This document shows, piece after piece, positions 1 to 42,728 of a DNA stretch of 42,728 bases (its first letter is position 1; every line of letters starts with the position of its first letter). The DNA is from an uncultured Bacilli bacterium. GTDB lineage: Bacteria > Bacillota_I > Bacilli_A > RF39 > UBA660. The translations under genes and the position numbers were made by a program. The notes beneath the pieces are model-generated. The model did no database searches and was not told where the DNA came from. It saw only the letters and a program-made list of their open reading frames with translations. The stretch lies in NCBI GenBank assembly GCA_944331955.1, contig CALVIY010000007.1, positions 1 to 42,728 on the forward strand, in the 5' to 3' direction.

Positions 1-6
1 TAAATA

Positions 7-894
7 ATGATAGATTTACATATGCATACAACTTATTCTGATGGAACAGATACAGTTAAAGAACTATTAGAAAAAGCGGAAGATATAGGTTTAGAAGTTA
101 TTTCTATAACAGATCATAATACTTGTAAAGCCTATTTTGAAATGGAAAAGTTTAATGTAAAAGAAATATATAAAGGAGATATTATAGTAGGGTGTGAATT
201 TACAACTAGCTTTGATAATAGATTAATAGAAGTATTAGGATATGGCTTTGATTATAAAAGTGTTAATAAATATTTAGAAGAATTTTATACTGATGAAAAA
301 ATTAATAATAGAACGAAAATTTTATATAATAAATTACTTGATAAAATAGAAGAATTAAATTTAGAATTTAATATTCCAAAAAAGCCAATGCCAGAATCTA
401 AATATTATGAAAGAGCAATTTATGGTGAGTTAAAGAAATATCCTAGTAATAAAGAAAAAATAAAAGAAGATGTTTGGAATGATTTTAGTGACTTTTTAAG
501 AAAAGGACTAAATAATAAAAATAGTGTTTTATATATTAATAAGTTAGAGTTTCATTTACCTATTAAAGAAATAGTTAATCTTATTCATGAAAACAGTGGT
601 ATTGCTTTCTTAGCTCATCCTTATCAATATAAATTTGAGGATACAGAAGAATTTTTAGATAGAATTTATAACGAAGTTTCTTTAGATGGAGTAGAGTGCT
701 TTTATACAACATTCAGTGAAGAGCAAACTAATTATTTACTTGATTTTGAAAGGAAAAGAAATCTCTTAATATCAGGAGGAAGTGATTATCACGGAACAAG
801 AAAAGAGAATTATAATTTAGGAGTAGGTAGAGGTAATCTTAAGATAAGCAAAGATATTATAAATAATTATAAAATAGGAAAATATCACCAGTAG
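7..894 (+). CDS. PHP-domain phosphoesterase
   Basis: This is a 295-residue PHP-family metal-dependent phosphoesterase. The N-terminal metal motif HMH (H5, H7) is followed by SDG at residues 11-13, then TDHN with D36 and H37. Two further metal-ligand segments are AHPY with H204 and GSDYHG with D260 and H262. These are the standard PHP ligand groups, so the active site looks complete. Relatives include the YciV/RNase AM type, which acts on nucleoside 3',5'-bisphosphates or short RNA 5' ends, and histidinol-phosphatase-like enzymes. I cannot choose the substrate from sequence alone. It lacks the polymerase domains of PolC or DNA polymerase X. An insert rich in lysine and glutamate (about residues 85-165) separates the second and third motifs. 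The ATG at 7 is the first start visible, with its upstream region cut by the window edge. Confidence 0.85.
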   Translation: MIDLHMHTTYSDGTDTVKELLEKAEDIGLEVISITDHNTCKAYFEMEKFNVKEIYKGDIIVGCEFTTSFDNRLIEVLGYGFDYKSVNKYLEEFYTDEKINNRTKILYNKLLDKIEELNLEFNIPKKPMPESKYYERAIYGELKKYPSNKEKIKEDVWNDFSDFLRKGLNNKNSVLYINKLEFHLPIKEIVNLIHENSGIAFLAHPYQYKFEDTEEFLDRIYNEVSLDGVECFYTTFSEEQTNYLLDFERKRNLLISGGSDYHGTRKENYNLGVGRGNLKISKDIINNYKIGKYHQ

Positions 895-913
895 TTTTTT
901 TGCTTAAGATACC

Positions 914-942
914 TTGAAAAATATAATATTTTGTGATACTAT
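914..942 (+). promoter_or_regulatory. Promoter of putative antitoxin RNA
   Basis: TTGAAA at 914-919, a 17-base spacer and TACTAT at 937-942, with TG at 934-935 giving an extended -10. It points into 949-1065 and away from any open frame, as expected for a small RNA. The toxin promoter on the other strand uses the same TACTAT with an upstream TG. Confidence 0.6.
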
Positions 943-948
943 TAATAT

Positions 949-1066
949 GCAGGAGAAATTTGCATAAAATAAAAAAGTAGGAACACTTAATATTCCCATG
1001 TTGAGTGAAACCTATATAATTGTTGTTTCACCTAATTCATCGGATGTGAGTTAGGTGACTTTCTTT
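949..1066 (+). ncRNA. Putative type I antitoxin RNA
   Basis: I infer an RNA of roughly 110-120 nt starting near 949. It ends at a hairpin, CACCTAA (1029-1035) pairing with TTAGGTG (1051-1057), followed by ACTTTCTTTT. A second hairpin, GTGAAAC (1005-1011) with GTTTCAC (1025-1031), precedes and partly competes with it. The RNA is complementary to the 3' part of the toxin transcript on the minus strand, which ends near 972. Convergent transcripts overlapping by about 95 nt at their 3' ends are the arrangement known for txpA/RatA and bsrG/SR4. Confidence 0.55.
966..997 (-). terminator. Terminator of toxin transcript
   Basis: Read on the minus strand, GGAATA (91-96 side) pairs with TGTTCC around a short loop and is followed by TACTTTTTT (71-79 region). 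The stem is six pairs with one wobble, so it is modest. It would end the toxin mRNA after it has crossed the antitoxin RNA region. Confidence 0.45.
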
Positions 1067-1149
1067 TATATTAAAACAATAAACAGTAATAATACTAAAA
1101 GAAGGATAATAAATGCTTGAAATAAGATAAAGAAATCTTTCCAACTCAT
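1066..1149 (-). CDS. Small hydrophobic type I toxin (TxpA/BsrG-like)
   Basis: This 27-residue minus-strand peptide starts MSWKDFF and continues as one hydrophobic helix rich in L, I, V and F. It has no other domain. The ribosome binding site on the minus strand is a near-perfect GGAAGGAGGT, far stronger than a chance frame would have. That site lies in the loop of a possible hairpin, TTCTTAT with ATAAGAA, which would limit translation. A minus-strand promoter lies upstream and a convergent small RNA covers the 3' untranslated region. Together these are the hallmarks of a type I toxin that inserts in the membrane, as in txpA/RatA. Size, charge pattern and context support the family; I do not claim a specific orthologue. 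Confidence 0.65.
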   Translation of the reverse strand: MSWKDFFILFQAFIILLLVLLLFIVLI

Positions 1150-1212
1150 TTCTTATCGACCTCCTTCCCATAAGAATTTGGCCTCACCCAACTATTAAAT
1201 GTTCCTAGATAT

Positions 1213-1241
1213 ATAGTAACATATTATATATTTTATAACAA
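1213..1241 (-). promoter_or_regulatory. Promoter of toxin mRNA
   Basis: On the minus strand, TTGTTA (complement of 1236-1241), a 17-base spacer and TACTAT (complement of 1213-1218) preceded by TG. Transcription would start near 1206, giving a 5' leader of about 57 nt before the toxin ATG. Confidence 0.55.
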
Positions 1242-1365
1242 TTAAAAATACAAAGTTTTTACTGGTAATTTTTACCACTATATAAAATATTATTTTAAGT
1301 AGAAATTATAGATGTTGATATTTAGATTTACCTATGATAGACTTAAAAAGAAATGAGGAGTTATT

Positions 1366-2073
1366 ATGAAGTTAGTAATAAAAAATCTAAGTAAAAGCTT
1401 TGATAAAAAAGAAGTACTTAAAAATATTAATTTTACTTTTGAAAGTGGTAAGATTTATGGCTTATTAGGGAGAAATGGAGCAGGAAAGACTACTTTCTTT
1501 AACTGCTTAAATGAAGATTTAAAGTGTGATAGTGGAGAGTTTTATTTAAGTGATGGAAAGTCTAATAAAAAAATAGAAAGTAGTGATATAGGCTATGTTC
1601 TATCAACTCCTGTAGTACCAGAATTCTTAACAGGAAGAGAGTTTTTAAAATACTTTATAGATATTAATAAAGATAACATTAAAGACTTAAAAACTATCGA
1701 TGAATATTTTGATATAGTTAAAATAGATAAAGAAGATAGAGATAAGCTTATGAAAGATTATTCTCATGGTATGAAGAATAAAATGCAGATGTTAATCTAT
1801 TTAATAGCAAGTCCTAATATTTTATTATTAGATGAGCCTTTAACATCTTTTGATGTTGTAGTAGCAGAAGAGATGAAAGAGTTATTAAAGAAAATGAAAA
1901 AGGATAGAATTCTTATCTTTTCTACTCATATTATGGAACTTGCCTTAGATTTATGTGATGAGATAGTAGTTTTACAAAAGTGCGAGCTTTTAGAAATAAA
2001 AAGAGATGAATTAACAGATAAAGAATTAAAGAATAAAATAATTAATATCTTAAAAGGTGAAGAAGATGCTTAA
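1366..2073 (+). CDS. ABC transporter ATP-binding protein
   Basis: This 235-residue ATPase belongs to an ABC-2-type exporter. Walker A is GRNGAGKT at 35-42. The signature is SHGMK at 133-137 in place of LSGGQ, a variant common in this subgroup. Walker B LLLDEP has D156 and E157, and the switch histidine is in STHIM. Protein length is short for the family, with only a small C-terminal extension ending GEEDA. It is preceded by AGGAG at about the right distance from ATG 1366. The next gene starts inside its last codons, so the two are co-translated and very likely form one complex. The transported substrate is unknown. Exporters of this kind often move peptides or drugs. Confidence 0.88.
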   Translation: MKLVIKNLSKSFDKKEVLKNINFTFESGKIYGLLGRNGAGKTTFFNCLNEDLKCDSGEFYLSDGKSNKKIESSDIGYVLSTPVVPEFLTGREFLKYFIDINKDNIKDLKTIDEYFDIVKIDKEDRDKLMKDYSHGMKNKMQMLIYLIASPNILLLDEPLTSFDVVVAEEMKELLKKMKKDRILIFSTHIMELALDLCDEIVVLQKCELLEIKRDELTDKELKNKIINILKGEEDA

Positions 2074-3646
2074 TAACTTTTTAATATCCTTAAAAGTAAA
2101 GAATGCTTATACTGTTAATCAGATTATTTATGGTATTAGTAAATTACCTTTAATAGGTAAAATAATACCTACTAAGTTTTATGGCTTTAAGAGCTTTAAA
2201 GTAATTAGTTTTATAATCTTTATTATAAGAGAATTAATTAGAACATTTGGTTATAAACTACTATATATTTATATGTTCTTATTATTACCTTTAACTCTTT
2301 ATAAAGGTTTTGATGTTAGTTACATAATTCATATCTATATATTTCTAGCATTAATTGGAAGTTTTTCTAATACAGAAATATTTAATCCTACAAGAGATAA
2401 ATACTATTTAATAGTCTTAATGAAAATGAGGGCGAAAGACTATATTATTCCTAACTTTATTTATTTTTTAGGAAGTATCTTTATAGGACAGTTAGTATCT
2501 TTAATTTTATTATTCTTTAATGTTATTACTTGGTATCAAGCCTTAATGTTAGTATTATTTACTGTAAGTGTTAAATCAATTGCTGTAGAATTCTATTTTT
2601 ATCGCATGAAAAAGAAAAATATCATTATAAATGAAAATAAACCTAAGTCTTGGACTTTATACTTTGGTTTAATAATATCACTACTATTAATAGGTTATTT
2701 ATTACCATACTATAATTTAGTTATACCTGTTAATGTTTTCTATATAGTTTTTATAATTACTTTAATACTAGGAGTAATATCTTTTAGAAAAGTATTAACT
2801 TATGATAACTATCAATATTTATGTAAAGAATTATTAAAACAAGATAATATTTTTGTTACAAACACCTCTAATAACACTGAATTAATTACTAAAACGAGTA
2901 GGGAACAGATTACTCTTGATAAAGGTATTACTAGTGATAAATCTGGCTTTGCCTATTTCCATGACTTGTTTGTAAAACGCCATCGTAAAATTCTTATTGA
3001 CAGTGCTAAAAAGACAACTATGTTTGTTTTGATAATAGGAATTATTTTAGGAATACTAATATTCTTTATTCCTGCTTTAAAACAAGGTATTAATACATTT
3101 GCCTTATTACTTTTACCTTATATGTTATTCTTAATGTATTTTATAAATACTGGTAAAAATATTACTAATGCTATGTTTATGAACTGTGATCATTCAATGT
3201 TATTCTATAGGTTTTATAGAGAACCTAAGATAGTTTTATCTTTATTTAAAGAAAGACTTAAGACTGTAATAGTTATTAACTTATTACCAACTACAGTTCT
3301 TGCATTAGTCCTAGCGATACTTTTATATTTAAGTGGAGGGACAACTAACCCCTTAAATTATATAATTATAATACTATCAATTATCTCAATGTCTATATTC
3401 TTTTCTATTCATAATTTAGTCTTATATTATTTATTGCAGCCATATAATATTGGAATGGAAATGAAAAGTACTACTTATACAATCGCTAGTCTCATTACTT
3501 ACTGGGCATGTTACTATATTTCAAGAATAGAAGTGTCTACATTTATCTTTGGAATTATTATGATAATCTTTGTAGTACTTTACTCTATAATATCTTTAAT
3601 CTTAATATATTATTATGCTCCTAAAACCTTTAAATTAAAAATATAG
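2066..3646 (+). CDS. ABC transporter membrane protein, 526 aa
   Basis: A large, very hydrophobic protein that partners the ATPase encoded just upstream. I chose ATG 2066 rather than the GTG at 2057, because AGGTG (2056-2060) then serves as ribosome binding site at normal spacing; the start overlaps the upstream stop by 8 bases. The sequence shows about ten to twelve membrane segments, in two blocks (about residues 45-250 and 315-525). They are separated by a polar stretch at about 255-310 with many N, T, K and D residues. The length and two-block form resemble large single-chain ABC-2 permeases such as those for ABC exporters of unknown substrate. No peptidase or FtsX extracellular domain is visible. 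Substrate unknown. Confidence 0.78.
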   Translation: MLNNFLISLKVKNAYTVNQIIYGISKLPLIGKIIPTKFYGFKSFKVISFIIFIIRELIRTFGYKLLYIYMFLLLPLTLYKGFDVSYIIHIYIFLALIGSFSNTEIFNPTRDKYYLIVLMKMRAKDYIIPNFIYFLGSIFIGQLVSLILLFFNVITWYQALMLVLFTVSVKSIAVEFYFYRMKKKNIIINENKPKSWTLYFGLIISLLLIGYLLPYYNLVIPVNVFYIVFIITLILGVISFRKVLTYDNYQYLCKELLKQDNIFVTNTSNNTELITKTSREQITLDKGITSDKSGFAYFHDLFVKRHRKILIDSAKKTTMFVLIIGIILGILIFFIPALKQGINTFALLLLPYMLFLMYFINTGKNITNAMFMNCDHSMLFYRFYREPKIVLSLFKERLKTVIVINLLPTTVLALVLAILLYLSGGTTNPLNYIIIILSIISMSIFFSIHNLVLYYLLQPYNIGMEMKSTTYTIASLITYWACYYISRIEVSTFIFGIIMIIFVVLYSIISLILIYYYAPKTFKLKI

Positions 3647-3675
3647 TAAAAAAATGTATAAATCTAAAATATATA

Positions 3676-3705
3676 TTGAATTGTAATAGTATATTATGCT
3701 AATAT
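3676..3705 (+). promoter_or_regulatory. Promoter of leader cassette, copy 1
   Basis: TTGAAT at 3676-3681, 18-base spacer, TAATAT at 3700-3705 with TGC just before it (extended -10). The same 18-base spacing, TGN-TAATAT and a following TTAAGTTAA-type start region occur in copies 2 and 3. Confidence 0.65.
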
Positions 3706-3741
3706 TAAGTTAATAAAAATAAGAAAGAAGGTAAGAAATTT

Positions 3742-3798
3742 ATGAAAAGAAACGCCAGCATCCGTTTACAAGTAGTTACCTGGGGGGGGGCAGTTTAG
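3742..3798 (+). CDS. Leader peptide with G tract, copy 1 (short frame)
   Basis: This 18-codon frame starts at ATG 3742, eight bases after AGAAGGTAAG. It ends VVTWGGAV, followed by TAG TAG TAG. The 9-G run (3782-3790) lies in the Trp-Gly-Gly-Ala codons. With one G fewer the frame would continue as QFSSRISN and on through TFFHYDIRAG, stopping at TAA 3851-3853 inside the terminator stem. Copies 2 and 3 encode related peptides, which argues that the frame is translated. I see no function for the peptide itself. Its role is probably to place the ribosome. Confidence 0.6.
   Translation: MKRNASIRLQVVTWGGAV
3782..3790. repeat. Homopolymeric G tract (G9), copy 1
   Basis: Nine consecutive G in a genome of roughly 30% GC, inside a leader frame. 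Such runs are prone to slipped-strand mispairing, so length is expected to vary between cells. Nine places the leader in the short frame; eight or eleven would place it in the read-through frame. Confidence 0.8.
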
Positions 3799-3840
3799 TA
3801 GTAGAATAAGTAATAAAATTACTTTCTTTCATTATGATAT

Positions 3841-3871
3841 AAGAGCAGGATAATTATATTCTGTTCTTTTT
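3841..3871 (+). terminator. Attenuator-type terminator, copy 1
   Basis: AAGAGCAGGAT (3841-3851) pairs with ATTCTGTTCTT (3858-3868), two wobbles, followed by more T to 3871. It lies after the leader peptide and 35 bases before the surface-protein start, so it can only act on transcription of that gene. Confidence 0.7.
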
Positions 3872-3906
3872 AGTGTTAGAAAAAAATAGTGGAGGAGTAA
3901 TGAAAA

Positions 3907-5511
3907 ATGAATTTAAAGAAGAAAGAAAACATTGTAATAATAGTGATATTAGTAGTTGTGTTAATAGCGATAATAGGAGTAAGTTATGCAGCCTTTAGTT
4001 TTAGCAGGCAAGGTAGTGTTCCTAACAAGATTACAACAGGATCTATTACGATGACTTATGAAGAAAGTGATAATACTATAAAGTTAAGTAATGCACTACC
4101 TACTCGTGACGCAACAGGTACAACAAGATTAAAAGAAGGAGAGTACTTTGATTTTACAGTTAGTAGTGAAATAACAGGTGATGTTAATATCAACTATGAA
4201 GTGAGTGCAAAAGAAGTAGGGGAAGGAACCATAGATGGTTCTAATATTAAACTTTACTTAACTAAATTAAATGGGGAAGACGAAGAACAATTAATGACAC
4301 CTGAAGTGTATAATGAAGAAACTGACTCTAATGAATATACAGGACGTCCTGCAGGAGAGATGAGTTTATATACAAGTAGTATGAATGCAAGTGAATCTAA
4401 TGATTACAGATTAAGAATGTATGTGACTGAAGAGTACAATCCTCAAGGAGATGGAGGAGGCCTAACCTTTGCGGTTAAAGTAAACGTATATGGAAAAGCA
4501 GGGTTATCTATGGAAGACAGAATGATGAGAGTAGCAGGAAGTGAAGACTTTCATACTAATGAATATAAAAATAATATAACTAGTATAGTAACAAAAGATA
4601 ATACAATAATACCAGAAGGAGTAATAGAAAGTTGGGATATCTCAGAAAAACAAAATGGTAATGTAATAGCATATGTAGAAGACGATGGAACAGGGGTTGG
4701 AACCTATAAACTAACTTTAGGTGGAGAAGGTAAAATAGTTGCTAACTATAACATGAGTAGTTATTTTGAAGGCTTTTCCAATTTAACAACAATAGATTTA
4801 AGCAGTTTAGATACTAGTTTAGTTACGGATATGAGTTATATGCTCGCAGGCATTGGGGTACAAACTTTAAATTTAAGTAATTTTGACACTTCAAAAGTTA
4901 CTAATATGAGGTCAATATTTATGAAATGTAATAATCTTTTAGAATTAGATTTAAGTAATTTTGATACTTCGAAAGTTACTAATATGAGTAGAATGTTTTA
5001 TGACAATTCTAACTTGATAGAACTTGATTTAAGCAATTTTGATACTTCACAAGTTACAGATATGAGTTATATGTTTTATGTAACTTCTAATTTAACAGAG
5101 TTAGATTTAAGTAGTTTTGATACTTCGAAAGTTACTAATATGAGTGGAATGTTTGATGGAGCATATATGGAGCCTATGAAGTTAGAAAAAATTATTTTTG
5201 GTGAAAAATTTAATACCTCAAATGTAACTAATATGAGTAGAATGTTTTATGCTTGTGCTAATCTTCAAACTTTAGATTTAAGTGGTTTTGATACTTCAAA
5301 TGTAACTGATATGAGCATGATGTTTGTTAAGTGCGAAAAGCTAACTACCCTTAATTTAACAAGCTTTGACACGTCTAAAGTAACAAAATATAATGTAATG
5401 TTTCAAAACACTACAAATTTAACAGAAGTATTAGTAAAAAGAGATAAATGGAGTATATCATCTGCAGATATATTTAAAGGCAGTGGAGTAACTGATTTTA
5501 CTTATGTATAA
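3907..5511 (+). CDS. BspA-like repeat surface protein with SipW-type signal
   Basis: A 534-residue exported protein. Residues 1-30 form a lysine-rich start, a hydrophobic helix and a VSYAAFS cleavage region, as in TasA/CalY-type proteins cut by SipW signal peptidases. Residues about 35-200 resemble the TasA-like beta domain. From about residue 290 there are six or seven repeats built on LDLSNFDTSKVTNMS and MFY, the DUF285/BspA-like leucine-rich pattern. Such repeats occur on surface adhesins of gut bacteria and protists. No LPXTG or C-terminal anchor is visible; the chain ends TDFTYV. GGAGG precedes ATG 3907. Expression is likely controlled by the leader and attenuator at 3676-3871. An adhesin or antigen role is an inference. 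Confidence 0.85.
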   Translation: MNLKKKENIVIIVILVVVLIAIIGVSYAAFSFSRQGSVPNKITTGSITMTYEESDNTIKLSNALPTRDATGTTRLKEGEYFDFTVSSEITGDVNINYEVSAKEVGEGTIDGSNIKLYLTKLNGEDEEQLMTPEVYNEETDSNEYTGRPAGEMSLYTSSMNASESNDYRLRMYVTEEYNPQGDGGGLTFAVKVNVYGKAGLSMEDRMMRVAGSEDFHTNEYKNNITSIVTKDNTIIPEGVIESWDISEKQNGNVIAYVEDDGTGVGTYKLTLGGEGKIVANYNMSSYFEGFSNLTTIDLSSLDTSLVTDMSYMLAGIGVQTLNLSNFDTSKVTNMRSIFMKCNNLLELDLSNFDTSKVTNMSRMFYDNSNLIELDLSNFDTSQVTDMSYMFYVTSNLTELDLSSFDTSKVTNMSGMFDGAYMEPMKLEKIIFGEKFNTSNVTNMSRMFYACANLQTLDLSGFDTSNVTDMSMMFVKCEKLTTLNLTSFDTSKVTKYNVMFQNTTNLTEVLVKRDKWSISSADIFKGSGVTDFTYV

Positions 5512-5512
5512 T

Positions 5513-5534
5513 AGAAGCTTTTTGCTTCTTTTTT
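5513..5534 (+). terminator. Rho-independent terminator
   Basis: AGAAGC (5513-5518) pairs with GCTTCT (5524-5529) around a TTTTT loop, then a T run to 5534. It ends the surface-protein transcript and lies directly before the next promoter. Confidence 0.8.
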
Positions 5535-5535
5535 C

Positions 5536-5564
5536 TTGACAGTAACATATATTTATTGTATAAC
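5536..5564 (+). promoter_or_regulatory. Strong promoter of gntR-ABC operon
   Basis: TTGACA at 5536-5541, 17-base spacer, TATAAC at 5559-5564. This is close to the housekeeping consensus. Transcription should start near 5571, so the coding start must lie further downstream, not at the TTG of this -35 box. Confidence 0.8.
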
Positions 5565-5601
5565 TGTATTAATCAAGCGATACAAAAAAGAGGTGATAAT
5601 T

Positions 5602-5961
5602 ATAAGTTATGTTTTTGATAATGATAAACCTATCTATTTACAACTAGAAGAAATAATTAAAAAAGAGATATTTAAAGGTGAGTTACTACCTAGTAGTAAA
5701 ATACCATCTGTTCGTGATTTTGCCTTAAAATATCAAGTAAATCCTAATACAATGCAAAAAGCTTTACAGGGATTAGAAGAAGAGGGATTTATTTATACAG
5801 TTAGAACTAGTGGTAAATATGTTACAGAAGATAGGGAGTTTATCTTAAAAGAGAAAAGATTACTTGCAAAAAGTCTATATCAAGATTTTATTAATAATTT
5901 GAAATCTTTAGGATATAGTGATACTGATATTAAGAAAATACTAAAGGAGAGTGAAATTTAA
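5602..5961 (+). CDS. GntR-family (YtrA-type) regulator, candidate ATA start
   Basis: A 119-residue transcription regulator. The N-terminal winged helix begins YVFDNDKPIYLQLEE and includes IPSVRDFALKYQVNPNT, the GntR recognition-helix region. The C-terminal tail is only about 45 residues and lacks a large effector domain, as in the YtrA subfamily that controls neighbouring ABC transporters. No ATG, GTG or TTG fits the ribosome binding site. GAGGTGAT (5590-5597) is followed four bases later by ATA at 5602-5604, exactly where ATG sits in GGAGGTGTAATTATG of ftsL. I therefore place the start at ATA, with ATT 5599 and GTG 5593 as alternatives. It overlaps the next ATG by one base and probably represses its own operon. 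Confidence 0.8.
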   Translation: MSYVFDNDKPIYLQLEEIIKKEIFKGELLPSSKIPSVRDFALKYQVNPNTMQKALQGLEEEGFIYTVRTSGKYVTEDREFILKEKRLLAKSLYQDFINNLKSLGYSDTDIKKILKESEI

Positions 5962-6656
5962 TGGCTTTATTAGAAGTTAGTCATGTAAGTAAAAGTTATG
6001 GTAATAATAGAGTATTAGATGATGTTACCTTTAAAATTTCTAAAGGTAAAATTGTAGGACTTTTAGGACCTAATGGTAGTGGTAAGACAACTCTTATTAA
6101 GTTAATAAATGATTTATTAAAAGAAGACTCTGGTTCTATTAAAGTAGAAGGACTAGACCTTGGAGTTGAAACTAAGAAGTTAATCTCTTACTTACCTGAT
6201 AAAAATTATTTAAATAATAATATGACAGTAATAGAGTTACTTAACTATTTTAAAGACTTTTATGAAGACTTTAGAATAGATAAAGCGAAAGAGTTAATAG
6301 GTAAGTTAAATCTTGATTTAAATCAAAAATTAAAGACAATGTCTAAAGGTACTAAAGAAAAAGTACAATTAATACTTGTTATGAGTAGAAAAGCGAAACT
6401 ATATATTTTAGATGAACCTATTGGAGGAATAGATCCTGCTGCTAGAGATTATATCATCAATACTATACTTACTAATTTCAGTGATGATGCTTCACTACTT
6501 ATTTCAACACACTTAATTAGTGATTTAGAGAAAGTCTTAGATGAAGTAATATTCTTAAAAAATGGTAAAGTTGTAAGATGTGGTAGTACAGATGAGATTA
6601 GAAAAGAAACAAAACTTTCTATTAATGATTTATTTAGGGAGGAATTTAAATGTTAG
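5961..6656 (+). CDS. ABC transporter ATP-binding protein (YtrB-like)
   Basis: A 231-residue ABC ATPase. Walker A GPNGSGKT is at 36-43. The signature region reads MSKGTKEK, a variant that keeps the serine and glycine. Walker B LYILDEP is followed by IGGIDP, and the switch histidine is in STHLI. The gene overlaps the upstream regulator stop by one base, and the downstream permease begins before its own stop. The order regulator-ATPase-permease matches the ytrA-type operons that respond to cell-envelope stress or antibiotics. The substrate is not shown by sequence. It is not closely similar to the ATPase at 1366 outside the shared motifs. Confidence 0.88.
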   Translation: MALLEVSHVSKSYGNNRVLDDVTFKISKGKIVGLLGPNGSGKTTLIKLINDLLKEDSGSIKVEGLDLGVETKKLISYLPDKNYLNNNMTVIELLNYFKDFYEDFRIDKAKELIGKLNLDLNQKLKTMSKGTKEKVQLILVMSRKAKLYILDEPIGGIDPAARDYIINTILTNFSDDASLLISTHLISDLEKVLDEVIFLKNGKVVRCGSTDEIRKETKLSINDLFREEFKC

Positions 6657-7441
6657 GTAAATTATTAAAATATGATTTTAAGAATCTATATAAGACTTTA
6701 CTACCAATCTATTTAATTACAATTGTTATTACCATATTAACAGTTATCCTTAATAATCTTTCTGATACATCTAACTTATTCGCAACATTAAATGTCCTTA
6801 TGATATTAAGTTATGTTGTAATATTAATGGTATTAGTAGTAGGTACATTTTTCTTAAGTATTAGAGATTTCTATTTAGACTTTGCCACTGAAAGAGGTTA
6901 TTTAACTAATACTTTACCAGTTAAGAAAAGTACTATTATAACATCTAAATTTATAACAGGTGTAACTACTATGATTACAAGCATTGTTGTTATGTTTATT
7001 TCTATTTTAATACTAGTAATTGGTAATGGAGAATGGAGTAGTTTTGCAAGTGGCATTGCTAACTTCTTTAAAGATATACCAACTGATGCAGTAGTTATGT
7101 TAATACTAATAACAGTTCTTATGATAGTAGCATATATCTCAGGCCTTGCTGTGTGTTTCTTATCTATTGCCTTAGGACAGTTAAAAAATACTAATAAACT
7201 AGGCTTTAGTTTTCTTGCATATATAGTTATTTATATTATCTATGAGATGTACTTTACTTTCTCTCTTGCCTTAATAGGCGTGATAAGTCCAGATTTTGTA
7301 AGAAGCTTAGATAATGAAGTAGGTGCGATAGCATCAGTTAATATCTTATTTGCAATATTAATAGGACTTGTAATTATTATTACAGCGATAATTACTCCTA
7401 TAACTAATTACATTCTTAAAAATAAACTTAATTTAGAGTAG
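6650..7441 (+). CDS. ABC transporter permease
   Basis: A 263-residue integral membrane protein with about six hydrophobic segments, starting MLGKLLKYDFKN. This LLKYDFKN-type N-terminus is typical of permeases paired with YtrA-regulated ATPases. GGAGG sits eight bases before ATG 6650, inside the end of the ATPase gene, so translation is coupled. A loop with ATERGYLTNTLPVKK (about residues 80-95) resembles the coupling region of ABC-2 permeases. It would form a dimer that carries the substrate outward, powered by the upstream ATPase. Substrate unknown. Confidence 0.8.
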   Translation: MLGKLLKYDFKNLYKTLLPIYLITIVITILTVILNNLSDTSNLFATLNVLMILSYVVILMVLVVGTFFLSIRDFYLDFATERGYLTNTLPVKKSTIITSKFITGVTTMITSIVVMFISILILVIGNGEWSSFASGIANFFKDIPTDAVVMLILITVLMIVAYISGLAVCFLSIALGQLKNTNKLGFSFLAYIVIYIIYEMYFTFSLALIGVISPDFVRSLDNEVGAIASVNILFAILIGLVIIITAIITPITNYILKNKLNLE

Positions 7442-7464
7442 TGGTTAATCACTACTTTTCTTTT
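7437..7464 (+). terminator. Rho-independent terminator
   Basis: AGTAGTG (7437-7443), overlapping the stop codon, pairs with CACTACT (7450-7456) and is followed by TTTTCTTTT. It closes the gntR-ABC operon. Confidence 0.8.
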
Positions 7465-7502
7465 GTCTTAAAGTCTAGTATAATAAGTTTGGTGATGAAC
7501 TA

Positions 7503-7862
7503 ATGTATATATTTATTGAATATCCAAAATGTAGTACTTGCAGGAAAGCTAAAAAGTTTTTAGATGATAATAATATTAAATATATTGATAGAAATATAGT
7601 TACTAATAATCCTACTAAAGAAGAATTAAAGAAATTTTTTGAAATTAGTGGTAAAGATATAAAGACTTTCTTTAATACAAGTGGTAATTTATATAAAGAG
7701 TTACATCTAAAAGATAAATTACCTAATATGACTTTAGATGAAAAATTAGAATTATTATCTACTAATGGTATGCTTGTAAAAAGACCTGTTTTAGTAGGAG
7801 ATGATATTGTTTTAACTGGCTTTAGTGAAGATATATGGAAGGATGTGTTACTTAATGGATGA
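7503..7862 (+). CDS. Spx/ArsC-family thioredoxin-fold protein
   Basis: A 119-residue protein of the Spx/MgsR/YffB arsenate-reductase-like family. It has a CxxC redox pair, C10 and C13, in YPKCSTCRKA. Near residues 93-96 it has the conserved VKRPVL loop. Length matches the family (110-130). True Spx regulators bind the RNA polymerase alpha subunit; ArsC-like relatives are reductases of unclear substrate. The sequence does not let me separate them. Its C-terminal part (DDIVLTGFSEDIW) looks more like the general ArsC/YusI type than B. subtilis Spx. A TATAAT at 7479-7484 is upstream. The gene overlaps the rnc start by five bases, so they are likely one transcript. Confidence 0.8.
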   Translation: MYIFIEYPKCSTCRKAKKFLDDNNIKYIDRNIVTNNPTKEELKKFFEISGKDIKTFFNTSGNLYKELHLKDKLPNMTLDEKLELLSTNGMLVKRPVLVGDDIVLTGFSEDIWKDVLLNG

Positions 7863-8520
7863 ACTATTTAAAAAAATAAATATTACTCCTAAAAACTTAA
7901 AACTTTATGAAATTGCCTTCTCTCATTCATCATATGCTAATGAACATAGAGCGAAAAAAGATTATGAGAGATTAGAGTTTTTAGGAGATGCAGTAGTAGA
8001 CCTAGTTATGGCTGATTACTTATATCGTAATCATGATGAAAATGAAGGAACAATGACTAAAGTTCGTGCTAGTTATGTATGTGAAAATGCTTTATATGAA
8101 TATTCTATGGATTTAGGATTAAATAAATATATAAAAGTAGGTCATGGAGAAGAATTAAATGGAGGTAAACATAAAAAAGCTATAGTTGCCGATATCTTTG
8201 AAGCCTTTATGGGAGCGATTTATTTAGATCTTGGATATGCAACTGTTAGAAGAGTAATATTAGATATTATTGTTCCTTATGTTACTAATCCTAACATAAC
8301 ATTCTTCCAAGATTATAAATCTGCCTTACAAGAAGCTGTACAAACAACTAAAAAGAGCCTTTATTATGAACTTATAAAAGAAAGTGGACCACCACATGAT
8401 AAAACCTTTAAAATGCAAGTAAGAGTAGATGGTATTATTTATGGAGAAGGAGTAGGAAGCAGTAAAAAAGAAGCAGAACAGCTAGCCGCTAAAAATGCTT
8501 TAGAAAAACTTGCTATATAA
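7858..8520 (+). CDS. rnc: Ribonuclease III
   Basis: A 220-residue double-strand-specific endoribonuclease for rRNA precursors and structured mRNAs. The signature ERLEFLGDAVVDL is at 38-50, carrying catalytic E41 and D45. The second acidic set is in DIFEAFMGAIYLD near residue 115. A double-stranded RNA binding domain fills about 150-220, ending KKEAEQLAAKNALEKL. I use ATG 7858 because the family begins close to this point; GGAAGG lies about 12 bases upstream. The upstream ATG at 7825 would add eleven atypical residues. RNase III next to an RNase J paralogue suggests an RNA-processing neighbourhood. It could also act on the toxin-antitoxin duplexes predicted here. Confidence 0.95.
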   Translation, partial: DELFKKINITPKNLKLYEIAFSHSSYANEHRAKKDYERLEFLGDAVVDLVMADYLYRNHDENEGTMTKVRASYVCENALYEYSMDLGLNKYIKVGHGEELNGGKHKKAIVADIFEAFMGAIYLDLGYATVRRVILDIIVPYVTNPNITFFQDYKSALQEAVQTTKKSLYYELIKESGPPHDKTFKMQVRVDGIIYGEGVGSSKKEAEQLAAKNALEKLAI

Positions 8521-8524
8521 GAAT

Positions 8525-9082
8525 ATGACAAAAGAAGAAAAAACATATAATAATTTAGTTAATACAATTACCGCTTTAAAAGAAGAAGAAATAGAAATAA
8601 AAATAGGACTTGTTGCATTCGTTATTAATAATTTAATCTATAGTCCAGAACTATTAAAAAATCCTAAGATAAAAGAAAGAATTGATACTTTAGTAACAAC
8701 TTCAGATGCTATTAATAGAACTCTTAATGTGATTATGAGTTTAATAAATACCGATTATGAAAGAAATATAACTTCTAATTTTGGACAAGCATATCAAGAT
8801 ACGTTAAAGATTCAAAATGTCTTTTTTGATTATGATGATTATTTTTGCCTTCTATTATTATATCAAGATTGCCTACAAGATAAAGAATCTAATATAGTCT
8901 TTGCAAAATTATTTTGTAGTGAATATAATGACTATCTAAAATATATAAATGACCATTTTAGTCTTATAAATGAAGAAAGAATTAATGAAAGCATGGCTTT
9001 AGATGAAAAAATGCGAATTGATAAAGAAACATTACAACTATCTAAAATAGAGAAAAAATATTTGAAAAAACTAGAAAAATAG
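8525..9082 (+). CDS. Hypothetical protein, 185 aa
   Basis: I do not recognise this protein. It starts MTKEEKTYNNLVNTI at ATG 8525, four bases after the rnc stop, with only a weak ribosome binding site, so it may rely on coupling to rnc. It is soluble, mostly helical by composition, acidic and lysine-rich, with no cysteine cluster or membrane segment. The middle (about 95-125) is rich in F, Y, D and L; the C-terminus is a charged KIEKKYLKKLEK helix. The promoter for the next gene lies within its last 20 codons. Codon use matches its neighbours, so the frame is probably real. Confidence 0.6.
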   Translation: MTKEEKTYNNLVNTITALKEEEIEIKIGLVAFVINNLIYSPELLKNPKIKERIDTLVTTSDAINRTLNVIMSLINTDYERNITSNFGQAYQDTLKIQNVFFDYDDYFCLLLLYQDCLQDKESNIVFAKLFCSEYNDYLKYINDHFSLINEERINESMALDEKMRIDKETLQLSKIEKKYLKKLEK

Positions 9083-9090
9083 AGTATAAT
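9062..9090 (+). promoter_or_regulatory. Promoter of RNase J-like gene
   Basis: TTGAAA at 9062-9067, 17-base spacer, TATAAT at 9085-9090, placed across the stop codon of the upstream gene. It would give the RNase J-like gene its own transcript. Confidence 0.75.
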
Positions 9091-9130
9091 TAGTAAAGTT
9101 TTGTTTCTATATAAAAAGAAAGGAGAATTT

Positions 9131-10783
9131 ATGAGTAAAATAAAAATATTTAGTTTAGGTGGACTAAACGAAAATGGTAAGAATATGTATGTTGTTGAAG
9201 TAGATAAAAACATATATGTATTTGATGCCGGAAGTAAATTTGATAATGAAAAGAATCTAGGAATAGATTATATTATTCCTAACTTTGATTATTTAATAAA
9301 AAATAGAAAAAGAATAAAAGGAATCTTTTTAAGTCACGGTCATGAAGGTAATATGGGAGGAGTTCCTGATATCTTAAAAACTATTCCTGAAGTTAATATT
9401 TATGGAGCGAAACTAACTCTTGAAATATTAAAACAAGACTTAACTGAAGCTGAAATTAAAAAAAGTCATTTAATAGAGATTAAACCTCATCATAAGTTAG
9501 AATTTGGTAAAGAAAGCATATTTCCTATTTCTATGACCCACTCAATACCTGATGCTTTATGCTATGTTTTATATACAAAAGATGGAGCGATAGTTTATAC
9601 AGGAGACTTTACTTTTGATCATACAGAAACTGGTCTATATAAAACAGATATAGGTAAACTTGCTTATGTAGGTAAACAAGGAGTTCTTTGTCTTCTAGCA
9701 GAATCAATGTATGCAGAACGTGATGGTTATACTAGTCCTCATAATAGAGTAAATGATTTTATTAGAAACGTTCTTGCTAAAAATAAAGGAAGAATAATCG
9801 CTACAGTATTCCCAGCACATTTCTATAGAATTCAAGAAATTTTTGATGAAGTTAGTAAAACCCATAGAAAGATTGTTATAATGGGTCATTCTCTACAAAA
9901 TACTATTAATTATGCTATAAAGAATAATTATTTAACTATTGATAAAAGAGTAATAGGAGATTTAAATAATTTAAATGATAAAGATTCTGTTATATTAATA
10001 TCAGATGAAAAAGAAAAACCATTCGCTAACTTAGAAAGAGTAATTAAAGGTTATGATAAATTTATTAAGCTTAATACTAATGATACAATCTTTATAACAG
10101 AACCAGCTTATGAAGGAATAGAAAAACGTCTTGCTACTGTTATGGATGAAGTAGCAATGCTAGGAGTTAATGCTATTAGCTTATCTAGTAAAAAACACTT
10201 ATTACATCATGCTTCACGTGAAGATTTATCTTTATTAATTAATATTATGAATCCTAAGTATTATTTTCCTGTAAAAGGAGAATATAGAAATCAATATGCT
10301 AATGCTGAAGTAGCAGAATCTTTAGGTATTCCCAAAGATAATATTATATTAAAACAAAATGGTGATGTTGCCTTATTTATTAAAGGTAAATTAGTACCTA
10401 CTAATGAACATATACCAACAGATGAAATACTAATAGATGGTAAAAGTAATGATGATATAGGAGATTTAGTATTAAAAGATAGAGAAATGCTAGGAGAAAA
10501 TGGTATTATAATAATAAGTTGTACACTAGATAAAGAAACTAAAAAAATATTAGCAGGACCTGAAGTATTAACTAGAGGATTTATTTATGTTAAAGATAAT
10601 TTAGATCTAGTAGATGAGATTAAAAATATGTCTTTAGAGATAATAGAGAAAAATATAAGTGAAGGAAATAAAAGAGTAGAGTATGCTGCTATAAAAAATG
10701 AAGTAAGAGATGTTTTAGGTAAATATTTTTATAAAACTATGGAAACAAAACCTATGATTATAACAGTTATACAAGAAGTATAA
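9131..10783 (+). CDS. RNase J-family protein with degraded active site
   Basis: A 550-residue metallo-beta-lactamase/beta-CASP protein with full RNase J length and layout. Start ATG 9131 follows AAAGGAG. The metal motif HxHxDH reads HGHEGN (H69, H71, G73, N74), so two ligands are replaced. The late HGEYR motif reads KGEYR at 382-386, losing the histidine. Other family segments persist, such as HSIPDALC, YTGDF, HHASREDL and the C-terminal domain. B. subtilis RNase J2 is likewise weakened at its metal site and works with J1. I therefore expect a non-catalytic or weakly active partner of a true RNase J encoded elsewhere. Confidence 0.85.
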   Translation: MSKIKIFSLGGLNENGKNMYVVEVDKNIYVFDAGSKFDNEKNLGIDYIIPNFDYLIKNRKRIKGIFLSHGHEGNMGGVPDILKTIPEVNIYGAKLTLEILKQDLTEAEIKKSHLIEIKPHHKLEFGKESIFPISMTHSIPDALCYVLYTKDGAIVYTGDFTFDHTETGLYKTDIGKLAYVGKQGVLCLLAESMYAERDGYTSPHNRVNDFIRNVLAKNKGRIIATVFPAHFYRIQEIFDEVSKTHRKIVIMGHSLQNTINYAIKNNYLTIDKRVIGDLNNLNDKDSVILISDEKEKPFANLERVIKGYDKFIKLNTNDTIFITEPAYEGIEKRLATVMDEVAMLGVNAISLSSKKHLLHHASREDLSLLINIMNPKYYFPVKGEYRNQYANAEVAESLGIPKDNIILKQNGDVALFIKGKLVPTNEHIPTDEILIDGKSNDDIGDLVLKDREMLGENGIIIISCTLDKETKKILAGPEVLTRGFIYVKDNLDLVDEIKNMSLEIIEKNISEGNKRVEYAAIKNEVRDVLGKYFYKTMETKPMIITVIQEV

Positions 10784-10800
10784 AAGTATGAATTTTATAA

Positions 10801-10829
10801 ATTGGCTCTAATTTTAGGGTCAATTTTTT
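10801..10829 (+). terminator. Rho-independent terminator
   Basis: ATTGGCTCT (10801-10809) pairs with AGGGTCAAT (10816-10824), two wobbles, followed by TTTTT. The terminator after ftsZ has the same ATTG...TCAAT outer stem. Confidence 0.8.
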
Positions 10830-10859
10830 CTACTAAATTTACGAAGATGTTGAAAAAAT

Positions 10860-11191
10860 ATGATTTATGAGATTAGAGGAAAATAAGCGATGTTAGATAG
10901 TGAGTTGGCTAGATTATATCATGTTGAAACAAAGAGAATTAATGAGGCAGTAAAGAATAATATTGAAAAATTTCCTGAAAGGTTTAGTTTTCTTTTGACT
11001 AATGAAGAAACAATAAACTTGAGGTCGAAATTTTCGACCTCAAGTTTGAATAATCATGGTGGTAATAGATATGCCTCTAGAGTTTTCACAGAGCAAGTTT
11101 TAAAAATCTAGGTAAGAAATGTTTTGCTATTACTAAAATAGAAAGTAAAGAGCTTTTAGATAGTTTGTTAGATATATTGAAGTGTAAATAG
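10860..11191 (+). pseudogene. Broken ORF6N-domain protein gene
   Basis: The frame from ATG 10860 reads MIYEIRGK, then TAA at 10884-10886 where relatives have a glutamine. It continues as AMLDSELARLYHVETKRINEAV, the ORF6N (KilA-N-related) signature, to FTEQ near 11094. A stop follows at 11109-11111. In the next frame, from about 11099, LGKKCFAITKIESKELLDSLL matches the C-terminal tail seen in this family. The middle third is missing. So the gene has an in-frame stop, an internal deletion and a frame change. ORF6N proteins are common in phages and plasmids, which suggests a remnant of an old mobile element. A fragment starting at ATG 10890 could still be made. Confidence 0.75.
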
Positions 11192-11204
11192 AAGAAATAA
11201 ATAC

Positions 11205-11234
11205 TTTACTTACTTATTTATCCTGTGGTAATAT
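11205..11234 (+). promoter_or_regulatory. Promoter of leader cassette, copy 2
   Basis: TTTACT at 11205-11210, 18-base spacer, TAATAT at 11229-11234 with TGG before it. It matches the promoters of copies 1 and 3 in spacing and extended -10. Confidence 0.6.
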
Positions 11235-11252
11235 TAGGTTAACAAGATGCTA

Positions 11253-11335
11253 GAAAGAGGGTAAAGTTATGAGAAAGCTATGTTTACAACATGTTACCGG
11301 GGGGCAGTTTAGTAGTAATTTAGTTACTTTCTTTC
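11253..11335 (+). promoter_or_regulatory. Leader RNA with ribosome-site sequestering pair, copy 2
   Basis: GAAAGAGGGTAA (11253-11264) can pair over 12 positions with TTACTTTCTTTC (11324-11335), with two G-U wobbles. The downstream arm is identical to copy 1. A small hairpin AGTAA-TTTAG-TTACT (11314-11328) uses part of it. Confidence 0.5.
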
Positions 11336-11355
11336 ATTATGACTTAAAAGAATAG
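11269..11355 (+). CDS. Leader peptide, copy 2 (read-through frame)
   Basis: This 28-codon frame begins MRKLCLQHVTGGQFSS and ends in VTFFHYDLKE. Its TAG at 11353-11355 lies inside the 5' arm of the terminator (11348-11356). The G run is only six (11299-11304) and is not preceded by the T found in copies 1 and 3, so no Trp codon is present. This copy is therefore fixed, or nearly so, in the frame I predict to allow expression. GAGGG lies upstream of ATG 11269. Confidence 0.65.
   Translation: MRKLCLQHVTGGQFSSNLVTFFHYDLKE
11299..11304. repeat. G tract (G6), copy 2
   Basis: Six G after CC. Shorter than the nine in copies 1 and 3, so slippage should be rarer. Six keeps the leader in the read-through frame. 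Confidence 0.75.
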
Positions 11356-11379
11356 AGTAGGTATATTCTATTCTTTTTT
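11348..11379 (+). terminator. Attenuator-type terminator, copy 2
   Basis: AAGAATAGA (11348-11356) pairs perfectly with TCTATTCTT (11367-11375), followed by TTTT. It sits between the leader peptide and the surface-protein gene. Confidence 0.75.
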
Positions 11380-11403
11380 ACGTGTAATAATGAAGGGAGT
11401 AAG

Positions 11404-13029
11404 ATGATGAAAAAAATATTATTAGAAACAAGTTTTAGTAAGATATATATGATAGTAATGATTATAATAACTCTATTAATATTAGGAGGCTACTTTTCTT
11501 ATGCTATGTTTACAGTAAGTAAGGAAAGAGGAAATGCAATAAGTATTGTAACTGGTAATTTAACATTTGATTTAAAGGTAGATGGTACTACAGGTAATAC
11601 TTTAACAGTAAAAGCTAATAGAAGTAGAGAATTTGAGGTAACTCTAACTAATCCTAATAATAGAACAGCAAGATTTAACTTTTATTATTTAGGAGATATT
11701 TCTAGTGAAGTAAATATAGGATATTTAGAAAGTGATGAATATAATAAAACTCCAGAAGCAGTTGGAGTTAATTTAGAAAAAAGTGGCTCTAGTGGAAGTA
11801 GTAATGTATATAGAATTTTAGTAGAAAATGAAAGTGATAATGATATTAGTATAGAACTAGGAGTAAGTGTAGGACTAGATTATAATGATTTAAGTCTAGA
11901 AGATAATGAACATTTATTTACAAAGATAGAACTTCCAAATGTTGTAGATCAGCTTCTTGTTACTAATAAAGTCCAAACAGAAAAAGATAATATGTTTAAT
12001 TATACTAGCAAGGGAGATATATATACAGATGCTACTAGTGGTACAATAAGTAATGATCCAGATTATGTGACAAATGGTTTATATAGTATGAATGATGAGG
12101 ATGGAATTAGTTATTATTATAGAGGTAATATAGAAAATAATAATGTGCAGTTTGGAGAATATGCAAGCGATTATTATGTATATAGCAATAATTTTAGATA
12201 TTTTCAAACTTTAGAATCTTGCCAAGAATATAATAGAAGTTGTAGTGAAAGTAATAGAGTAAAACTTGCAAGTGCAGGAGATAAAATGTACTGGAAAATA
12301 GTACGAGTAAATGGAGATGGCAGTTTAAGATTAATTTATAATGGAACAAGTCCTAATCCTGATAATAGTGATTTAGCTCATTTTTATGCAGTTGGAGCAT
12401 CACCATATAATTTAGAAGCTAATGATCCAAAATATGCAGGATATACTTATGATAGAAATACAAATGAAACAGATTCATTTATAAAAAAAGAAGTAGATAC
12501 TTGGTATAGTAATACTTTAGGAAATAGTAATTATGATAGTATGGTACAAAATGGTAGATTTTGTAGTGATAGTAGTGGGTATAAGTTAGGAACAGAGTAT
12601 GGCTTTAGTGGAGCAAATTATAATGTGTTTTCAAGTTTTGACAGATTAGCAATGGCTGGAGAAGGCATTTCATTTAGCAGACCGAATAGTCCAAGCTTAA
12701 TTTGTCCTGATACGGATGAAACATATGGAGGAAGTTATAATTTAAAAGCAGGTTTGATAACAGCAGATGAATTAGTATTAGCAGGAGAATCAATGCTTAT
12801 ATCAGGAAACAGCTATTTAAACATAGGAAGTTCTAACGTAGGTTATTGGAGTATGACACCTGCTGATTTTGATGGTGGTGATGTTGATATCTGGTATAAA
12901 GCTGAAATTTTAAATAATGGATATGTAAATTTCAACTATGCTATACGTCCACTTATTAATGTGACAACTGAAAATGGATTTACATCAGGAGATGGAACTA
13001 CTTCTTCACCTTATGTTATAGAAAGCTAG
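11404..13029 (+). CDS. SipW-type surface protein, paralogue A
   Basis: A 541-residue exported protein. The N-terminus MMKKILLETSFSKIYM leads into a hydrophobic helix ending LGGYFSYAMFTVS, a SipW/TasA-like signal. Residues about 45-185 form a TasA-like beta domain with TLTVKANRSREFEVTL. The second half is a C-type-lectin-like or DUF6273-like domain, with KMYWKIVRVNGDGSLRLIYNG near 285-305 and YWSMTPADFDG and IRPLINV near the end. Cysteine pairs occur (for example CQEYNRSC). The first 230 residues are almost identical to paralogue B at 19838, whereas the C-terminal domain diverges. No cell-wall sorting motif is visible. Expression is set by the leader at 11205-11379. Confidence 0.82.
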   Translation: MMKKILLETSFSKIYMIVMIIITLLILGGYFSYAMFTVSKERGNAISIVTGNLTFDLKVDGTTGNTLTVKANRSREFEVTLTNPNNRTARFNFYYLGDISSEVNIGYLESDEYNKTPEAVGVNLEKSGSSGSSNVYRILVENESDNDISIELGVSVGLDYNDLSLEDNEHLFTKIELPNVVDQLLVTNKVQTEKDNMFNYTSKGDIYTDATSGTISNDPDYVTNGLYSMNDEDGISYYYRGNIENNNVQFGEYASDYYVYSNNFRYFQTLESCQEYNRSCSESNRVKLASAGDKMYWKIVRVNGDGSLRLIYNGTSPNPDNSDLAHFYAVGASPYNLEANDPKYAGYTYDRNTNETDSFIKKEVDTWYSNTLGNSNYDSMVQNGRFCSDSSGYKLGTEYGFSGANYNVFSSFDRLAMAGEGISFSRPNSPSLICPDTDETYGGSYNLKAGLITADELVLAGESMLISGNSYLNIGSSNVGYWSMTPADFDGGDVDIWYKAEILNNGYVNFNYAIRPLINVTTENGFTSGDGTTSSPYVIES

Positions 13030-13048
13030 ATAATTGATAAAATAAAGT

Positions 13049-13079
13049 TAAAGATTTCTTGTCAAGAGTCTTTTTCTTT
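13049..13079 (+). terminator. Rho-independent terminator
   Basis: AAAGATTTCTT and AAGAGTCTTT form an imperfect stem with one bulge and a wobble, followed by TTCTTTTT. It separates the surface-protein gene from the division cluster. Confidence 0.55.
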
Positions 13080-13165
13080 TTGTTTACATTTTTCCTGTCA
13101 AATACATTAATTGTCAAATTAAATAGCCCTTATTTTATTTACATTTTTAATATTTTTGTGTAACA

Positions 13166-13171
13166 TATAAT
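13166..13171 (+). promoter_or_regulatory. -10 box of the mraZ operon
   Basis: TATAAT at 13166-13171, seven bases before the first MraZ box. I see no good -35 at 16-18 bases; TTTACA at 13138-13143 is 22 bases away. An activator, or weak basal use, is possible. Confidence 0.5.
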
Positions 13172-13177
13172 TAAGCA

Positions 13178-13203
13178 GTGGTAGACTGTGGGGAAAAGTG
13201 GGG
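13178..13203 (+). promoter_or_regulatory. MraZ operator: three GTGG repeats
   Basis: GTGG begins at 13178, 13188 and 13198, exactly ten bases apart: GTGGTA, GTGGGG, GTGGGG. MraZ is known to bind direct GTGG(A/T)G-type repeats one helical turn apart upstream of its own gene. The array sits just after the -10 box and overlaps the ribosome binding site, so binding would repress the operon. Confidence 0.8.
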
Positions 13204-13210
13204 GATAAAT

Positions 13211-13642
13211 ATGTTTATAGGAGAATTTCATCATAACCTTGATGAAAAAGGAAGAATTGCTATACCATCTAAATATCGTGAAATATTAGGTGATGCTTTC
13301 GTTATTACTCGTGGTATAGAACACTGTATCTATGTTTATCCAAATGATACTTTTAATCACATTGTTACAAAATTAGAAAGTCTTCCTTTTACTAAAAAAG
13401 ATGCAAGAGCTTTCACACGTTTCTTTATGTCCGGTGCTACTGCCGTTGAACTCGATAAACAAGGAAGAGTAAATATCCCAAGCCCCCTTATAAATTATGC
13501 TAATCTATCTAAAAAATGTGTAATTGTAGGAACGGGAGATAGATTAGAAATATGGGATGAAGATGCCTTTAATGAGTTTATGAGTTCTTGTAATGATGAA
13601 ATGTCTGACATCGCTGAAGGCTTATTCGAGGAGAAGATATAA
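13211..13642 (+). CDS. mraZ: Transcriptional regulator MraZ
   Basis: A 143-residue double AbrB-like (SpoVT-AbrB) protein that binds DNA as a ring and controls the dcw cluster. The start is ATG 13211, giving the family N-terminus MFIGEFHHNLDEKGRIAIPSKYR, directly after GGGGGA. An upstream GTG at 13178 would read through the operator repeats and is not used. The second half repeats the motif as VELDKQGRVNIPSPLINYA. Length is standard. The stop overlaps the rsmH start by one base. The three GTGG boxes just upstream support autoregulation. Confidence 0.95.
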   Translation: MFIGEFHHNLDEKGRIAIPSKYREILGDAFVITRGIEHCIYVYPNDTFNHIVTKLESLPFTKKDARAFTRFFMSGATAVELDKQGRVNIPSPLINYANLSKKCVIVGTGDRLEIWDEDAFNEFMSSCNDEMSDIAEGLFEEKI

Positions 13643-14565
13643 TGCATGAATCAGTATTACTTAATGAAACAGTTGAATCCTTAAATTTAAAAGATGACAG
13701 TATTGCCGTTGATATGACCTTAGGCTTTGCAGGACATAGTAGTCAGATACTAAAAAGAATTAAAAATGGGTTTTTATTCGCCTTTGACCAAGACGAGGAA
13801 GCATTAACTTATAGTAGAGAAAAACTTTCTAAAGTAAGTAATAACTTCCAAATAATTGATTCTAATTTTGTTTATGCAAAAGAAAAATTAAAGGAATTAG
13901 GCATAGACAAAGTAGATGCCATACTTTATGATCTAGGAGTATCAAGCCCTCAATTAGACGAAGACTATCGTGGTTTTAGTTATCGGTTTGATGCTCCCTT
14001 AGACATGAGGATGGACCAAGATAATAAAGTAACTGCCAAACTAATAGTTAATAGTTATAGTTATGAGAAGTTAAAAGAAATATTTAAAAAATATGGAGAA
14101 AGTCGTTTCGCATCTTCCATAGCCAAAAATATTGTTAAGTATAGAGAAACTAAAGAAATAGATAAAACCTTAGAACTAGTTGAGATTATTAAATCTTCTG
14201 TTCCTTATAAAGAAAGGATAAAAAAACATCCTGCAAAACAAATCTTTCAAGCCTTAAGAATAGAAGTAAATAATGAATTAGATGTCTTAGAAAAGTCTCT
14301 TGATGATTCCTTATCTATGCTTAATGTTGGAGGAAGAATTGCAGTTATAACATTTCATTCATTAGAAGATAAAATAGTTAAACATAAATTTAATAAAGTA
14401 TGTGAAATAGATCCTTTAGTAAAAGGTTTACCTAATATCCCTGAAGATAAACTACCAGACTTTAAACTAATTACTAAAAAAGGAATAAAAGCAAGTGATG
14501 AAGAACTTGCAAATAATAACAGAGCCCATTCGGCAACTCTTAGAGTAATAGAAAAAATAAAATAA
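13642..14565 (+). CDS. rsmH: 16S rRNA m4C1402 methyltransferase RsmH
   Basis: A 307-residue SAM-dependent enzyme (formerly MraW) that methylates N4 of C1402 in 16S rRNA. The N-terminus HESVLLNETVESL and the SAM region VDMTLGFAGHSSQIL are typical. It also has LYDLGVSSPQLDEDYRGFS, PLDMRMDQ and the late segment AVITFHSLEDKIVK. Nothing expected is missing. It shares one base with the mraZ stop, so expression is coupled. The next gene, ftsL, follows after 34 bases with its own strong ribosome binding site. Confidence 0.96.
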   Translation: MHESVLLNETVESLNLKDDSIAVDMTLGFAGHSSQILKRIKNGFLFAFDQDEEALTYSREKLSKVSNNFQIIDSNFVYAKEKLKELGIDKVDAILYDLGVSSPQLDEDYRGFSYRFDAPLDMRMDQDNKVTAKLIVNSYSYEKLKEIFKKYGESRFASSIAKNIVKYRETKEIDKTLELVEIIKSSVPYKERIKKHPAKQIFQALRIEVNNELDVLEKSLDDSLSMLNVGGRIAVITFHSLEDKIVKHKFNKVCEIDPLVKGLPNIPEDKLPDFKLITKKGIKASDEELANNNRAHSATLRVIEKIK

Positions 14566-14599
14566 TAAATATAAAATAAAAATAATCGGAGGTGTAATT

Positions 14600-14899
14600 A
14601 TGGCTACAAGAAGAGTTAAAAAACGTGTTAAAATGAGTAAATTTGAACGGCTTATCTATACTTTTGCCCTTGTTTTAGCAGTTAGTGCACCTTTGACAAT
14701 CGTATTTTCTAAAGCAACCCTATCAAAAATAAACTTTGAAGTAGAGAAAGCTAAAAAAGAAATAAGTGAACAAACTAAGACTAATGAAAGTCTATCTATG
14801 AAAATAAATGAATTAGCATCTCTTGATAAAATAGAAGAAGTTGCCAAAGAACAAGGATTAAGTTATAATAATAATAACATTAAGAATATCGATGAATAA
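14600..14899 (+). CDS. ftsL: Cell division protein FtsL-like
   Basis: A 99-residue bitopic membrane protein. The start is basic (MATRRVKKRVK), one membrane helix covers about residues 18-38, and a coiled coil rich in K, E, I and L follows (about 40-90). This form, between rsmH and a division PBP, is the FtsL position. FtsL pairs with DivIC/FtsB and links the PBP to the divisome. Primary sequence is poorly conserved in the family, so the call rests on topology and place. GGAGGTGTAATT before ATG 14600 is the clearest example of the local start-site layout. Confidence 0.8.
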   Translation: MATRRVKKRVKMSKFERLIYTFALVLAVSAPLTIVFSKATLSKINFEVEKAKKEISEQTKTNESLSMKINELASLDKIEEVAKEQGLSYNNNNIKNIDE

Positions 14900-14914
14900 T
14901 AGGAAGTGGTAAAC

Positions 14915-17074
14915 TTGAAAAGAAAAAAGAGAAGAAAAAATAATATAAGATATAGTAAACTTGTAATCATTCCTTCTCTTTTTTTGTTTGCACTAATGAT
15001 TGCAAGAGTTACCCAACTTGCTTTAGCAGAAGAAATAGATGATACAAATTTACAAGCCTTAGCAAGGAAACGTACTACTAAAACAGATATAATAAAAGCA
15101 GAACGTGGTAATATTTATAGTAGTGATGGAGAAATACTTGCCCAAAATGTATCATCATATAAATTAATCGCTTATCTTTCACCATCTAGAACAACTGATG
15201 AAGATAACCCTCAGCATGTTGTAGATAAAGAAAAAACAGCTAGAGAACTTGCACCTATCCTTGGAGTTAGTGAAGAAGAAATACTTAAGTATCTTAGTAA
15301 AGAAGGAGTATATCAAACAGAATTTGGTAATGCCGGTAAAGGTTTAACAGAAATCACTAAAGAAAAAATAGAAGCCTTAAACTTACCAGGAATAGATTTT
15401 ATTGAAAGTTTTAAAAGATATTATCCTAAAGGAGATTTTGCATCCTATGTCTTAGGATATGCTAAAGAAGAAGTTAAAACACTGGATGATGGTAGTGAAG
15501 AGACTACTATGACTGGAGAAATGGGAATTGAAAAATATTATGATAGTACCTTAAAAGGAGAAGATGGTTATACTACTTATCAAAAAGATTTACGTGGATT
15601 TAAAATAGCAGGTACTAATGAAATAAGTAAAGAAGCTAGTGATGGTAAAGATATATATTTAACCCTTAATAGTAGTATTCAGTTCTTTGTAGAACAAGCT
15701 TTAAGTGAAGCAGAAGCTAACTATAATTATGAATGGTTTACAATCATGATAGCAGATGCTAAAACAGGTGCCATACTAGCATCAAGTTCCTCTCCATCAT
15801 TTGATCCTAATAAAAGAGATATTACTAATTATTTAGATATGAACGTATCTAGTCCATATGAGCCAGGTTCTACTATGAAGATATTTACCTATATGGCGGC
15901 AATGGAACAAGGAGTTTATAATGGTAATGAAACATATCACTCTGGTACATATGTAACAACTGATGGTACAGAAATAGGTGACTGGAATAGAGCAGGTTGG
16001 GGAGATATTACTTTTGATAGAGGTTTTGCCTTATCAAGTAATGTTGGAGTTATTAACTTAATAGATCGCCATTTATCTGCAGATATCCTTAGAAGTTACT
16101 TTAAAAAACTAGGATTTAGTAAAAAAACAGGTATTGAACTTCCTAATGAAAGTGAAGGAGAAGTTGACTTTAAATATGAAACAGAAATATTTAATGCCGG
16201 TTTTGGTCAAGGTATTACAACAACTCCAATTCAAAATATTCAAGCATTAACATCACTTACTAATGATGGTGTTATGTTAAAACCATATCTAGTTGAAAAA
16301 ATAGTTGACCCTGATACTGAAGAAGTAGTTTATGAAGGTAAAAGAGAAGAAGTAGATACCGTTGCAAGTGTTACTACAGTTAATAAAATAAAAGACTTAA
16401 TGTGGGAGACAGTTAATACTCCGGGTATGACAGGAGCAGGATATAGATTAGATGGTTATAATTTAATAGGTAAAACAGGTACAGCCCAAATAGCAGATGA
16501 AAATGGGGGAGGTTATTTAACAGGAGCTTCTGATATTATTTCTTCATTCGCAGGAATTTATCCTAAAGATGATCCAAAAGTAATAATATATGCTTCTGTA
16601 AAAAGACCAGATGGAGGTAAACAAAACGTTATATGGAAAGCGATTAAAGATATAGTAGTAAATATAAGTAAATACTATGGAACAGATCCTGATACTACAA
16701 GTGAAGAAGAACTATCTGAATATAGTTTAACATCATATAAAAATAAAGATACAACTTCATCTAAGACAGAATTAGAGAGCATGGGAATGAATGTAACAGT
16801 TATAGGTAATGGTAATAAAGTAGTTAAACAATATCCATCAAAAGGAGATAAAGTAACAGAAGGGACAAAAGTATTTCTTGTAACAAACGATAGTAATTTA
16901 ACAGTTCCTGATGTAAGTGGCTTATCTAGTAAACAAGCAGAAGACTTATTAAGGCTTTTAGGAATTAGTGTTACTTTACAAGGTAATGGTTATGTAACAG
17001 CACAAAGTATTGCACCTTCTACCCCAATTACTGATAATATGGAGATAACTATCGCTCTAAGTCCTAAATTTTAA
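14915..17074 (+). CDS. Division-specific class B penicillin-binding protein with PASTA domains
   Basis: A septal D,D-transpeptidase of the PBP2B/PBP2x type, about 719 residues. I prefer TTG 14915, giving MKRKKRRKN, since AGGAAGTGG then sits at good distance; GTG 14906 would add three residues. Numbering from 14906: a membrane helix at about 20-40, a dimerisation domain to about 250, then active-site serine S322 in STMK (K325), SSN at 377-379 and KTG at 523-525. Two PASTA domains occupy about 600-722. PASTA domains are typical of division PBPs in Bacillota and bind cell-wall fragments. It crosslinks peptidoglycan at the septum with FtsW, which is not in this window. A terminator follows. Confidence 0.93.
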   Translation: MKRKKRRKNNIRYSKLVIIPSLFLFALMIARVTQLALAEEIDDTNLQALARKRTTKTDIIKAERGNIYSSDGEILAQNVSSYKLIAYLSPSRTTDEDNPQHVVDKEKTARELAPILGVSEEEILKYLSKEGVYQTEFGNAGKGLTEITKEKIEALNLPGIDFIESFKRYYPKGDFASYVLGYAKEEVKTLDDGSEETTMTGEMGIEKYYDSTLKGEDGYTTYQKDLRGFKIAGTNEISKEASDGKDIYLTLNSSIQFFVEQALSEAEANYNYEWFTIMIADAKTGAILASSSSPSFDPNKRDITNYLDMNVSSPYEPGSTMKIFTYMAAMEQGVYNGNETYHSGTYVTTDGTEIGDWNRAGWGDITFDRGFALSSNVGVINLIDRHLSADILRSYFKKLGFSKKTGIELPNESEGEVDFKYETEIFNAGFGQGITTTPIQNIQALTSLTNDGVMLKPYLVEKIVDPDTEEVVYEGKREEVDTVASVTTVNKIKDLMWETVNTPGMTGAGYRLDGYNLIGKTGTAQIADENGGGYLTGASDIISSFAGIYPKDDPKVIIYASVKRPDGGKQNVIWKAIKDIVVNISKYYGTDPDTTSEEELSEYSLTSYKNKDTTSSKTELESMGMNVTVIGNGNKVVKQYPSKGDKVTEGTKVFLVTNDSNLTVPDVSGLSSKQAEDLLRLLGISVTLQGNGYVTAQSIAPSTPITDNMEITIALSPKF

Positions 17075-17079
17075 TTATA

Positions 17080-17106
17080 AACAAGGAACAAACCTTGTTT
17101 TTTCTC
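17080..17106 (+). terminator. Rho-independent terminator
   Basis: AACAAGG (17080-17086) pairs with CCTTGTT (17093-17099), followed by TTTTTCT. It splits the mraZ-pbp unit from ftsA-ftsZ. Confidence 0.75.
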
Positions 17107-17134
17107 TTGTTAAAAATAGATTAATTATGTATAA
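17106..17134 (+). promoter_or_regulatory. Promoter of ftsA-ftsZ
   Basis: TTGTTA at 17106-17111, 17-base spacer, TATAAT at 17129-17134 with TG directly before it. It gives ftsA-ftsZ a transcript independent of mraZ control. Confidence 0.7.
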
Positions 17135-17189
17135 TTAGTTATAAGGATAGATTTAAGAAAAGTGTATAGAAAGGCAGTGATGTTAATCC

Positions 17190-18425
17190 ATGAATCATAT
17201 TTATACAGGCCTTGATATTGGAAATGGAGAAATAAAAATAGTAGTAGTAAATGCCAGTGATAATAATTATCATGTTTTAGCATCCACTTCAGTTAAAACT
17301 TTGGGATTAAAGAAAAATACTATTTATGATGAAAAGAAGTTAAAAGCATCTTTATTAAATGCTATTAAAATTACCGAAGAAAAACTAGGTATGAAAATAA
17401 AAGAAGTAGTCTTAACTCTAAATGCTAATAGAGCAAGTATGACTATGGAAAGTGGTCTTGTTAATATAAGAGGAGATAAAGTTAGAGGAAAAGATATAGA
17501 TGCAGTTATTAAAGATACTGTAGAAGATACATATGATGATACAAGAGAACTTGTTAGTTGTCTTCCTATATCTTTTACAGTAGATGATGAAGCAAGTGTT
17601 ATAAATCCTTTAGATGAAGTTGGAGAAAAACTTTTCTTAAAAGCTGTAGTAGCATCATCTCCAAAAGAAGAGATATATCCTTTTATAAATCTTGTTAGAA
17701 GTGTAGGAATTAATATAACTGATATTATATATAATACCCAAGCAGACTATTATACAGTCTCATCTAAAGAATTAGATAGAAAGATGGGAGCGATTATAAA
17801 TATAGGGGCAGATATTACTAGTATAGGAGTATTTAATAAAGGAATAATGATAAAAAACTCATATATTCCTGTAGGTAGTAGTAGTGTTGATAAAGATATA
17901 TCTTTTATATATAAGGTAGATTTAAAAGAAGCAAGGAAACTAAAAGAAACTTTCGCTCTAACATCATCTAGATATGCTGATAGTAATGATAATGTTGTAC
18001 TTACAAATAAAGAGAATAAAAAAATAACTATAAATCAGATGCAAATCTCAGAAGTAATAGAGTCAAGAATAAAAGAAATATTAAAACTTGCAAAAAATGA
18101 AATAAATCGCTTAACAAAAAGAGAAATAAGTTATATAATTGTAGTAGGTGGTATTAGCGAACTTGCAGGATTTAACTATGTAGTTGAAGAAACATTAGGT
18201 AGAGCCTCTAGTTGTTTTAATATGACAGAAATCGGTGCAAGACACAATAAATATACAAGTGCTTTTGGAGCATGCAAGTATTTTGATAAGAAGTGCTTAT
18301 TAAAAGAAAGAGATATAAATATGTTTAGTCTTGATGATATAGATAATTTTATATCACCTAAAAAGAAAAATAATAATAATGATAATCTGACAAATAAATT
18401 TTTTGGTCACTTTTTTGATAACTAA
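17190..18425 (+). CDS. ftsA: Cell division protein FtsA
   Basis: A 411-residue actin-like ATPase that tethers FtsZ to the membrane. The N-terminus [15 protein letters not shown] is the phosphate-1 loop. [26 protein letters not shown] is the phosphate-2 region, and [13 protein letters not shown] the adenosine motif. The C-terminus ends [12 protein letters not shown], a short amphipathic stretch after a lysine and asparagine-rich linker. That fits the membrane-targeting helix. Its ATG 17190 has AAAGG upstream at a rather long distance. It is followed 18 bases later by ftsZ. The pair is the core of the divisome scaffold. Confidence 0.93.
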
Positions 18426-18442
18426 TTAAGGAGGAACTTTTG

Positions 18443-19579
18443 ATGGGAAACGGACTAGAAATGGATCAATTAGCGAAAATAAAAGTAATCGGATGTGGCG
18501 GCGGCGGTGGTAATGCTGTTAATAGAATGGTAGAATCAGGTGTTAAAGGAGTAGAATTTATCGTTGCAAACACAGATTTACAAGTATTAAATAATTCTAA
18601 AGCAGATATAAAAATTCAATTAGGTGCTAATCTTACAGATGGCCTAGGAGCAGGATCTCGTCCTGATATTGGAAGAGAAGCTGCCCTAGAATCTAAAAAA
18701 GAAATAGAAGATGCCTTAACAGGTGCTGATATGGTATTTATAACTTGTGGTATGGGTGGAGGAACAGGAACAGGTGCTGCTCCTGTAGTAGCAGAAATAG
18801 CTCAAGCTCTTGGAGCTCTAACAGTAGCAATAGTTACTAAACCATTTACTTTTGAAGGTAGAAAGAGAATGGAAAATGCCCTTGCAGGTTTAGCAGAACT
18901 TGAAAAACATGTAGATACATTAATTGTTATACCAAATGATAGATTAAGAGAAATTATTGATAAGACTACACCTATGTTAGAAGCATTTAAAGAAGTTGAT
19001 AATGTACTACGTCGTGGTGTTCAATCAATATCAGATTTAATTGCTGTAGTTGGACTTGTTAACCTAGATTTCGCTGATGTTCAATCAGTAATGAAAGATT
19101 CAGGCCGTGCTATTATTGGTATAGGTATTGGTATGGGTGAAGATAGAGCGATAGAAGCAGCTAAACAAGCAGTATCAAGTCCTTTACTTGAAACTAGTAT
19201 TACAGGAGCAACAGATGCTATTATTAATATCACAGGTGGAGTTAACTTAACACTATTCGAAGCAGAGCAAGCTGCAGAAGTAGTAAGAGCAGCATCTGGT
19301 AATGATATCAATACAATATTCGGTTCAGTAATTAATGAAAACCTATCAGATGAAGTAATAGTTACAGTAATCGCTACAGGTTTTGAAAAGAAGGACCAAG
19401 GTGAGACAAAACAACCAATATTCTCAAATGTAGGACAAACACCATCTAGAAGAAGTAGAGAAGAGATATCTTACGTTGCAACTATGCCTCAATCTAATGA
19501 AGAAGATGATGATGGCGGTGAATTATTGGATGATACAGATTATGATTTTCCTCCATTTTTAAGAGATAAAAATTATTAA
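18443..19579 (+). CDS. ftsZ: Cell division GTPase FtsZ
   Basis: A 378-residue tubulin homologue that forms the Z-ring. The nucleotide site includes [13 protein letters not shown] near residue 18 and the tubulin signature GGGTGTG at 105-111. The T7 loop is recognisable as [11 protein letters not shown]. After a short linker the chain ends [13 protein letters not shown], matching the C-terminal peptide that binds FtsA. GGAGG precedes ATG 18443. Its codons are richer in GC than most neighbours, consistent with high expression. A terminator follows at 19598. Confidence 0.97.
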
Positions 19580-19597
19580 AATTGTATAAACATTGTA

Positions 19598-19626
19598 AAT
19601 TGGTCCTATAATTAGGATCAATTTTT
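19598..19626 (+). terminator. Rho-independent terminator
   Basis: ATTGGTCCTA (19598-19607) pairs with TAGGATCAAT (19612-19621), one wobble, followed by T. It ends ftsA-ftsZ. Confidence 0.8.
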
Positions 19627-19636
19627 TAAATATAGC

Positions 19637-19666
19637 TTTACATATCAAAATGGATTATGATAATAT
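19637..19666 (+). promoter_or_regulatory. Promoter of leader cassette, copy 3
   Basis: TTTACA at 19637-19642, 18-base spacer, TAATAT at 19661-19666 with TGA before it, then TAAGTTAAC as in the other copies. Confidence 0.65.
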
Positions 19667-19700
19667 TAAGTTAACAAAAATAAGGAAGAAGGTAAAAAAT

Positions 19701-19748
19701 ATGGATACCAAATGTTTACAACACGTTACCTGGGGGGGGGCAGTTTAA
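19701..19748 (+). CDS. Leader peptide with G tract, copy 3 (short frame)
   Basis: This 15-codon frame reads MDTKCLQHVTWGGAV, then TAA TAG TAA. The 9-G run spans Trp-Gly-Gly-Ala. With one G fewer it would continue as QFNSNLVTFFH and stop at TAG 19792-19794, inside the 5' arm of the terminator. CLQHVT is shared with copy 2, and VTWGGAV with copy 1. Confidence 0.6.
   Translation: MDTKCLQHVTWGGAV
19732..19740. repeat. Homopolymeric G tract (G9), copy 3
   Basis: Nine G preceded by CCT and followed by CAGTTTA, as in copy 1. It is predicted to vary in length by slippage and is one G away from the read-through frame. Confidence 0.8.
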
Positions 19749-19787
19749 TAGTAATTTAGTTACTTTCTTTCATTGTGCAAGAAAAAG

Positions 19788-19813
19788 AGAATAGGATAAT
19801 TCTATTCTTTTTT
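19788..19813 (+). terminator. Attenuator-type terminator, copy 3
   Basis: AGAATAGGA (19788-19796) pairs with TTCTATTCT (19800-19808), one wobble and a three-base loop, followed by TTTTT. Confidence 0.7.
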
Positions 19814-19837
19814 AAGTGCAATAATGAAGGGAATGAG

Positions 19838-21460
19838 ATGATGAAAAAATTATTATTGGAAACAAGTTTTAGTAAGATATATATGATTGTAATGATTATA
19901 ATAACTCTATTGATATTAGGAGGATACTTTTCATATGCCATGTTTACAGTAAGTAGGGAAAAAGGGAATGCAATAAGTATTGTAACTGGTAATTTAACAT
20001 ATGATTTAAAAGTAGATGGAGTTAAATCTAATACTTTAACTGTAAAAGCTAATAGAAGTAGAGAATTTGAGGTAACTCTAACTAATCCTAATAATATAAA
20101 AGCAAGATTTAACTTTTATTATTTAGGAGATATTTCTAGTGAAGTAAATATCGGATACTTAGAAAGTGATGGATATAATAAAACTCCGGAAGCAGTTGGC
20201 GTTAATTTAGAAAAAAGTGGCTCTAGTGGAAGTAGTAATGTATATAGAATTTTAGTAGAAAATGAAAGTGATAATGATATTAGTATAGAACTAGGAGTAA
20301 GTGTAGGACTAGATTATAATGATTTAAGTCTAGAAGATAATGAACATTTATTTACAAAGATAGAACTTCCAAATGTTGTAGATCAACTTCTTGTTACTAA
20401 TAAAGTTAAAACAGAAAAAGATAATATGTTTAATTATACTAGTAATGGAAATATATTTACGGATGTTACTAGTGGTAAAATAGAAAATGATCCAGATTAT
20501 GTGACAAATGGCTTATATAGTATGAATGATGAAGATGGAATAAGCTATTACTATAGAGGTAATATAGAAAATAATAATGTGCAATTTGGAGAGTATACAA
20601 GTGATTATTATGTATATAATTTATATGATTATGAAGATAGATATTTCCAAAGTTTAGAATCTTGTCAAGAATATAATTCAAGTTGTAGTGAAAGTAATAG
20701 AGTAAAGCTTGCAAGTGCAGGAGATAAGATGTACTGGAAAGTAGTTCGAGTAAATGGAGATGGTAGTTTAAGGTTAATATATAATGGAACAAGTCCTAAC
20801 CCTGATAATAGTGATATAGCCCATTCTTATGCAGTAGGAATAACACCATATAATATAGCATATAATGAGCCTAAATATACAGGATATACCTATGATAACG
20901 GAATAGATTCATTTATAAAAAAAGAAGTAGATACCTGGTATGAAAATGCTTTAGGGAACACTGTTTATGACAAAGTAATAAACAGTGGCCATTTCTGTAG
21001 TGATAGTAGTGGGTTTAAAAATGGAAATGAATTTGTTGGAGGAGTTAGTGGATATGAAGACTTATATGTGTATGCAATTTATGAAAGAATATCTATGTCT
21101 ATTGTTTCCTATGATAAACCAAACAGTCCAACCTTAATTTGCCCCGATACAAATGAAACATATGGAGGAAGTTATAGTCTAAAGGCAGGATTAATAACAA
21201 CCGATGAATTAGTATTAGCAGGAGGAGCGAGGGATATAGAGGGAAACGATTATTTAAAACCAATGGCAGGTCATTATTGGACTATGACACCCTCAGATTT
21301 TAATATTATTGGTAGGGCTTATGTTGGAATTATTTCAGATAGTGTAGATGTTCGTTTGTCTGGTAATACCAGTGGTGTTCGTCCGGTTATAAATGTTTCT
21401 ATAGATAATGGATTCACATCTGGAGACGGTACTTTGGAAAATCCTTATGTAATTTCTTAA
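19838..21460 (+). CDS. SipW-type surface protein, paralogue B
   Basis: A 540-residue paralogue of the protein at 11404. The start is ATG 19838 (MMKKLLLETSFSKIYM), after GAAGGGA; the same frame is open further upstream but runs through the terminator. Signal, TasA-like domain and central region are nearly identical to paralogue A for about 230 residues. The lectin-like C-terminal half shares landmarks (KMYWKVVRVNGDGSLRLIYNG, YWTMTPSDF, GVRPVINV) but differs between them, for example YVGIISDSVDVRLSGNTS. This is the pattern expected for a family with a constant export domain and variable ligand-binding face. It is under the leader at 19637-19813. Confidence 0.82.
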   Translation: MMKKLLLETSFSKIYMIVMIIITLLILGGYFSYAMFTVSREKGNAISIVTGNLTYDLKVDGVKSNTLTVKANRSREFEVTLTNPNNIKARFNFYYLGDISSEVNIGYLESDGYNKTPEAVGVNLEKSGSSGSSNVYRILVENESDNDISIELGVSVGLDYNDLSLEDNEHLFTKIELPNVVDQLLVTNKVKTEKDNMFNYTSNGNIFTDVTSGKIENDPDYVTNGLYSMNDEDGISYYYRGNIENNNVQFGEYTSDYYVYNLYDYEDRYFQSLESCQEYNSSCSESNRVKLASAGDKMYWKVVRVNGDGSLRLIYNGTSPNPDNSDIAHSYAVGITPYNIAYNEPKYTGYTYDNGIDSFIKKEVDTWYENALGNTVYDKVINSGHFCSDSSGFKNGNEFVGGVSGYEDLYVYAIYERISMSIVSYDKPNSPTLICPDTNETYGGSYSLKAGLITTDELVLAGGARDIEGNDYLKPMAGHYWTMTPSDFNIIGRAYVGIISDSVDVRLSGNTSGVRPVINVSIDNGFTSGDGTLENPYVIS

Positions 21461-21466
21461 AAAATT

Positions 21467-21500
21467 AAATAGAATATGTCAAGTATTCTATTTTTCTTTT
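21467..21500 (+). terminator. Rho-independent terminator
   Basis: AAATAGAATA (21467-21476) pairs with TATTCTATTT (21484-21493), then TTCTTTT. It ends paralogue B. Confidence 0.75.
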
Positions 21501-21529
21501 ATTTTTCTGAGATTTAATATATAATAAGG

Positions 21530-21558
21530 TTGACTGAAATAAGTAGATATAATAAATA
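21530..21558 (+). promoter_or_regulatory. Candidate promoter of glycan cluster
   Basis: TTGACT at 21530-21535 with TAAATA at 21553-21558 after 17 bases. Two TATAAT sequences nearby (21548-21553 and 21557-21562) are badly spaced. The -35 is good, the -10 uncertain. Confidence 0.45.
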
Positions 21559-21573
21559 TAATATTGAGTAAAT

Positions 21574-21597
21574 AATGAGTATAATAATGAGTATAAT
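21574..21597. repeat. Tandem 12-bp repeat before glycan cluster
   Basis: AATGAGTATAAT occurs twice in perfect tandem at 21574-21585 and 21586-21597, ending two bases before the ribosome binding site. It could change copy number, or be an operator. Confidence 0.7.
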
Positions 21598-21611
21598 CGG
21601 AGGTGCTTCTT

Positions 21612-22760
21612 ATGAGAAAAAAAATTACTATTCTAGCTTTACATCTTGGATATGGTGGGGTTGAAAAAGCAATAACATCTCTTGCTAATTCCCTTGCTAA
21701 AACTAATAAATATGATATAGAAATAGTATCTATCTATAGACTTTATGAAAAATCAGTTTTTGATATTAATGAAAATATAAAAGTTACTTATTTACTACCA
21801 TCAAAATTAAGTCCTAATAAAAAAGAATGGAAAGAAGCTTTACATAATCTTAAATTAATAAGTTTAGGTAAAGAGTCTTTAAAAAGCTTAAAAATTCTAT
21901 ATAAAAGAAGAAAAAGTATGATTAATTATATTAAAAACAGTGATGCCGATGTTATTATTTCTACTCGTATTTTCTTAAATGAACTATTAAGTGAATATGG
22001 AAAACCTGATACCTTAAAAATAGGTTGGGAACATAATCATCACCATGATGATATGAAATATGCTGCCGATGTTATTAGGAGTGCTAAGAACCTTGATTAC
22101 TTTGTTTTAGTTTCTAATGCTTTATATAAGTTTTATCATAAAAAAATGCGAACATCTAAATGTAAGTGTGTTTATATCCCTAATGCTATTGATAATATTC
22201 CTAAAACAAAAAGTCCATTAACAGGGGAACATATTATTTCAGTAGGACGTCTTGCTCCCGAAAAGTGTCAGTTAGATCTTTTAAAAATATATCTTGATTT
22301 AAAAAATAAAAAATGTAAATGGCATTTAGATATCGTAGGAGATGGTTCTGAAAGAAGTAAATTAGAGAAATTTATTAAAGATAATAACTTAGAAGATGAT
22401 GTTACCCTTCATGGCTTTAAAAATAGTAAAGAAATAGAGAAATTAATGCAAAAATCAAGTATTTATGTTATGACTAGTAGTACAGAAAGTTTTGGTATCG
22501 TCTTACTTGAAGCGATGAGTAATGGCCTACCTTGCATTGCCTTTGATTCTGCTGAAGGAGCAAGAGAAGTAATAACATCAGGTCGTGATGGTTACTTAAT
22601 TAAACATCGTAACTTTAAAGCAATGGAGAAAAAAATACTAGACTTAACTAAAGACATTAATATTCGTAAAGAATTAGGTAAGAATGGAAGACGTAAAGTA
22701 AAAGGATATATTTCTGATAATATATGTGCATCTTGGGAAAAATTAATTGAAAGAAAGTGA
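21612..22760 (+). CDS. Family 4 glycosyltransferase
   Basis: A 382-residue GT-B-fold glycosyltransferase, probably adding a sugar to a lipid-linked or surface glycan. The N-terminal glycine motif LHLGYGGVEKAI matches the acceptor-side loop of GT4 enzymes. The C-terminal half has HIISVGRLAPEKCQLDLL, then STESFGIVLLEAMSNGLPCIAFD with the EX7E motif of the donor site. GGAGGTG precedes ATG 21612. The order GT4, Alg14-like, Alg13-like, SGNH hydrolase suggests a small locus for a decorated surface polysaccharide. Donor and acceptor cannot be read from sequence. Confidence 0.85.
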   Translation: MRKKITILALHLGYGGVEKAITSLANSLAKTNKYDIEIVSIYRLYEKSVFDINENIKVTYLLPSKLSPNKKEWKEALHNLKLISLGKESLKSLKILYKRRKSMINYIKNSDADVIISTRIFLNELLSEYGKPDTLKIGWEHNHHHDDMKYAADVIRSAKNLDYFVLVSNALYKFYHKKMRTSKCKCVYIPNAIDNIPKTKSPLTGEHIISVGRLAPEKCQLDLLKIYLDLKNKKCKWHLDIVGDGSERSKLEKFIKDNNLEDDVTLHGFKNSKEIEKLMQKSSIYVMTSSTESFGIVLLEAMSNGLPCIAFDSAEGAREVITSGRDGYLIKHRNFKAMEKKILDLTKDINIRKELGKNGRRKVKGYISDNICASWEKLIERK

Positions 22761-22766
22761 TGAATA

Positions 22767-23240
22767 ATGAAAAAAGTAATGTTTATATCAAGTACAGGAG
22801 GACATTTAACAGAACTGTTACAACTTGAAAGTATTATGAAAAACTATGATTATTCTCTAATAACAGAGAAAACTAAAGCTAATATTAATTTAAAGAAAAA
22901 ATATAAAAATGTTAATTTTCTTTTATATGGTACAAAAGACCATAAATTAACATATCCATTTAAATTATTTATTAACTGTTTTATAAGTCTTTATCTTTAC
23001 TTTAAATATCAACCAGACTATATTATTACAACAGGTGCCCATACTGCAGGACCAATGTGCTGTATTGGTAGAATCTTTGGTAGTAAAGTTATCTATATTG
23101 AAACATTCGCTAATATTAATACAAAAACTATTACTGGTTCACTTTTCTATAAACTTCATATCGCTAATCTTTTTATAGTACAATGGCGCCCTATGTTAAA
23201 ATTATATCCTAAGGCAACATATGGAGGGTGGTGTTTCTAA
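22767..23240 (+). CDS. Alg14-like glycosyltransferase membrane subunit
   Basis: A 157-residue protein of the Alg14/EpsE-type family. MKKVMFISSTGGHLTELLQL is the glycine-rich N-terminal loop. ITTGAHTAGPMCCIGRIFGSKVIYIET matches the conserved Alg14 core. A hydrophobic stretch at about 65-80 would anchor it. In the known systems Alg14 anchors and supplies the acceptor half, while Alg13 supplies the nucleotide-sugar half. Its stop overlaps the next start by one base, consistent with a two-subunit enzyme. Confidence 0.85.
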   Translation: MKKVMFISSTGGHLTELLQLESIMKNYDYSLITEKTKANINLKKKYKNVNFLLYGTKDHKLTYPFKLFINCFISLYLYFKYQPDYIITTGAHTAGPMCCIGRIFGSKVIYIETFANINTKTITGSLFYKLHIANLFIVQWRPMLKLYPKATYGGWCF

Positions 23241-24040
23241 TGATTTTAGTAACGCTTGGTACGCAAGATAAAAGCTTTGAAAGACTATTAAAAGCGATAG
23301 ATAAAGAAATAGAAAAAGGTAATATTAAAGAAAAAGTATTAGTACAAGCAGGACATACTGATTATAAAAGTAAAAATATGGAAATATTTAAAGAAGTTTC
23401 AAATGATAAATTAGAAAAATTAATAAGTGAAGCATCCATAATCATTACTCATGGAGGAGTAGGAAGCATTTTAACTGCTTTAAAACATCATAAAAAAGTA
23501 ATCGCTACTCCAAGACTTTCTAAATATAATGAACATACTAATGATCATCAAAAACAAATAGTAGAAGAGTTTGGTAAATTAGGTTATATATTGCCATTAA
23601 AAGATTTAACTAAACTAGATAAAATATTAGTTAAGAGTAAAACATTTAAACCTAAAGAGTATAAAAGTAATAATGAAGAATTTAAAAAACTAATAACAGA
23701 TTATATAGAAGAATCTAATCATACTAGTTGGTTTAATCGTGATAAATTTGTTATTTTAACAGCATTCCTTAACTTAATTATCTTTTCATTATTAAATCTT
23801 ACTAATATTAATATCTATTTAAACTTTACTATCTCTTATATTATATCTTGTATATTTATGGCACTATTTAAAAGAAAAATACCTAATAATATAATAACAT
23901 CTATTATCTGTTTTTACTTAATAGAAGGATTATCTTTAATCCTACTTGTAGATAACTTAAATATTAATATTATCTTATCTAAAGCTTTAATAAATATTTT
24001 AGTAATAATTATTTATCATTTTCTAATTAAAGAAAAATAA
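23240..24040 (+). CDS. Alg13-like glycosyltransferase fused to a membrane domain
   Basis: A 266-residue protein whose start, ATG 23240, overlaps the previous stop. The first 155 residues are Alg13-like. MILVTLGTQDKSFERLLKAI is the N-terminus, and ITHGGVGSILTALKHHKKVIATPRL is the donor-binding loop. Family members usually stop near 160. Here about 100 further residues form four hydrophobic segments, with RDKFVILTAFLNLIIFSL and YIISCIFMALFKRK resembling GtrA-like small membrane proteins. GtrA proteins are thought to move lipid-linked sugars or support glycosylation. The fusion would bring the catalytic subunit to the membrane directly. Catalytic half confident, membrane half tentative. Confidence 0.8.
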   Translation: MILVTLGTQDKSFERLLKAIDKEIEKGNIKEKVLVQAGHTDYKSKNMEIFKEVSNDKLEKLISEASIIITHGGVGSILTALKHHKKVIATPRLSKYNEHTNDHQKQIVEEFGKLGYILPLKDLTKLDKILVKSKTFKPKEYKSNNEEFKKLITDYIEESNHTSWFNRDKFVILTAFLNLIIFSLLNLTNINIYLNFTISYIISCIFMALFKRKIPNNIITSIICFYLIEGLSLILLVDNLNINIILSKALINILVIIIYHFLIKEK

Positions 24041-24062
24041 AACAATTAAACAGGGGGACTTT

Positions 24063-24755
24063 ATGAATATAAAAAATATAAAAGAGAAGATAATACTTCA
24101 TAAATATTATCTTATTATAATAGTTATTTTAATTATAATTATATTGATATTATTATTAACAAAAAATACATCTAACTTTGTTAATCCTTATGAAATTAAA
24201 GTTGAATCTAATGATAACTTCTTATTTTTAGGAGATTCTATTACTGATTATTATCCTTTAGAAGAGTATTATGATAACTTACCAGTTGTAAATAGTGGAA
24301 TTGCCGGTAATAAAACAACTGATATATTAAGTAATATGAAAGAAAGAGTTTATCAGTATAATCCTACAAAAGTATTTCTATTAATAGGTACTAATGACCT
24401 TGATAGTAATGATAAAGATATTGTTAATACTACTTTTAATAATATTAAAAAAATAATAAAAAGAATAAGAAAGAATAGAAGTGATGCCACTATATATGTA
24501 GAAAGTATATATCCTGTTAATTCTACTATAGTAAATAATACAGTTAATAATAGAAATAATAATAAAATAAAAAAATTAAATCAAAAACTATCTAGTTATT
24601 GTAATGATAATAACTGTACTTATATAAATCTATTTAATGATTTAGTAGATTCTAAAGGTAATTTAAAAAGTAATTATACAGAAGATGGACTTCATTTAAA
24701 TAGTTTAGGATATGTTGTTGTTACAAGATGCTTATTACCATATTTAAATGAATAA
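24063..24755 (+). CDS. Membrane-anchored SGNH hydrolase
   Basis: A 230-residue lipase/esterase-fold protein. A single membrane helix covers about residues 15-32, so the catalytic part faces outward. Block I is FLFLGDSIT with nucleophile S59. Block II is SGIAGNKT, block III LIGTND, and block V DGLHLN carries D208 and H211. All four catalytic blocks are intact. Relatives remove acetyl groups from peptidoglycan or exopolysaccharide, and its place at the end of the glycosyltransferase cluster suggests such an esterase. AGGGGGA precedes ATG 24063. Confidence 0.82.
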   Translation: MNIKNIKEKIILHKYYLIIIVILIIIILILLLTKNTSNFVNPYEIKVESNDNFLFLGDSITDYYPLEEYYDNLPVVNSGIAGNKTTDILSNMKERVYQYNPTKVFLLIGTNDLDSNDKDIVNTTFNNIKKIIKRIRKNRSDATIYVESIYPVNSTIVNNTVNNRNNNKIKKLNQKLSSYCNDNNCTYINLFNDLVDSKGNLKSNYTEDGLHLNSLGYVVVTRCLLPYLNE

Positions 24756-24779
24756 AAGATGCTAAGTATGAGAAAACAT

Positions 24780-24808
24780 TTGACTAGATAAGTATTTTAT
24801 GTTAAAAT
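24780..24808 (+). promoter_or_regulatory. Promoter of rplU operon
   Basis: TTGACT at 24780-24785, 17-base spacer, TAAAAT at 24803-24808. Confidence 0.75.
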
Positions 24809-24814
24809 CATATT

Positions 24815-24920
24815 GTTTGTAGCTTCTTATACCTCTTAGAGAGTGAAAGCTGTAAACCGCCTTGAAGAGGTAGAAATTACTATTTAGAGTAATACCTTAA
24901 AAGCGAGTCTTTAGTTTAGA
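24815..24920 (+). ncRNA. L21 leader element
   Basis: The 100-nt leader between the promoter and rplU contains TACCTCTTAGAGAG, GTAAACCGCC and GAAGAGGTA, with a following TACTATTTAGAGTAAT hairpin. The place and these segments match the structured L21 leader described for Bacillota, thought to let L21 or a related ribosomal protein control its own operon. The boundaries are estimates. Confidence 0.6.
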
Positions 24921-24936
24921 AAAAGGAGGTTAAAAA

Positions 24937-25239
24937 ATGTACGCAGTAATTAAAGTTGGTGGAAAACAATATCGTGTTAGTGAAGGAGATGAAATCTTCG
25001 TAGAAAAATTAAATGCTAATTCTAACGATGTTGTTACTTTTGATCAAGTTTTAATGCTTGATTCTAAAGTTGGTTCCCCTTATTTATCTAATGTAACTGT
25101 AGAAGGTACTGTCTTAAAAAATGGTAAAGCTAAGAAAATACGTGTTTTTAAATATAAAAACAAATCTAGAAGTAACCGTAAGACTCAAGGTCATAGACAA
25201 CCTTATACAAAAGTTAAAATTACTAAAATTAATGGTTAA
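24937..25239 (+). CDS. rplU: 50S ribosomal protein L21
   Basis: A 100-residue ribosomal protein starting [20 protein letters not shown], with the standard C-terminal [17 protein letters not shown]. The length is usual. AAAGGAGG precedes ATG 24937. It binds 23S rRNA in the large subunit. It is first in the rplU-prp-rpmA block, with the prp start only two bases after its stop. Confidence 0.97.
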
Positions 25240-25241
25240 TT

Positions 25242-25544
25242 ATGATTAAAGTAAAAGTAGAAAAAGAAAAGGGTTATTTTAAAAAGATAAGTATATTAGG
25301 GCATGCTATGTATGATGATTATGGCAAAGATATAGTTTGTAGTGCAGTTAGTTCTATTGTTACTACAACTATAAATGGTATTCTTACTATTGATAAAAGT
25401 ACTATTACTTATCTTGCAAGTGGTAAAGGTTTAACTATTAAAGTTTTAAGTAATGATAGAGTAACTCAAAGCTTACTTAAAAATATGTTAAGACTACTAA
25501 AAGAATTATCATTAAAATATAAAGAAAATATTGAAATACAGTAA
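25242..25544 (+). CDS. prp: Ribosomal-processing cysteine protease Prp
   Basis: A 100-residue cysteine protease (YsxB family) that cuts the N-terminal extension from L27. GHAMYDDYGKDIVCSAVSS carries catalytic H21 and C33 at the expected twelve-residue spacing. It lies between rplU and rpmA as in other Bacillota with extended L27. The downstream L27 has the extension it would remove. Confidence 0.93.
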   Translation: MIKVKVEKEKGYFKKISILGHAMYDDYGKDIVCSAVSSIVTTTINGILTIDKSTITYLASGKGLTIKVLSNDRVTQSLLKNMLRLLKELSLKYKENIEIQ

Positions 25545-25556
25545 GGAGGGACTATA

Positions 25557-25847
25557 GTGAAATTTTTAGAGTTAAATATTCAGTTATTCGCTCATAAAAA
25601 AGGACAAAGTTCTACATCTAATGGACGTGATTCTATTGGACGTAGATTAGGAGCGAAAGCAGCTGATGGAGAATATGTAACTGCTGGTAGTATTATCTAT
25701 CGTCAAAGAGGAACTAAAATATTCCCAGGTGTTAATGTAAAACGTGGAAATGATGATACATTATATACAACAGTAGATGGAATTGTTAAATTTGAACGTA
25801 AAGGAAGAGATAAGAAACAAGCTTCTGTATATCCAGTAAGTGAGTAG
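25557..25847 (+). CDS. rpmA: 50S ribosomal protein L27 with cleavable extension
   Basis: A 96-residue protein starting at GTG 25557 behind AAGGAGGG. The N-terminal extension [12 protein letters not shown] precedes the mature [14 protein letters not shown]. The Prp site in relatives is LQFF/A; here it is IQLF/A, with leucine in place of one phenylalanine. The mature N-terminus reaches the peptidyl-transferase centre, so cleavage is essential in species with this form. The rest is typical, with [14 protein letters not shown]. Confidence 0.95.
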
Positions 25848-25869
25848 AAAGAAATCTCTTTCTTTTTTT
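25846..25869 (+). terminator. Rho-independent terminator
   Basis: AGAAAG (25846-25851), overlapping the stop codon, pairs with CTTTCT (25858-25863), followed by a T run to 25869. Confidence 0.75.
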
Positions 25870-25973
25870 GTCTATAAGGAAATTGCGTTTTTGGGAATAA
25901 AAATCGAATTTATGTATTGACGAACGTATATTTTGTGTAGTACACTTAAGTTACAAGAAAGAGGGTTCGTATT

Positions 25974-27122
25974 ATGGAAATATATAGAGCATATAAATTT
26001 AGATTATATCCAAATGAAGAGCAGAAGATATTAATACATAAGACTTTTGGATGTAGTCGTTTTGTTTATAACTATTATTTAAATTATCAAAAAGAAAATG
26101 GAGTACAGAAAACATTTGATTTATGTAAAGATTTAAAAGAATTAGAAAACCAATATGAATATCTTAAAGAAGTAGATTCATGTGCCTTAAGAAGTTCTAT
26201 ATTTGATTTAGAAGATGGTTTTAATAACTTCTTTGCAAAAAGAAGTGGATATCCAAATTTTAAGAGTAAGTTTGCAAGACAGTCTTATAGAACTAGTTGT
26301 ATAAGAAGTAATTATAAAGGTAAAGAGTATAGTAATATAGAAGTAGATTTACTAACTAGATTTATAAAATTACCTAAATTAGGTAAAGTAAAAATAAGAG
26401 GATTTAGGGATAAAGATAAAATAGAAGGTAAGATAGTAAATGCTACTATATCAAGAGAATCAACAAATAAGTATTATGTTAGTGTATTAGTAGAAGAAGA
26501 TATCTTAATAGAAAAGATAATACCTACCACTATAGTAGGAATAGATTTAGGAATAAAAGATTTAGTAGTAACAAGTGATGGTATTAAATATGGTAATGAG
26601 AAAGTATTAATGAAATTTGAAAAGAGGTTAAAAAGATTACAAAGAAAATTATCTAGACAAGAAAAGGAAAGTAAAAACTATTTAAAGACAAAAGAAAAGA
26701 TAGCAAGGTTAAATGCTAAGATAAAGAATTATAGAAAACATTATTTAAATAATATAGCGAACGAAATAGTAAATGAGCACGATATTATTGTAACAGAGAG
26801 TTTATTAGTAAAAGATATGTTTAAAGATAAGAAAAAAGTATTTAATAAAAGTCTATCAGATGCAAGTTTAAGTAAATTATGTTCTCTAATAGAATGGAAA
26901 AGTAAGATAAAAGGAAAGTATTATTATAAGATAAATACTTATTATCCGAGTAGTCAAATATGTAGTCACTGTGGTTATAAGAATAATGAAATAAAAGATT
27001 TAAGTATAAGAGAATATGATTGTCCAGAATGTGGAACTCATAATGATAGAGATATAAATGCTAGTTTAAACATATTATTTGAAGGATTAAAGTTACACTA
27101 TAATTTAGAATGTTTAGCATAG
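25974..27122 (+). CDS. tnpB: RNA-guided endonuclease TnpB
   Basis: A 382-residue TnpB. The N-terminus YRAYKFRLYPNEEQKILIHKTFG is the standard opening. The RuvC residues are all present: D191 in GIDLGIKD, E275 in IIVTESLL and D360 in NDRDINAS. Four cysteines, C330, C333, C350 and C353, form the zinc ribbon (CSHCG, CPECG). Length equals intact TnpB, so it should be able to cut DNA guided by an RNA made from the element's 3' end. AGAGGG precedes ATG 25974. Known TnpBs help the element persist after excision. It is codirectional with the flanking operon. Confidence 0.93.
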   Translation: MEIYRAYKFRLYPNEEQKILIHKTFGCSRFVYNYYLNYQKENGVQKTFDLCKDLKELENQYEYLKEVDSCALRSSIFDLEDGFNNFFAKRSGYPNFKSKFARQSYRTSCIRSNYKGKEYSNIEVDLLTRFIKLPKLGKVKIRGFRDKDKIEGKIVNATISRESTNKYYVSVLVEEDILIEKIIPTTIVGIDLGIKDLVVTSDGIKYGNEKVLMKFEKRLKRLQRKLSRQEKESKNYLKTKEKIARLNAKIKNYRKHYLNNIANEIVNEHDIIVTESLLVKDMFKDKKKVFNKSLSDASLSKLCSLIEWKSKIKGKYYYKINTYYPSSQICSHCGYKNNEIKDLSIREYDCPECGTHNDRDINASLNILFEGLKLHYNLECLA

Positions 27123-27265
27123 ATAATGTTTTAGATGAAATAACAATTAAATAACAAAATCAAATTAGTACGGTAGCGACTATCGGAATTTAAGCCTATG
27201 GAGAATAAGGGATACCTTATCTATGAAGTAGGAATCCTTGGAGGTAACGACAAGGGCGAAATAAA
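27123..27265 (+). ncRNA. Putative omega RNA / right end of TnpB element
   Basis: The 140 bases after tnpB hold no gene but are unusually rich in stems. TAGCGACTA (27173-27181) is a small hairpin. CCTATGGAG with AATAAGG-GATA-CCTTAT and TAGG nearby (27195-27233) form a branched stem, and CCTT with AAGG (27237-27255) a third. TnpB guide RNAs lie exactly here, running from the gene's end to the element's right end, with the guide taken from flanking DNA. Confidence 0.55.
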
Positions 27266-27296
27266 ATTTATTTTATTTCTTATGTTCTTTTCCTTA

Positions 27297-27305
27297 TGAT
27301 ATAAT
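27297..27305 (+). promoter_or_regulatory. Extended -10 before obgE
   Basis: TGA-TATAAT, -10 at 27300-27305, 31 bases before obgE. No clear -35. It may restore obgE expression after the TnpB insertion. Confidence 0.55.
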
Positions 27306-27335
27306 ATAGGAAAGTTTTAGAGGGGATGTGTTTAT

Positions 27336-28607
27336 ATGTTTGTAGATGAAGTAACACTAAAAGTAAAAGCAGGTGACGGTGGAGATGGTTGTACTGCTTT
27401 CCGTCGTGAAAAATATATATCTATGGGTGGACCTTATGGTGGTAATGGTGGACATGGTGCTGATATTATCTTTAAAGTAGATGAAGGTTTACATACTTTA
27501 CTTGATTTACGTTATCAAAAAGAGATAAAAGGTAAAAAAGGTGAAAATGGTATGGGTAAAAATATGCATGGTAAAGGAAGAGATCCTTTAGTTGTTAAAG
27601 TACCCCAAGGAACCGTAGTAACAGACTTAGATACAGGACTTATTCTTGCCGATTTAAAAGGTAAAAACGATGAAGCGGTTATCGCTAAAGGTGGTAGAGG
27701 AGGACGTGGTAATACTGCTTTTAAAACGCAAACTAATACCGCTCCAAACTTCTCTGAGAATGGTGAACCAGGAGAGGAGAGAACAATTAAAGTAGAACTA
27801 AAACTCCTTGCCGATGTTGGTCTTGTAGGTCTTCCTAGTGTTGGTAAAAGTACAATTATCTCTAAAGTAAGTAAAGCTAAACCTAAAATTGCAGAATATC
27901 ACTTTACAACTCTAAAACCAAACCTAGGAGTAGTACGTGCATCTAATGGTAAAACCTTTGTTATGGCAGACCTTCCAGGATTAATAGAAGGCGCTAGTAA
28001 AGGAGAAGGACTAGGTGATAGATTCTTACGTCATATAGAGCGTACTAGAGTAATATTACACGTTATTGATATGGCTGGTACTGAAGGAAGAGATCCTTAT
28101 GAAGACTATGTTCTTATTAATAAAGAGTTAGAAGAATTTAATAAAAAACTACTTACTAAACCTATGGTTATAATCGCTAATAAAATGGATATTGAAGGAA
28201 GTAGAGATAACCTTGTTAAATTTAAAGAAAAAGTTAAAGATAAGAAGATCTTTGAAGTAACTGCCCTAACTAGTGAGGGACTTATGGAAGTAGTAGATTA
28301 CTTAAGTGATTTATTAGACACTATAAAAGAAGAGAAACTTTATGAAGATGATGCTTTTGAATCACACGTTTTATATAAATTTAAAGAAGAAAAACCTTTT
28401 ACTATAGAAAAAGATGGAGAAGACTTTGTAATTAAAGGAGAAAAAGTAGAAAAACTATTTAGAATGACTAAATTTACTGATGAAGGCATTAAAAGATTTA
28501 GTAATAAATTAAGAAAAATGGGTATAGATGATGAGTTAGAGAAAATGGGAGCGACTGATGGGGATATGGTTAGAATATTAGATTTTTATTTTGAGTATCG
28601 TAAATAA
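27336..28607 (+). CDS. obgE: GTPase ObgE/CgtA
   Basis: A 423-residue ribosome-associated GTPase for large-subunit assembly and stress control. Residues 1-158 are the glycine-rich Obg fold, with GGPYGGNGGHGAD and KGGRGGRGNTAF. The G domain follows, with P-loop GLPSVGKST, switch II DLPGLIEGASKGEGLG and NKMD. A C-terminal OCT domain covers about 345-423. All parts are intact. GAGGGGATG lies upstream of ATG 27336. The stop overlaps the next gene by one base. Confidence 0.96.
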   Translation: MFVDEVTLKVKAGDGGDGCTAFRREKYISMGGPYGGNGGHGADIIFKVDEGLHTLLDLRYQKEIKGKKGENGMGKNMHGKGRDPLVVKVPQGTVVTDLDTGLILADLKGKNDEAVIAKGGRGGRGNTAFKTQTNTAPNFSENGEPGEERTIKVELKLLADVGLVGLPSVGKSTIISKVSKAKPKIAEYHFTTLKPNLGVVRASNGKTFVMADLPGLIEGASKGEGLGDRFLRHIERTRVILHVIDMAGTEGRDPYEDYVLINKELEEFNKKLLTKPMVIIANKMDIEGSRDNLVKFKEKVKDKKIFEVTALTSEGLMEVVDYLSDLLDTIKEEKLYEDDAFESHVLYKFKEEKPFTIEKDGEDFVIKGEKVEKLFRMTKFTDEGIKRFSNKLRKMGIDDELEKMGATDGDMVRILDFYFEYRK

Positions 28608-29809
28608 TGCAAGACTTAGATAGATTATTAACCCCTGAAAAGAGATTTTTAGATTATCAGGATTATCTAATAGATTTAATCGCTAGTTCCTATCATAAAA
28701 GCTTTAAAGATACAGTTGCAACAAGAATTAAAGATGCTTTCTATTTCTTTGATTCTACTCCTGATGTAACTTGTCAAAATATTAAAAATTTTAATCCTAA
28801 TATGAAGATATTAGTAAAATATCATCTATTAAATATAAATTATACACTATGTAAAATAGTGGCTAAAGGCATAGGTGATTTATACTATTATAATTATTTA
28901 AAAAAATTCTTAAAGATAAATAATAGTTTTTTTATAAAAAATAAAGATTTAATTTTAAACCTTAATTTTGAAGCATTTTCAAAAGAAAGTAATAATTTTT
29001 TGAAAGATAATACTACTACTTCAGATATTAGAAATATAATAAGAAAAAGTAGAGAAATATATTTAAATAGTTGTAAAAGTATTAATTTAGAACCAATTAC
29101 AGATGAAAATTCTATAGAAGAGTATCTTAAAATAAAAAATGATATAGATGCTACTAATAAAAATACAACTACTAGTACTAGTATATTTGGAAAAAATACT
29201 GTAAAACGATTAAAGAATAAGAATAATAGTTTTTTAATAGATCCTGATATTCTTGCAAGTGATATAATTTATTTGGATGATAAGATGGCAATTACAGTCC
29301 TTGTTAAAACTGCTCAAAACAAATTACAAACAATATTAGCATTTCCATTATTAAAGCAATATCAATCTCAAGGCCTTGATATTGCTTTACTTCATGAATT
29401 GATACATATAAGTGAAATAAAACTTGAAAGCATGCATAATCCGTTGTTTTCTAAAAAAGAATATATCCCTTTTAATGAATTTAGAACTCAAGAAAAGGCT
29501 ATTACTTTGTTTACTAAATTAAGAGAAGATAATATACATATATTTGATCAAGATGATAACGATGATACTATATATAAATCATATTATGATGAATTTATTT
29601 ATTTAATTGAGCCTCTTTTAGATAAATATAGGGAATTAATAGATTATTGTGCAATTAATAATAGATTATCGCCTCTATATAAAACATTAGGAAGAGATAA
29701 ATTTGACGAATGTTGTAATAGTTTAAGCAAATTATTTTCTGTAAGTATATTAGTTGATGAAAAATTAAATGAGATGAAAACATATTCTAAACGTAAAATT
29801 AATAAATAA
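28607..29809 (+). CDS. Unknown protein with HELIH zinc-peptidase motif
   Basis: I do not recognise the family of this 400-residue protein. It has an HExxH motif, HELIH with H263, E264 and H267, in ALLHELIHISEIKLE. A glutamate-containing helix NEFRTQEKAITLFTKL follows about 25 residues later and could give the third zinc ligand, as in gluzincins. There is no signal peptide or membrane helix, so it is probably cytoplasmic. The first 220 residues are helical, with many N, K and D. The start overlaps the obgE stop by one base, which implies coupling. It could be a peptidase or a structural protein using the motif. Function not assigned. Confidence 0.65.
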   Translation: MQDLDRLLTPEKRFLDYQDYLIDLIASSYHKSFKDTVATRIKDAFYFFDSTPDVTCQNIKNFNPNMKILVKYHLLNINYTLCKIVAKGIGDLYYYNYLKKFLKINNSFFIKNKDLILNLNFEAFSKESNNFLKDNTTTSDIRNIIRKSREIYLNSCKSINLEPITDENSIEEYLKIKNDIDATNKNTTTSTSIFGKNTVKRLKNKNNSFLIDPDILASDIIYLDDKMAITVLVKTAQNKLQTILAFPLLKQYQSQGLDIALLHELIHISEIKLESMHNPLFSKKEYIPFNEFRTQEKAITLFTKLREDNIHIFDQDDNDDTIYKSYYDEFIYLIEPLLDKYRELIDYCAINNRLSPLYKTLGRDKFDECCNSLSKLFSVSILVDEKLNEMKTYSKRKINK

Positions 29810-29900
29810 AAAATGCATCTTAGTGAATAAGATACATTTATACTATCATTTACTTAGGAATACTTAGTAACGAATGGTGTAAATTAATTTGTACTTACTT

Positions 29901-29969
29901 TTGAGTAAGAAAGATTTCTTAATATTATCACTGATAATAATTATAATACTTTTAATAATATACAACTAA
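29901..29969 (+). CDS. Putative tiny hydrophobic toxin, copy A
   Basis: A 22-codon frame from TTG 29901, reading MSKKDFLILSL and then an isoleucine/leucine run ending IIYN. The charged start and single hydrophobic helix match type I toxins, and the place within the repeated locus matches the toxin of copy B. There is no good ribosome binding site and the start is TTG, so this copy may be weak or dead. Confidence 0.4.
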   Translation: MSKKDFLILSLIIIIILLIIYN

Positions 29970-30055
29970 GAAAAACACTCTTTTAATTAGTATATTCAAC
30001 CTATTTTTTGGGGTAACATCCAAACGCAAACTAAGTACTCCTCATGTAAAGAAAA

Positions 30056-30079
30056 TTTACATATTCATATTAGCATAAA
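30056..30079. repeat. 24-bp direct repeat, first copy
   Basis: Identical over 24 bases to 30431-30454 (begins TTTACATATTC, ends TAGCATAAA). On the minus strand it carries TGC-TAATAT, an extended -10. Confidence 0.85.
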
Positions 30080-30138
30080 GATCTGATTGTTTCAATAATT
30101 TTTACAGAAAAATTAACAAAAAAATGTATCTTGTTCGC

Positions 30139-30167
30139 TTGTATTGAAGATACATTTATGTTATTAT
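30139..30167 (+). promoter_or_regulatory. Promoter of toxin mRNA, copy B
   Basis: TTGTAT at 30139-30144, 17-base spacer, TATTAT at 30162-30167 with TGT before it. Transcription would start near 30174. Confidence 0.6.
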
Positions 30168-30189
30168 TTATTTAGGAATACTTAGCCAA

Positions 30190-30385
30190 TTAGGTACTAT
30201 CCCCCTAACTTATATTTTTATAATGTGAAAGGGGAACTGATAATATGAGAAAACTTGAAAAATTTCTATGTTATATCATATTTTCACTTATTTTCGTAAT
30301 AATAGTTTTATTATTTATGTTAATAAAAATAGTACCTACTCCTTAGAGTGGTACTATAATCCACAAAAATTGGGATAGTACCTAA
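30190..30385 (+). repeat. 14-bp inverted repeat flanking toxin gene B
   Basis: TTAGGTACTATCCC at 30190-30203 is the exact reverse complement of GGGATAGTACCTAA at 30372-30385. In the toxin mRNA the two ends would pair and fold the message shut. The right arm is also the terminator's 5' arm, so the two structures compete. Confidence 0.8.
30245..30346 (+). CDS. Small hydrophobic type I toxin, copy B (Fst-like)
   Basis: A 33-residue peptide starting MRKLEKFLCYIIFSLIF, continuing as a hydrophobic helix and ending IKIVPTP. The charged start, single helix and polar tail follow the Fst/Ldr toxin plan. GAAAGGGG precedes ATG 30245 at good spacing. Its mRNA has a long 5' leader with a perfect 14-base inverted repeat to its 3' end. 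A convergent antisense promoter lies just past its terminator. These features together resemble par of pAD1, where the peptide damages membranes. Sequence identity to Fst is not evident, so the family link rests on layout. Confidence 0.65.
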   Translation: MRKLEKFLCYIIFSLIFVIIVLLFMLIKIVPTP

Positions 30386-30413
30386 CAGCTCATATCTAGG
30401 TATTCCCTTTTTT
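30363..30413. terminator. Bidirectional terminator of TA locus B
   Basis: GGGATAGTACCTA (30372-30384) pairs with TAGGTATTCCC (30397-30407), with a small internal asymmetry. T runs follow on the plus strand (30408-30413) and on the minus strand (complement of AAAAATT, 30365-30371). Both convergent transcripts can end here, as in par/fst. Confidence 0.65.
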
Positions 30414-30436
30414 ATAATATGTAAATTTCTTTTACA
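30363..30436 (-). ncRNA. Putative antitoxin RNA of TA locus B
   Basis: A minus-strand RNA of about 70 nt, starting near 30435 and ending at the shared terminator. It is complementary to the 3' part of the toxin mRNA and carries TTAGGTACTATCCC in the same sense as the toxin leader, so it can replace one arm of the mRNA's long-range stem. Confidence 0.5.
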
Positions 30437-30454
30437 TATTCATATTAGCATAAA
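30431..30454. repeat. 24-bp direct repeat, second copy
   Basis: Perfect repeat of 30056-30079. It contains the -10 of the antitoxin promoter of locus B. Confidence 0.85.
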
Positions 30455-30470
30455 TAATTAATTTTATCAA
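30442..30470 (-). promoter_or_regulatory. Antitoxin promoter of TA locus B
   Basis: On the minus strand: TTGATA (complement of 30465-30470), 17 bases, TAATAT (complement of 30442-30447) with TGC before it. Nearly identical in form to the promoter of copy A. Confidence 0.65.
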
Positions 30471-30482
30471 GAGGGTGATGCT

Positions 30483-31133
30483 ATGACTTTAAATATAGAT
30501 AATGAAACTTATAATTTAGAGATAGTTAAGAAAAGTACTACTAAAAATATTTATATTAGAGTTAAAGATGATTTAACTATCTATGTAACTTGTAATACTC
30601 TAACTTCTAATAAAAAGATAATGAGTGTAATAGAAGAAAATTTAGATTCTATTAGAAAAATGATTAAGAAAGTAAAAGAAAAGATAAAATTTAATAGTGA
30701 ATTTTACTTTTTAGGAAAAAAATATGATATTATATATACAGAATTTTGTGATTTTAAATTAGGTGATTCTAAAGTTTTTATTAGAAAAGACTTTGATTTA
30801 GATAAATGGAAGAAGAAACAAGCTTTAAGTATTTTTAGTGAACATTTGGAAGTGTGTTATAATAATTTTACAAGAAATATCCCTCATCCTAAACTAAGAC
30901 TTAGGAAGATGACTACTAGATGGGGAGTATGTAATGTTAAGACTCATGTTATTACATTAAACACAGAATTAATTACTAAAGATATAGGATGTCTTGATTA
31001 TGTTATTTATCATGAGTTAAGTCACTTAATAGAAGCGAATCATTCTAAGAGGTTCTGGGCTATTGTAGAAGAGAACTGTCCTGATTATAAGAAGTGGAGA
31101 AAATTAACTAATAAATATGGAAGTGAGGAGTAG
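30483..31133 (+). CDS. YgjP-like metallopeptidase
   Basis: A 216-residue protein of the YgjP/DUF45 family of zinc-dependent peptidase-like proteins. The motif HELSHLIEANHSKRFW supplies H177, E178, H181 and H187, matching HExxH-x5-H as in SprT/WSS1-type folds. RKMTTRWGVCN and ITLNTEL just before are the usual family markers. The physiological substrate is unknown. GAGGGTGATG precedes ATG 30483. Its stop region overlaps the ribosome site of the RNA methyltransferase gene, so the two are probably cotranscribed. Confidence 0.88.
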   Translation: MTLNIDNETYNLEIVKKSTTKNIYIRVKDDLTIYVTCNTLTSNKKIMSVIEENLDSIRKMIKKVKEKIKFNSEFYFLGKKYDIIYTEFCDFKLGDSKVFIRKDFDLDKWKKKQALSIFSEHLEVCYNNFTRNIPHPKLRLRKMTTRWGVCNVKTHVITLNTELITKDIGCLDYVIYHELSHLIEANHSKRFWAIVEENCPDYKKWRKLTNKYGSEE

Positions 31134-31134
31134 T

Positions 31135-31875
31135 ATGGTTATAACTAGTTTAGATAATGAGAAAGTTAAGTACTATTATAAATTAGGAAAGAAAAAGTAT
31201 CGTGATTTAAATAATGAATTTATAGTAGAAGGGGAACATTTAGTATTAGAAGCTTATAAAGCAGGGGTATTAAAAGAAGTCTTATTAGAAGAAGGAGAGG
31301 TACTACCAATAGATGTAGAACAAGTTGAAGTAAGTAGGGAAGTCTTAAAGAAAATAAGTACTTTAAATTCTCCCCCTAAGATGATAGGACTATGTGAGAA
31401 AATAATAGATACTACTATTGGTAAGAGAATTTTAGTATTAGATGAAATTCAAGATCCAGGTAATATGGGGACTATTATTAGAAGTGCCGTTGCTTTCAAT
31501 ATAGATACCATTGTAATAGGTGATAATACTGTAGATGTTTATTCTCCTAAAGTAATAAGATCAACCCAAGGAATGATCTTTCATGTACCAATAGTCTTTT
31601 ATTCTATAGATAAATTAATTCCTATTTTAAAGAAATTGAAAATACCAGTATATTCTACCAATGTTAAATATGGAGAGAATGTTACTACTTTAACAAAGTC
31701 TGAAAAAGAAACCTTTGCCCTTATAATGGGAAATGAAGGTAATGGTGTTAATCCTAAGTATTTAGAACAAAGTGATAAATATATCTATATACCAATGAAT
31801 GATGTTGTAGAAAGTCTTAATGTCGCTATCGCTACTTCTATAATACTTTATGAAATGGATAAAAGTGATGAATAA
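31135..31875 (+). CDS. SpoU-family RNA 2'-O-methyltransferase
   Basis: A 246-residue TrmH/SpoU (SPOUT) enzyme that methylates ribose in rRNA or tRNA. Start ATG 31135 follows GTGAGGAG. The N-terminal substrate-binding part has KYYYKLGKKKYRDLNNEFIVEG, typical of TsnR/YsgA-like 23S rRNA methyltransferases. The three SPOUT motifs are present: LDEIQDPGNMGTIIRSA, LIMGNEGNGV and IPMNDVVESLNVAIATSI. The exact target nucleotide is not evident. It overlaps rimM. Confidence 0.88.
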   Translation: MVITSLDNEKVKYYYKLGKKKYRDLNNEFIVEGEHLVLEAYKAGVLKEVLLEEGEVLPIDVEQVEVSREVLKKISTLNSPPKMIGLCEKIIDTTIGKRILVLDEIQDPGNMGTIIRSAVAFNIDTIVIGDNTVDVYSPKVIRSTQGMIFHVPIVFYSIDKLIPILKKLKIPVYSTNVKYGENVTTLTKSEKETFALIMGNEGNGVNPKYLEQSDKYIYIPMNDVVESLNVAIATSIILYEMDKSDE

Positions 31876-32356
31876 ATTATATATAGGTAAAATAGTTAAT
31901 ACCCATGGTATTAAAGGTGAACTTAGGATTAAAGATAACTTAACTAAAAAACAAAGAGAAGAAATATTTAAAGTAGGAAGTAATTTAATTATAGATGAGA
32001 AATCTTATAAAATAACTAGTTATAGAGTCCATAAAGACTATGATATGGTTACTTTTCTTGGTTTTAATAATATAAATGATGTAATGTTCTTAAAAGGAAA
32101 AACAGTCTATAAAGAAAGATCTGAAATTAATCTTAATAATGAAGATATCTTAGATAGTGAACTTATTACTTATAAAGTTAAAACTACTGATAATATAGAA
32201 GGTAAAATTATAGATGTAGAAGAGACTGGTAATAACTATAAAATACTTAGATTATTAATAAATGATAGTGAAGTATTAGTTCCTTATCATAAAGACTTTG
32301 TAACTATAGATAGTAATAAAAAAGAAGTTTTAGTAAGACTTTTGGAGGAGTTATGA
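31868..32356 (+). CDS. rimM: Ribosome maturation factor RimM
   Basis: A 162-residue protein for 30S head assembly. YIGKIVNTHGIKGELRI is the diagnostic N-terminus. The PRC-barrel half ends EVLVPYHKDFVTIDSNKKEVLVRLLEEL. ATG 31868 overlaps the upstream stop by eight bases, with no separate strong ribosome site. It overlaps trmD by four bases. The rimM-trmD pair is conserved in bacteria; rpsP, usually adjacent, is not here. Confidence 0.92.
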   Translation: MNKLYIGKIVNTHGIKGELRIKDNLTKKQREEIFKVGSNLIIDEKSYKITSYRVHKDYDMVTFLGFNNINDVMFLKGKTVYKERSEINLNNEDILDSELITYKVKTTDNIEGKIIDVEETGNNYKILRLLINDSEVLVPYHKDFVTIDSNKKEVLVRLLEEL

Positions 32357-33033
32357 AAATAGATGTATTAACCTTATTTAAAGATATGTTTAATAATATA
32401 TTTAGTGAATCTATTATTAAACGGGCCATTGATAATAACTTAGTAGAAATAAATATTCATAACATTAGAGATTATAGTAAAGATCCTCATAAAAAAGTAG
32501 ATGATACTCCTTATGGGGGAGGGCCTGGTATGGTTTTAATGTGTCAACCAATATTTGATGCCGTTAAATCTTTAAGAACTTCTAACTCTAAAGTAATATT
32601 ATTAACACCGAGTGGAACTTTATATAAACAGTCTCTTGCCTTAGATTTATCGCATGAAGAACATTTAATCATTATCTGTGGTCATTATGAAGGCTTTGAT
32701 GAGAGAATAAAATCAATATGTGATATGGAAATATCTATTGGAGACTATGTCTTAACAGGAGGAGAAATCCCTTGTATGGTTTTAATTGATTCTATTACTA
32801 GACTAATAGATGGTGTTATAAAAAAAGAAAGTTATCAAAATGAATCATTTACAACAAACTTATTAGATTATCCAACCTATACTAAACCAAGAGTCTATGA
32901 AGACTTAGAAGTACCAGAAGTATTAGTTAGTGGAGATCATGAAAAAATAAATAAATGGCGTTATGAACAACAATTAAAATTAACAGAAAAGAATAGGCCT
33001 GACCTATTAAAAGGAGATGGTTCATGTGAATAA
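32353..33033 (+). CDS. trmD: tRNA (guanine37-N1)-methyltransferase TrmD
   Basis: A 226-residue SPOUT knot enzyme that makes m1G37 in tRNA to prevent frameshifting. The markers are KIDVLTLFKDMFNNIFSESI, DDTPYGGGPGMVL, ICGHYEGFDERI, and the knot segment EISIGDYVLTGGE. The C-terminal RNA-binding helices end KLTEKNRPDLL. GGAGG precedes ATG 32353. All core motifs are intact. Confidence 0.96.
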   Translation: MKIDVLTLFKDMFNNIFSESIIKRAIDNNLVEINIHNIRDYSKDPHKKVDDTPYGGGPGMVLMCQPIFDAVKSLRTSNSKVILLTPSGTLYKQSLALDLSHEEHLIIICGHYEGFDERIKSICDMEISIGDYVLTGGEIPCMVLIDSITRLIDGVIKKESYQNESFTTNLLDYPTYTKPRVYEDLEVPEVLVSGDHEKINKWRYEQQLKLTEKNRPDLLKGDGSCE

Positions 33034-33436
33034 TTATTTAATAATAGAAAAAAGTTATACTTATAATGGTGATTTAACACTTGGAAAAGAACTAACAATT
33101 ACATCTTATGATAATAAAGTATTTATTTATAATTTAGATATTCAAAAAGTGTTTATTAGTAATAAAGTCTATAAAAAATATTTAAAACTATTAAGATTAG
33201 TAGATTTTTACCTAACTAGTGATGATGATACAGGGACTGCTTATCATGAAGCTTTAAATGAAATAGAAAAGTTTAGACAACTTGTAAAAAATAAATATAG
33301 ATCATATCTATTAGAACAAATACTAAAAGAAATGTCTTTAGAACTAAAGAAAAAAGTAATGGATGCTAAGAAGAGATTAATCGTTATGGAAGCTAAGAAT
33401 TATGACTATGTTAATGAAAATAGAAGGAGTAAATAA
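33026..33436 (+). CDS. Hypothetical protein, 136 aa
   Basis: I do not recognise this protein. GTG 33026 is the better start: GGAG lies nine bases upstream, whereas ATG 33017 touches the ribosome site. The first 50 residues look like beta strands (YLIIEKSYTYNGDLTLGKEL), the rest like charged helices (about 55-135). It overlaps the trmD stop by eight bases, so it is translated with trmD. No catalytic motif or membrane helix is seen. Confidence 0.6.
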   Translation: MNNYLIIEKSYTYNGDLTLGKELTITSYDNKVFIYNLDIQKVFISNKVYKKYLKLLRLVDFYLTSDDDTGTAYHEALNEIEKFRQLVKNKYRSYLLEQILKEMSLELKKKVMDAKKRLIVMEAKNYDYVNENRRSK

Positions 33437-33438
33437 AC

Positions 33439-33467
33439 TTTACTAAAACTAAAATCTATGATATTAT
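33439..33467 (+). promoter_or_regulatory. Promoter before Gre-like gene
   Basis: TTTACT at 33439-33444, 17-base spacer, TATTAT at 33462-33467 with TGA before it. Confidence 0.6.
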
Positions 33468-33494
33468 ATGTAACGTTATTAAGGGGGAATTTAA

Positions 33495-34835
33495 ATGATA
33501 TTAATACCAGAACAAGTAAAAGCTTTAAGAGAAGAAATAGCACGCTTAGAAGAGAAAATAAGAGATTATCAAGAATATTTTAAAGATTGTGAAAAATCAA
33601 GTGCAATATTAGGGTTTGTAAACTATACCGATAATACTTTAGAAGTAAATAATTATAATAGTGATAAGAAAAAATTAGAAGCATACAAAAGAGCCTTAGT
33701 GGAAAATGAATTCATTGATTCTAAAAATTCTAATACTATTGAATGTGGTACAGAATTTACAGTGCTTTTTGATGATACTAAAGAAGAGGAAACTTATACT
33801 TTAGTAGAAAATACAATAGGACTTGCTAGAGAAAGACTTAGTAAAGATAAGGGATATATTGTTCCTGATAGTAGTTTAGGCAAAGCAGTTATAGGAAAAA
33901 GCATTGATGATGAATTTTCTTATGATATTAATATTAAGGGTAAAAAAGGTTCTATTTCTATCACAGGTAAAATAATTGATATCATTAAAAAGTCAAGAAA
34001 TGATATTAATTTTATAGTATCTAGAAAAAGATCTAGAAGAATTTCTAAAAAGTGGAAGAAAGATATTTCAAAATTAAATGATTTAAAGGAAATTACTTTA
34101 AGTCAATATGAACTATTAAAAGAAGAAAAAGAAAGGTTACTTACCCTTATTAGTAAATTAGAAAAATATAATAATAAAATAAGAGTAGGATCAATTATTA
34201 CTTTAGAAAATAAAAAAGGTATAACAAAAGATTATGAAATCGTAGATAAAGATGAATTTGATATTACAAAAGAAATAGATGTTAATACTGTTTTAGGAAG
34301 AAAGATTATCTCTAAGAGAAAAAATGATGAAGTTGATGAAGCATATAGTTATCAAAAAAATGGTATACACAAGAAAAGAAAATATAAAGGAAAAATAATT
34401 AATATAGATAATAGCAATGTAGAACAAGAAGATAAAATATATACAAGTATTTATTCTTTGTATAATAGATTAAATACTGTTAATAAACTACTTAGTAATT
34501 GTAAAATAGTTACACCTCAGCTTAATAATACAGTAGGAATTGGTAGTAAAGTTAGTATTATTACTTATGAAAATGGAGAAATTCAAAATAGAAGAGTAGA
34601 ACTTATTAATCAAGCAGTTTCTACTGAGTTAAATACTGATTATGTAGAAGCGATAAGTTCTTTAGGGGAAAGCATTATAGGACTTAAAAATAATGATTCC
34701 TTTAACTATTATTACTATAGTGATCGATATAGAAGAATGTCTTTTGGTTCTGGTGCAGTTTATGATATTAATAATAATATGAATGAAAGACTTGCCAAAG
34801 ATCCACTTACATATATAAAGAAAAGAAGAGGTTAG
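33495..34835 (+). CDS. Protein with three GreA/GreB C-terminal-like domains
   Basis: A 446-residue protein with an internal threefold repeat. A coiled coil opens it (EQVKALREEIARLEEKIRDY, about 6-30). Three FKBP-like Gre C-terminal-type units follow, each built as a strand pair, a polar middle and a G-x-I/S-x-x-L-G-x-x-I-I/V-G motif. They begin near CGTEFTVLFDD (about 84), VGSIITLENKK (about 232) and IGSKVSIITYE (about 350). Helical linkers join them. Real GreA has one such domain and an acidic coiled-coil tip for RNA cleavage; here the tip is not obvious. Binding to RNA polymerase is therefore only a guess. AAGGGGGA precedes ATG 33495. Confidence 0.6.
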   Translation: MILIPEQVKALREEIARLEEKIRDYQEYFKDCEKSSAILGFVNYTDNTLEVNNYNSDKKKLEAYKRALVENEFIDSKNSNTIECGTEFTVLFDDTKEEETYTLVENTIGLARERLSKDKGYIVPDSSLGKAVIGKSIDDEFSYDINIKGKKGSISITGKIIDIIKKSRNDINFIVSRKRSRRISKKWKKDISKLNDLKEITLSQYELLKEEKERLLTLISKLEKYNNKIRVGSIITLENKKGITKDYEIVDKDEFDITKEIDVNTVLGRKIISKRKNDEVDEAYSYQKNGIHKKRKYKGKIINIDNSNVEQEDKIYTSIYSLYNRLNTVNKLLSNCKIVTPQLNNTVGIGSKVSIITYENGEIQNRRVELINQAVSTELNTDYVEAISSLGESIIGLKNNDSFNYYYYSDRYRRMSFGSGAVYDINNNMNERLAKDPLTYIKKRRG

Positions 34836-34845
34836 ACTTCTTTTT
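34821..34845 (+). terminator. Weak terminator-like hairpin
   Basis: AAAAGAAG (34821-34828) pairs with CTTCTTTT (34837-34844). Most T residues are in the stem, so it may only partly stop transcription before tgt. Confidence 0.4.
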
Positions 34846-34851
34846 CTATAG

Positions 34852-35984
<1,133 letters not shown>

Positions 35985-35985
<1 letters not shown>

Positions 35986-36015
35986 GAATAGAGTAAGATA
36001 ATTCTATTCTTTTTT
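35985..36015 (+). terminator. Rho-independent terminator
   Basis: AGAATAGA (35985-35992) pairs with TCTATTCT (36003-36010), then T. It is similar in sequence to the attenuators of leader copies 2 and 3, but no G-tract leader precedes it. Confidence 0.8.
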
Positions 36016-36028
36016 CATTTCATAATAA

Positions 36029-36057
36029 TTGATATTTCATAGGAATTATGATAGTAT
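36029..36057 (+). promoter_or_regulatory. Promoter of fourth surface-protein gene
   Basis: TTGATA at 36029-36034, 17-base spacer, TAGTAT at 36052-36057 with TGA before it. Unlike the other three surface genes, no leader peptide, G tract or attenuator follows. Confidence 0.6.
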
Positions 36058-36104
36058 AAAAATATAAGAATAGCATAAACTAAAAAGATGAGGAGTATAT
36101 AATT

Positions 36105-37652
36105 ATGACAAGAAAGAAATATATAACAATATCTGTAGCGATAATATTAATAAGTATAATAGTATTAATAGGAACAAGTTATGCACTACTTACTATGACT
36201 ATAGAAGGAGATAAAAAGATAAGTGTAACAGCAGGAATATTAAAAGTTGATTTTACAGATGGTAATTATATTAACTTAGATAATGCAGCACCAGTTACAG
36301 ATAAACAGGGATTAAAGACAAGCCCATATACTTTTACAATAATTAATACAGGTAATATTAATGCCTATTATCATGTATCGCTAGAAGAAGAGGCAACTAA
36401 CACTTTAACCCATAATTATTTAAAAATGAGACTTACAAATGATAAAGGATATGACAGTGGAGTAGTTTATGTAAGTGATTATGAAGCAAGTGAAATGGAA
36501 ATAATGAGTGAACAAACATTAGAACCAGGTGAAGATAATAAAGTTACATACCAATTATGGATGTGGCTAGACTATAATGCTGACAACTCTGCTCAAGGAA
36601 AAGAGTATAAGAGTAAAATAGTAGTAACAAGTTATGATAGAAAAATGGGAACAAATGCTGTACAACTTGTTAAGAGTAAATCAAATGAAGAAAGTCTAGA
36701 TTATAATAGTGCGACAAGTGAACAACAAAAAGAAGCATGGGTACATAGTCATCCTGCAACAGAACAAACAGAGGCTCTAACAGATTATAGATATATAGGA
36801 GCAGATCCCAATAATTATGTAGAGTTTAATGATGAATTATGGAGAATAATAGGAGTCTTCACAGTAGATGATGGAACAGGAAAAGTAGAAGAAAGATTAA
36901 AGATAATAAGAAATGAATCTATTGGAATTTATTCTTGGGACAATAAGAACACTGAAACAGGAGCAGAATCTGCCTATGGTAAAAACAATTGGACCGATGC
37001 AAGACTAAACTACTTATTAAATCCCGGACATGAAAGCGAAAGTGTTGGAGGAAGCCTATACTGGAATAGTGGTAGTGGAACTTGTTATAATGGACAAAAT
37101 AATGCAACAACAAATTGTGACTTCACTTCTACAGGCTTAAAAGAAGAGGCAAGAAATATGATAGGTGACACTCTTTGGTATTTAGGAGGAACATTAAGTT
37201 ATACAAGTGCAAGTAATGGACTAGCAAGTCATTGGTACTCTTATGAAAGAGGAACAACAGTGTATAATAGTAGTACATCCCCAAGTGATACAAGTTTTGT
37301 AGGAAAAGTAGGATTGATGTATCCAAGTGACTATGGATATGCGACAAGTGGAGGAAGCACAAAAGAAAGAAATGCTTGTTTAAATAAAGAATTATATAAT
37401 TGGGGTAGTAGTGAGTTTAGTGACTGTAAGAACAACGACTGGCTATATGAAAGTAGCTATGCACAATGGACCCTTTCTCCTCGCGCGTCTTACTCCGACA
37501 GCGTGTTCTATGTGAGCTCGTCCGGCTTCGTCTACTACACCGGCAGCGCTTACAGTAGTAATGGGGTCCGGCCAGTCGCTTTTCTAAAGTCTAATATCAA
37601 GATTGTTGATGGAGATGGAAGTAGTAGCAATCCGTATATTCTAAAAGGATAA
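36105..37652 (+). CDS. SipW-type surface protein with lectin-like variable domain
   Basis: A 515-residue exported protein. The signal MTRKKYITISV leads into a hydrophobic helix and GTSYALLT, a SipW-type site. A TasA-like domain covers about 30-180. A DUF6273/C-type-lectin-like domain follows, opening EFNDELWRIIGVF, with NNWTDARLNYLLNPGH and ending SNGVRPVAFL and SSNPYILKG. Codons 460-492 differ sharply from the rest: they are GC-rich and mostly end in C. They encode RASYSDSVFYVSSSGFVYYT and GSAYSSNGVRPV. The pattern matches a variable region of a diversity-generating retroelement target. Paralogues at 11404 and 19838 share the fold but have ordinary base composition there. Likely a ligand-binding surface protein. 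Confidence 0.82.
   Translation: MTRKKYITISVAIILISIIVLIGTSYALLTMTIEGDKKISVTAGILKVDFTDGNYINLDNAAPVTDKQGLKTSPYTFTIINTGNINAYYHVSLEEEATNTLTHNYLKMRLTNDKGYDSGVVYVSDYEASEMEIMSEQTLEPGEDNKVTYQLWMWLDYNADNSAQGKEYKSKIVVTSYDRKMGTNAVQLVKSKSNEESLDYNSATSEQQKEAWVHSHPATEQTEALTDYRYIGADPNNYVEFNDELWRIIGVFTVDDGTGKVEERLKIIRNESIGIYSWDNKNTETGAESAYGKNNWTDARLNYLLNPGHESESVGGSLYWNSGSGTCYNGQNNATTNCDFTSTGLKEEARNMIGDTLWYLGGTLSYTSASNGLASHWYSYERGTTVYNSSTSPSDTSFVGKVGLMYPSDYGYATSGGSTKERNACLNKELYNWGSSEFSDCKNNDWLYESSYAQWTLSPRASYSDSVFYVSSSGFVYYTGSAYSSNGVRPVAFLKSNIKIVDGDGSSSNPYILKG
37481..37580 (+). other. GC-rich variable-region-like segment
   Basis: 59 of 100 bases are G or C, against roughly 30% around it. In frame, most codons are NNC (TAC, TCC, GAC, AGC, TTC, GGC, GTC, ACC), as when template AAC codons are randomised at adenine. 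It ends in GGGGTCCGGCCAGTCGC, a GC-rich 3' edge that encodes GVRPV. No matching template repeat or reverse transcriptase is in the window. Confidence 0.55.
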
Positions 37653-37678
37653 GTATAAGAATACTATCCTTTTTTTTT
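37643..37678 (+). terminator. Rho-independent terminator
   Basis: AAAAGGATA (37643-37651) pairs with TATCCTTTT (37665-37673), overlapping the stop codon, then T to 37678. Confidence 0.8.
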
Positions 37679-37687
37679 CTTAAACCC

Positions 37688-37715
37688 TTGACGTTTTTTC
37701 TTTTTTCCTTATAAT
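37688..37715 (+). promoter_or_regulatory. Promoter of nfo
   Basis: TTGACG at 37688-37693, 16-base spacer of almost only T and C, TATAAT at 37710-37715. Confidence 0.7.
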
Positions 37716-37738
37716 TTTCTATAGAAAGAAGGTATTTT

Positions 37739-38584
37739 ATGTTAATAATTGGTTCTCATGTTGGATATAAAAAAGACTCTGGTTTAGTTGGAAGTGTAAA
37801 AGAAGCTTTAAGTTATAATGCTAACACTTTTATGTTTTATACTGGCGCTCCTCAAAATACTGTTAGAAGTAGTATTGATTTAGATAATGTTAAAGAAGCA
37901 GAAGTGTTAATGAAAGAAAATGGTCTTGATAAAAATAATGTAATAGTTCATGCCCCATATATCATTAATCTTGCTAACCCTGATAAATTTGACTTTTCCT
38001 GTGACTTTTTAAGTGAGGAGTTAAAACGTGTTAATACTTTTGGTATGAAATATTTAGTATTACATCCAGGTTCTCATGTAGGTTTAGGTGTAGATGTAGG
38101 TATTTCTAATATTATTAAAGCCTTAAATCTTGTCTTAGAAAAAGATGATAGCAATATTATGATATTACTTGAAACTATGGCAGGTAAAGGTAGTGAAGTA
38201 GGTAGATGCTTTGATGAAATTAAATCTATTATTGATGGAGTTAATCATAAAGAAAGAATTGGTGTTTGTCTTGATACATGTCATTTAAATGATGCAGGAT
38301 ATGACCTTAATAATTTTAATGAAGTCATAGATACTTTTGATAAAATAATCGGTATAGAAAAAATTAAATGTATTCATATTAACGATAGTAAAAACCCTAT
38401 TTCTTCTCATAAAGATAGACATGAAAATATTGGGAAAGGTACTATAGGTTTAGATACTTTAATGAAAGTAATAGATTGTGATAAATTAAAAGATGTTCCT
38501 AAAATATTAGAAACACCTTATATAGATGGTAATGCTCCTTATAAAGAAGAAATAGAATTAATTAGAAGTGTTAGTAAGCAGTAA
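37739..38584 (+). CDS. nfo: Endonuclease IV (AP endonuclease)
   Basis: A 281-residue TIM-barrel enzyme that cuts DNA at abasic sites in base-excision repair. The start is MLIIGSHVGYKKDSGL. Metal-site segments are VHAPYIINLAN, YLVLHPGSHVG, LLETMAGKGSEVG, GVCLDTCHLNDAGYD and HINDSKNPISSHKDRHENIGKG. All are intact. AAAGAAGG precedes ATG 37739. The 3' end overlaps the convergent prepilin gene by 14 bases, so there is no space for separate terminators between them. Confidence 0.96.
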   Translation: MLIIGSHVGYKKDSGLVGSVKEALSYNANTFMFYTGAPQNTVRSSIDLDNVKEAEVLMKENGLDKNNVIVHAPYIINLANPDKFDFSCDFLSEELKRVNTFGMKYLVLHPGSHVGLGVDVGISNIIKALNLVLEKDDSNIMILLETMAGKGSEVGRCFDEIKSIIDGVNHKERIGVCLDTCHLNDAGYDLNNFNEVIDTFDKIIGIEKIKCIHINDSKNPISSHKDRHENIGKGTIGLDTLMKVIDCDKLKDVPKILETPYIDGNAPYKEEIELIRSVSKQ

Positions 38585-39008
38585 CTTTGCAAGTTGTACT
38601 TGCTATATCTTTAACATTATAAACAGTCTTGTTAGTTCGCTTATCCACACAAGTTAAATTAATACTATAACTTTCTTTATTACGATTCTTAGTATATCTA
38701 ACTTTAGCATTAGTACAATTAATATTACTATCATCAAATGGTTTTATTAAATCACTATCAATTAAATCTTGATAAGTAATATCAACACAACCTGTAAAAT
38801 TTAAAGTTCCAAGACTAGTTATATCTTCTCCTTCTCTTAAAACATAAATCTCTGATGCTTCTATTAGACTATTTCCATAGTATTCATAGGCTTTATCTTC
38901 ATTATTATTTACTAAAGCTGTAATAGATGGTACGACAAGTAGTAATATTATTGCCATAATAGATATAGTCGCTAAAAGTTCAATTAAAGTAAAACCTTTT
39001 CTATTCAT
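38571..39008 (-). CDS. Type IV prepilin-like protein
   Basis: A 145-residue minus-strand protein with a class III signal: MNRKG/FTLIELLATISIMAIILL. Prepilin peptidase would cut after G5; F6 becomes the first residue and E10 is the conserved Glu5 of the mature pilin. A globular part of about 110 residues follows, with three or more cysteines (CVDITY, NCTNAK, TCVDKR, TTCKV). No assembly ATPase, peptidase or other pilin lies in the window. Relatives serve in competence pseudopili (ComG) or type IV pili. Role not assigned beyond this. Confidence 0.85.
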   Translation of the reverse strand: MNRKGFTLIELLATISIMAIILLLVVPSITALVNNNEDKAYEYYGNSLIEASEIYVLREGEDITSLGTLNFTGCVDITYQDLIDSDLIKPFDDSNINCTNAKVRYTKNRNKESYSINLTCVDKRTNKTVYNVKDIASTTCKVTAY

Positions 39009-39044
39009 ATGATCACCTATGATAATTATATCATAAGTTTAATA

Positions 39045-39293
39045 TTAGAGATAAGTATTCTTTAAACTCATAATAATAGTTGACACCCCATTATATATTT
39101 CATCTCTAATATTTCCTCTTAAATTAAGTAAAATACTATTATCTTTTAATAAAATATTATAATTTTCTTTTAAGAAATTACAGATGATAATCGCTTCATC
39201 TTCAGTAGGATAAATATTTTTACTTTCTAAATATCCCATTACTAAGTGGTGATTTAATACTTTAATATTATTTTTTATTATTCTTTCTATCAT
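39045..39293 (-). CDS. Small protein, possibly DUF2624-like
   Basis: An 82-residue minus-strand protein, MIERIIKNNIKVLNHHLVMG and onward, helical and soluble. The pattern of a YPTEDEAIIICNFLKEN helix, then an NILLKDNSILL segment, recalls the DUF2624 family. In Bacillus that gene (yqfT) lies beside nfo, as here. The match is by eye. AGGAGAAAA on the minus strand precedes the ATG, and the prepilin gene follows 36 bases later, so they may be one transcript. Confidence 0.55.
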   Translation of the reverse strand: MIERIIKNNIKVLNHHLVMGYLESKNIYPTEDEAIIICNFLKENYNILLKDNSILLNLRGNIRDEIYNGVSTIIMSLKNTYL

Positions 39294-39372
39294 ATTTTTC
39301 TCCTTTAGTTAATTTATATGTAGTAAATTTAAAATTATGTGATAAACTAGTAAAGAAAGAAGGTGTTGTATT

Positions 39373-41454
39373 TTGAGAATAAAACAAAAAGTTAATAAGA
39401 AAAACATTAATAGAAGAGAAAGAAAGTATACTGTTAATGGTTCTACTTATAAGAAAAGATTTTTCTTTTTAGGTAGTGTTTTAGTAGTTTTATTTTTAGT
39501 AATAACCCTTCGTCTTTATGAAGTGATGTTAAGAGAACAATCTAAATATCAAGAAGAATTAACTACCCTTGCAACGCAAGTAGTAGAAGGACCTAGTTCA
39601 CCAAGAGGAAGAATACTAGATCGTAATGGCAAAGTGATTGTTGATAATAAAGCAGTTAAGACAATTTATTATAATAAAGATAAAAGTAGAGGAACTAAAG
39701 AAGAAATAGAACTTGCTTATAAAGTTTCTAGTCATCTTAACTTAGATTATGATAAAGTTACTGAAAGAAGTAAAAGAGAATTTTTTGTCGCTAAGAATAG
39801 TGATAATATGAATGATAGAATAACAGATAAAGAATGGGAGAAATATGAGCAAAGAAAGTTAGATAGTACTGATATATATGAACTTAAAATAGAAAGAGTA
39901 ACTGCTGAAGAGTTGGCAGCTTTCAAAGAAGAAGACAATAAAGCTAGCTACTTATATTATTTAATGAATAAAGGATATTCCTATGATGATAAAGTTATTA
40001 AAAATAAAGATGTAACAGATGAAGAATATGCTTATATAGCAGAGAATAATGAAGATTTACCAGGATTTAATACTAAACTTGATTGGGAAAGAGTTTATAA
40101 TTATGGAGATACTTTTAGAACTATTTTAGGTAATATTGGTACTATTCCTAGTGAAGAGAAAGATGAATATCTTGCTAAAGGATATGCTTTAAGTGATATA
40201 GTTGGTACTAGTTATTTAGAAGCACAATATGAAGAGTATTTAAAAGGAACGAAAGCGATTTATAAGACTGTTAATTCTCATGAGTTAGAGTTAGTTAGTG
40301 AAGGTAAAAGAGGTAATGATATAGTACTTACTATAGATATAGAGTTACAACAACAATTAGAAGCGATATTAAATGAAGAAATATTATCTACTAAAGGACA
40401 ACCTAATACTGAGTATTATAATAGAAGTTATGCTATTATACAAGATCCTAATACAGGAGAAATACTTGCTATGTCAGGACGTCAAGCAGTTAGTGATGGT
40501 AATGGAGGTTATAAGACTATTGATTGTACAGCAGGTATTATGACTGATCCAATGACTTCAGGTTCTGTTGTTAAAGGTGCAAGTATGTTAGTTGGATATA
40601 ATACAGGTGCTATTACTCCGGGAGAATATCAAGTAGATGAATGTATTAAAATAGCAGGAACACCACAGAAATGTTCTTGGAGGACATTAGGTAGAATTAA
40701 TGATATAGATGCCCTAGCGCTATCTAGTAACGTTTATCAGTTTAAAACAGCAATGAAAGTAGCAGGAGCAACATATCAATATAATAAACCATTAGTAATT
40801 AATGAAAGTGCTTTTGATACTTATAGAAATACATTTAAAGAGTTTGGACTTGGTGTTGAAACAGGAATAGATTTACCAGTAGAGTCTTTAGGTTATACAA
40901 GCGATAATAAAGCCCCAGGACTATTACTTGACTTTGTAATGGGGCAATTTGATACATATACACCAATACAATTATCACAATATATTTCTACATTTGCAAA
41001 TGGTGGAAGTAGATTACAACCACATTTATTAAAAGAAGTTCGCTCATCAACTGATGATGAAACTCTAGGAGATGTAATTTATACTTTTGAGACAAACGTT
41101 TTAAATACAGTTAATACAAAACCTGAATACTTAAATAGAGTTAAAGAAGGATTTTATGCAGTTACTCATAAAAGTTATGGATTAGGACGTGAATATATAG
41201 ATGATTCTCATGATCCTAGTGGTAAAACAGGAACTAGTCAAAGTGCAACAGATACTAATGACGATGATATTAATGATACAGATACAGTATCAACTGCCTT
41301 TGTAGGATATGCTCCATCAAGTAGTCCTAAGATGTCTATAACAGTAACAAGTCCCGATTCTACTTGGGAGAATCCAAGAAATAGTTACTCAACTCTAGTT
41401 ACAAGAAGAATTAGTAGAAGAGCAAGTGATGCTTACTTTGCCCTATATCCTTAG
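39373..41454 (+). CDS. Class B penicillin-binding protein, second copy
   Basis: A 693-residue monofunctional transpeptidase. It starts at TTG 39373, seven bases after AAGGTG. After a very basic N-terminus, one membrane helix covers about 30-52. The dimerisation part includes PRGRILDRNGKVI. The catalytic motifs are S398-VVK401 (SGSVVKGA), SSN at 451-453 and KTG at 618-620. There are no PASTA domains, unlike the division PBP at 14915. It may be the elongation-type PBP2 or a division paralogue. rodA, ftsW and mreB are absent nearby. The start spacing is good despite the TTG codon. Confidence 0.9.
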   Translation: MRIKQKVNKKNINRRERKYTVNGSTYKKRFFFLGSVLVVLFLVITLRLYEVMLREQSKYQEELTTLATQVVEGPSSPRGRILDRNGKVIVDNKAVKTIYYNKDKSRGTKEEIELAYKVSSHLNLDYDKVTERSKREFFVAKNSDNMNDRITDKEWEKYEQRKLDSTDIYELKIERVTAEELAAFKEEDNKASYLYYLMNKGYSYDDKVIKNKDVTDEEYAYIAENNEDLPGFNTKLDWERVYNYGDTFRTILGNIGTIPSEEKDEYLAKGYALSDIVGTSYLEAQYEEYLKGTKAIYKTVNSHELELVSEGKRGNDIVLTIDIELQQQLEAILNEEILSTKGQPNTEYYNRSYAIIQDPNTGEILAMSGRQAVSDGNGGYKTIDCTAGIMTDPMTSGSVVKGASMLVGYNTGAITPGEYQVDECIKIAGTPQKCSWRTLGRINDIDALALSSNVYQFKTAMKVAGATYQYNKPLVINESAFDTYRNTFKEFGLGVETGIDLPVESLGYTSDNKAPGLLLDFVMGQFDTYTPIQLSQYISTFANGGSRLQPHLLKEVRSSTDDETLGDVIYTFETNVLNTVNTKPEYLNRVKEGFYAVTHKSYGLGREYIDDSHDPSGKTGTSQSATDTNDDDINDTDTVSTAFVGYAPSSSPKMSITVTSPDSTWENPRNSYSTLVTRRISRRASDAYFALYP

Positions 41455-41500
41455 AATAATTTATCACTTTTAATAATAAAATTAAACTGAGGTGATACTT

Positions 41501-42361
41501 ATAAAAAAGGTTATAGAGGTGATATTTGTAAGCCTTCTTGTTCTTTTTTCTTTTTATTATACTGAAAAAGCAATAGTACTATTAGAATCAAATGATCCTC
41601 TTATGAAAGAGATAAAAAATAAAGGAGAAAGTAGGGAAGAAGAAGCAATAAATGCTAAAGTAGAGGGAGATTATTTAATACCAGGATATAATGGCCTTGT
41701 TATAGATTTAGATGAAAGTTTTACAAAGATGAAAGGTTATGGTAGTTATAATGATGCTCTATTAGTTTTTGAAGAAGTAGAGCCTAATATATCAATAGAT
41801 GATTATTATGATAAATATATAAGTAGTGGTAATGGAATAAGTACTAATATCTCTTTAGTATTTACAGTTGATAATAGTAGTTATACTGATAATTTATTAA
41901 ATATTTTAAAAGAAATGAAAGTAATAGGGACATTTTTTCTAGATGGTGAATATATTGATAAAAATACTTATTTTGTGACGGATGCTGTTGTAAATGGTAA
42001 TGAAGTAGAAGTGCTTAGTTATAATAACAATTATGATGAATTACTTTTTAAAGCATCTATTGATAAAGTTAAAACATTAACTAGTACAACACCAAAGTAT
42101 TGTTATGCTACCTATGATAATGAAGAAATATTAAATCTATGTAGTAAGTTATCTATGCATACAATTATACCTACTTTAAAGCTTGATAGTAATATATATA
42201 GTAGTGCTAAAGGAAATCTTAGAAGTGGTAGTATTATAAGCGTTAAGTTAACAGAATCTAATATAGCTGAATTAAAAGTTTTAATTAACTATATTAAACA
42301 AAGAGGCTTTACTCTAGTAACACTCGATACATTATTAAATGAAGCGAGAAGTGAGAAATAA
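41501..42361 (+). CDS. Degenerate polysaccharide deacetylase-like protein, candidate ATA start
   Basis: A 286-residue membrane-anchored protein with a NodB-like fold. If initiation is at ATA 41501, the protein begins KKVIEVIFVSLLVLFSFYY after the initiator methionine, a classic membrane anchor. GAGGTGAT (41489-41496) is then at normal spacing. GTG 41492 lies within that site. The NodB region begins VFTVDNSSYTDNLLNILKEMKVIGTFFLDGEY, where active enzymes have TFDDG; the aspartate pair is lost. The later HxxxH motif reads SYNNN, without histidines. So the catalytic metal site is missing. It may bind glycan or be regulatory. It follows the PBP gene after 46 bases and may share its transcript. Confidence 0.75.
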   Translation: MKKVIEVIFVSLLVLFSFYYTEKAIVLLESNDPLMKEIKNKGESREEEAINAKVEGDYLIPGYNGLVIDLDESFTKMKGYGSYNDALLVFEEVEPNISIDDYYDKYISSGNGISTNISLVFTVDNSSYTDNLLNILKEMKVIGTFFLDGEYIDKNTYFVTDAVVNGNEVEVLSYNNNYDELLFKASIDKVKTLTSTTPKYCYATYDNEEILNLCSKLSMHTIIPTLKLDSNIYSSAKGNLRSGSIISVKLTESNIAELKVLINYIKQRGFTLVTLDTLLNEARSEK

Positions 42362-42375
42362 AAGGCACTTCTTTT
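42347..42375 (+). terminator. Rho-independent terminator
   Basis: AGAAGTG (42347-42353) pairs with CACTTCT (42366-42372), overlapping the stop codon, then TTT. Confidence 0.65.
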
Positions 42376-42437
42376 CAACCTAGGATTTGCTAGCTAACCC
42401 CCTAAAGAATTTAGTAATATACTAGATTCTTTTTCTA

Positions 42438-42466
42438 TTGACTAATTCTATCTATTATGATACATT
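42438..42466 (+). promoter_or_regulatory. Promoter of an interrupted gene
   Basis: TTGACT at 42438-42443, 17-base spacer, TACATT at 42461-42466 with TGA before it. AAGGAGG (42503-42509) and GTG 42514 follow. Confidence 0.5.
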
Positions 42467-42513
42467 ATAGGTATAAGAGCGACTTGTAAAAAAAGATGGA
42501 GGAAGGAGGAAAA

Positions 42514-42537
42514 GTGAATTTTTTAAAAAAAGTATGA
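42514..42537 (+). pseudogene. Truncated gene start (seven codons)
   Basis: GTG 42514 behind AAGGAGG opens a frame reading MNFLKKV, then TGA at 42535. A strong ribosome site and promoter before such a short frame suggest the gene was cut by the element that starts near 42535. The rest would lie beyond the window. Confidence 0.35.
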
Positions 42538-42692
42538 ATTTTGTAAATTGAGGGTACTTTTTAGGGTAAATTTTGTATTTTCCCCTAGCGAATTTACTAA
42601 ATTGACCCCTCTTTTAGGAGTGAATTTTCAAAATTGTCTTTTTGCATTAGTTTTTTACTTATGTTATATCTATTGCAGAGAGGAGGGACTTT
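42535..42692 (+). mobile_element. Candidate left end of an IS21-like element
   Basis: Imperfect repeats of TGAATTTT or TAAATTTT next to CCCCT or GAGGG blocks occur at about 42535, 42568, 42590 and 42620. IS21-family ends typically carry several such transposase-binding repeats. A gene with a good ribosome site follows. There is no transposase sequence in view to confirm it. Confidence 0.4.
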
Positions 42693-42728
42693 ATGAACAA
42701 AGTACCTAGATTTATATCATTAATGTCA
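42693..42728 (+). CDS. 5' fragment of a gene running off the window
   Basis: ATG 42693 follows GAGAGGAGGG at good spacing and reads MNKVPRFISLMS before the window ends. It would be the first gene of the putative IS21-like element (istA position), but twelve residues are too few to identify it. Confidence 0.5.
   Translation, partial: MNKVPRFISLMS

Follow-up and report, generated by a model that had tools for sequence, protein, structure and literature searches.

In an uncultured gut bacterium of the class Bacilli, a surface-protein gene is preceded by a promoter, a short leader open reading frame with a run of nine G residues, and an intrinsic terminator, all lying near the beginning of the window (the whole stretch of 42,728 nucleotides that was analysed). 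The arrangement raises the question of whether the number of G residues decides how far ribosomes translate the leader and, through the terminator, whether the surface-protein gene is transcribed. A first-pass annotation, made from the letters of this DNA and treating the arrangement as a single locus, proposed that it does. Here the locus is re-read and compared with its relatives, and the reading is weighed against its rivals. "ON" and "OFF" denote the predicted read-through into the surface-protein gene and the predicted termination before it, respectively.

Organization of the leader region

The features of the locus are as follows.

3676..3705, + strand: leader promoter by direct reading, TTGAAT (3676-3681), 15 nt, then TG, C and TAATAT as an extended -10 element (TGCTAATAT, 3697-3705)
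3721..3734, + strand: leader Shine-Dalgarno region AAGAAAGAAGGTAA (AAGAAAGAAGG at 3721-3731), complementary to the CU segment at 3819-3830
3742..3798, + strand: leader peptide as assembled (nine G, predicted OFF form), MKRNASIRLQVVTWGGAV, from ATG 3742 to a TAG stop
3782..3790, + strand: G tract of nine G, the putative length-variable switch (from the sequence and family comparison)
3791..3853, + strand: long frame past the tract with eight or 11 G (predicted ON), QFSSRISNKITFFHYDIRAG, with its stop TAA 3851-3853 in the hairpin
3819..3830, + strand: CU segment TTACTTTCTTTC with the core CTTTCTTT, able to pair with the leader Shine-Dalgarno sequence and less strongly with the Shine-Dalgarno region of the surface gene
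3841..3871, + strand: intrinsic terminator, hairpin 3841-3868 (12 pairs, -12.1 kcal/mol) and T-rich tail
3891..3897, + strand: Shine-Dalgarno sequence of the surface gene, GGAGGAG, by direct reading
3907..5511, + strand: surface-protein gene of 534 aa from ATG 3907, with an N-terminal signal/TM segment and PARCEL (BspA-like, DUF285) repeats

The positions that the first-pass annotation gave, among them that of the TAA at 3851-3853, all hold on re-reading of the sequence. Because the G run has nine bases, the leader stops at TAG 3796-3798, which is followed by two further TAG codons and lies 42 bases before the stem. Only one frame past the tract, that of eight or 11 G, reaches the terminator, where it ends at the TAA that closes the 5' arm of the hairpin; the early triple stop and the single long frame are thus both confirmed. 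With ten G the frame reads WGGGSLVVE and then stops. The tract lies inside the leader open reading frame, 116 nt 5' of the surface gene, and so is neither within the gene to be switched nor in a promoter spacer. A search against Rfam gave no match in the window to a known riboswitch, T-box or other leader.

Copies of the module within the genome and the genus

The combination of promoter, leader, G tract and terminator, hereafter the module, is not peculiar to this locus. The leader-region search matched 36 places in the 1.5 Mb genome, about 35 of them complete copies, a recurrence that far exceeds chance. The single locus described in the first-pass annotation is therefore real, but it is one of about 35 in its genome and belongs to a genus-wide family. 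Three copies, with tracts at 3782, 11299 and 19732, are found within the window, the latter two with the following features.

11269..11377, + strand: second copy, predicted ON, with leader ATG 11269, tract 11299-11304 and hairpin 11346-11377
11404..13029, + strand: gene under the second copy, 541 aa, N-terminal TM segment
19701..19813, + strand: third copy, predicted OFF, with leader ATG 19701, tract 19732-19740 (nine G) and hairpin 19783-19813
19838..21460, + strand: gene under the third copy, 540 aa, N-terminal TM segment

The tract of the second copy consists of six G directly after ACC, the preceding T being absent, and its open frame MRKLCLQHVTGGQFSSNLVTFFHYDLKE ends at a stop in the hairpin (11353-11355). 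The leaders of the family share the consensus M..LCLQHVTWGG with the long frame QFNSKIVTFFHYVTKRE, and a promoter consensus TTG ... TGNTAATATTAAG is common to 65 of 130 family copies. Genes 3' of nearly every module encode proteins that are about 450-650 aa long and carry a hydrophobic signal at the N-terminus, and where enough downstream sequence is present, all modules precede genes with an N-terminal signal/TM segment, with the sole exception of L027 described below. Predicted ON copies in the source genome are C13:24482 and C1:20895 (eight G each) and the second copy of the window; C47:4373, with ten G and an alternative late stop, is predicted ON by its geometry. C12:22086 has eight G, yet a stop codon occurs earlier in its leader.

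Runs of at least eight G are almost confined to the module, 31 of the 33 in the whole genome lying inside module leaders. The two others are at C4:12292 and C87:496. At the former (L252; G000:C4:12292, - strand), eight G are found in a leader-like open reading frame, MNVYNMLHGGG..., before a different gene, with a weak match to the model. At the latter (L253:496-504; G000:C87), nine G are located about 10 bases 5' of the ATG of another gene, outside any leader, on a contig that may be foreign to the genome.

The first-pass annotation had pointed to related genomes as the place to look for the leader pattern, and it is indeed present across Candidatus Onthousia, a genus of uncultured gut Bacilli: the covariance model R1, run on one genome per species, detected it in 34 of the 35 species and gave at least 390 matches in the genus. 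A pattern scan likewise identified uncultured Bacilli MAGs as hosts, among them Candidatus Onthousia excrementipullorum. Searches with the RNA model and stricter filters detected no module in 40 further genera of the family, nor outside the genus in 295 genomes of the class; distant relatives of the module may escape detection under these filters. Blast matches in three other families (G020, G025 and G026) are probably low-complexity G matches. IMG/VR contained no match to the module pattern, and no phage association was seen there.

Reading frames in 130 copies

The frames were compared in 35 copies from the source genome and 95 from relatives, five of 100 relative loci having been left out as showing no recognisable tract by the criteria of the script; these 130 copies are related to each other, and the counts below are not independent trials. 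In 127 copies, the leader ATG and the tract share a reading frame. All 130 copies have one uninterrupted frame between the tract and the terminator, the one containing ACT TTC TTT, and in 129 this frame ends within the hairpin, for the most part 7-11 nt into its 5' arm. The remaining two frames both terminate 20 nt or more ahead of the hairpin in 123 of the copies, as against 41 expected when the codons of the ON frame are shuffled with that frame kept open. Insertions between the tract and the terminator mostly preserve the ON frame (51/54/63 nt). On this comparison, indels and sequence changes appear to be accepted in such a way as to keep one frame open and two closed. The hairpin is found in every copy in 82 different sequences, one of its pairs being switched on both sides (C-G in 61 copies, T-A in 65). 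Codon-position variation in the long peptide displays no third-position excess, so that what appears to be conserved is that the frame stays open, and not the sequence of the peptide. RNAalifold on the family detected no conserved fold apart from the terminator and weak local stems. In some relatives (L134, L142, L145, L147, L152, L160 and L161), leaders are extended at the 5' side by 24-base in-frame repeats encoding QFWGKLIR-like units.

Variation of the tract length

Tract lengths range from 5 to 11, each being one consensus value from a draft MAG, with one MAG per species; nine G is the commonest (74/130). In 10 of 24 pairs with near-identical flanks, the tract length differs. L123 (nine G, predicted OFF) and L135 (11 G, predicted ON) are identical over 1,242 bases, in which the tract is the sole difference; this pair could stem from mis-binned or recently transferred DNA, and the tract difference stands either way. 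Fewer than one third of the copies, 19 of 130, are predicted to be ON and unblocked. The predicted state is fixed in some copies, by an interruption of the tract in L083, L097, L107 and L154 and by a stop 5' of the tract in L098, L099 and L161. L027 (C8; L027:537-711 / L255) has a broken tract, TGTGGGGGC, and an uninterrupted leader right through the hairpin, and the gene 3' of it (463 aa) is different from the others, without a surface signal or a known family. This should be the form expected of a locked-ON module, a natural control.

Proposed mechanism

To judge from its sequence organization, the module very probably represents an attenuator of transcription that is phase-variable and depends on ribosomes, and about 35 such modules are present in the genome. 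Translation of the leader peptide would begin at the promoter-proximal start and proceed into the tract of about nine G, which would gain or lose bases by replication slippage. With nine or ten G, the ribosome would stop within about 20 bases and leave, upon which the hairpin would form and transcription would end before the surface gene. With eight or 11 G, the frame would remain open up to the stop in the 5' arm, where the ribosome would prevent formation of the hairpin to let RNA polymerase read through to the surface gene. The module, its frames, their conservation and the tract differences between otherwise identical loci are observed in the genomes, and the slippage, the blocking of the hairpin by the ribosome and the outcome for expression are modelled on the proven pil1 system described below. 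The first-pass claim that the leader frame, set by tract length, gates the terminator gains strong comparative support from the frames, the stops and the tract variation. Only one of the two one-G changes opens the leader frame, since the ten-G frame stops early.

Relation to known systems

In the poly-G/poly-C contingency loci of Campylobacter, Neisseria and Helicobacter, slippage at a homopolymer switches surface structures on and off. Their tract belongs to the gene that is switched, lying in its coding sequence or its promoter, whereas that of Onthousia is in a separate leader gene, presumably acting through a terminator. In leader attenuators of the trp type, the position of the ribosome on the leader decides whether the terminator forms. 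In the Onthousia module, unlike trp, this position is proposed to be set by the tract length in DNA instead of the supply of charged tRNA, and no antiterminator is seen.

Transcription attenuators with a leader peptide such as trp have been discussed along with the closest precedent, pil1 and pil3 of Streptococcus gallolyticus UCN34, in which the number of GCAGA repeats sets the leader length and brings about phase variation of pili (Danne et al., 2014; PMC3894217). It has been experimentally proven for pil1 that translation of a short leader ends 39 bp short of the hairpin, and that a long one ends in or past the hairpin, with a rise in transcription (PMC3894217). In both systems, a leader gene containing a repeat prone to slippage is followed by an intrinsic terminator and then by surface genes; in both, the OFF stop is well before the hairpin (39 bp in pil1, 42 bases at the present locus) and the ON stop in or past it; and, as would be expected of a pil1-type leader, repeat numbers differ between otherwise identical loci of Onthousia (nine versus 11 G in 1,242 identical bases). 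On the other hand, pil1/pil3 use a pentanucleotide (22 copies at pil1) at two loci of one genome, whereas Onthousia has a homopolymer of about nine G at about 35 loci, genus-wide, preceding unrelated surface proteins, and no sequence relation to pil1/pil3 has been noted. The Onthousia leader would thus work like that of pil1 but is a different leader family, built on a G homopolymer and not on GCAGA.

Accordingly, the idea in the first-pass annotation that gating of transcription by a phase-variable repeat through a leader peptide would be new does not hold in kind, as pil1/pil3 gate in this way (PMC3894217). What is new in Onthousia is the use of a homopolymer, the scale, with dozens of independent switches in each genome, and the restriction to a single genus. 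No second precedent for homopolymer leader attenuators beyond Danne et al. was found in the literature covered, to which most subscription papers do not belong. A mechanism described at two pilus loci in a single streptococcus would here have become a genome-wide, homopolymer-built system, by which the surface proteins of a 1.5 Mb genome could take billions of ON/OFF combinations. Since the tract length in leader DNA would give the state directly, metagenomes could serve to predict which surface repertoire uncultured gut bacteria express, and culture would not be needed to test what part phase variation plays in gut commensals.

The CU segment and alternative explanations

The near-invariance of CTTTCTTT and of TTTACA..ATGTTACC is not accounted for by the attenuator model alone. 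The CTTTCTTT core is present in 130 of 130 copies, all of which were anchored on it in the analysis, and is kept even at wobble positions. The CU segment can form 12 pairs with the leader Shine-Dalgarno region (mean -12.5 kcal/mol versus -6.9 for shuffled sequences) and fewer with the ribosome binding site (RBS) region of the surface gene (-10.4 kcal/mol versus -6.8 for shuffled sequences and -7.8 for the RBS of other genes), and GTAA occurs in 86 of 108 surface-gene RBS regions but in only three of 27 of other genes. This complementarity suggests a second, translational layer, weakly favoured by modelling of RBS accessibility (0.20 in OFF, 0.28 in ON and 0.27 with the CU segment shuffled, a weak difference). 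It is conceivable, and proposed here tentatively, that the coat of about 35 surface genes under independent G-tract attenuators is doubly locked, by the terminator and by a CU segment that hides the surface-gene RBS when leader ribosomes fall short. That translation is the main control point, the segment at 3819-3830 hiding the surface-gene RBS unless covered by leader ribosomes and the hairpin mattering less, is unlikely: the universal core, the pairing with the surface RBS and the enrichment of GTAA speak for it, but the modelled difference is small, the segment pairs better still with the leader's own Shine-Dalgarno sequence, and such a model has no need of a stop inside the hairpin.

Alternatively, the ribosome or RNA polymerase might slip on the G run during expression, the DNA being unchanged; each cell would then produce long leaders and read-through transcripts in a small, constant proportion. 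Runs of nine to ten G are plausible substrates for such slippage too, the long frame requiring +1 from nine G and -1 from ten; that the tract length in DNA differs among copies with identical flanks, and that some states are fixed by an interruption or an upstream stop, makes this improbable as the main explanation, although it may contribute in a minor way. It is quite improbable that the leader is a recombination platform for swapping of surface genes, with the G tract targeted by a tyrosine-recombinase element and the frame features incidental. Tandem arrays of modules (C47 and C23) and an element or palindromic scar directly after the tract in several species would fit this, but it leaves unexplained the in-frame ATG, the fact that one frame is open while the two others stop early, and the stop in the hairpin; moreover, the scar is found in few copies, and the frame is still open across it in L150, as read by hand. 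An ordinary amino-acid-responsive attenuator, in which the Trp and Gly codons of WGG beside the terminator sense charged tRNA, is hardly credible, as no conserved antiterminator was found and it is tract length, not codon content, that varies; assignment to the leader attenuators of amino-acid biosynthesis was rejected, the genes downstream encoding surface proteins.

Elements adjoining the tract

Directly 3' of the leader G tract at L254:4394-5050 (G000:C60), and also at L258, L262, L265, L272 and L273, an element is found with the end sequence TTTTTATCCTTAAGCATAAAA and hairpin-like TTTTATGCCCAT repeats, followed in L254 by a truncated gene for an XerD-like tyrosine recombinase. The element may target G runs, since in L265, from another species, it adjoins a G run near a tRNA-like sequence. 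The near-palindrome TTTTTATCCTTAAGCATAAAA occurs alone in the leaders of several species (L150, L259, L263, L264, L268, L269, L270, L275 and L279), where in many copies the post-tract sequence is repeated behind it, as GGCAGTTT or in similar form, resembling the scar of an element of the L254 type.

Follow-up and report, generated by a model that had tools for sequence, protein, structure and literature searches.

Putative G-tract leader attenuators in front of surface-type protein genes in the uncultured gut genus Candidatus Onthousia

Introduction

The vlp, vlhA and vpma surface families of Mycoplasma use promoter repeats or site-specific inversion. In known poly-G contingency loci other than porA, for example those of Campylobacter, the tract is part of the promoter or of the gene. 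For porA of Neisseria, the G tract lies in the promoter (PMC3639595). Attenuation-like phase variation via a leader has been experimentally proven for pil1 and pil3 of Streptococcus gallolyticus (PMC3894217). In the tlrB (yxjB) leader of B. subtilis, NusG-dependent pausing was proven to give time for the start of the leader peptide (PMC6851288).

Here we describe a leader that occurs three times in one stretch of 42,728 nucleotides, hereafter the window, and many times in the genome from which it comes. We consider it likely that this element is a dispersed, multi-copy phase-variation switch, in which slipped strands at the tract change the reading frame of a leader peptide and thereby act through ribosome-mediated antitermination.

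Results

The subject genome is a 1.5 Mb assembly in 95 contigs, 94% complete, from the gut Bacilli genus Candidatus Onthousia. The core motif gave 3 matches in the window, against 0.08 expected from shuffles, and 36 matches in the whole genome, against 0 with the reversed control; 34 of the 36 were real leaders. According to a leader sequence model, the leader is present in 34 of the 35 genomes of the genus, at 1 to 37 copies per genome, and is nearly absent beyond the genus within the family and order. Candidatus Onthousia excrementipullorum is among the named records that contain the element; its copies stand at the same positions as those of G001, a genome of the window's genus, and the genus name used here follows from this. 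No Rfam match above the gathering score indicated a known RNA element in the window, and a search of viral contigs with the element gave no match and therefore no sign of phage origin. In a limited literature search we did not find this element described, by which its novelty is not proven. A scan of 145 genomes of the family for G8, 45-75 nt and TTCTTTTT gave forward matches limited to the own genus and to the genomes G137 and G165. The match in G165 was rejected as a leader, having no leader layout with a terminator, while weak R1 matches in G132, G118 and G060 look like chance within other sequence.

Coordinates of the three copies are collected in Table 1. Copy 2 was found to have the run of six G without the preceding T that the initial annotation had reported, in the codon context ...CAT GTT ACC GGG GGG CAG..., and the leader is indeed 28 codons long, with folding placing its stop inside the 5' arm of the terminator. 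The terminator hairpin reached -13.9 kcal/mol (z -4.9) in RNA folding. With a Shine-Dalgarno (SD) sequence and an ATG in frame with the tract, the leader resembles a genuine translated ORF, as had been assumed, and with a frame that reaches the terminator copy 2 reads as ON at the sequence level. The G6 tract is plausibly more stable than the modal G9, since it is shorter. At the promoter-like stretch, GATAATATTAAGTTAAC was common to many of the 34 copies of the genome. The leaders of copies 1 and 3 end early because their tract is a T followed by nine G, and in both of them the stop lies 5 nt past the G tract. These present frames do not reach the terminator, which agrees with the OFF state proposed for both copies. 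With one G less, copy 1 would read QFSSRISNKITFFHYDIRAG and copy 3 QFNSNLVTFFHCARKRE, each followed by a stop within its own terminator, and the earlier claim of a one-base restoration was thereby borne out.

Table 1. Features of the three leader copies and their downstream genes, in window positions.
Feature	Position	Strand	Remarks and basis
Copy 1 leader, present reading, OFF	3742..3798	+	stop TAG 3796-3798; SD 3723-3734; G9 tract 3782-3790, preceded by T
Copy 1 ON-frame continuation	3791..3853	+	ends at TAA 3851-3853 in terminator arm
Copy 1 terminator	3841..3871	+	RNA folding
Copy 1 gene	3907..5511	+	DUF285/PARCEL-repeat surface protein, 534 aa
Copy 2 putative promoter-like stretch	11205..11232	+	TTTACT - 16 nt - GGTAAT; sequence reading, 34 copies compared; weak consensus
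Copy 2 leader Shine-Dalgarno GAAAGAGGGTAA	11253..11264	+	SD and ATG at normal spacing; 12 bp pairing with 11324-11335 possible
Copy 2 leader ORF	11269..11355	+	28 codons, MRKLCLQHVTGGQFSSNLVTFFHYDLKE; ATG 11269; ON frame; stop TAG 11353-11355 in terminator arm
Copy 2 G6 tract	11299..11304	+	six G, T absent before the run
Copy 2 predicted RNA polymerase pause hairpin	11314..11328	+	AGTAAT-TTA-GTTACT; folding
Copy 2 anti-SD-like segment TTACTTTCTTTC	11324..11335	+	complementary to the leader's own SD; sequence and folding
Copy 2 TTCTTT (11329-11334) with 3' end of the predicted pause (11339-11340)	11329..11340	+	motif match; putative function
Copy 2 intrinsic terminator	11346..11379	+	hairpin 11346-11377, then T run; folding
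Copy 2 gene	11404..13029	+	surface-type protein, 541 aa, N-terminal anchor
Copy 3 leader, present reading, OFF	19701..19748	+	stop TAA 19746-19748; SD 19684-19695; G9 tract 19732-19740, preceded by T
Copy 3 ON-frame continuation	19741..19794	+	ends at TAG 19792-19794 in terminator arm
Copy 3 terminator	19783..19815	+	RNA folding
Copy 3 gene	19838..21460	+	surface-type protein, 540 aa, paralogue of the gene at 11404

Some other features of the window were recorded. Just upstream of copy 2, at 10891-11111, lies a remnant ORF that by eye resembles an ORF6N/KilA-type domain, and within it a near-perfect 15-bp palindrome at 11015-11047. On the minus strand, 1060-1165 holds a tiny hydrophobic ORF, by eye MSWKDFFILFQAFIILLLVLLLFIVLI, that is preceded by a strong SD and is similar to the peptide of a type I toxin-antitoxin system; the adjacent 965-1071 had only a sub-threshold Rfam match. 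The IS605 OrfB/TnpB-like protein encoded at 25974-27122 contains a Cas12f1-like TNB domain.

The frame analysis comprised 99 distinct copies from the genus, 92 of which could be scored for the distance from SD and ATG to the tract. In 85 of the 92 this distance was divisible by three, at 13 different lengths (15-96 nt); the copies are related by descent and hence not independent, and it is fairer to count the distinct lengths. The length changes therefore preserve the frame. Past the tract, one frame in nearly all 99 copies stayed open until a stop 11-14 nt ahead of the 3' arm of the terminator, and this placement holds while the distance from tract to terminator varies widely. A T-rich terminator-like end was present in each of the 99 elements scored. 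In the commonest OFF frame (T+G9), TAA or TAG occurs 5 nt past the tract in most copies, and in the other OFF frame the stop is mostly about 16 nt past it. In a sub-class with a spacer shorter by 2 nt (e.g., L029, L034, L050, and L054), the open frame is displaced by one position and still stops in the terminator arm. Upkeep of the frame at changing lengths is what would be expected only if translation into the terminator matters, and we therefore infer that it does.

Two further observations concern the leaders themselves. In relatives, the 5' coding part of L040, L063, L102, and others is made up of recurring units (GGTAAATTAATTCGTCA...), which lengthen the leaders in frame. In nine copies (L057, L060, L062, L110, L158, L159, L167, L190, and L196) the tract is broken by A or T or contains a stop codon; all nine read OFF by eye and are possible locked-OFF archive copies. 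Because the cases are few and were judged by eye, a rule that all interrupted tracts are locked OFF stays only a lead.

The canonical ON frame was found in 3 of the 34 leaders in the consensus assembly of the subject genome, namely L001, L005 (which is copy 2), and L010. In L025 an alternative frame reaches the terminator because a stop is lost, and L008 would be ON but for an earlier nonsense codon. The initial annotation had taken the three copies in the window for members of a family that expresses one member at a time. The family proved to be large, with 34 leaders placed ahead of N-terminally anchored surface-type proteins; of exclusivity there was no sign, three to four of the 34 leaders being ON. 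With most members OFF and more than one ON in the consensus, there is no indication of mutual exclusion. Every leader carries a separate tract and no link between loci was seen, and independent switching is therefore expected. All genomes used are MAG-type consensus assemblies, in which tract mixtures within a population are invisible.

Observed tract lengths ranged from 5 to 12, with G9 as a strong mode in the own genome and in relatives, and G9 preceded by T was OFF in 60 of 63 copies. This uniform OFF-state mode speaks against our preferred explanation, since it could mean that the length itself is selected, e.g., for transcriptional slippage. RNA polymerase slipping on G9 would produce a mixture of transcripts, and the tract would be a fixed device for constant low-level expression and not a heritable switch, a reading with which the modal length and the restoration of the ON frame by a one-base change both agree. 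We hold it to be unlikely, given that tracts of other lengths exist, that orthologues differ by 2 G, that some copies with G8 or G6 are ON without any slippage, and that interrupted tracts occur.

The best direct support for a mutable tract, although a single case, came from the orthologous loci L037 and L041 in two MAGs. Over 4,922 bp the two are 99.0% identical and have 2 gap positions in total, both of them in the tract, which is G9 (OFF) in one and G11 (ON) in the other. In this one case, tract length differs between near-identical loci as it does in poly-G contingency loci, and the tract would appear to be the mutable part. Homopolymers are error-prone and the assemblies are consensus assemblies, so that the apparent length differences might be ascribed to errors of sequencing or assembly. 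That this lies behind them we find very improbable: L037 and L041 have no other gap over 4.9 kb, the T, too, is missing from copy 2, and a missing T is no error of G count, and the anatomy of the leader remains regardless.

Directly past the tract lies a small hairpin that ends right before an invariant CTTTCTT. A hairpin of at least 5 bp at this position was present in 94 of 99 copies, compared with 17% of shuffled controls. The stems included AAGTAAT/ATTACTT, AGTAAT/GTTACT, AAGTAT/ATACTT, AAGTAAC/GTTACTT, and others, with changes on both sides. Copy 2 fits the B. subtilis NusG motif TTNTTT at -11 to -6, with the hairpin 11-12 nt upstream, and the NusG of the genome has N81 and T82 at residues 81 and 82, the residues named for recognition of the motif. 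The motif by itself is insufficient for pausing (PMC12288461). The conserved hairpin together with TTCTTT is probably a NusG-dependent pause of RNA polymerase, which would let a ribosome load and catch up. RNAalifold over the full leader returned only 9 pairs and no covariation, which counts against the explanation; for this reason no global consensus structure is claimed, and the pause hairpin was scored separately.

In 88 of 92 copies the TTACTTTCTTTC segment can form 9 bp or more with the leader SD, a pairing also seen in folds of the whole leader. During the pause this segment would still be inside the polymerase, and the SD would stay free. The same pairing would suit a translational switch, in which the position of the leader ribosome sets the partner of TTACTTTCTTTC, either the leader SD or the SD of the downstream gene, and the terminator is secondary, and tlrB uses both modes (PMC6851288). 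Such a switch seems rather unlikely to us, as by eye the downstream SD is paired only in part, all 99 elements scored have the T-rich terminator-like end, the ON stop lies within the arm, and leaders of genus g104 without TTACTTTCTTTC retain the terminator logic.

Leaders of a second genus of the same family, represented by G137, also speak for the preferred explanation. Its genome has four G9-G10 tracts ahead of terminators and anchored proteins. The leader peptide of L251, MIYKVNIVNKMSTRGGATLKIGHLSYKENEE, is wholly different from that of the window's genus; here the G9 frame continues up to a stop in the terminator arm, whereas with G8 or G10 a stop follows immediately. The same pattern, less tight, was seen in L243 and L262, and for L256 a start codon was not found. 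The switch logic thus appears to be kept in G137 although the peptide is not. Leaders of different sequence with G9-G10 and the same stop and terminator logic were listed for this genome at L215:1478-1600, L243, L256, and L262.

Thirty-one distinct downstream genes were read. They encode proteins of 450-650 aa that begin with a membrane anchor, for which three types occur, and are mosaics having exchangeable N- and C-terminal modules in common; some carry DUF285/PARCEL repeats or DUF6273. We take the products to be probable surface proteins because of the membrane anchor and the PARCEL family. For the products of the genes at 11404 and 19838, Pfam and NCBIfam gave no family, and an AlphaFold model of the former was poor (mean pLDDT 41) with Foldseek matches that were not significant, and was left unused. 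A few family members have no leader (C12:31294, C48:6232, and window 36105), which counts against our explanation. The last of these, at 36105-37652, is a paralogue by N-terminal similarity and adjoins an ordinary GAATAG..CTATTC-type terminator. In L014, L015, and L026 (C23, C47), near-identical surface cassettes found in several places stand behind leaders that differ in 5' part and tract length, which suggests cassette duplication or gene conversion.

The mosaics with common terminal modules, and near-identical cassettes bearing different leader 5' parts, could also be explained if the conserved block were mainly a site of recombination or homology that shuffles leaders and surface cassettes, with the frame being incidental. 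We give this little credence, because it would leave unexplained the upkeep of the frame at 13 upstream lengths, the stop placed in the arm, and the version of different sequence in another genus.

Discussion

The anatomy, the frame logic and the conservation of the element were read directly, as was the tract difference in one pair of orthologues; the model built on them below is a proposal. The order of the unit is a short ORF with the G tract, an intrinsic terminator, and a surface-protein gene. Slipped-strand errors would alter the number of G. In two of the three frames the ribosome would meet a stop 5 nt or about 16 nt past the tract and drop off, the terminator would form, and the gene would be OFF. 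The third frame would take the ribosome on to the stop inside the 5' arm of the terminator. The ribosome would cover this arm, RNA polymerase would read through, and the gene would be ON. The small hairpin followed by TTCTTT would let the polymerase pause with NusG and give time for ribosome loading. Once the polymerase had moved on without a ribosome, TTACTTTCTTTC would pair with the leader SD and close it. Gain or loss of a single G thus probably decides whether ribosomes reach and disarm the transcription stop signal. In some Gram-positives the RNA polymerase can run ahead of the ribosomes, and the coupling would for this reason depend on the predicted pause.

We also lean, with less confidence, to the view that the whole surface repertoire is under one module, composed of the G-tract leader attenuator, a NusG pause, and a self-sequestering Shine-Dalgarno, which, repeated at dozens of loci, would give each cell its own combination of surface proteins. 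If this is true, an uncultured genus of gut Bacilli varies its surface via a single reusable DNA/RNA module, in which single-base slips lead to very many combinations of expression. It would be the first genome-wide, multi-copy case of frame-switched attenuation found in the literature searched, and would tie phase variation to a programmed pause of the polymerase. From tract lengths in ordinary metagenomes one could then read which surface repertoire uncultured bacteria express.

Compared with the described systems, several differ from the element in the place of the repeat or in the input. The poly-G contingency loci (Neisseria porA, Campylobacter) share with it the presumed slipped-strand mispairing at a G tract and the surface proteins, whereas here the tract sits in a leader ORF of its own, with a terminator downstream. 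The vlp, vlhA, and vpma families of Mycoplasma are likewise large sets of surface paralogues, many of them silent, and belong to small AT-rich genomes; here, in contrast, each member has its own attenuator. The tlrB leader resembles the element in its pause hairpin and NusG-dependent pause, in a ribosome position that opposes the terminator, and in an SD-sequestering structure, all of which are predicted in our case. However, tlrB answers tylosin by ribosome stalling and has no repeat, while the input here would be heritable tract length.

The closest known case is pil1/pil3 of S. gallolyticus. In both systems the repeat tract lies within the (here putative) leader ORF, and the frame determines the place of the stop, which is either inside a premature intrinsic terminator or well ahead of it; the OFF stop is tens of nt upstream of the hairpin and a surface structure is encoded downstream. 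The GCAGA pentanucleotide repeat of pil1/pil3 is absent here, where a G tract takes its place, and GCAGA is a feature of the two known loci and not of the mechanism. The element thus appears to work like the pil1 type, and we do not assign it to the pil1 family. Pilus operons are controlled there, by a mechanism that was proven, and anchored surface proteins would be controlled here, on the basis of sequence. To what is known from pil1/pil3 the element would add the G tract, a genome-wide scale (two loci there, about 34 here and more across the genus), a predicted NusG-dependent pause at a conserved pause-like hairpin, and an anti-SD segment complementary to the leader's own SD. If our reading is true, the mechanism of two streptococcal pilus operons becomes a genome-wide strategy.

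Follow-up and report, generated by a model that had tools for sequence, protein, structure and literature searches.

What produced the short GC-rich segment near the 3' end of a surface-protein gene in this AT-rich bacterial genome, and could it be the variable region (VR) of a diversity-generating retroelement (DGR)? The window analysed here is the whole 42,728-nt stretch of DNA, which is an entire contig (C7) of a 1.5-Mb assembly comprising 95 contigs at 94% completeness. At positions 37481-37580 the GC content reaches 59%, against a contig mean of 27.5% (SD 5.9 per 100 bp), an excess of ~5.4 SD. The GC-richest 100-base window elsewhere in the contig reaches 47%, so the island picked out by an earlier sequence-only reading is real. 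It occupies part of the last sixth of an open reading frame of 515 amino acids (36105-37652). The same reading had stated that nearly all codons of the island end in C. This was too strong, since the third bases of the 32 codons at 37479-37574 are 18 C, 6 G, 7 T and 1 A, but the GC content at third codon positions (GC3) is indeed strongly raised, at 0.75, whereas no run of 32 codons within the other main reading frames tested exceeds 0.375. In the remainder of the target gene, C occupies a fraction of 0.08 of the third positions.

The target gene and its predicted product

The features of the locus are as follows:
34861-35985, plus strand: tgt (tRNA guanosine-34 transglycosylase), upstream neighbour (TIGR00430, E 5e-161)
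36105-37652, plus strand: target gene for a 515-residue surface protein with an N-terminal membrane helix, a TasA-like fibre domain and a C-terminal C-type-lectin-like domain (reading frame, translation, homologues and model)
36219-36641, plus strand: predicted TasA-like beta-sandwich fibre domain, residues 39-179 (AlphaFold model, moderate support)
36783-37649, plus strand: predicted C-type-lectin-like domain (DUF6273-like), residues 227-515 (model, fold match and weak DUF6273 match)
37479-37574, plus strand: putative DGR variable region, 32 codons, encoding PRASYSDSVFYVSSSGFVYYTGSAYSSNGVRP (ungapped codon alignment to template repeats, adenine-restricted differences)
37563-37574, plus strand: constant 3' end of the variable region (GGGGTCCGGCCA), at the place of the initiation-of-mutagenic-homing site in known DGRs (comparison with template repeats)
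37643-37673, plus strand: hairpin followed by a T-run at the end of the target gene, a likely terminator by function (RNA fold of 37560-37700)
37739-38584, plus strand: nfo (deoxyribonuclease IV), downstream neighbour (NF002196, E 2e-119)

The flanking tgt and nfo genes indicate a chromosomal, non-prophage setting. A search of viral contigs with the window protein returned no relative, and there is thus no sign of a phage gene. Relatives were found at 73 loci in a homologue scan and come from uncultured Bacilli/"Tenericutes" MAGs. A pilin-like gene with an N-terminal methylation motif lies near the target on the minus strand (window 38571-39008), and a related pilin-like gene is located upstream of the target at the corresponding loci of two congeners (G008 and G011) and on contig C21 of the own genome.

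In the structural model, the N-terminal domain aligned with the TasA fibre (8aur; VIA-align Z 8.3, 128 residues, rmsd 3.1) and with an archaeal (Pyrobaculum) bundling pilus (7ueg; Z 6.6), with unrelated beta-sandwiches scoring up to Z 7.5. The lectin domain was modelled with a pLDDT of 80 and a pTM of 0.85. Its closest solved fold is the N-terminal C-type-lectin-like domain (CTLD) of the Thomasclavelia ramosa IgAse (9qa6; Z 17.6 over 218 residues, 19% identity), and the weaker matches are mostly CTLDs, including the DGR protein TvpA (2y3c; Z 4.8). These matches came from fold comparison alone; searching the PDB by sequence with the profile of the lectin returned nothing significant. The IgAse is a metallopeptidase whose likeness to the window lectin is one of fold, and its N-terminal domain has been called both DUF6273 and C-type-lectin-like (PMC12402451, PMC12237041). 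The lectin-like C-terminus proposed from the letters is therefore backed by a weak DUF6273 profile match and by a C-type-lectin-like fold in the model.

Template repeats of relatives and the variable region

In DGRs as studied in other systems, a reverse transcriptase (RT) with its partner Avd copies a template repeat (TR), random bases are introduced at adenines, and the cDNA homes to the VR of a target gene. A complete DGR of the kind considered here consists of TR, Avd, a MutS-I-like ORF and RT. We refer to the DGR type whose TR aligns to the window VR as class B. At three loci in relatives (L105, L099 and L141), a homologous target gene is followed by a TR that aligns to the window VR without gaps, and at L105 and L141 Avd and RT come after the TR. 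In the congeners G008 (contig C75) and G011 (its contig C39), the target gene encodes a protein with 69-73% amino acid identity to the window protein, and downstream of it lie, in this order, a MutS-I-like ORF, Avd, RT and finally the TR. G034 (C36) likewise carries a class-B cassette with a TR. The Avd proteins of the L105 and G008 cassettes match NF033474 (E 8e-14 and 3e-13), and their RTs contain the IGNxTSQ and YMDD motifs; MutS-I-like ORFs are also present in both. In class-B cassettes this small ORF, resembling MutS domain I, separates the target from Avd (L176, 3679-4059; L175, 3586-3969; L105, 7416-7775), with PF01624 matches of E 5e-6 (L176) and 0.002 (L105).

The cassettes of relatives display the expected adenine specificity within themselves. 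At L105, the VR differs from its TR in cis at 20/32 adenines versus 1/63 other bases (p=2e-11), and at L099 at 15/32 versus 0/63. We then compared the window VR with five reference TRs, those of L105, L099, L179 (G034), L176 (G008) and L177 (G028), over 96 aligned nucleotides without gaps. The L105 TR encodes PNSSNSNNVFNVNNTGYVNNNNNANNSNGVRP, the window VR PRASYSDSVFYVSSSGFVYYTGSAYSSNGVRP. At codon positions 1 and 2, 19/32 template adenines are changed compared to 3/32 other bases (p=2.3e-5), and by codon the change affects 14 of the 15 asparagine codons (AAC/AAT) and 3 of the 17 others (p=1.8e-5). Note that these best p-values were picked from the few TRs tried; the other four TRs show a bias in the same direction. 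Over all codon positions the adenine bias is weaker (p=0.008 with the L105 TR). Third codon positions of the window VR match the heterologous TRs only about half the time, which is the reason for testing the adenine rule mainly at positions 1 and 2, and which indicates that none of the five TRs is the donor.

Several controls bear on the specificity of this pattern. When the VR was taken as the template, no adenine bias was seen (1/14 adenines versus 21/50 other bases changed), and none of 20,000 codon shuffles gave three or fewer non-adenine changes. The next-best in-frame segment of the target gene has 17 non-adenine changes, and neighbouring lectin segments are without adenine bias. Positions that are asparagine in the template are now R, Y, D, S, T or G in the window VR, while the framework V-F-x-V, G-x-V and G-V-R-P is unchanged between the TRs of relatives and the window. 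VR columns facing template asparagines are more variable than the rest, and this also holds when only VRs of the own genome are compared (entropy 1.99 vs 1.10, p=7e-4). The constant 3' end GGGGTCCGGCCA is identical at 11 of 12 positions to GGGGTCCGCCCA, the TR end of G008 and G034, and we consider it a candidate initiation-of-mutagenic-homing (IMH) site.

Judged by these sequence comparisons, 37479-37574 is a DGR variable region of a C-type-lectin target. The proposal that codons of an AAC template had been randomised holds in the sense that, at the first two codon positions, nearly all differences from the TRs of relatives fall on template adenines, and the DGR assignment itself is borne out by the same gene type standing beside TR-Avd-RT cassettes in relatives. 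The VR lies near the 3' end of the gene (residues 459-490 of 515, CTLD by model), and at the level of the model the variable residues map onto the C-type-lectin-like domain of a TasA-like fibre subunit. The location of these residues suggests that the protein most likely presents an extracellular, variable surface for binding ligands, and this surface may be displayed on a fibre.

Paralogues, the missing donor and alternative origins

The own genome contains 7 class-B genes. Between the six that are long enough for pairwise comparison, the lectin scaffold is 83-88% identical in nucleotides, compared to 40-67% (25-55% in amino acids) for the VRs. The window gene and its paralogue on C21 share 94.7% of nucleotides over the N-terminal part and 54.8% in the VR. 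The window protein and the product of the own-genome contig C39 are 31% identical in amino acids over the N-terminal part and 88% in the lectin domain; the same lectin on different N-terminal stalks shows that recombination occurs. Adenine restriction is cleanest in the window VR among the seven class-B VRs, with those on C41 and C25 eroded. In a comparison among the other lectin genes, with VRs scored against a TR remnant on C48, VRs with GC3 ≥0.45 keep the adenine bias (45/112 vs 44/240, p=1.5e-5), and those with GC3 <0.3 have none (45/70 vs 101/150). High GC3 thus accompanies a preserved DGR signature, which accounts for the GC clue that had first drawn attention to the locus. Lectin-profile matches amount to 51 stretches over many contigs of the 1.5-Mb genome, and many genes have two lectin/VR domains.

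The statement that the window holds neither TR nor RT is correct for the whole of contig C7. The accompanying suggestion of a template acting in trans or beyond the edge found no support as stated. In the own genome, a degenerate pattern allowing A at every template position matched nothing beyond the VR itself and poly-A artefacts, and it recovered no donor TR from 287 further genomes of the order. When the G034 TR was searched against the own genome as DNA, it matched the window and otherwise only at chance level, and at a threshold of E≤10 the whole assembly yielded no fragment of a class-B RT. The near-identical template copy beside an RT that had been predicted to lie elsewhere in the genome is therefore not present in the 95 contigs. 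Transporter and pilin-like genes mark the ancestral class-B locus, which in the own genome lies on C21. All that is left there of the target and its cassette is the target gene and a MutS-I-like ORF, frameshifted or disrupted near its start, and a transposase-like gene follows directly; Avd, RT and TR are absent from this locus. The lack of a donor TR and of a class-B RT, together with the loss of the C21 cassette, makes an orphan or fossil VR likelier than one currently served in trans, and the window VR is probably such an orphan, frozen on a dispersed paralogue.

The RT search of the assembly pointed to five places. Contigs C9 and C26 encode DGR-type RTs of 316 amino acids with IGNYTSQ and YMDD motifs (class A). 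Beside the C9 RT there is a weak Avd match (NF033474, E 0.028; bAvd, E 0.007), and upstream of it a non-coding AAC/AAT-rich repeat that reads through as SSNVRYVNNNGNANNN. On contig C17 the RT belongs to another lineage, class C, and is accompanied by a VR, a TR and an Avd-like match; its YMDD codons are split by a group II intron, with a frameshift after the intron. The RT on C89 looks, by inspection, like that of a group II intron. Two TR/VR pairs of the own genome were left out as proof because they are weakly biased (C17, 25/37 adenines vs 22/65 other bases) or too short (C48, 5/17 vs 5/30). As donors for the window, which needs a template encoding VFxVxxxGxVxxxxxA, the class-A TR of C9 and C26 (SSNVRxVNNNGNANNN) and the class-C TR of C17 (PADFNNDNANVWNENENLNNNV) were both rejected as being of the wrong type.

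In the explanation that we favour, the island is the VR of a DGR target, displayed by a lectin domain (probability about 0.9), and it is probably orphaned in its own genome. The RNA of a TR rich in asparagine codons (AAC/AAT) would have been copied by the DGR RT with its Avd partner, random bases would have been inserted opposite template adenines, and the cDNA would have replaced the 3' end of the target gene, resulting in 32 codons with changed asparagine positions in a fixed framework. The class-B cassette serving the gene would later have gone from the ancestral locus now on C21, leaving the window VR frozen.

Alternatively, the VR may still be live, with a class-B TR-Avd-RT cassette hidden in an assembly gap and rewriting the window gene in trans. 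The fragmented and incomplete assembly leaves room for such a cassette, and many contigs end within repeats of DGR or lectin sequence: the start of C26 falls inside avd, and C12 and C55 break inside VR genes. Moreover, the VRs of the window and of C39 have the highest GC3 among the class-B paralogues (0.68 and 0.65) and, given that high-GC3 VRs keep the adenine bias that low-GC3 VRs have lost, both look recent. We nevertheless regard current rewriting as rather doubtful, considering the missing class-B RT, the relic state of the C21 locus and the fact that the class-A TRs recovered from congeners all belong to a different type. Rewriting by the class-A or class-C DGRs of the own genome appears very unlikely. 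These DGRs are present, the TR, Avd-like gene and RT of C9 are intact, and the TR of C26 lies unseen beyond the contig edge; however, the encoded TR types do not match, and the C17 RT is interrupted and frameshifted. An origin without any DGR, by import of a GC-rich segment through recombination and diversification by positive selection or gene conversion between paralogues, could draw on the clear shuffling of the lectin domain between N-terminal stalks. It does not predict changes confined to template adenines, and the same gene type stands beside DGR cassettes in relatives with the bias seen at L105, making this origin very improbable. An orphaned DGR variable region thus remains the preferred reading.

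Relation to known systems

The type system, the BPP-1 Mtd DGR, combines a TR/VR pair, Avd, an RT with the GxxxSQ motif, adenine-specific change and a CTLD target, and the DGRs of the window gene's relatives share these features. Mtd is a phage receptor-binding protein with an adjacent cassette, whereas the window gene is a chromosomal bacterial gene without one. The mechanism is ordinary, and DGRs with remote and leftover targets are already known; it is the setting that adds interest. Multiple VRs per DGR have been described (PMC3521204). Treponema denticola contains two DGR types, several dispersed CTLD targets per genome and leftover targets without their TR/RT type, all of which resembles the present genome, and a remote gene of strain SP32 has 19/21 changes at adenines of another strain's TR (PMC4891356). 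In contrast, its lectins are of the FGE-sulfatase type, many on lipoproteins, with an HRDC accessory (PMC4891356), while here a different phylum combines a DUF6273-like lectin with a TasA-like stalk and MutS-I-like ORFs. Cyanobacterial DGRs likewise have a dispersed lectin module (CLec) grafted onto different N-terminal domains with the VR near the 3' end, but their targets are mostly kinase-like and peptidase-like rather than carrying an extracellular fibre-like stalk (PMC7517822). In the limited set of literature searched, no paper joins DGRs with TasA or with RF39.

To these systems the present genome adds signs of three DGR lineages in a compact 1.5 Mb, targets with fibre-like stalks next to the large number of lectin-profile matches, and a series of VRs, ranging between adenine-clean and eroded, whose GC3 follows how well the DGR signature is preserved. 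Codon composition by itself offers a way of recognising DGR targets in AT-rich genomes, and the genus is one in which to trace how DGRs are gained, dispersed and lost. Tentatively, members of this genus, gut Bacilli with small genomes, might vary lectin tips on TasA-like fibres by DGRs, copy them onto several stalks and keep them as fixed variants after loss of the cassette, so that the mutagenic system would generate a germline-like binding repertoire once only.

Further traces of DGRs were noted in the own genome and its relatives. In three genomes (G000:C17, L009 and L013; G021:C20, L225; G015:C1, L226) the class-C RT is interrupted at the same YMDD point by a group II intron, which in C17 matches RF02005 and RF00029 and sits at TATATGGATG^GTGCGAC. 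The 3' exon of the G021 copy remains open, so that splicing would restore the RT. Truncated TR-like remnants lie directly behind VR-type genes on C48 (G000:C48, 8122-8203, L032; broken after GCGAA) and C46 (8977-9011, L033), and read as further cassettes that may be dead or misassembled. Finally, the window contains a second, AT-rich lectin-type gene (19775-21460) whose C-terminus (YWTMTPSDFN...SGVRPVINVSIDNGFTSGDG) resembles the class-C DGR target of C17 and is probably a retired VR.
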